DNA from: a virus
DNA length: 21,789 nt
Reading direction: 5' to 3' (one strand)
IMG/VR virus record: IMGVR_UViG_3300006334_000200
Coordinates: 1-21,789 of that record
How positions within the stretch are numbered: position 1 is the stretch's first letter; each line of letters starts with the position of its first letter. Shown here piece by piece: positions 1-21,789 of the stretch. A program made the translations under genes and the position numbers. The notes below the pieces were generated by a model. That model saw nothing but the letters and a program-made list of their open reading frames with translations, had not been told where the DNA came from and made no database searches.

Positions 1-3000
1 GATAAGATCTAACTTAGGTTCCTTACAGTATACCTCACATGCTGTAGTAATAGCAGTGTCTGTGATGATACCAACTGGTTTCTTGAACTGGAATCTCCTA
101 CCTGTGCTTGTTCCTGTGACAGTATGTGTGCCATCATAGTCTGATGGGTTACTTCCAGTGATTACAACCTCATCACCTATAGTCAACTGATGGGCAGCTG
201 TGCCTCTAGCAGTAAATTCTTGATTGATAGAGCTAGGTGTAACGTAGAATCCATTGACACTACCAATATCGGTGATAGCGACTGGATCTAACTGTTCATT
301 GTTATAATATCCACTACCTTCTTTAGTAAGAGTAACAGATGCTACTTCACCACTGTCATTAACAACAATAGTAAACTCAGCACCCTCACCTGATGGAGCT
401 GATGTATTGACAAGAGGTACTTTAGTATATGTGCCAGGTGTACCACCACTACCAGCCATGAATGTCCACAAGTTCTGGACTAATCCACCAGTCTTCTTGA
501 CATTACCGATGTCAATAGAGAAGTTTTGACCTGTACCACCAATATTAGAAATATTAGCAGTTAATACATCACCATCTGTATATTCTTTACCTTCACCAAC
601 TATAGAGACTGCTGTGACTGTATTACCGCTTACAGTGATATTAGCAGAAGCATTTTGTCCTGTACCGCCTACTAGAGGAATATTAGTATAACTTCCGTTT
701 GTAAGTCCTGTACCGCCAGTTATGGTTATATTCGCTTGTACGACCCTTCCTTTTGAACTAATCGTAAAATTAGTCAAATCAAAGTATTTAAAGTGATATT
801 TGTCGTTTATAATCTTTACATCAATCTCACGAGTGTATTCATTGTCCCCAATCGCAATATCGACAGTATCGCCTATTTTTAGGTAATGGGCAGATCCTGT
901 AGTGATAGTTCCTGTTATTATGTCTGTAGTCGAGTTTACAGCGTATGCGATGGCATTAGTGTTAGTTCCAGACACTTTAGAGACTCTAGCGGATATACCA
1001 CTTCCTCCAGTGCCTGTTTCATCAAATATGAGTCTATCGTTAACTTTATAGTCAAATCCCGCACCCTCGATCAAATACTGATCTAATCCACTTGAGAAGT
1101 ACCTATTTGTCGCAGCAACGAATAATGAGTCAACAGAACCACCTTTTACGGATGGGAAGTAATCAAAGTAACCAATACCAACATCTACGAAACCTATGAA
1201 GGTAGAATCGTCTTCTAGGACTATAGGAGTAGTTGCGTCCTCTAAAGCAAGGATATACTCGATTGGGTTGCCTTTATTCTTTCTTCTGACTAATGCTGTG
1301 TCTGTAGCAACATATGGACGCTTATAACGAACTGCGTCCTCTGTAAAGTTCCTTTGGAGTCCATTTCCCTTCCAGTTGATATCACTCGCTTCAGAATAGT
1401 AATTAGGACCTACAAAGTATGGAAACTTCGGATTTCCTGTACTTCCGTCTAATGTACAGAAATATGCGTATACACCTAGCGGATATTCGGGAGTTACGCA
1501 GAATCTACCATTATACTGATCTAAGTCGCCTAATCCTTCAACATATTCGTAATCTTCGATATATGTTCCCATCTTGTCAATATCTGCCAAATCATTACCA
1601 ACCAACGCATCTCTAGTTGCTCTGATGCGATATGAGCTGATCATTTGCTTTAATTCATTATATGGGTTCTTATTCTCTCTATCTGTGTATGCGTAAGGTC
1701 CGTAGATAGGATGTCCGTCAAATGACCATCCTATGATCGGAGAATGCCTTGTTGGGTTCAATTCTGCGTATGATGTGTCACTTACGTTATCCCCAAGCAA
1801 GAAACGCATTTTCTTTGGATTATAGAGGTATCCATACTCTCCACCGTAGATTCCGAAGTTAGCACCCTTGATTGATACACCATTATTGTCATCTGCCTGT
1901 TTTGGTGATATAAACAGTGGATCACCTAATTCGTCCGCACTAGCAGCTAAGTTCTTCGTCAATACTGGTAATTCAACTTGGAATGTAGCTCCAGAGCCAG
2001 GATACACGATATCAACAGTTGTGGTTCCTGAAGTGTAACCAATACCGCCATTTGTCACGGTAATACTTGTAACTTGCTGTGTAGCCTGATTTACAGTCGC
2101 AAACGCAACAGCACCGACTCCATCACCACTAATAACAACGTCAGGAGCACCATAGTAGTTACTACCACCAAATGTCAAGATAATAGATACAATTCTGCCA
2201 TTTACAATAGATGGGTAACCTACAGCACCAGATCCAGATACTAGAGTGATATTTGGTCTCTCATTGTAGTTTGTACCATTGTTTGTGATTGTTATGCCTT
2301 CTTCAGTCAATCCACCACGAACAACCGCTGTACCAGTCGCACCTTCTCCTCCACCACCAGATAATACAACTGTGGGCACAGATTGGTATCCCTCACCAGC
2401 TGCGGACACTGATATAGCAGTTACGACTCCAGATGTGATTGTAGCAGTCGCAGATGCTTCAACTGTAGGATCTCCACCCACAATACCAACTGTAGGAGCT
2501 GTTGTGTAACCAGATCCACCATTATCTACGTTTACCGCAAATAGTGAACCAGATACGCTTACAGTCGCCTCAGCAGAGATTCCCTCAAACTCCCAAAGGC
2601 AAGCTCCGTCTTGTACTGGGTCTGTACCTGTATGTGTAGGTTCTTGTCCTATTTCTGCGGTTTTACCGCTTCCTAAGTTTCTATATCTGTATCCTACGCT
2701 ATTTCTAATTCTTTGGTTAAGGAAGTACGCTGTATCTCTCGCATGGAGTGGTTCAAACTCTACAATCGGTGGATTGGTAATATCATAACCAGATCCCGCA
2801 TTTGTAACCGTAATTGACTTTACACCACCAAATAACTTCGTATCGTTTGACTTATACGAGAAAAATGGTACACCATTCACACCAATACCAACTTGACCCA
2901 CAGGAGTCGCAGTTTTATTGGATTTAGTGATTGTGGTGAGTGGAATGCGTTTTAGATATCTCTGGTTGCCAGGATCTAGGTCATCAGTGTGGAAAGGTCC

Positions 3001-4776
3001 TATTTCGTGACCAGGCACACCTGGTGACGCTATAATGGCGTGTTCAGAAGATCTATAGACATTTTGTACATCAGATGGTGTATCTTGTAATCCTAGACGT
3101 ATAGATGTGTCAGATGACGTAGATTTCGCAAATTCCCGTGTTACCAAGAATCCTACGTCTACTCCACGAATAGGAGTGCTAGGAATTAAGATACTGAACG
3201 TATTATTGGTGCTGACACCTCTTACAGTGAATGTTGAGTTATATACGTCTTCTGGAGCGTTCAATATGACTATAGTGTCTTCACGTTTCAATCCATGCTC
3301 TTGTTCAGTCGTTATATTCGCTACAACACTACCATCTGGGTTTGGTGTGTCTAAAGTCAGCAATGTACCGTTCAATAACTTCTTAACGTTGTATATGAAG
3401 CTCTCATAGATTGGATCTAGTGAATCGAAGCCTGGTTCTGATGGTGTGGTGACTTTTGAGTCCTGTAGGTAATATTTACCGCCAGTTACGATGTCTATTC
3501 CTCTTGTACCACCAAATACTGTTAAACTGATCTTAGTTCCGTCTCTATTGCTATATCCAAAGATTTCATAAGAAGATGTGACCTCAGATCCTGAAATATG
3601 GGGTGCTGCCTGTGTATCTTGTCTCGCACGGGTACATCCTAGGAACTGGGTGACTGTTTTGTCCGTATAGTTGATAATCTCATCATCTATACGAATAGCT
3701 CCGTTTATTTCAGGCCATCCGATAGTAGAGTCGACTGTTACGACATTTTCCGACAAATTGGAGCTTAGGTCTTCACCAAGGAGCGTCTTATACGGAGTTG
3801 TGAAACTTCCATCGCCATTTTCCGTATCAACATCCAATTCGTAGATCTTTCCGTCTTCAGTAAACACCTCAACTACGGATTTTACGTATATACGTGCGGA
3901 ATTTACATTTGTGTCGTTTGGATCGTTCTCTTGGTACAATACTTCACCTGTAAGTTCTACAGGGTTTCCGCTTATCGCTGTAGCACGAATAATCTCCCTT
4001 ACAGTGTAAAATGCGTCACTAGGTTTGAATATTCTATCTTTAGGGTACTCAATAACTGACTCAACACCAAAGAGCACTCTCATCAAGTATTTGAATGACC
4101 TTGATGTACCCTTAGAAGCATAAAAGTCCTTTAAACGTTTAGTAACTGTTGATTGTTGTATCTCTGGAGCAAACTTGCTTGGGAATGACTCAGCAAACTG
4201 ATCTCTGAACCTCTGTAGTAAGAATAGAGGTAAAAGGTTGTTTAGGTTGACTACTGTAGACCCAAAGTCGTGGTAAGCAGCTACAGACTCGGTAAAGGTG
4301 TACTCTGCTAGTGTACCTACCTTAGTAGTGGCATGAAAACCTCTAACACAATCCCTAAACTGTGTTTGAGACTTACTCTTGTAGTATATGATCTCTTCGT
4401 CTATCATTACGAGACCTTCTTTTGGAAAATCTCTAGTATTACCTACGTCTATGACTGTAGCGTCAGTTGCGATCCCAGAGGACGCTGTAGTCGACTCTAC
4501 GAGGTCGTTAAGACGGTCTATGTTATAATATTCATCTATGTTCTGTATTACATCAACTGGGTTGCCCTTCAACTCCAATGATTGATAGTAATATTTGATA
4601 AACTGTATGAAGTCAGGATAGTCCTCTCTGATAAACTGAGGAATCTGCTCCTCAATTCTATCAGATACTTTAGTTCTCGATTCTGGCGAAACCGATGCAT
4701 CAATCGGGTCAACTGTAACCTCAGTTTGAGGGGTGACCCACGACGCAACTTTCCACGACGACTGTTCAGCGGGCAT
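1..4776 (-). CDS. Giant baseplate-associated structural protein with YHYH domain (gp7 position), C-terminus cut by window edge
   Basis: An open frame of 1592 codons runs from an ATG at 4776 to the window edge without a stop, so the C-terminus is missing. The ATG lies two bases after the gp6 stop (TAG TA ATG), implying translational coupling. The N-terminal ~300 residues resemble the conserved head of large T4-like cyanophage structural proteins (runs such as IPQFIREDYPDFIQF and LKDFYASKGTSRSFKYL). Residues ~650-935 hold several degenerate glycine-rich beta repeats of the type GGSGYTxxPTV. A YHYH-type motif, GWSFDGHPIYGPY, lies at ~1016-1028. More Gly/Thr-rich repeats follow at ~1230-1500. Order gp25-gp6-this gene matches T4 25-6-7, so it is probably the wedge initiator gp7 or its cyanophage replacement. 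That is synteny, not recognised gp7 sequence. Confidence 0.85.
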   Translation of the reverse strand, partial: MPAEQSSWKVASWVTPQTEVTVDPIDASVSPESRTKVSDRIEEQIPQFIREDYPDFIQFIKYYYQSLELKGNPVDVIQNIDEYYNIDRLNDLVESTTASSGIATDATVIDVGNTRDFPKEGLVMIDEEIIYYKSKSQTQFRDCVRGFHATTKVGTLAEYTFTESVAAYHDFGSTVVNLNNLLPLFLLQRFRDQFAESFPSKFAPEIQQSTVTKRLKDFYASKGTSRSFKYLMRVLFGVESVIEYPKDRIFKPSDAFYTVREIIRATAISGNPVELTGEVLYQENDPNDTNVNSARIYVKSVVEVFTEDGKIYELDVDTENGDGSFTTPYKTLLGEDLSSNLSENVVTVDSTIGWPEINGAIRIDDEIINYTDKTVTQFLGCTRARQDTQAAPHISGSEVTSSYEIFGYSNRDGTKISLTVFGGTRGIDIVTGGKYYLQDSKVTTPSEPGFDSLDPIYESFIYNVKKLLNGTLLTLDTPNPDGSVVANITTEQEHGLKREDTIVILNAPEDVYNSTFTVRGVSTNNTFSILIPSTPIRGVDVGFLVTREFAKSTSSDTSIRLGLQDTPSDVQNVYRSSEHAIIASPGVPGHEIGPFHTDDLDPGNQRYLKRIPLTTITKSNKTATPVGQVGIGVNGVPFFSYKSNDTKLFGGVKSITVTNAGSGYDITNPPIVEFEPLHARDTAYFLNQRIRNSVGYRYRNLGSGKTAEIGQEPTHTGTDPVQDGACLWEFEGISAEATVSVSGSLFAVNVDNGGSGYTTAPTVGIVGGDPTVEASATATITSGVVTAISVSAAGEGYQSVPTVVLSGGGGEGATGTAVVRGGLTEEGITITNNGTNYNERPNITLVSGSGAVGYPSIVNGRIVSIILTFGGSNYYGAPDVVISGDGVGAVAFATVNQATQQVTSITVTNGGIGYTSGTTTVDIVYPGSGATFQVELPVLTKNLAASADELGDPLFISPKQADDNNGVSIKGANFGIYGGEYGYLYNPKKMRFLLGDNVSDTSYAELNPTRHSPIIGWSFDGHPIYGPYAYTDRENKNPYNELKQMISSYRIRATRDALVGNDLADIDKMGTYIEDYEYVEGLGDLDQYNGRFCVTPEYPLGVYAYFCTLDGSTGNPKFPYFVGPNYYSEASDINWKGNGLQRNFTEDAVRYKRPYVATDTALVRRKNKGNPIEYILALEDATTPIVLEDDSTFIGFVDVGIGYFDYFPSVKGGSVDSLFVAATNRYFSSGLDQYLIEGAGFDYKVNDRLIFDETGTGGSGISARVSKVSGTNTNAIAYAVNSTTDIITGTITTGSAHYLKIGDTVDIAIGDNEYTREIDVKIINDKYHFKYFDLTNFTISSKGRVVQANITITGGTGLTNGSYTNIPLVGGTGQNASANITVSGNTVTAVSIVGEGKEYTDGDVLTANISNIGGTGQNFSIDIGNVKKTGGLVQNLWTFMAGSGGTPGTYTKVPLVNTSAPSGEGAEFTIVVNDSGEVASVTLTKEGSGYYNNEQLDPVAITDIGSVNGFYVTPSSINQEFTARGTAAHQLTIGDEVVITGSNPSDYDGTHTVTGTSTGRRFQFKKPVGIITDTAITTACEVYCKEPKLDLI

Positions 4777-4778
4777 TA

Positions 4779-6653
4779 CTAACTATAGCTCGATTCTGGT
4801 ACTACACCTGTTCCAGAAGTGTTTGAACCACTGGAAATTTCATCATCTATTACATTAACAACTAGATTATCTATACCTAGTGTTAGATAGGTCTCTCTGA
4901 GTGAAACTAAGTCATTAGATTCAGGAATTACAGAGAATTGTATAATATTGTCAGTAGAGTTGACTACTTCAGTAATAATAAGGTCGTTGATAGTAACTTC
5001 TCCTGCGGTATAGTCAATTATACCCCAGTTACCACCAATGTACTGTTTTGAACCATCTGTGTTTACATAATACAGACGTATGGTTCCCAATCCATCATCA
5101 TTCAAGTAAAATACTTGATTTCCACCATCAGCACGTTTAAAACCATTAGTTTGTAATGTTGGTGTGTCTAATTGTGCGTTAATTCTGTTTCCGAAGCAAA
5201 TCTTGTAGTTAAATCTTTGATTTAGTGAAATAGTCACATTTTTACGCATCTTCACCTTCGTGATGTTCGATGTGATGGATGGTTCCGCGTCATCAATGAT
5301 CTTTTGGATTTTAGAGTACTTAAACTTACCACCAAACTTGTTAAACTCAGCGGAAGAGTTCAATGTCTCCAATGTACGGTAAATAATTTGATTAATCTCG
5401 TTTTGATCTCTTCTTGTATTGTTTGGGTTGAAATAAACATAAGAAGCAAGGTCAATAAACAAAACAGATGGATCCATGATCTTTGGTTCCACTGCACCTA
5501 CTGAATATGAACGTATTTTCTTCTGTACTGCGTCTTTTTCAGAAATAGACAGACGATCTGCGTTTTTAGGTTTGATTACGACAATGACTTTACCGTATTC
5601 TGGTGGATCTGCCTCTTCACCACCAAAAGCAACGATAGATTGAACGTTAGGATAGATCTGAGGTATGATTGCCTCATAATCCTTTGTAGTTACTGCTCTA
5701 CCAAAGCTAGAATAGAATTTAGGAGCAGAATACTTGATACTATCAATGCTTTCTGCTAAAGCACCACCATCAGGTGTTGATGTTAGGGTTAGAGTGATAC
5801 CAGAAGTGATAGGAGCGTTCCTAGAGTCCTTTACAGTACCCGCAAACGTGAATCCTTTCAATCCGTTAGGTGCTGAACCAGAAGAAGTAGGATAAGTGAC
5901 CTCAATCACGTCTCCATTGATTAATGATTCTCCAAGTACACCATCACCAAAGACTATCTCTGGTCTCTTACTCTCTGACTCCTCTAAAAAGAAGATCTTA
6001 CTAATATTACTTACTGTTGTTATATCCTCTGCCTTCAAATATGCATCAGTGATAGTTCCACGTGTTACTTCTACACTCATAGCAGAAGTATCAGCAGCTA
6101 GGTTACCTAGAATGAACCTTTGTCTGTCTGACTCTGTTTTTACGAAAGTATCAGTGATGAATATGCCTTCAAATGTCTCTACACCTGTAAATGTTGCTTT
6201 ACCATCTAGTGTGTTGACTGATACGATTAAATCTTTGGGTATGGAGAACACAAAGTTCGCTCCACCCTCTCCTGTGAACGAAGCAAAGACCCCTTTATTG
6301 ATTTGTACTGATTCTGGGTATCCTCTACCATTAGACCCTGTGCCATATATCGTCTGTATGACCACTGTAAAGGTCGCACGGGCACATCTAGCACTTCTTG
6401 GGGTATATCCTATGAGTTTGGCTAACTTTACTACGTTTTCTCTTAGAACTGCAGTGTCTAAGAAGTTTTCGTTGATTGCTAAGTTAGCATTGACCGCAGA
6501 GTAGTAACTATTATAAGCAAGTACGTCTAATAGTGTGGATAACGAGGATCCTTCAAAGTCGTAGTCGCTAAATTCGGACTGTCCCTTTAAATATGCCTTT
6601 AGTTGTGCCTTGATCTCGTTAAACTCTAACGAGTTGACTTTTGTTAGTGCCAT
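4779..6653 (-). CDS. gp6: Baseplate wedge protein gp6 (J-like family)
   Basis: This 624-residue protein matches T4 gp6, the wedge subunit that forms the iris ring around the baseplate hub. The N-terminus carries the family signature: SDYDFEGSSLSTLLDVLAYN at about residues 28-47, then a helix with NENFLDTAVLRENVVKLAK and a GYTPRSAR turn. The centre contains the baseplate J-like core (FGDGVLGESLINGDVIEVTY; SSFGRAVTTKDYEAIIPQIYPNV). Length is close to T4 gp6 (about 660). Its ATG overlaps the gp25 stop as TAATG, and the next structural gene begins two bases after its stop, so the three are co-translated. It is expected to be late-expressed with its neighbours. Confidence 0.95.
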   Translation of the reverse strand: MALTKVNSLEFNEIKAQLKAYLKGQSEFSDYDFEGSSLSTLLDVLAYNSYYSAVNANLAINENFLDTAVLRENVVKLAKLIGYTPRSARCARATFTVVIQTIYGTGSNGRGYPESVQINKGVFASFTGEGGANFVFSIPKDLIVSVNTLDGKATFTGVETFEGIFITDTFVKTESDRQRFILGNLAADTSAMSVEVTRGTITDAYLKAEDITTVSNISKIFFLEESESKRPEIVFGDGVLGESLINGDVIEVTYPTSSGSAPNGLKGFTFAGTVKDSRNAPITSGITLTLTSTPDGGALAESIDSIKYSAPKFYSSFGRAVTTKDYEAIIPQIYPNVQSIVAFGGEEADPPEYGKVIVVIKPKNADRLSISEKDAVQKKIRSYSVGAVEPKIMDPSVLFIDLASYVYFNPNNTRRDQNEINQIIYRTLETLNSSAEFNKFGGKFKYSKIQKIIDDAEPSITSNITKVKMRKNVTISLNQRFNYKICFGNRINAQLDTPTLQTNGFKRADGGNQVFYLNDDGLGTIRLYYVNTDGSKQYIGGNWGIIDYTAGEVTINDLIITEVVNSTDNIIQFSVIPESNDLVSLRETYLTLGIDNLVVNVIDDEISSGSNTSGTGVVPESSYS

Positions 6654-7048
6654 TATCGCTTAAGTATAACTTCTAGATTGTCAATTACGTTTGGTAGTCC
6701 TGTAATAAGATAATATATCTCTACCGCCAAGTCATTTGCTCTTTCATCAAACTTTGCCTTGACTCTATAACACACAACACGTGGTTCGTAGAGGTTTATG
6801 ATATTTTTTATCTGTGTTTCTATTAAGGATGACTGTCCCTCTGCATATAACTCAAAAAGAGCACCAGTAATGTTCCCACCGTAGTTTGGTAAGAATGGTT
6901 TCTCATAAAAGTTGTATCGAACGATGTTCTTTACCGCTTCTTTGATTGCTACTTCATTTTTAATTGTATTTACGTCATTGGTTACAGGATTCCTTCTAAA
7001 AGTTAGATCAAAATCCTTAAACGCTCGACTGGGCAGGGAAGCTGCCAT
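6653..7048 (-). CDS. gp25: Baseplate wedge protein gp25 (lysozyme-like fold)
   Basis: A 131-residue protein, the usual length for T4 gp25. It has the family pattern: an early FKDFDLTFRRNPVTNDV strand, VAIKEAVKNIV helix, YEKPFLPNYGGNI loop and a C-terminal beta sheet. In T4, gp25 joins gp6 and gp53 in the wedge and is a conserved sheath-initiator subunit of contractile machines. AGG seven bases before the ATG is a plausible ribosome site. The stop overlaps the gp6 start (TAATG). A TCTAAATA octamer 29 bases upstream may be a weak late promoter. Confidence 0.94.
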   Translation of the reverse strand: MAASLPSRAFKDFDLTFRRNPVTNDVNTIKNEVAIKEAVKNIVRYNFYEKPFLPNYGGNITGALFELYAEGQSSLIETQIKNIINLYEPRVVCYRVKAKFDERANDLAVEIYYLITGLPNVIDNLEVILKR

Positions 7049-7076
7049 AGTATACCTACGTATTCGACCTCAATGT

Positions 7077-7247
7077 TTATTTAGACACGTTTTCAAAGGG
7101 TTTTCGTTTCTTTCCTTGCCTATCACTACGAGGATCAGTAATTAAGTACCTACAATACTCATTTCCATGGTCGTAGAAGTGATCTGACATATCTACAGGC
7201 ACATTTGCGTTTCTTTTTCCGTCTACAATTCTATTTGCCTTGGCCAC
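7077..7247 (-). CDS. Small basic protein of unknown function (GTG start)
   Basis: I choose a GTG start at 7247 because AGG lies ten bases upstream (AGGAAAATGTATC GTG), giving 56 residues. The frame also stays open further upstream to a TTG at 7337, but that stretch is out of frame with the better-looking ORF at 7231-7368. Visible features are a central VPVDMSDHFYDHGNEYCRYL segment with two His and one Cys, and a Lys/Arg-rich tail (SDRQGKKRKPFENVSK). An ATG at MSDHF would give 37 residues. It sits between the PAAR gene and gp25 in the late block. Family not recognised. Confidence 0.6.
   Translation of the reverse strand: MAKANRIVDGKRNANVPVDMSDHFYDHGNEYCRYLITDPRSDRQGKKRKPFENVSK
7078..7085 (-). 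promoter_or_regulatory. Possible weak late promoter before gp25
   Basis: The minus strand reads TCTAAATA here, one base from the T4-type late motif NATAAATA, ending 29 bases before the gp25 ATG. It also contains the TAA stop of the upstream small ORF, so part of the match could be coincidental. The same octamer recurs before the gene at 15629. Confidence 0.3.
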
Positions 7248-7368
7248 GATACATTTTCCTTGCTTTGTTTCTTGACGTAGCAGAGTATTTGGAATGTTGT
7301 CCTTTACCCTGTCTTGTTTTCTTTGGTTTCGATTCAATACTGTTTCCAGTGTTCCATGTTACTGCCAT
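7231..7368 (-). CDS. Tiny basic protein (45 aa) upstream of gp25
   Basis: A 45-residue ORF beginning MAVTWNTGNSIES, continuing into KPKKTRQGKGQHSKY and ending KARKMYRGQGK. An AGGA seven bases before the ATG is one of the better ribosome sites in this block. About a third of residues are Lys or Arg, suggesting nucleic-acid or virion contact, but that is inference. Its 3' end overlaps the next ORF by 17 bases in another frame. From memory similar tiny basic ORFs occur in T4-like cyanophages near gp25; I could not search this. Confidence 0.7.
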   Translation of the reverse strand: MAVTWNTGNSIESKPKKTRQGKGQHSKYSATSRNKARKMYRGQGK

Positions 7369-7372
7369 AATT

Positions 7373-7654
7373 TTATCCTGCGAATACGTTTGGTGATCCT
7401 GCTGCGACTGATGTACATGTCGCGTCTCCTACTCTACCACATCCTTTACCGTTTACAAATACAGTACTACTCCCAGTAGCTATTGCTGCTGAGTGTGGAG
7501 GACATGGGTCACCTGGTAGTAGGTGTGTTGTATTGTTGTCTCCCTGTCGAGAAACACCAATTCCATTAACAAAGACGTTAGAAGAACACCCACTTCTGGT
7601 CATTCCAGTACAGTGAGTCACATCTGCGTCTCCTTTTCGGGTAACTGCGGGCAT
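7373..7654 (-). CDS. PAAR-domain spike tip protein
   Basis: This 93-residue protein is a complete PAAR domain. It starts MPAVTRKGDADVTHC, has repeated hairpins ending in VFVNG (VFVNGIGVSRQGD and VFVNGKGCGRVGD), and carries metal-ligand candidates in THC, THLLPGDPCPPH and ATCTSVAAGSPNVF. PAAR proteins bind a metal ion and form the sharp cone capping the central spike; T4 gp5.4 is the phage counterpart. Its place in the baseplate block agrees. The ATG follows the upstream stop by one base. Confidence 0.92.
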   Translation of the reverse strand: MPAVTRKGDADVTHCTGMTRSGCSSNVFVNGIGVSRQGDNNTTHLLPGDPCPPHSAAIATGSSTVFVNGKGCGRVGDATCTSVAAGSPNVFAG

Positions 7655-7655
7655 T

Positions 7656-7874
7656 TTACTTCTGTTCTCTTGCTTGTAACATATGTAGGTAGTCTGTAAA
7701 CCTACTCATTTTGATATGATCGTTCACATCATGTGGTTCTTCGGGATTTTTGGGGCAAAATTTGATTACATGGTCAAATTTTTCGGGAATATCAGAGATT
7801 CTCGTATATTCTATCAACTCTGTGCCCTGACGAATAGTAAATTCGCCTTCGAGGGCTAGAAATTCTGCTTCCAT
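7656..7874 (-). CDS. Small acidic protein, first gene of the late block
   Basis: A 72-residue protein, acidic in its first half (MEAEFLALEGEFTIRQGTELIEY), with IKFCPKNPEEPHDVNDHIK in the centre and a C-terminal helix rich in charged residues. No family recognised. It is the first ORF after an exact late-promoter octamer (7890-7897), and one base separates its stop from the PAAR start, so it is probably expressed late with the baseplate genes. No clear Shine-Dalgarno precedes its ATG. Confidence 0.75.
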   Translation of the reverse strand: MEAEFLALEGEFTIRQGTELIEYTRISDIPEKFDHVIKFCPKNPEEPHDVNDHIKMSRFTDYLHMLQAREQK

Positions 7875-7889
7875 AGTTGTTTTTTCAAT

Positions 7890-7897
7890 TATTTATC
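7890..7897 (-). promoter_or_regulatory. T4-type late promoter (GATAAATA)
   Basis: The minus strand reads GATAAATA, an exact match to the NATAAATA late motif used with gp55-type sigma factors in T4-like phages. It ends 15 bases before the ATG at 7874, and the late baseplate cluster (small ORF, PAAR, gp25, gp6, giant protein) lies downstream with no strong competing promoter. Confidence 0.7.
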
Positions 7898-7898
7898 C

Positions 7899-7919
7899 CG
7901 TCGTGCGGATGCAACGACG
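7899..7919. other. Stem-loop between two operons
   Basis: Six-base perfect arms CGTCGT and ACGACG enclose a nine-base loop. It lies after the stop of the gene at 7935 and just upstream of the late promoter, so it may end or insulate minus-strand transcripts. There is no T-run on the minus side; on plus it is followed by GATTTTT. Confidence 0.4.
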
Positions 7920-7934
7920 CGATTTTTGGGACTT

Positions 7935-8138
7935 TCAGTACGAAGTATCAGTAATCGCTAGATTATCGTCTTCATCTAGCGTAATTTCGACATAATTTAA
8001 CTCCGTATTGTAGGTATACAGAAGTTTTTCCCAGATTCCATGGAAATCTTCCTCATCTACACCTCTCATGATGCATCTATCTTCCCAATACAGGTGATAG
8101 ATCTTAGAGCTTTTCGATAGTGTTGATTCTTTTGTCAT
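7935..8138 (-). CDS. Small acidic protein of unknown function
   Basis: A 67-residue protein. The centre reads KIYHLYWEDRCIMRGVDEEDFHGIW and the C-terminus is very acidic (TLDEDDNLAITDTSY). Aromatic/acidic patches of this kind are common in small T4-like cyanophage accessory proteins, but I cannot name a family. The ATG lies inside the 3' end of the ORF at 8104-8283 (35-base overlap, different frame), so translation is probably coupled. A stem-loop and a late promoter follow its stop. Confidence 0.75.
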   Translation of the reverse strand: MTKESTLSKSSKIYHLYWEDRCIMRGVDEEDFHGIWEKLLYTYNTELNYVEITLDEDDNLAITDTSY

Positions 8139-8283
8139 GTTCGAGTACTACGTCTACTAATTTTTCATAATTTTCCTTGTTTGGTCGCTTCATTAGAAGC
8201 TCCATGCTATTAAGGCGGGTCTCCAACGCTTCAATTTGTGATTTGAGAGCGTAGAGACAGTCAGATATCTCTTGCTGAGTCAT
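8104..8283 (-). CDS. Predicted coiled-coil small protein (59 aa)
   Basis: Starts MTQQEISDCLYALKSQIEAL and continues with a heptad-like pattern (ALETRLNSMELLMKRPNKEN, then KLVDVVLEHDKRINTIEKL), so it is probably an all-helical coiled coil. Its ATG overlaps the upstream stop as ATGA, and its end overlaps the next gene by 35 bases. Third in a chain of overlapping ORFs driven by the promoter at 8481-8508. Function unknown. Confidence 0.72.
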   Translation of the reverse strand: MTQQEISDCLYALKSQIEALETRLNSMELLMKRPNKENYEKLVDVVLEHDKRINTIEKL

Positions 8284-8453
8284 TCTTCTATATCAAAACT
8301 CCATTGTATAGACTTAATATAGTCAAAAGTACATGAAATGTCTCGGTCACAGTCAACATCATACTTACGATCACATAAAAATCTCCTCAATTCGTATATT
8401 GAAGGGAATTTACCTTGCTTAATGTGCTTTTCGTCGTAAAGAATGTACTTCAT
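8280..8453 (-). CDS. Small protein (57 aa), first gene after an early-type promoter
   Basis: Starts MKYILYDEKHIKQGKFPSIY and includes a Cys/Asp-rich segment (FLCDRKYDVDCDRDISCTF). GAGGG lies directly before the ATG. The stop overlaps the next ORF as ATGA. It is the first ORF downstream of a good sigma70-like promoter whose -10 lies 28 bases upstream of the ATG. Family not recognised. Confidence 0.75.
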   Translation of the reverse strand: MKYILYDEKHIKQGKFPSIYELRRFLCDRKYDVDCDRDISCTFDYIKSIQWSFDIEE

Positions 8454-8480
8454 ACCCTCTAGCTAGTTGATCTCCCACTA

Positions 8481-8508
8481 ATTATAACACATATTATCAG
8501 CAAGTCAA
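8481..8508 (-). promoter_or_regulatory. Strong sigma70-type promoter
   Basis: The minus strand has TTGACT (8503-8508), a 16-base spacer and a perfect TATAAT (8481-8486). It faces the small ORF starting at 8453. The upstream gene's TGA stop lies inside the -35. Unlike promoters further right, no dyad sits 28-30 bases upstream of the -10, so this one looks fully host-like. Confidence 0.75.
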
Positions 8509-8711
8509 CACAAATTCACAAATTCTTTAGGGTTGCTTAAGGATTTGTCCATGTGAGCATCGTTCCAGTGCCTGATATTACCCGCAATAATGAAACAGTT
8601 GGTCACTATGAGTTGAATAAAGATAAAAGTACGTATGATCGCTATAAAATCTGCCTCTCGATCAGACTTTCCAGACTTCTCTCCGAGTGCTTTTGCCCAA
8701 ATTCTCCACAT
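8505..8711 (-). CDS. Small single-pass membrane protein
   Basis: A 68-residue protein with a charged N-terminus (KALGEKSGKSDREAD), one clear transmembrane segment (FIAIIRTFIFIQLIVTNCFI) and a polar C-terminal tail. The ATG overlaps the stop of the 195-residue membrane protein as TAATG, which suggests a coupled pair. Its stop is embedded in the -35 of the next promoter. Function not recognised; a lysis or inner-membrane accessory role is possible but unsupported. Confidence 0.75.
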   Translation of the reverse strand: MWRIWAKALGEKSGKSDREADFIAIIRTFIFIQLIVTNCFIIAGNIRHWNDAHMDKSLSNPKEFVNLC

Positions 8712-9298
8712 TAACAGTTCTTATTCATGTCCTCTGCCATGTTTCCACCTATTTCTGCTCCTTGTTCTCCACCAAACATCGCTACCCATCCTGCTGCTAC
8801 CCAACCAACGAAGGGAATGGTGCTAAGAGTAGGTGCTGCGGCTGCTCCAACGCTAGTTCCGACAAGTCTCCCAGTACCTTCAGCACTACCTACTGCCTTA
8901 ATACATGCTAAATCCTTGTCTGAGAGTTCGGGATTGCTGTCAGTAAACTCTTGGTAAGGTGCTAACCAACTTCTTTTGTTACTTACTGCTCCACCTTGGT
9001 TGGTCTTACCATCCATAAAGTACTCTTCAACTACCTTAGTCTCGTTATTTGCGAGTCCTAAGAACCCTGCCTTCTCTTTAATGTCCTTAGTGATGTATGC
9101 TGTCTTCGGATCGTTTGCCTTATAGGATATTTTATAACCATCTTTCGTAACATCTGCTCGGAAAGAACCGTAATCACCCTCTGGGATGTTGACTACTGGT
9201 AAACCTTCCTTTTTATTCTGCTGTGAGATCATTCCGATCATAGCAATATGAGAGACTCCTACGAGAACTCCCAATGATAATCCAATCCACTTAATCAT
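8711..9298 (-). CDS. Membrane-anchored protein of unknown function (195 aa)
   Basis: An N-terminal hydrophobic segment (IGLSLGVLVGVSHIAMIGMI) acts as a signal anchor, followed by a soluble region with TKDGYKISYKANDPKTAYIT. The Gly/Ala-rich C-terminal stretch (GTGRLVGTSVGAAAAPTLST and a following hydrophobic run with GWVAAGWVAMFGG) could insert into or associate with membrane. AAGGA five bases before the ATG supports the start, which overlaps the preceding gene by eight bases. I recall similar anchored proteins in T4-like cyanophages without known function. Confidence 0.8.
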   Translation of the reverse strand: MIKWIGLSLGVLVGVSHIAMIGMISQQNKKEGLPVVNIPEGDYGSFRADVTKDGYKISYKANDPKTAYITKDIKEKAGFLGLANNETKVVEEYFMDGKTNQGGAVSNKRSWLAPYQEFTDSNPELSDKDLACIKAVGSAEGTGRLVGTSVGAAAAPTLSTIPFVGWVAAGWVAMFGGEQGAEIGGNMAEDMNKNC

Positions 9299-9503
9299 TT
9301 TCTTCCTTAGTATATGGTGTGAAGACTATCAACTCATCTCCATCTTCCACATCCTTCATCTCTGGGTGTATATTATAAGATGATTTTGGTTTTGTGTCAA
9401 GTGTCATGAGTACAGATGACATGCTTCGCCACATAAACGCAAAAGATGCTCCTAGCACTGCTGCGAAGCATATGAAATATACGAATATGGTTATGTCATT
9501 CAT
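9291..9503 (-). CDS. Small single-pass membrane protein (70 aa)
   Basis: I start at ATG 9503 (MNDITIFVYF) rather than a TTG at 9542, because the upstream 34-residue ORF ends over this ATG. The first half is a transmembrane segment (IFVYFICFAAVLGASFAFMW). The cytosolic tail reads TLDTKPKSSYNIHPEMKDVE and ends in an acidic patch, a combination I associate with conserved small cyanophage proteins. The stop overlaps the 195-aa gene start by eight bases. Confidence 0.75.
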   Translation of the reverse strand: MNDITIFVYFICFAAVLGASFAFMWRSMSSVLMTLDTKPKSSYNIHPEMKDVEDGDELIVFTPYTKEEND

Positions 9504-9600
9504 CTGAAGAGTCCGTCCCTGTATAGTATCTATAATACTCAATCTCTAAGAGTCTACACAACTCTTCAAACTCTTCATCCGTCAGTAAGTCCAAGTTCAT
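9496..9600 (-). CDS. Micro-ORF (34 aa), acidic
   Basis: Starts MNLDLLTDEEFEELCRLLEI and ends YYRYYTGTDSSDE. It is an acidic amphipathic helix with a DxLTDEEFEEL pattern often seen in phage microproteins. It overlaps the preceding gene by 26 bases and the next by eight, each in a different frame. AAGAGAG lies just before the ATG. The consistent overlap chain is the main support; it is short enough that chance cannot be excluded. Confidence 0.55.
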   Translation of the reverse strand: MNLDLLTDEEFEELCRLLEIEYYRYYTGTDSSDE

Positions 9601-9832
9601 CTCTCTTCTTGTAATCGAATTCTTTCTTCTCGTAATCAAAGTAAGGATGGGGTTGAGCAGACACGACAGGATCCTTAGTCTTGTTTTTGATTACGATAAA
9701 TTTATCCTTAGCAAAGGTTCCTGCTATATTTACCTCGATGTCATCTCCATCCTTCCAGTTTATCTCACCCTTTAGGTTAGTGTGAAGCATTGCCTCCTGT
9801 ATCTTGTCAATCAGTTCTTGTGTTAGCTTCAC
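9575..9832 (-). CDS. Small soluble protein of unknown function (GTG start)
   Basis: An 85-residue protein from a GTG overlapping the upstream stop as GTGA, with AAGAA just before it. It has an N-terminal helix (LTQELIDKIQEAMLHTNLKG), a beta-rich middle (INWKDGDDIEVNIAGTFAKD then FIVIKNK) and a charged tail (YFDYEKKEFDYKKRDELGL). The layout resembles a conserved T4-like cyanophage small protein as I remember it, without known function. Confidence 0.78.
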   Translation of the reverse strand: MKLTQELIDKIQEAMLHTNLKGEINWKDGDDIEVNIAGTFAKDKFIVIKNKTKDPVVSAQPHPYFDYEKKEFDYKKRDELGLTDG

Positions 9833-9915
9833 TTCTTAAATGCTCCCAGTTTAGTTAATACGTATAGTCCCAGTACAACCCAGAATATAAGTTCAAGTGC
9901 GTAGTTAGTCGTCAT
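9829..9915 (-). CDS. Micro-ORF (28 aa), single transmembrane helix
   Basis: Starts MTTNYALELIFWVVLGLYVL and ends TKLGAFKK. Almost all of it is one hydrophobic helix with a basic C-terminal end, the form of a membrane microprotein. It overlaps the upstream gene by 11 bases and the downstream GTG as GTGA. Short length limits certainty, but the overlap chain and membrane character of neighbours support it. Confidence 0.55.
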   Translation of the reverse strand: MTTNYALELIFWVVLGLYVLTKLGAFKK

Positions 9916-10114
9916 GTTCATCCCACTGGTCTGTAAGACCCTTATTGTTAAAGAATGCTCTGTATACTCCGAATCCTGAGAGGGCGACCAATATAACAAG
10001 TATACTTATCCCAAAGGTCTGGTTAGGGTCAGCATTATAGTGAGGAATCAGTGCGTTACACTTCGTCCAAGTACCTGGCAGTGTATACACAGGGGGGCAT
10101 GAGAGGAAAATCAT
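9905..10114 (-). CDS. Small single-pass membrane protein (69 aa)
   Basis: I start at ATG 10114 (MIFLSCPPVYTLPGTW), although the frame is open to a GTG at 10156, because the extra N-terminus (GTCVSKIFKNFFH) is encoded by a very AT-rich stretch and neither start has a clear ribosome site. The transmembrane segment is FGISILVILVALSGFGVY, followed by a short acidic tail (TDQWDEHDD). The N-terminal half has two Cys and many prolines. A run of six C bases near the start (10092-10097) is unusual for this AT-rich region. Function unknown. Confidence 0.65.
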   Translation of the reverse strand: MIFLSCPPVYTLPGTWTKCNALIPHYNADPNQTFGISILVILVALSGFGVYRAFFNNKGLTDQWDEHDD

Positions 10115-10234
10115 ATGAAAAAAATTTTTAAATATTTTTGAAACGCACGTACCCACTTTTGTAGGTTAGAGCGTTGGGACTCTTTTTATATACGGGGGGG
10201 CGGGGGCGACCCCCGACCACTGTCCCTGTGCGAC
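10115..10234. other. Intergenic stretch with AT-rich tract and GC-rich dyads
   Basis: Between the genes at 10114 and 10235. From the left it holds a run of A/T around 10117-10139, a short inverted AACGC/GCGTT pair (about 10141-10175), TATATAAAAAG on the minus strand (10179-10189), a seven-G run and a GGGGG CGA CCCCC hairpin. No convincing promoter or T-run terminator is visible. Confidence 0.5.
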
Positions 10235-10255
10235 TCACCCGTGAAAGAGTGGTCG
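10201..10255. repeat. Nested GC-rich inverted repeats after a stop codon
   Basis: Three structures are nested here: CGGGGG CGA CCCCCG (10201-10215); eight-base arms CGACCACT and AGTGGTCG (10214-10221 and 10248-10255); and TCAC CC GTGA (10235-10244), which contains the TGA stop of the adjacent minus-strand gene. GC content is far above that of neighbours. It may be a transcript end, RNA-stability element or protein-binding site. Confidence 0.5.
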
Positions 10256-10414
10256 CATGTAGTCTTTGAACTGCTCACGCATGTGATCTGCTAGAACTCT
10301 TAATTGCTCTTCGCTTGAGTTGTTGCCACTAGCAACCAACTCATCATAACATGCTTGAGAGATGCCCTTATTAGTTAGGTCATACTTATGTAGTTCAACA
10401 TGATTAAAGAACAT
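10235..10414 (-). CDS. Small protein of unknown function (59 aa)
   Basis: Starts MFFNHVELHKYDLTNKGISQ and continues as mostly helix (ACYDELVASGNNSSEEQLRV, LADHMREQFKDYMRPLFHG). GGAGGA nine bases before the ATG is a good ribosome site, and the ATG lies two bases after the upstream stop, so the two genes are coupled. The stop falls in a GC-rich inverted repeat. Family not recognised. Confidence 0.75.
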   Translation of the reverse strand: MFFNHVELHKYDLTNKGISQACYDELVASGNNSSEEQLRVLADHMREQFKDYMRPLFHG

Positions 10415-10416
10415 GC

Positions 10417-10659
10417 TTAGAATCCTCCGTTAAGTGAATCGTTTAGTTTCTCTATGTAATCAGCATATGTGTCATGCTTATTACCTAGACGTGTGATCCA
10501 ATTATTATACCAATAACAATTAGATCCGTCCTCTAGTATAGGATCAGCGGTTAACTCACCACCTACCTTACGTGTGAGAGTGGGGGTTGCTACCTCACTC
10601 TGTGTATATCCTTTATCTGCTAACTGTGGATAAAACTCTTTGAAATCTGAATTGTTCAT
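10417..10659 (-). CDS. Small protein of unknown function (80 aa)
   Basis: Starts MNNSDFKEFYPQLADKGYTQ; the centre has a Trp/Tyr-rich run (SNCYWYNNWITRLGNK) and the C-terminus is helical (DTYADYIEKLNDSLNGGF). No family recognised. It lies 27 bases downstream of a TATAAT box (10687-10692) and is followed two bases later by the next gene. No clear Shine-Dalgarno. Confidence 0.75.
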   Translation of the reverse strand: MNNSDFKEFYPQLADKGYTQSEVATPTLTRKVGGELTADPILEDGSNCYWYNNWITRLGNKHDTYADYIEKLNDSLNGGF

Positions 10660-10686
10660 AATGTGTAATTAACTGTGTATAACCCT

Positions 10687-10701
10687 ATTATAGTACGTAC
10701 T
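10687..10701 (-). promoter_or_regulatory. Possible promoter: TATAAT behind a ten-base palindrome
   Basis: The minus strand has TATAAT (10687-10692) directly after the palindrome AGTACGTACT (10692-10701, sharing one base). There is no TTGACA-like -35, but a run of C and alternating TA lies where it should be. The dyad seen at other promoters is absent. It faces the gene starting at 10659. Confidence 0.45.
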
Positions 10702-10731
10702 GTATATAAGCGGGGGGTATATATGCGAATG

Positions 10732-10926
10732 TTAACAATTCGTTACACCATAATCCCACGGTGCGGGTTCGCATATCTTGTCTATCAATGTGTCGAATGC
10801 GTCCTGTGTGCTATCGTCGATCCATCCATTGTCTATGAAAAATCTCGCCATCTGGACAATGACCTCTTCCTCTGGTTCGGTCATAGTAAGGGTGCGTTCC
10901 CATACGGGCGGGGTTGTATTAGGCAT
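10732..10926 (-). CDS. Small acidic protein (64 aa)
   Basis: Starts MPNTTPPVWERTLTMTEPEE and continues with an acidic helical segment (IDNGWIDDSTQDAFDTLIDK). AAGGAGG nine bases before the ATG is a strong ribosome site inside the preceding gene, whose stop overlaps as TAATG. An internal ATG at residue 15 is possible. Third gene of the operon served by the dyad promoter at 11324-11384. Function not recognised. Confidence 0.75.
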   Translation of the reverse strand: MPNTTPPVWERTLTMTEPEEEVIVQMARFFIDNGWIDDSTQDAFDTLIDKICEPAPWDYGVTNC

Positions 10927-11111
10927 TAATGATACCCTCCTTTACACTCGAATACATCTTCGTTCCAGTGTTCCCCATCTTCGAGAATGCCAAGGTTGAT
11001 TGCTATGTTGTCATAGCATTCCATAGCAGATCTGGACATGCGTCCCGCTGTGTAGTCCCAACCTAAATCAGCGAAGTCGTCATAGAGTTTTTTAACATTA
11101 ACTGGTTTCAT
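10926..11111 (-). CDS. Small protein of unknown function (61 aa)
   Basis: Starts MKPVNVKKLYDDFADLGWDY and includes TAGRMSRSAMECYDNIAINL. A perfect GGAGG seven bases before the ATG and TAATG overlaps at both ends make it a firm member of a three-gene translationally coupled operon. No family recognised. Confidence 0.78.
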   Translation of the reverse strand: MKPVNVKKLYDDFADLGWDYTAGRMSRSAMECYDNIAINLGILEDGEHWNEDVFECKGGYH

Positions 11112-11293
11112 TAGTTAACCTCCATCCATTTGATGTCTGCCTTGGTGCCTACCTTGAAAATACAGACGCGATCCATTGTATCGGTTGCCATGTCAAGTGC
11201 TGTGTCCTCAGCGGATGCGAAGTCGTTCTTAAATTCAGCACCTATCAATACTTGGTTTCCCCAGTGTGAAGGTTGGATTGCCCATGTTGTCAT
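11111..11293 (-). CDS. Small protein of unknown function (60 aa), first gene of a dyad-promoter operon
   Basis: I start at ATG 11293 (MTTWAIQPSHWGNQVLIGAE) with AGGAG nine bases upstream; the frame stays open further back but that part is the promoter. The protein reads as one compact alpha/beta domain ending VCIFKVGTKADIKWMEV. The dyad promoter -10 (TACAAT, 11324-11329) gives a leader of roughly 24 bases. The stop overlaps the next start. Function unknown. Confidence 0.78.
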   Translation of the reverse strand: MTTWAIQPSHWGNQVLIGAEFKNDFASAEDTALDMATDTMDRVCIFKVGTKADIKWMEVN

Positions 11294-11323
11294 GTTGGAT
11301 TGCTCCTGTGTTTGTATAATACT

Positions 11324-11384
11324 ATTGTAAACGATTTTCTGAGAAAAAATAGCATTGATTGTGACACAAATTATATTGTCACAC
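11324..11384 (-). promoter_or_regulatory. Dyad promoter G
   Basis: Minus strand: arm GTGTGACAA, spacer TATAATTT, arm GTGTCACA (11360-11384), then 30 bases to TACAAT (11324-11329). TGTGACA and TGTCACA are perfect inverted repeats. No -35 match is visible. It drives the gene at 11293. Part of the eight-member set described in findings. Confidence 0.72.
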
Positions 11385-11402
11385 CAGACCGCGACGGTCT
11401 GG
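11384..11402. terminator. GC-rich hairpin abutting dyad G, possible terminator
   Basis: Perfect eight-base arms CCAGACCG and CGGTCTGG around a three-base loop. It begins where dyad G ends and lies 17 bases after the stop of the upstream minus-strand gene (11419). There is no T-run, so it may be a weak terminator or insulator. Confidence 0.45.
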
Positions 11403-11418
11403 GCGGCTCGTTTGACGC

Positions 11419-11574
11419 TCAAGTAACAGACCTCCTAAACTCTAGACATATCTCTTTGAAATAGTCCATGTCCTCTGCTGACACATAGTCTGCTCCGTCC
11501 TCTCCGAAATAAGAGAATGTTTCATTCACTCTCTTAATAAAGGTAAGCAATGCGATTTCGTTTGGTGTGTACAT
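11419..11574 (-). CDS. Small acidic protein (51 aa)
   Basis: I start at ATG 11574 (MYTPNEIALLTFIKRVNETF), two bases after the upstream stop, rather than an upstream start at 11601 that would overlap that gene. The second half is acidic (SYFGEDGADYVSAEDMDYFK). Second gene of the operon from dyad promoter E. A perfect hairpin follows its stop. Function unknown. Confidence 0.72.
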   Translation of the reverse strand: MYTPNEIALLTFIKRVNETFSYFGEDGADYVSAEDMDYFKEICLEFRRSVT

Positions 11575-11576
11575 GA

Positions 11577-11744
11577 TTAGTGCCTGTCTGAGATGTACCA
11601 TACCCCATAAGCATTTAATCTTTGGGGTTCAAAGTTTCTCTTCGCCATTGCGTCGAGTGTTGCCTTAACAACTGGATTGTCCATTGCTGTTTGGTTAGCA
11701 AGTACCTTTCCGTCGTAGATAGGTCTTAATTGAGAGTCAAACAT
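11577..11744 (-). CDS. Small basic protein (55 aa)
   Basis: I start at ATG 11744 (MFDSQLRPIYDGKVLANQTA) because the upstream part of this open frame is the promoter (TATAAT at 11769-11774). It continues NPVVKATLDAMAKRNFEPQR and ends NAYGVWYISDRH. The leader is short and the ribosome site weak (AAGAAAAC). No family recognised. Confidence 0.72.
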   Translation of the reverse strand: MFDSQLRPIYDGKVLANQTAMDNPVVKATLDAMAKRNFEPQRLNAYGVWYISDRH

Positions 11745-11768
11745 AGTTTTCTTGTTTGTTACTCTTCT

Positions 11769-11828
11769 ATTATACAAGGGACTACACATGCTGTGTGCCT
11801 CCAGTGGACAGTTTATCAACTGGTCTAT
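11769..11828 (-). promoter_or_regulatory. Dyad promoter E
   Basis: Minus strand: weak distal arm ATAGACCAG, spacer TTGATAAA, strong proximal arm CTGTCCAC (11804-11828), then 29 bases to TATAAT (11769-11774). No clear -35. Its proximal part lies inside the 3' end of the upstream coding region. It drives the genes at 11744 and 11574. Confidence 0.62.
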
Positions 11829-12060
11829 CTCCTGTTGCTTTCATGTCGCACTTCATGTAGTCTTTAACTTCCTCTACTACTTCGTCGAATGAATCGTCCC
11901 AATAGTTGCGAGCTTCCTCTAGGAACTCATGTTCACCCAGTTTGTCAAAGTAATTGAATAGGTCGTCAGCGACATACTCCTCTAGGTCTTTGGTGGACAT
12001 ATTGTCCACCATGCGTTCTGTTAAGAACTCTTTGAGTTCTAGTAGTAATTCTCTATCCAT
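11782..12060 (-). CDS. Small helical acidic protein (92 aa)
   Basis: Starts MDRELLLELKEFLTERMVDN and continues as mostly acidic helices (DLEEYVADDLFNYFDKLGEH, EFLEEARNYWDDSFDEVVEE). Similar helical proteins are widespread in phages as an unnamed family. The ATG follows the previous stop with no gap (TAAATG), so it is the second gene after dyad promoter B. Its 3' end contains dyad E, which explains the atypical DRPVDKLSTGGTQHV tail. Confidence 0.8.
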   Translation of the reverse strand: MDRELLLELKEFLTERMVDNMSTKDLEEYVADDLFNYFDKLGEHEFLEEARNYWDDSFDEVVEEVKDYMKCDMKATGDRPVDKLSTGGTQHV

Positions 12061-12573
12061 TTATAGATACCCTGCTACTTCACAACCTGGTTCATCATAG
12101 AACCACGATACAGACAAGTCGTCAAACTGTTCTCGAATGGCGTAACAAATCTCCTCTGGTGGCGACCATGCTGTATCAAATGTTACCGAAAATCCATGTG
12201 GCATGTCTGAGTCGTCTATATCCACACAGTAACAATCCCACTTCGTTCCCCAGTTATGGACTCGCCAGTTGTACCATCTGTCATCATTAACATCAGTACT
12301 AGGGAAATATAATCCCCTACCAAATCCCTTATCCTTATATACTGGCAACTCGCCTACTTCACCTCTAGCGTTAGAGAATGAATATTCTTTGACATCAGAC
12401 TCAGCAAGTGGCACTTCTGCCCAGTTTGGTTCGGGGATAAATGATCCAAACACTGTGTCGATTGGTTCTTTAATGTCATCTGCTAACCCTTTGTTGAAAA
12501 TAGAGTGCAGTTTGAGAATTGCTGTTGTGTCATCTGAGTAAAATTCTACTCGATTGTGGCAATGATTAGGCAT
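12061..12573 (-). CDS. Api92-like ferredoxin-fold protein
   Basis: A 170-residue protein with the layout of the Api92-like (DUF1281-type) phage/plasmid family: MPNHCHNRVEF start, a central acidic/aromatic region, and a C-terminal block WYNWRVHNWGTKWDC then VTFDTAWSPPEEI. The WxNWxxxxWGTKWD and TAWSPP signatures are the strongest clues. Molecular role is unknown. AAGGAG three bases before the ATG is a close ribosome site. It is the first gene after dyad promoter B, about 25 bases downstream of the -10, so it is probably early. Confidence 0.78.
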   Translation of the reverse strand: MPNHCHNRVEFYSDDTTAILKLHSIFNKGLADDIKEPIDTVFGSFIPEPNWAEVPLAESDVKEYSFSNARGEVGELPVYKDKGFGRGLYFPSTDVNDDRWYNWRVHNWGTKWDCYCVDIDDSDMPHGFSVTFDTAWSPPEEICYAIREQFDDLSVSWFYDEPGCEVAGYL

Positions 12574-12597
12574 AGACTCCTTAGTTGTTATATACTA

Positions 12598-12657
12598 ATT
12601 GTATCACCTAGAAGGTGATAAATTTGACCAAAATGGACACTAATATAAGTGGCACAC
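12598..12657 (-). promoter_or_regulatory. Dyad promoter B
   Basis: Minus strand: arm GTGTGCCAC, spacer TTATATTA, arm GTGTCCAT (12633-12657), then 29 bases to TACAAT (12598-12603). A second perfect stem, TATCACCT TCT AGGTGATA (12602-12620), overlaps the -10. No -35 match. It drives the Api92-like gene. Confidence 0.7.
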
Positions 12658-12703
12658 AACCAGCTGATTGTGATCATGTATTTTGTTATAATGGAGGTAG
12701 AGC

Positions 12704-12871
12704 TCATAATTCCTCTATGTCCTCTATGACCCATTCGCCTGCATATTCGTCCTCAACATCGAATGCATTAACGTTCTTATGCAGTAGCTCCTCGGCTTCC
12801 TGCATTGTCTCTGCTTCGACTAATACGGTGAAGTAATTCACCTCTGAGCATTGGATTCTAAACTGGTTCAT
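12704..12871 (-). CDS. Small acidic protein (55 aa)
   Basis: Starts MNQFRIQCSEVNYFTVLVEA, then ETMQEAEELLHKNVNAFDVE and an acidic tail. The beta-beta-alpha pattern with ETMQEAEELL resembles a small phage family I cannot name. It overlaps the upstream gene by 14 bases, with AAAGG upstream of the ATG. Third gene of the operon from dyad promoter A. A plus-strand -10-like box just past its stop could make antisense RNA. Confidence 0.78.
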   Translation of the reverse strand: MNQFRIQCSEVNYFTVLVEAETMQEAEELLHKNVNAFDVEDEYAGEWVIEDIEEL

Positions 12872-13064
12872 ACTTTGTTACCTTTGATACAAAATGAAGA
12901 TCATTTACTAGGAACCCGCTGCTCTCTGAGAGTTTCTCGCATAGGTCGTTTAAGTTTTCTGCGTCCCACTCACCGAGATGATCTTCGGTTAGTTGTTCGC
13001 GGTTTTCTTTGGAGATCCACTCCTCATCGAATGCGAAGTGGATCTGGGTTATAAAGTATTTCAT
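12858..13064 (-). CDS. Small protein of unknown function (68 aa)
   Basis: I start at ATG 13064 (MKYFITQIHFAFDEEWISKE) because it overlaps the upstream stop as ATGA. The frame also has an upstream ATG at 13091 inside that gene. It has a beta-strand start and the pattern LGEWDAENLNDLCEKLSESS. The beta-alpha layout resembles that of the next gene, so the two may be distant relatives. Function unknown. Confidence 0.77.
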   Translation of the reverse strand: MKYFITQIHFAFDEEWISKENREQLTEDHLGEWDAENLNDLCEKLSESSGFLVNDLHFVSKVTKYEPV

Positions 13065-13351
13065 TTGAATGCAACCTCTCTCATATCGCATGAGTACATA
13101 ACTGCATCCTGTCTGAATTGCTGTTTGTATGCTTCACCAACTTCAAACAATGCTTCCTCGTACTGTTTACCTGTAACAGATATGCAGACGATTGCTTCCA
13201 TTGTTCCCTTGTATATGCCCATACCGTGTGTTATGGTTGCATACTCAAGTCTGGTTAACACTTCATTCTTAATGAACTCGTCTAACATTTGATTAGTAAC
13301 GGTTCCGCTGTCTTGAATGTTGCGTCCGACTGTTAGTGTGGTTGTTTCCAA
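13061..13351 (-). CDS. Small protein with TTG start (96 aa)
   Basis: The TTG at 13351 is chosen because GAGG lies seven bases upstream (CGAGGTCAACC TTG) and the frame has no ATG until residue 22. It carries an N-terminal helix (GTVTNQMLDEFIKNEVLTRL), a beta pair (MEAIVCISVTG) and a final helix (YEEALFEVGEAYKQQF). First gene after dyad promoter A. The leader nearly matches that of the TTG-start gene at 14048. Function not recognised. Confidence 0.77.
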   Translation of the reverse strand: METTTLTVGRNIQDSGTVTNQMLDEFIKNEVLTRLEYATITHGMGIYKGTMEAIVCISVTGKQYEEALFEVGEAYKQQFRQDAVMYSCDMREVAFK

Positions 13352-13377
13352 GGTTGACCTCGTTGATTTATATCTCT

Positions 13378-13438
13378 ATTATAAACACCTAGCCCTGAGT
13401 TTGTAAGGTGATAGTGTGCACAAATAAAAGTGGCACAC
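13378..13438 (-). promoter_or_regulatory. Dyad promoter A, minus direction
   Basis: Minus strand: arm GTGTGCCAC, spacer TTTTATTT, arm GTGCACAC (13414-13438), then 30 bases to TATAAT (13378-13383). A partial -35 TTACAA lies 17 bases from the -10. GTGTGC and GCACAC also form an inverted pair. It faces the TTG-start gene at 13351. Confidence 0.72.
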
Positions 13439-13475
13439 TCAATGCACCATACACTGCACGGTTTGCTATTATAAT
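13414..13475 (+). promoter_or_regulatory. Dyad A used in plus direction, apparently leaderless
   Basis: From the plus side the arm GTGGCACAC ends at 13438; TATTAT begins 28 bases later (13467) and overlaps TATAAT (13470-13475). The ATG of the plus gene is at 13479, so transcription would begin at or just before the start codon, implying a leaderless or near-leaderless message. No -35. Confidence 0.55.
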
Positions 13476-13478
13476 AAT

Positions 13479-13682
13479 ATGAAAAACTTCCAAGAATTTA
13501 TCGACTACTGCCTTGACTTCTACGGGTGGAATGGTCTATACGACCAAGGTCGAACACGTGAGCAAATTGCTTACGCTACATTATACTATCTCGATTCATG
13601 TAATGATCAAATTACGTGGGGATATGGGGACTCACTCGATAGAGAGCGTGTCCGTGACATTATGAATGAATTGTACGATTAA
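13479..13682 (+). CDS. Small acidic protein (67 aa), head of plus-strand island
   Basis: Starts MKNFQEFIDYCLDFYGWNGL and has GRTREQIAYATLYYLDSC then WGYGDSLDRERVRDIMNELYD. It reads as a compact helical domain. No ribosome site precedes the ATG, which lies four bases after a TATAAT box, so it may be translated leaderless. The next gene's ATG overlaps its stop. Similar small proteins occur in T4-like cyanophages as I recall; function unknown. Confidence 0.78.
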   Translation: MKNFQEFIDYCLDFYGWNGLYDQGRTREQIAYATLYYLDSCNDQITWGYGDSLDRERVRDIMNELYD

Positions 13683-13912
13683 TGGCACATTGCGACGTTT
13701 GCGGTAACTTTGATGATTCTCATTTCGAGGATCTCAAAGAGACCTACCAGGATATAGATATGGATGCATATCAGCCTGATTTGTATTACTATTGGGATGC
13801 ACCACTCGATGAGGATTATTCCTGGCGAGATGAGCTACCTAATGCAGATTGCCTTTGTGAAATCTGTTTTGACATATTAAATAGTGAAAACAAGATCCAA
13901 TGGCTAAACTAA
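13682..13912 (+). CDS. Small zinc-finger-like acidic protein (76 aa)
   Basis: Two cysteine pairs bracket the protein: CDVC at residues 4-7 and CLCEIC near residues 57-62, the spacing of a split zinc site. Between them is an acidic, Tyr/Trp-rich stretch (DIDMDAYQPDLYYYWDAPLD). The ATG overlaps the upstream stop (TAATG), so translation is coupled. Zinc binding is inferred from Cys pairs only; the role is unknown. Confidence 0.78.
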   Translation: MAHCDVCGNFDDSHFEDLKETYQDIDMDAYQPDLYYYWDAPLDEDYSWRDELPNADCLCEICFDILNSENKIQWLN

Positions 13913-14031
13913 AAAAGAGACCACAGCTGCCCCGCATGCCTGTGGTCATCACCCCAGACCATGTGACACTTACAAATAGTGTCCACTGCTGTCCCAAATG
14001 TGGGCACAAATGGTCTACAATAGAAAAGTAA
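13900..14031 (+). CDS. Zinc-ribbon microprotein (43 aa)
   Basis: Starts MAKLKKRPQLPRMPVVITPD and ends with a CCPKCGHKW knuckle. One clear CPxCG pair is present with nearby His/Cys as possible extra ligands, and the N-terminus is basic. It overlaps the previous gene by 13 bases. Its second half contains dyad promoter F, so this DNA serves as both coding sequence and promoter for the next gene. Confidence 0.68.
   Translation: MAKLKKRPQLPRMPVVITPDHVTLTNSVHCCPKCGHKWSTIEK
13962..14021 (+). promoter_or_regulatory. Dyad promoter F (plus strand, inside a coding region)
   Basis: Plus strand: distal arm TGTGACACT (one base longer than usual), spacer TACAAATA, proximal arm GTGTCCAC (ending 13986), then 29 bases to TACAAT (14016-14021). 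No clear -35. It drives the gene at 14048 and is the only member fully inside an ORF. Confidence 0.62.
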
Positions 14032-14047
14032 ACAACCGAGGTAAACC

Positions 14048-14281
14048 TTGAAATTAAACTCAATCGCTAAGAACCAAACTGAAATCACCCTCTCAAACGG
14101 TGATCAAATATTCTTCAGTTACAGGACCCCAGTCGCATGTTATATTGCACGTAAGGGACGTTATGCAAGAACAGATGCCTGGTTCTCATCAACCACTACA
14201 AGACACATTAACAAGTGGTTAGGTAACGTTGAATACGACACAATCCCACAATCTGCACTAGACATGATCACCACAGGGTGA
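14048..14281 (+). CDS. Conserved phage protein (DUF8033-like), TTG start
   Basis: The TTG at 14048 is supported by CGAGG seven bases upstream; no ATG occurs in frame near the start. The protein has the pattern NGDQIFFSYRTPVACYI, then a Tyr/Arg stretch and TTTRHINKWL near residues 49-58, which I associate with a small phage family (DUF8033 type) of unknown role. It has its own dyad promoter and ends just before an intrinsic terminator, so it may be expressed at a higher level than its neighbours. Confidence 0.82.
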   Translation: MKLNSIAKNQTEITLSNGDQIFFSYRTPVACYIARKGRYARTDAWFSSTTTRHINKWLGNVEYDTIPQSALDMITTG

Positions 14282-14305
14282 TCATCTAGGTATCATTTGA
14301 TACAA

Positions 14306-14339
14306 CAAAACCCGCCAGGTCATCCTGTGCGGGTTTTTG
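14306..14339. terminator. Bidirectional intrinsic terminator
   Basis: Nine-base arms AAAACCCGC and GCGGGTTTT enclose an inner CAGG TCAT CCTG stem, followed by T-runs in both directions. It lies between the stop of the plus gene at 14281 and the stop of the minus gene at 14349, exactly where converging transcription should end. Confidence 0.9.
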
Positions 14340-14348
14340 TGGGTGCAA

Positions 14349-14543
14349 CTAGACAATAGGAACCTGGTAACACAATCCTTCCATAACAAACCGATCCGCG
14401 AGCTCGTAGAGTTCAGGATACTGCGTGATCAGATCCGTGTCGAGCAAGAACTGGACGATTTCAACAGTGTCCCTCGGATCCTGCGTCCCTTGGTGATACT
14501 CTGCTATAATATCCTTATAGTTCATTGAATTAATCACTTTCAT
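14349..14543 (-). CDS. Small helical protein (64 aa)
   Basis: Starts MKVINSMNYKDIIAEYHQGT and continues mostly helical and acidic (RDTVEIVQFLLDTDLITQYP, ELYELADRFVMEGLCYQV). The ATG overlaps the end of the preceding ORF by 14 bases. Last gene of the operon from dyad promoter C; the bidirectional terminator lies just past its stop. Function not recognised. Confidence 0.77.
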   Translation of the reverse strand: MKVINSMNYKDIIAEYHQGTQDPRDTVEIVQFLLDTDLITQYPELYELADRFVMEGLCYQVPIV

Positions 14544-14691
14544 AGTATTTATTCTTAGATTGGGACTTAATTCTCTTATTATTAGATATCATATCACTAT
14601 ATCCAGATCTCTCAAGATCCTCCAATTCGTTCATTTCTCTCATTTTCTGTGAGAATGACTCTTTTTTGTATCTTTTGCTACTTTTACCCAT
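14530..14691 (-). CDS. Small basic protein (53 aa)
   Basis: Starts MGKSSKRYKKESFSQKMREM and continues NELEDLERSGYSDMISNNKR, ending in a basic/acidic tail. AGGA lies right before the ATG, which is two bases after the previous stop. The basic N-terminus could contact nucleic acid. It has the look of a conserved T4-like cyanophage small protein from memory. Function unknown. Confidence 0.73.
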   Translation of the reverse strand: MGKSSKRYKKESFSQKMREMNELEDLERSGYSDMISNNKRIKSQSKNKYYESD

Positions 14692-14693
14692 TC

Positions 14694-14993
14694 CTATACT
14701 ATTTGAGATAAAGTACCACTTCTTACCAATTCGTTAAATCTCTTCCCTAATGAAATATGTTGTTCCTTTACAAACTTTTCTATCTCTTTCACAAATTCTG
14801 AGAGGTTCTCAGTATAATTGTAAAAGTATTCAGTATCTCTACCTTGGAATATTATACCCACTTTCCCATCTTTTATTTGGATCTGATTAATAGCTGTACT
14901 TATCTCAGCAATGTCAAAAACGACATCTTTTACCACTTTCCGCGACTTTCTGCGTTTTGTAGCAGTTTTTACCTTTTTCGCAGTTTCTGTCAT
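14694..14993 (-). CDS. Small protein with basic N-terminus and KTSC-like core (99 aa)
   Basis: The N-terminus is Lys/Arg-rich (KKVKTATKRRKSRKVVKD). A short alpha/beta core follows (STAINQIQIKDGKVGIIFQG then YFYNYTENLSEFVKEIEKF), which vaguely resembles KTSC-type domains that occur near nucleic-acid enzymes. That resemblance is weak. First gene after dyad promoter C; no classical ribosome site. Confidence 0.75.
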   Translation of the reverse strand: MTETAKKVKTATKRRKSRKVVKDVVFDIAEISTAINQIQIKDGKVGIIFQGRDTEYFYNYTENLSEFVKEIEKFVKEQHISLGKRFNELVRSGTLSQIV

Positions 14994-15018
14994 GTTTCGT
15001 TGTTTTCGTTATATTCTA

Positions 15019-15077
15019 ATTATATCAGACATTCTCGGAGAAATCAACCATAGTGGACAGAAATATTACTGGCACAC
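15019..15077 (-). promoter_or_regulatory. Dyad promoter C
   Basis: Minus strand: arm GTGTGCCAG, spacer TAATATTT, arm CTGTCCAC (15053-15077), then 28 bases to TATAAT (15019-15024). It also has a recognisable -35, TTGATT, 17 bases from the -10. It drives the three-gene operon from 14993. Confidence 0.75.
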
Positions 15078-15199
15078 TCTCGCTTGACTTTCGAGTGACC
15101 GCAGGCTTAGATGGAGAATCCTCCGCACATTCTGAAGGTATTCTGTACATATTCTAAGGTCACTCTATTCTCACTATAGAACGCTCAGATACATTTAAT
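15078..15199. other. Non-coding stretch with inverted and direct repeats
   Basis: No gene is apparent on either strand. It contains an eight-base inverted pair GAGTGACC and GGTCACTC (15093-15100 and 15158-15165), a small GGAG AATC CTCC stem, and at its left-to-right end a ten-base direct repeat ACATTTAATT (15191-15200 and 15203-15212). On plus, TTGACT (15084-15089) and TTAGAT (15107-15112) sit 17 bases apart, a weak promoter-like pair. Confidence 0.5.
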
Positions 15200-15406
15200 T
15201 TAACATTTAATTAAAGCATCATTTGTAGTCCCATGCTCTGAATAAGTAGAAGCATCGTCCAACAAAATAGTTAAATTCTTGAAAGGACCATAGAATGCCT
15301 TAGAGTTATCATAACTCCAAAAGTGCCCCTTCCGCGTCTTTTTGGTAACTATTGAGACTGACCCCATTGATGTTGAGATCACTGTCTTGTTTGCTTGGTT
15401 CCACAT
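15200..15406 (-). CDS. Small protein of unknown function (68 aa), overlapping its upstream gene
   Basis: The ATG start at 15406 gives MWNQANKTVISTSMGSVSIV; an internal ATG at 15367 would give 55 residues. The core VTKKTRKGHFWSYDNSKAFY then GPFKNLTILLDDA looks like a real folded phage protein. It overlaps the end of the 106-residue ORF by about 98 bases in another frame, a long overlap for this genome. No strong ribosome site. Function unknown. Confidence 0.62.
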   Translation of the reverse strand: MWNQANKTVISTSMGSVSIVTKKTRKGHFWSYDNSKAFYGPFKNLTILLDDASTYSEHGTTNDALIKC

Positions 15407-15629
15407 AGGACTTAATGAGTTTAACTGATGACCAGAGATGACGATAGATCAGTATGTTCACTGCTCGTACTGTACCCTCTGTTCCTTCTATTGTTAAAGT
15501 AAAGTATGATGATGGTGTATGGTTATGTATGTGAGACTTAGTTGCTATACAAATACAATTTACATAGCCACGATACCCATCTACTTCCACTAAATCCTTT
15601 GCTTTGAACTGTAGTGGCATAGCATCCAT
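15309..15629 (-). CDS. Small protein of unknown function (106 aa)
   Basis: Starts MDAMPLQFKAKDLVEVDGYR; the first ~70 residues (GYVNCICIATKSHIHNHTPS, SYFTLTIEGTEGTVRAVNIL) look like an SH3-like or small beta barrel, common in cyanophage accessory proteins as I recall. The last ~35 residues lie in the overlap with the next ORF and may be a frame extension rather than conserved. A TCTAAATA octamer ends 14 bases before the ATG. An alternative start is ATG at the fourth codon. Confidence 0.68.
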   Translation of the reverse strand: MDAMPLQFKAKDLVEVDGYRGYVNCICIATKSHIHNHTPSSYFTLTIEGTEGTVRAVNILIYRHLWSSVKLIKSYVEPSKQDSDLNINGVSLNSYQKDAEGALLEL

Positions 15630-15643
15630 ATCAATACTGACTC

Positions 15644-15651
15644 TATTTAGA
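15644..15651 (-). promoter_or_regulatory. Possible late promoter (TCTAAATA)
   Basis: The octamer TCTAAATA is one base from NATAAATA and ends 14 bases before an ATG, almost the same spacing as the exact octamer at 7890-7897. It would allow late expression of the gene at 15629. Confidence 0.4.
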
Positions 15652-15661
15652 TTGGGTGCGA

Positions 15662-15695
15662 GAAAACAAAACGTACACGAAGGTAGTTTGTTTTC
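15662..15695. terminator. AT-rich stem-loop after the helicase/oxygenase operon
   Basis: Perfect nine-base arms GAAAACAAA and TTTGTTTTC enclose a 16-base loop. It lies 24 bases past the 2OG-oxygenase stop. The stem is AT-rich, but the minus side ends in GTTTTGTTTTC, so weak termination is possible. Confidence 0.4.
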
Positions 15696-15718
15696 CCTAC
15701 GAATAGTATAGCATATGA

Positions 15719-16363
15719 TTAGAGTCCTGACAAGGGCTTTATGACACTTTGTTTACTGTCACCCTTGTTACTCTTTGTTAACCATCCAAGTGGTATATTA
15801 TCCATATCTACTGTCATATTGAATGAGGCTACAGTTCTCTGTACATCACTCTCATTCAACTGTGTGTAATGTAGTATGAATGATGGGAATAGCACGAGAT
15901 CTCCTTCCTCTACCTCTGGCATATAGTTTAATTGCATTCCAGTAACAAAATGATTGAAGGGAGATACAAATACAGTGCTTGTATGTACTGTTGGGTCATA
16001 CTCAATGTAGAGTACTGCTGACCATCCTCCATGTCCATGTGTATGTGGTGGATGATGGTTCTTATATAATGCTCTCTCGAACCATGCTCTCACTATTTGT
16101 GGGTCAGCATTGAGGTCATGTGCGAACCACTCCATTTCTTCCTTGAGTAGTTCACGTATACGATTCAGATAGTTAGGAGTATCATATAGTCCCATCTGAT
16201 GCTCTGCTGTCAGTGTGTCATACTCTCCATAGTCTGAGTACACTGATTCCTCACCCATAGTCAATGTCTGTTCATTGAGTAGAGCGAGGAAGTCCTGTTT
16301 CTTCTGTTTCCAATTAGTACACCTATACTTAACGATAGGTATACTAAACATGTTCTCAATCAT
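15719..16363 (-). CDS. 2OG-Fe(II) oxygenase superfamily protein
   Basis: I start at ATG 16363 (MIENMFSIPIVKYRC), one base after the helicase stop, giving 214 residues. The C-terminal half shows the double-stranded beta-helix pattern of phage 2OG-Fe(II) oxygenases: a His cluster PHTHGHGGWSAVLYI (H107, H109, H111), a distal His in LFPSFILHYT (H165), and Arg176 with SFN at 180-182 for 2-oxoglutarate. These enzymes hydroxylate protein or nucleic-acid substrates using Fe(II), O2 and 2-oxoglutarate; many T4-like cyanophages carry several, mostly with unknown substrates. It shares a transcript with the helicase. The exact acidic iron ligand is not certain from sequence alone. Confidence 0.8.
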   Translation of the reverse strand: MIENMFSIPIVKYRCTNWKQKKQDFLALLNEQTLTMGEESVYSDYGEYDTLTAEHQMGLYDTPNYLNRIRELLKEEMEWFAHDLNADPQIVRAWFERALYKNHHPPHTHGHGGWSAVLYIEYDPTVHTSTVFVSPFNHFVTGMQLNYMPEVEEGDLVLFPSFILHYTQLNESDVQRTVASFNMTVDMDNIPLGWLTKSNKGDSKQSVIKPLSGL

Positions 16364-16364
16364 A

Positions 16365-17087
16365 TTAAATCCATGCGGTTGCGGGTCTACCCTTAGTGAA
16401 GATAGTATCAACTGTTGCCTGTACTCTCTTGGCAGTTGCCTTACCATAGTTAGAGTATACTGGTATACTTATAAACCCTGTTGGTTTACGATAGTTGTGA
16501 TAAGCACGAGGTTGTAGTGTACCATCACTCACTCTCTGTCTATCCTGTGTGTCAAGTCTGATTACACGTCCGATAGTCTGTGCCATTTCAACTGTCGATA
16601 GGTTACGTAACAGTACAACATTTGTCAGACCATGTACATTGATACCTTCTGACAATATACTGTAATGAAACAGTACGAACTTCTGACCAGTATTACTGAA
16701 GTTATCAAGTGTCTCAAAGAATACTGTACGTGATACCTTCTTACCATTGATGATAGCACCATGCTTAGATGTAATTGTCATGACATTATAGTCTGATTGA
16801 CGTAACTCACGGAATAGATCTGTGAATGCCATCATAGCATTGATAATACGTGCTGACGGTGCTGATACTAAAACTCTCTCAGCATCATCTGCCTGTATGA
16901 CTCTCAATACTGTCTCAGCATCAATGTCTGCTACCTCTTCACGTGTTCTTACAGTGTCCACTGTGTGTACATTTACTGTCGGAGGTATGATAGCACCACA
17001 ATCAAGTAACTCGTCGGCACTCACTGTGATTAAGTTGTTACCATATACATCAACATTATTCATGCCACGCTCGTGCTTTGCTGACAT
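16365..17087 (-). CDS. SF2 helicase, C-terminal half (separated by a frameshift)
   Basis: This frame holds the second RecA-like domain of an SF2 helicase. Visible parts are VLVSAPSARIINAM, KFVLFHYSILSEGINVHGL (motif V region) and VEMAQTIGRVIRLD, a textbook motif VI with QxxGRxxR. The listed start is ATG 17087 (MSAKHERG), but the frame is open back to 17135 and there encodes RKYFFTATPK, i.e. motif III, which belongs to the same enzyme. So this is the second part of one gene with 17060-17599. Its stop is one base from the oxygenase ATG. A separately translated half would lack ATP-binding motifs. Confidence 0.85.
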   Translation of the reverse strand: MSAKHERGMNNVDVYGNNLITVSADELLDCGAIIPPTVNVHTVDTVRTREEVADIDAETVLRVIQADDAERVLVSAPSARIINAMMAFTDLFRELRQSDYNVMTITSKHGAIINGKKVSRTVFFETLDNFSNTGQKFVLFHYSILSEGINVHGLTNVVLLRNLSTVEMAQTIGRVIRLDTQDRQRVSDGTLQPRAYHNYRKPTGFISIPVYSNYGKATAKRVQATVDTIFTKGRPATAWI

Positions 17088-17599
17088 TTTAGGTGTAGCA
17101 GTGAAGAAATACTTACGTCTGCCTGTGATGCGACCTCACTTGTAGCCTCAAAAAAATTGCGTTGCGTAGTGTTGTGTGCTTCGTCACAATAGAAAGTGTC
17201 TACGAAAAACTCGTTATTTGCTATCTTGTGAAGACTATGATATGTAGTGAATAGTATTACATGAGCACCGAATGTATGAGCACTGCTTACAAACTTCATG
17301 ATGTCCTGCTGTGAGGTCACTGAATAGAATGGAGAGTCACCACTGTGTACACTACCAATCTTGTAGTTAGATACACTGTTGAGTATCTCATTGAACTCAT
17401 TCGCAAGTTGTAGTGCTAGCATAATACGTGGAGCAGCAACTACAGTAAGTGTAGGATAGTCACTCTGAACTAACTGAGTACGTAAGTCCTCAATCATACA
17501 AATAGTCTTACCACCACCAGTAGGAATATACACTGTACCATGCTCATTCGCATATAGTGCGTCGATAGTTCTCTCTTGATGTGGTCTGAGTGATAACAT
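17060..17599 (-). CDS. SF2 helicase, N-terminal half (frameshifted)
   Basis: I start at ATG 17599 (MLSLRPHQERTIDAL), with AAGGA four bases upstream and TATAAT 22 bases away. Residues 26-32 are PTGGGKT (Walker A), residues 139-142 DEAH (Walker B), followed by NTTQRNFFEATSEVASQAD. After the GAC codon for that last Asp (17117-17119) the frame loses family similarity and stops at 17060. Adding one base there would join it to RKYFFTATPK in the other frame, giving a single helicase of ~420 residues, similar in type to short UvsW/ResIII-like phage helicases. It is either a true indel pseudogene or a sequencing/assembly error. Confidence 0.85.
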   Translation of the reverse strand: MLSLRPHQERTIDALYANEHGTVYIPTGGGKTICMIEDLRTQLVQSDYPTLTVVAAPRIMLALQLANEFNEILNSVSNYKIGSVHSGDSPFYSVTSQQDIMKFVSSAHTFGAHVILFTTYHSLHKIANNEFFVDTFYCDEAHNTTQRNFFEATSEVASQADVSISSLLHLKCQQSTSVA

Positions 17600-17620
17600 A
17601 GCATCCTTGTTGTTATCACT

Positions 17621-17680
17621 ATTATAATGTAATTTGATAGTCAATTCATGTCCTAGTGTACACTTATTCTATTGTCACAA
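17621..17680 (-). promoter_or_regulatory. Dyad promoter H
   Basis: Minus strand: arm TTGTGACAA, spacer TAGAATAA, arm GTGTACAC (17656-17680), then 29 bases to TATAAT (17621-17626). TTGACT occurs 12 bases from the -10, too near for a normal -35. It drives the helicase/oxygenase operon and overlaps the 3' end of the metallopeptidase gene. Confidence 0.7.
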
Positions 17681-18107
17681 CACCTTCGTAGATTGCTCTG
17701 TTAGCAATATATCTCTCCCATGCTCTCGCATCTATCTCCCATGGTTCATCCCAATACTTAGTGAAGGGAGACACCACTTTCTTATTCCATGTACTACTAC
17801 CATCTGCCTTCTGTTTCCACTCTCCCTTGACACGTTGTTTCACGTGTACCATTTCATGTGCGAGTGTGACTAGGTAATCCCATTTACTGAGACCATAGTG
17901 TACATGTATTTCAAAGAACCGAGGACGTGTAGCACTGTCCAGACATAGCATCTGACCGTACATACATTCTCTCTTTAATCCCTTGGTTACAACATGGAAG
18001 TCAAGTTTATACCGTTTGCCGATATACTTGTCCACGAACCAATCAATGAAGGAGTCTGTGATAGTGACTCTGCGATGATGACCCGAATAGAAGATAGAGT
18101 GAGACAT
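17664..18107 (-). CDS. SprT-like zinc metallopeptidase
   Basis: I start at ATG 18107 (MSHSIFYSGHHRR), 147 residues; an upstream TTG at 18125 is less likely. The zinc site is in LAHEMVHVKQ (H84, E85, H88), the HExxH of gluzincin/SprT-like peptidases, and a probable third ligand Glu lies in EPWEIDARAWE. A preceding beta strand (FFEIHVHYG) matches the SprT layout. Phage proteins of this type are not assigned a substrate; DNA-protein crosslink or host-protein processing is possible. It follows the small ORF at 18156-18308 and is followed by dyad promoter H. Confidence 0.85.
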   Translation of the reverse strand: MSHSIFYSGHHRRVTITDSFIDWFVDKYIGKRYKLDFHVVTKGLKRECMYGQMLCLDSATRPRFFEIHVHYGLSKWDYLVTLAHEMVHVKQRVKGEWKQKADGSSTWNKKVVSPFTKYWDEPWEIDARAWERYIANRAIYEGVVTIE

Positions 18108-18155
18108 AACCAGTGTAAAAACCAAATAAAAGAAACGACGAATGCTAACCTCATA

Positions 18156-18308
18156 TTACTCTTCATACTCCCCCTTCAATATAACTAACTTTCTATACAA
18201 CTCGACCCCATCAATGTCCTTGGGTTCCTCTGCTTCCATCATTAGACCAAGCAGATAGTCTATTTCAGCAGACTCAAGTGGTCTTCTGATTATCATAGGT
18301 GTGATCAT
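18156..18308 (-). CDS. Small protein of unknown function (50 aa)
   Basis: Starts MITPMIIRRPLESAEIDYLL and has an acidic Met/Glu-rich middle (GLMMEAEEPKDIDGVELYRK). GAGGA seven bases before the ATG is one of the best ribosome sites in the window, and it lies 13 bases after the methyltransferase stop. It probably belongs to the same operon. Family not recognised. Confidence 0.77.
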   Translation of the reverse strand: MITPMIIRRPLESAEIDYLLGLMMEAEEPKDIDGVELYRKLVILKGEYEE

Positions 18309-18321
18309 AATAAAATCCTCG

Positions 18322-19209
18322 TTAGTTTAATTGTAACGTATTAAAGTCCAGTGGTGTGAACTCAGTGGGCACTTCGGCAACCGAACACCTCTCTTCTGCT
18401 ATTCTAACATACTCTGGTTGTTTTTCAATACCTATGAATGACCTCTCTGTTGGTAGAGTTGCCACTCCTGTAGTTCCTGACCCGCAGAATGGGTCGAGTA
18501 CAGTTCCCTTCTCAGGGCAATAGATCTTAACCAACCACTCCATCAATGCTACTGGTTTAACAGTAGGATGATCATTGTTCTCTCCCTTCTCCTTACGTGT
18601 AGCACGTGGAGCATAGAAATACTTTTGGTGCTCAGGTAATACATTACCCACTATGTTGCTTGGGTATCTGCCTTTTGGATTAGCATCTACCTTACCAAAC
18701 TCCTTCTGTGTGCCTGTTGTCTTACCATCCTTACCGAATGTCCTACGCTTGACACCTCCTGCTACCCATCCTGTTGGTGGTTTACCATCCCAAGGTACAC
18801 GTGCGTCCTCTATATTGATCTTACCCACACCATACTTGGCATAGTTCTGTTCAATACTACCTTCACATGGTCTCTGTGCTACCACAATAGGTTCATGTGC
18901 GGGTTTGAGTCTGTTAGTCTTAGGCATCTTGGTAGTTACCATCCACATGATCTGATCTTTGATCTCAAATCCTGCGTCCTCAACTGCCACTGCCATCCTA
19001 TGATATAGTTGTGGACTACAAAACGATAGCAAAAAAGCACCAGGTTTCATTGTCCTGTATACTTCTTGCCATAGTTCTACTGTAGGTACACTGTAGTCCC
19101 AGTGTTCCATACCCATACCATATGGAGGGTCAGTGATACAACAATCAAATGAGTGGTCATCCCACCCATCTAACTCTGCCTTGGCATCATTTGAAGAAAT
19201 TAAATACAT
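18322..19209 (-). CDS. Beta-class DNA methyltransferase (N6-A or N4-C), partner of the nuclease-like gene
   Basis: I start at ATG 19209 (MYLISSNDAKAELDGW), which lies in the end of the upstream nuclease-like gene. Motif IV DPPYG is at residues 27-31, a HEP..AQRP target-recognition-type region follows, and the AdoMet-binding motif I DPFCGSGTT is at 239-247. The order IV then I defines the beta class of amino-methyltransferases, which add methyl to adenine N6 or cytosine N4. DPPY leans towards adenine but is not decisive. The immediately upstream gene is a PD-(D/E)XK candidate, so it may protect phage DNA from that enzyme or from host restriction. Confidence 0.93.
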   Translation of the reverse strand: MYLISSNDAKAELDGWDDHSFDCCITDPPYGMGMEHWDYSVPTVELWQEVYRTMKPGAFLLSFCSPQLYHRMAVAVEDAGFEIKDQIMWMVTTKMPKTNRLKPAHEPIVVAQRPCEGSIEQNYAKYGVGKINIEDARVPWDGKPPTGWVAGGVKRRTFGKDGKTTGTQKEFGKVDANPKGRYPSNIVGNVLPEHQKYFYAPRATRKEKGENNDHPTVKPVALMEWLVKIYCPEKGTVLDPFCGSGTTGVATLPTERSFIGIEKQPEYVRIAEERCSVAEVPTEFTPLDFNTLQLN

Positions 19210-19756
19210 TCTGTTCGCATGTAGTTCTGTCCTTATGTGTAAAGTAATCAGTATATTCTGACGTACCACTCTGTATGTACATCTCTCTTAGATAGAAATC
19301 AAATCCTCTATCATCCTGCCACTCTGGTAGTGCTTGATAACGTACGAGTACATCTTTCATTTCTAATAACATTCTATCATATAATTCTCTCTTGTCCAAG
19401 GTGAGTATGTCATCACCCCAAAACAATGTAGTCTCATTGTATTTCTGACTTGTGAATACATATAAACCATCTGCGTGTGGTCTCCCACTGTTGTACATTG
19501 GTTTAGCATTCTTGTTAGATTTACACTCTAGGTTAATAATACCCCATCGTGTAGGTATTTCATAGTCAGGATAGTTCTGAGTACCATTGGGTTGATAGGT
19601 ATAATGTATACCATACTCGTCTAGTATCTCTCCAATTCTCTTTTCATGGTCATCACCATTTGCCCAAGGTAGATTCTTGAATCGAGTCAAGAGATCTACC
19701 ATACGGTTACCATCTAGCATAGGTGTTGTACCACCTACATTGTTTAGTTTCATCAT
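19187..19756 (-). CDS. PD-(D/E)XK restriction-endonuclease-like protein
   Basis: A 189-residue protein with the nuclease core in order: Glu38 in HEKRIGEIL, PD at 63-64 (NYPDYEIP), a strand, then ECK at 77-79 in IINLECKSNKNAKP. PD-x12-ExK with a basic tail after the Lys is classical for type II endonucleases. Downstream, GRPHADGLYVFTSQKYNETT resembles conserved stretches of some such enzymes, though I cannot name the family. The gene overlaps a DNA methyltransferase by 23 bases, the gene pair arrangement of a type II system. It could attack unmodified host or rival phage DNA. Specificity and activity are inferences. The start overlaps the upstream stop as ATGATGA. Confidence 0.75.
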   Translation of the reverse strand: MMKLNNVGGTTPMLDGNRMVDLLTRFKNLPWANGDDHEKRIGEILDEYGIHYTYQPNGTQNYPDYEIPTRWGIINLECKSNKNAKPMYNSGRPHADGLYVFTSQKYNETTLFWGDDILTLDKRELYDRMLLEMKDVLVRYQALPEWQDDRGFDFYLREMYIQSGTSEYTDYFTHKDRTTCEQNVFNFFK

Positions 19757-20031
19757 GAGTATGGACTCACAATAGTATCTCCCTTACGTGGATATGCTGC
19801 CACCTCTGGGTCTGGGTCTAACCACTTGACATACTCTCTGTCTTCAATACAACAATCTAGTTGTGCTTGACTATCGAGATAATACATGTCGTAGTATCTC
19901 TTTTGTATGTCATTGAACTTTTGGATACGGAAGTCAGGTGCTCCGTTCTCCTCTAGTAGTCCTTTTTGTACGAAGCGATAAGGATAACGCTCTAAGATTA
20001 CTTCAGTTTTAGTCACGTGTTTTACCTCCAT
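19753..20031 (-). CDS. Small protein of unknown function (92 aa)
   Basis: Starts MEVKHVTKTEVILERYPYRF and includes DFRIQKFNDIQKRYYDMYYL, ending VAAYPRKGDTIVSPYS. It is alpha/beta in appearance with many Tyr. The ATG abuts the preceding stop (TAAATG) and its own stop overlaps the nuclease-like start. This position between a promoter-proximal gene and the nuclease makes it a candidate controller or immunity-type partner, but nothing in its sequence shows that. Confidence 0.77.
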   Translation of the reverse strand: MEVKHVTKTEVILERYPYRFVQKGLLEENGAPDFRIQKFNDIQKRYYDMYYLDSQAQLDCCIEDREYVKWLDPDPEVAAYPRKGDTIVSPYS

Positions 20032-20463
20032 TTACATGTATAAGTGACCACCCGCCCAATCAATTTGATCAGGGTCGTGTAAGAACTCTCTGTCCTTGAT
20101 GATTCTCATGTCAAATCTGACATGTTTAGCAGGGTTCTGCCAAGATGCTGCCTTGTATACCTCTCCAGTATGCTTGTCAATGAATGCGTGTACAGAACCA
20201 AGTCTGAATCTGTTGTCATCTTCATCAAATGTCTGATATACAATCTTGAAGTACTTGCGTCCTTCAAGTGCTTTCCATGTGTAGAGATATCTTGCGTCTC
20301 TAGTCTTGACATTACGTAGTTGATCAATAGCATGATCAGTGTATCTACCTTCAGAGATCATTCTCTGATATGTGTCAACCTGATGGTTGTAGAAGTTGTC
20401 ATTGAGAGCAGTGATGTAGTCTGCTGTCCACTCTTTAACTTTTGTGTCTTGTAAGTTGCTCAT
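20032..20463 (-). CDS. Conserved phage protein of unknown function (143 aa)
   Basis: The C-terminal half carries a pattern I recall from many T4-like cyanophage proteins: KYFKIVYQTFDEDDNRFRLG, then VHAFIDKHTGEVYKAASWQN and PAKHVRFDMRI. The fold is unnamed to me (DUF7717-like in memory, not checked). AAGGAG two bases before the ATG marks the start. It is the first gene after dyad promoter D and leads the operon that contains the nuclease-like and methyltransferase genes. Confidence 0.82.
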   Translation of the reverse strand: MSNLQDTKVKEWTADYITALNDNFYNHQVDTYQRMISEGRYTDHAIDQLRNVKTRDARYLYTWKALEGRKYFKIVYQTFDEDDNRFRLGSVHAFIDKHTGEVYKAASWQNPAKHVRFDMRIIKDREFLHDPDQIDWAGGHLYM

Positions 20464-20486
20464 AGCTCCTTGATTTGTATATTCTT

Positions 20487-20544
20487 ATTATAGAGCCTAG
20501 TCAACTGAGATGGGAAAATAGTGGACACTTTTTTAACTGTCCAC
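20487..20544 (-). promoter_or_regulatory. Dyad promoter D (most symmetric copy)
   Basis: Minus strand: arm GTGGACAG, spacer TTAAAAAA, arm GTGTCCAC (20521-20544). GTGGACA and TGTCCAC are perfect inverted repeats. TATAAT lies 28 bases on (20487-20492), with no good -35 at 17 bases. It drives the operon 20463 to 18156. Confidence 0.75.
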
Positions 20545-20549
20545 TCGTG

Positions 20550-21641
20550 TCACATATCAAATGGCAACTTCGTAGGTATAGCCTTGAGTCGTTTTTGGAT
20601 CAGTGATCCGTACTGCTCATTGAGCTCACACCCGATATAACTACGATCATGTTGCTTAGCCACCATAGCTGTAGTTCCTGATCCCATAAATGGATCTAGA
20701 ATAGTGTCGCCTTTCTTGCTTCCTGCGAGTATACATGGTTCAATCAACTCTGGAGGGAAACAAGCAAAGTGTGCTCCCTTGAATGGTTTATTTGTTACTG
20801 ACCAAACATCTCGTTTATTTTTCCGTTCATAAGACTTGGTAAGACCACTATGAGGTTGAAGGCCAGTGCCAGGATTATGGTACTTACCGCTTGTCCTGTC
20901 TCGTTTACCCCAGTCTTGCTTAACTGGTTCTTTGATTGCTTCGTTGTCATAATAATACTTACGTTGTTTGCTTAATAAAAATATGTACTCATGTGCTTTA
21001 GTACATCTATCTCTAACTGACTCTGGCATTGGATTAGGTTTATGCCATATAATATCCTGACGTAGATACCATCCGTCTGCTCGCAATGCGAAAGCGAGCA
21101 TCCATGGTATACCTATCATGTCCTTCTCTTTCAGACCATCTAGTTTGTTTGCTCTTCTATTACATTCCTCTGGTAGGTCTTGATTTGTTTTACTTACTGT
21201 TTGTTTAGGTAAACCACCAGTGCCAGGTCTATAGTTATAGTATGAGTCTCCTATGTTTACCCACAATGTACCATCGTCAGTCATCACATCACGTACTGAT
21301 CTAAAAACAGATACAAGATTTTCAATATATTCTTCTGGTGTTTCTTCAAGTCCTATCTGACTATCTTGTCTAACAGCACCACACTTAGGGCAAACAGTTT
21401 TGTATATTGCATCCCCAACTCCTGCCATCTTATCATGGTTCTTATGTCCAGTGATACAATTACTAGGATTGACTTTTGAATCTCTCATGTGATTGCAATT
21501 TGGATCTCCTCCTACCCACGTAGCAGTTCCATAATCTCTCAAACCGTAATATGGTGGAGATGTTACACACATCCGTACTTTGGTATCTAACTCTTTTAAA
21601 GTTTCACGACAATCTCCAAATAAAATTGTATCAACCACCAT
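20550..21641 (-). CDS. Beta-class DNA methyltransferase with cysteine-rich insertion
   Basis: The start MVVDTILFGDCRETL has AAGGAG seven bases upstream. Residues 27-38 are TSPPYYGLRDYG (motif IV SPPY, typical of N4-cytosine enzymes but also seen in N6-adenine ones), and DPFMGSGTT (motif I) is at 316-324. After motif IV comes an insertion with C49, H51, C62 and a CPKC pair (84-87), probably a zinc ribbon; this type is common in phage and prophage methyltransferases. It probably modifies phage DNA against host restriction. The ATG overlaps the upstream gene by 11 bases. No nuclease lies beside it in the window. Confidence 0.93.
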   Translation of the reverse strand: MVVDTILFGDCRETLKELDTKVRMCVTSPPYYGLRDYGTATWVGGDPNCNHMRDSKVNPSNCITGHKNHDKMAGVGDAIYKTVCPKCGAVRQDSQIGLEETPEEYIENLVSVFRSVRDVMTDDGTLWVNIGDSYYNYRPGTGGLPKQTVSKTNQDLPEECNRRANKLDGLKEKDMIGIPWMLAFALRADGWYLRQDIIWHKPNPMPESVRDRCTKAHEYIFLLSKQRKYYYDNEAIKEPVKQDWGKRDRTSGKYHNPGTGLQPHSGLTKSYERKNKRDVWSVTNKPFKGAHFACFPPELIEPCILAGSKKGDTILDPFMGSGTTAMVAKQHDRSYIGCELNEQYGSLIQKRLKAIPTKLPFDM

Positions 21642-21789
21642 AACTAAACTCCTTACTAGCTGCCTCCTCCAGTTGTTGCATTACTCCTTCGGTAAAGTAC
21701 TTCTCTGGATCCTTGAGAATAGAAGAAGGGTAGACGCTAGACTCCCCAACAACAATACGATTTCCTTTCCGTTTGAATACCCCATATTG
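21631..21789 (-). CDS. C-terminal end of an unidentified protein, cut by window edge
   Basis: An open frame enters from the right edge and gives 52 residues, beginning QYGVFKRKGNRIVVGESSVY and continuing PSSILKDPEKYFTEGVMQQL, with an acidic helix at the end. It stops within the methyltransferase start (ATGGTGGTTGA). Coding character is good and the overlap is of the kind seen elsewhere here. Too little is visible to name it. Confidence 0.7.
   Translation of the reverse strand, partial: QYGVFKRKGNRIVVGESSVYPSSILKDPEKYFTEGVMQQLEEAASKEFSYGG

Follow-up and report, generated by a model that had tools for sequence, protein, structure and literature searches.

Which protein, of the phage or of its host, would act on a dyad that stands at one fixed distance from the −10 box at ten promoters of a virus of ocean cyanobacteria? 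The stretch of DNA analysed here (the window) is the virus record IMGVR_UViG_3300006334_000200 from IMG/VR with a length of 21,789 nucleotides (21.8 kb), and its closest named relatives are T4-like Prochlorococcus phages, for example P-HM1, P-HM2 and P-SSM4. A first-pass annotation had described eight dyads of 24–25 bases in it. All eight were found again at their coordinates, each of them ending 28–30 nt from a TAYAAT box, and both lengths do occur, but 24 bp is the correct length for most of them. Read towards the promoter, the eight sites have the form TGTGMCA-N10/11-TGTCCAC followed by 28–30 nt and then TATAAT or TACAAT. We could add a ninth dyad at 15740–15763 as well as a divergent promoter on the plus strand at the dyad 13414–13438, which goes beyond the earlier account. 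The dyads, their −10 boxes and their genes are located as follows:

11360–11383, minus strand: dyad of the weak, symmetric type; −10 box TACAAT at 11324–11329, gene start ATG at 11293
11804–11827, minus strand: dyad; −10 box TATAAT at 11769–11774, gene start ATG at 11744
12633–12656, minus strand: dyad; −10 box TACAAT at 12598–12603, gene 12061–12573 (DUF1281_C)
12687–12692, plus strand: second TATAAT, 30 nt beyond the far side of the dyad 12633–12656, on the plus strand without a downstream gene
13414–13438, not assigned to one strand: dyad common to two divergent promoters; minus-strand −10 box TATAAT at 13378–13383, gene start at 13351
13467–13475, plus strand: divergent −10 box for the dyad 13414–13438, either TATTAT at 13467–13472 (28 nt) or TATAAT at 13470–13475 (31 nt); gene 13479–13682
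13962–13986, plus strand: dyad with a spacer of 11 nt; −10 box TACAAT at 14016–14021, gene 14048–14281
15053–15076, minus strand: dyad; −10 box TATAAT at 15019–15024, gene 14694–14993
15740–15763, minus strand: dyad overlooked in the first-pass annotation; −10 box TATACT at 15705–15710 (29 nt), gene 15309–15629
17656–17679, minus strand: dyad; −10 box TATAAT at 17621–17626, ORF of a DEAD/ResIII-type helicase with ATG at 17599
20521–20544, minus strand: dyad; −10 box TATAAT at 20487–20492, gene 20032–20463 (DUF7717)

As had been claimed, the promoters precede small genes of the early type as well as the helicase gene and, at 20.5 kb, an operon. The dyad at 20521–20544 shows the top symmetric score within the window and the gene 20032–20463 is apparently the first one in its operon. 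The gene 13479–13682, which is read on the plus strand from the divergent promoter, is perhaps leaderless, and the TATAAT at 12687–12692 on the plus strand might possibly start an antisense transcript. The helicase (16365–17599, minus strand) is present as two overlapping ORFs, 17060–17599 and 16365–17087, and this split suggests a frameshift or a sequencing error.

Such sites could be chance matches, or a hairpin or terminator that is transcribed and unrelated to initiation, and indeed our initial strict, hand-made pattern gave no clear excess over shuffled sequences; the later models were drawn from related contigs. With a scoring model built from IMG/VR contigs only, seven of the eight window sites reached scores of 28–36, and the site at 11360 was weaker (15.6) because it belongs to the symmetric type TGTGACA/TGTCACA. 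When the symmetric dyad alone was used for the scan, seven dyads of the window scored at least 15, compared to 0, 0, 1, 1 and 0 in the shuffles, and the TAYAAT boxes near the window dyads were all 28–30 nt away. Scanning IMG/VR for the dyad followed by 26–32 nt and TATAAT resulted in at least 120 stretches, but only 10 were obtained from the entire IMG/VR with the spacing shifted to 46–52 nt. This control refutes chance as the explanation and the position of the dyad upstream of the predicted start speaks against a transcribed hairpin, making both hardly credible.

Among the matches listed, the distance from the dyad to the −10 box was 28, 29 or 30 nt in 123 of 132 cases (26–32 nt being allowed), and the spacer was 10 nt long in 112 and 11 nt long in 20 of the 132. 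Columns left unconstrained by the search proved to be symmetric as well, with STT on the left and AAS on the right, and the dyad therefore extends to TGTGNCAGTT-N4-AACTGNCACA. No −35 consensus was present in 120 unique related promoters. A purine is located 6 nt past the −10 box and represents the predicted +1, so that the dyad spans roughly −65 to −42. The claim of one dyad at a fixed spacing hence holds for a phage-wide promoter class, as the spacing in related genomes stood up against the shifted control.

Regarding the distribution of this class among named phages, Syn9, P-TIM40, P-HM1, P-SSM4 and S-PM2 possess more dyads than their shuffles, with −10 boxes mostly at 28–32 nt, and the same sites are present in P-SSM2, where they were counted without a shuffle comparison. 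The freshwater phage S-CRM01 has 24 dyads and weaker −10 boxes; its region from 121 to 158 kb contains many near-perfect symmetric dyads, with TATGCT and TATTCT as weak boxes some 29 nt away. No excess of dyads over shuffles was detected in T4, S-TIM5, PSS2, P-SSP7 and Ma-LMM01. Syn9 has five strong sites clustered at 43–49 kb and P-TIM40 has most of its sites at 45–55 kb, and in both phages small unknown genes, helicases and methyltransferases are found directly downstream of these sites. A cyanophage-like contig of 189 kb, filed under the host single-cell genome Prochlorococcus sp. AG-418-C09, carries sites and genes close to those of the window, including the sites at 13962 and 15053.

The dyad is also present in cyanobacteria themselves. 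A scan with one genome per species located it at 21 places with cyanobacteria being over-represented, and the symmetric dyad occurs in 12 of 117 genomes of the cyanobacterial phylum, mostly as one copy each (about 0.4 expected by our own estimate). At one of these places, the gene of an Rfam Cyano-1 (Yfr2) RNA starts 40 nt past a full dyad. We compared 25 picocyanobacterial yfr2 copies, allowing up to two mismatches to TGTGNCAGTT, and found this half-site 64–66 nt upstream of the RNA 5' motif GTGAGGAG in eight of them (six exact, two with 1–2 mismatches; about 0.04 expected per position), while it is missing there in about two thirds of the copies. Relative to the predicted +1, the phage dyad begins about 65 nt upstream and thus at the same position. 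In the yfr2 promoters a good half-site is often paired with a degenerate one, or the half-sites stand in another order, whereas the phages have the full dyad.

The element of the yfr2 promoters has been named CGRE1 and is confined to them in MED4; the promoters bearing it are bound by PMM1637, a GntR regulator present in all cyanobacteria that mediates the induction of Yfr2 under nitrogen starvation and high light (PMC6778093). PMM1637 is treated as PlmA, a PII-PipX-binding protein that thioredoxin reduces (PMC6243067, PMC7344720). A search for the GntR domain PF00392 gave no hit in 12 phages and exactly one in each of three hosts, as would suit a regulator supplied by the host. When picocyanobacteria are compared with distant cyanobacteria, PlmA shows 78% identity in its DNA-binding domain and 42% in the rest of the protein, and the recognition helix TGLHRNTISKVY is invariant among nine aligned proteins, a conservation to be expected if a single operator serves the entire phylum. 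The phage dyad is best read as a CGRE1-type element, an identity that comes from our own yfr2 alignment and not from the published CGRE1 consensus. The dedicated regulator proposed in the first-pass annotation finds no support, as the dyad matches the host element in sequence and position and as these phages are devoid of a GntR gene.

Taken together, we consider it probable that the dyads are copies of CGRE1 and that PlmA bound to them activates the early promoters of T4-like cyanophages from −65 to −42. In this model the phage would have copied the host operator of PlmA, normally located before the sRNA gene yfr2, into its early promoters. PlmA, being already in the cell at infection, would bind the dyad and assist initiation by the host RNA polymerase and its principal sigma factor at promoters having a good −10 box and no −35. 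Many small takeover genes, the helicase and the nuclease/methyltransferase operons might in this way come simultaneously under one host factor, and the symmetry of the dyad could allow it to serve two divergent genes. We infer the binding of PlmA to the phage dyads, its activating role there and the early timing of the genes from sequence comparisons.

An activator encoded by the phage, either packaged in the particle or synthesised immediately, might bind the dyad instead, with the likeness to yfr2 being convergent or the host site having been taken over. This would go along with the complete composite promoter being found only in phages, as a search of 300 Cyanobiaceae genomes detected it in no host chromosome and only on one phage-like contig, and with the phage sites being more regular than those of the hosts. 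However, besides the lack of a GntR gene in the 12 phages, the families common to all carriers and absent from the other phages include no obvious DNA-binding regulator when inspected by eye, and the hosts already have the half-site and its position, with distant cyanobacteria having the dyad. We therefore regard a phage-encoded activator as rather unlikely. The dyad might also be an operator for repression, by which PlmA or a phage product would silence the early promoters at a later stage of infection. Repressors are common in the GntR family, and dyads at −42 to −65 would be compatible with either role. Repression is nevertheless quite improbable, as there is no −35 consensus, the site is clear of the −10 box and the start, and the induction of Yfr2 is described as being mediated by PMM1637 (PMC6778093).

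In several cyanobacteria, apparently filamentous ones, a conserved intergenic unit consists of the dyad, a ATGCAAGGAGTGATACC-like start and, about 150 nt further on, a terminator-like end in which a T run accompanies a GC-rich inverted repeat (stretches L282–L290, around 1501–1522, on the minus strand except for L283 and L289). This unit is unannotated and gave no Rfam match, and it is possibly an undescribed small RNA controlled by PlmA. A perfect symmetric dyad in a member of the Cyanobiaceae (L277, 1501–1522; G038:C1:114042) is located 176 nt upstream of an integrase-like ORF, perhaps indicating a mobile island or satellite that obeys the same regulator. Dyads in Moorena before an RtcB-like gene and before an IS607 recombinase-like gene were rejected, since the −10 spacing was absent or they were single matches.

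Doron et al. are said to have described in 2016 a novel early-gene element in Syn9 and P-TIM40 that is conserved in T4-like cyanophages. Because Syn9 and P-TIM40 both carry the dyad in the expected place, ahead of clustered small genes, it is very probably identical to this element and thus already described. Steglich is reportedly among the authors of that study and also co-authored the PMM1637 work, so that the link between phage and PlmA may be published too; no statement of it was found in the literature searched, which does not show that none exists. With CGRE1 being named for yfr2 (PMC6778093) and with the early element reported for Syn9 and P-TIM40, there is no support for the view of the first-pass annotation that the dyad is undescribed: this uncultured phage adds new sites, but the element itself is very probably a known one. 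More tentatively, T4-like cyanophages might run their whole early programme via PlmA by multiplying a near-unique yfr2 operator, tying the start of infection to the nitrogen and redox signals reported for PlmA, and this link might be unpublished; we see this as possible but doubtful.

With this reading, an anonymous dyad gains a named host factor that can be tested. If the model is true, infection of the commonest phototrophs of the ocean depends in its first step on PlmA with its reported links to PII-PipX (nitrogen status) and thioredoxin (redox), and it might become possible to test directly why these infections are light- and nutrient-dependent. In addition, the dyad could be used as a simple sequence marker of early promoters in uncultured cyanophages.

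Compared to known promoter systems, NtcA, CRP and MotA, which the first-pass annotation had dismissed, were rejected again by both sequence and spacing. The NtcA box (GTA-N8-TAC) lies about 22 nt from the −10 box, whereas TGTGNCAGTT-N4-AACTGNCACA is found at 28–30 nt, and in the CRP/SyCRP1 box (TGTGA-N6-TCACA) the gap is 6 nt compared to 14 nt from TGTGA to TCACA in the phage dyad. The middle promoters of T4 resemble the class described here in having an extra element in place of the −35 in a T4-like phage, but MotA is encoded by the phage and its box is located at −30 instead of −65 to −42, and the T4 genome is without such dyads. The late promoters of P2/186 activated by Ogr-Delta likewise lack a good −35 and have an activator dyad with its centre near −55, but in their case the activator is a phage-encoded zinc finger, the genes are late and the sequence is a different one. 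With CGRE1 of yfr2 (PMM1637/PlmA/Sll1961) the phage element shares the half-site TGTGNCAGTT and the position, along with a DNA-binding domain of the regulator conserved across cyanobacteria. The difference is one of number and completeness, as the host has very few sites, often with one good half, whereas the phage has about 6–20 full dyads, each at about 28–30 nt from a −10 box.
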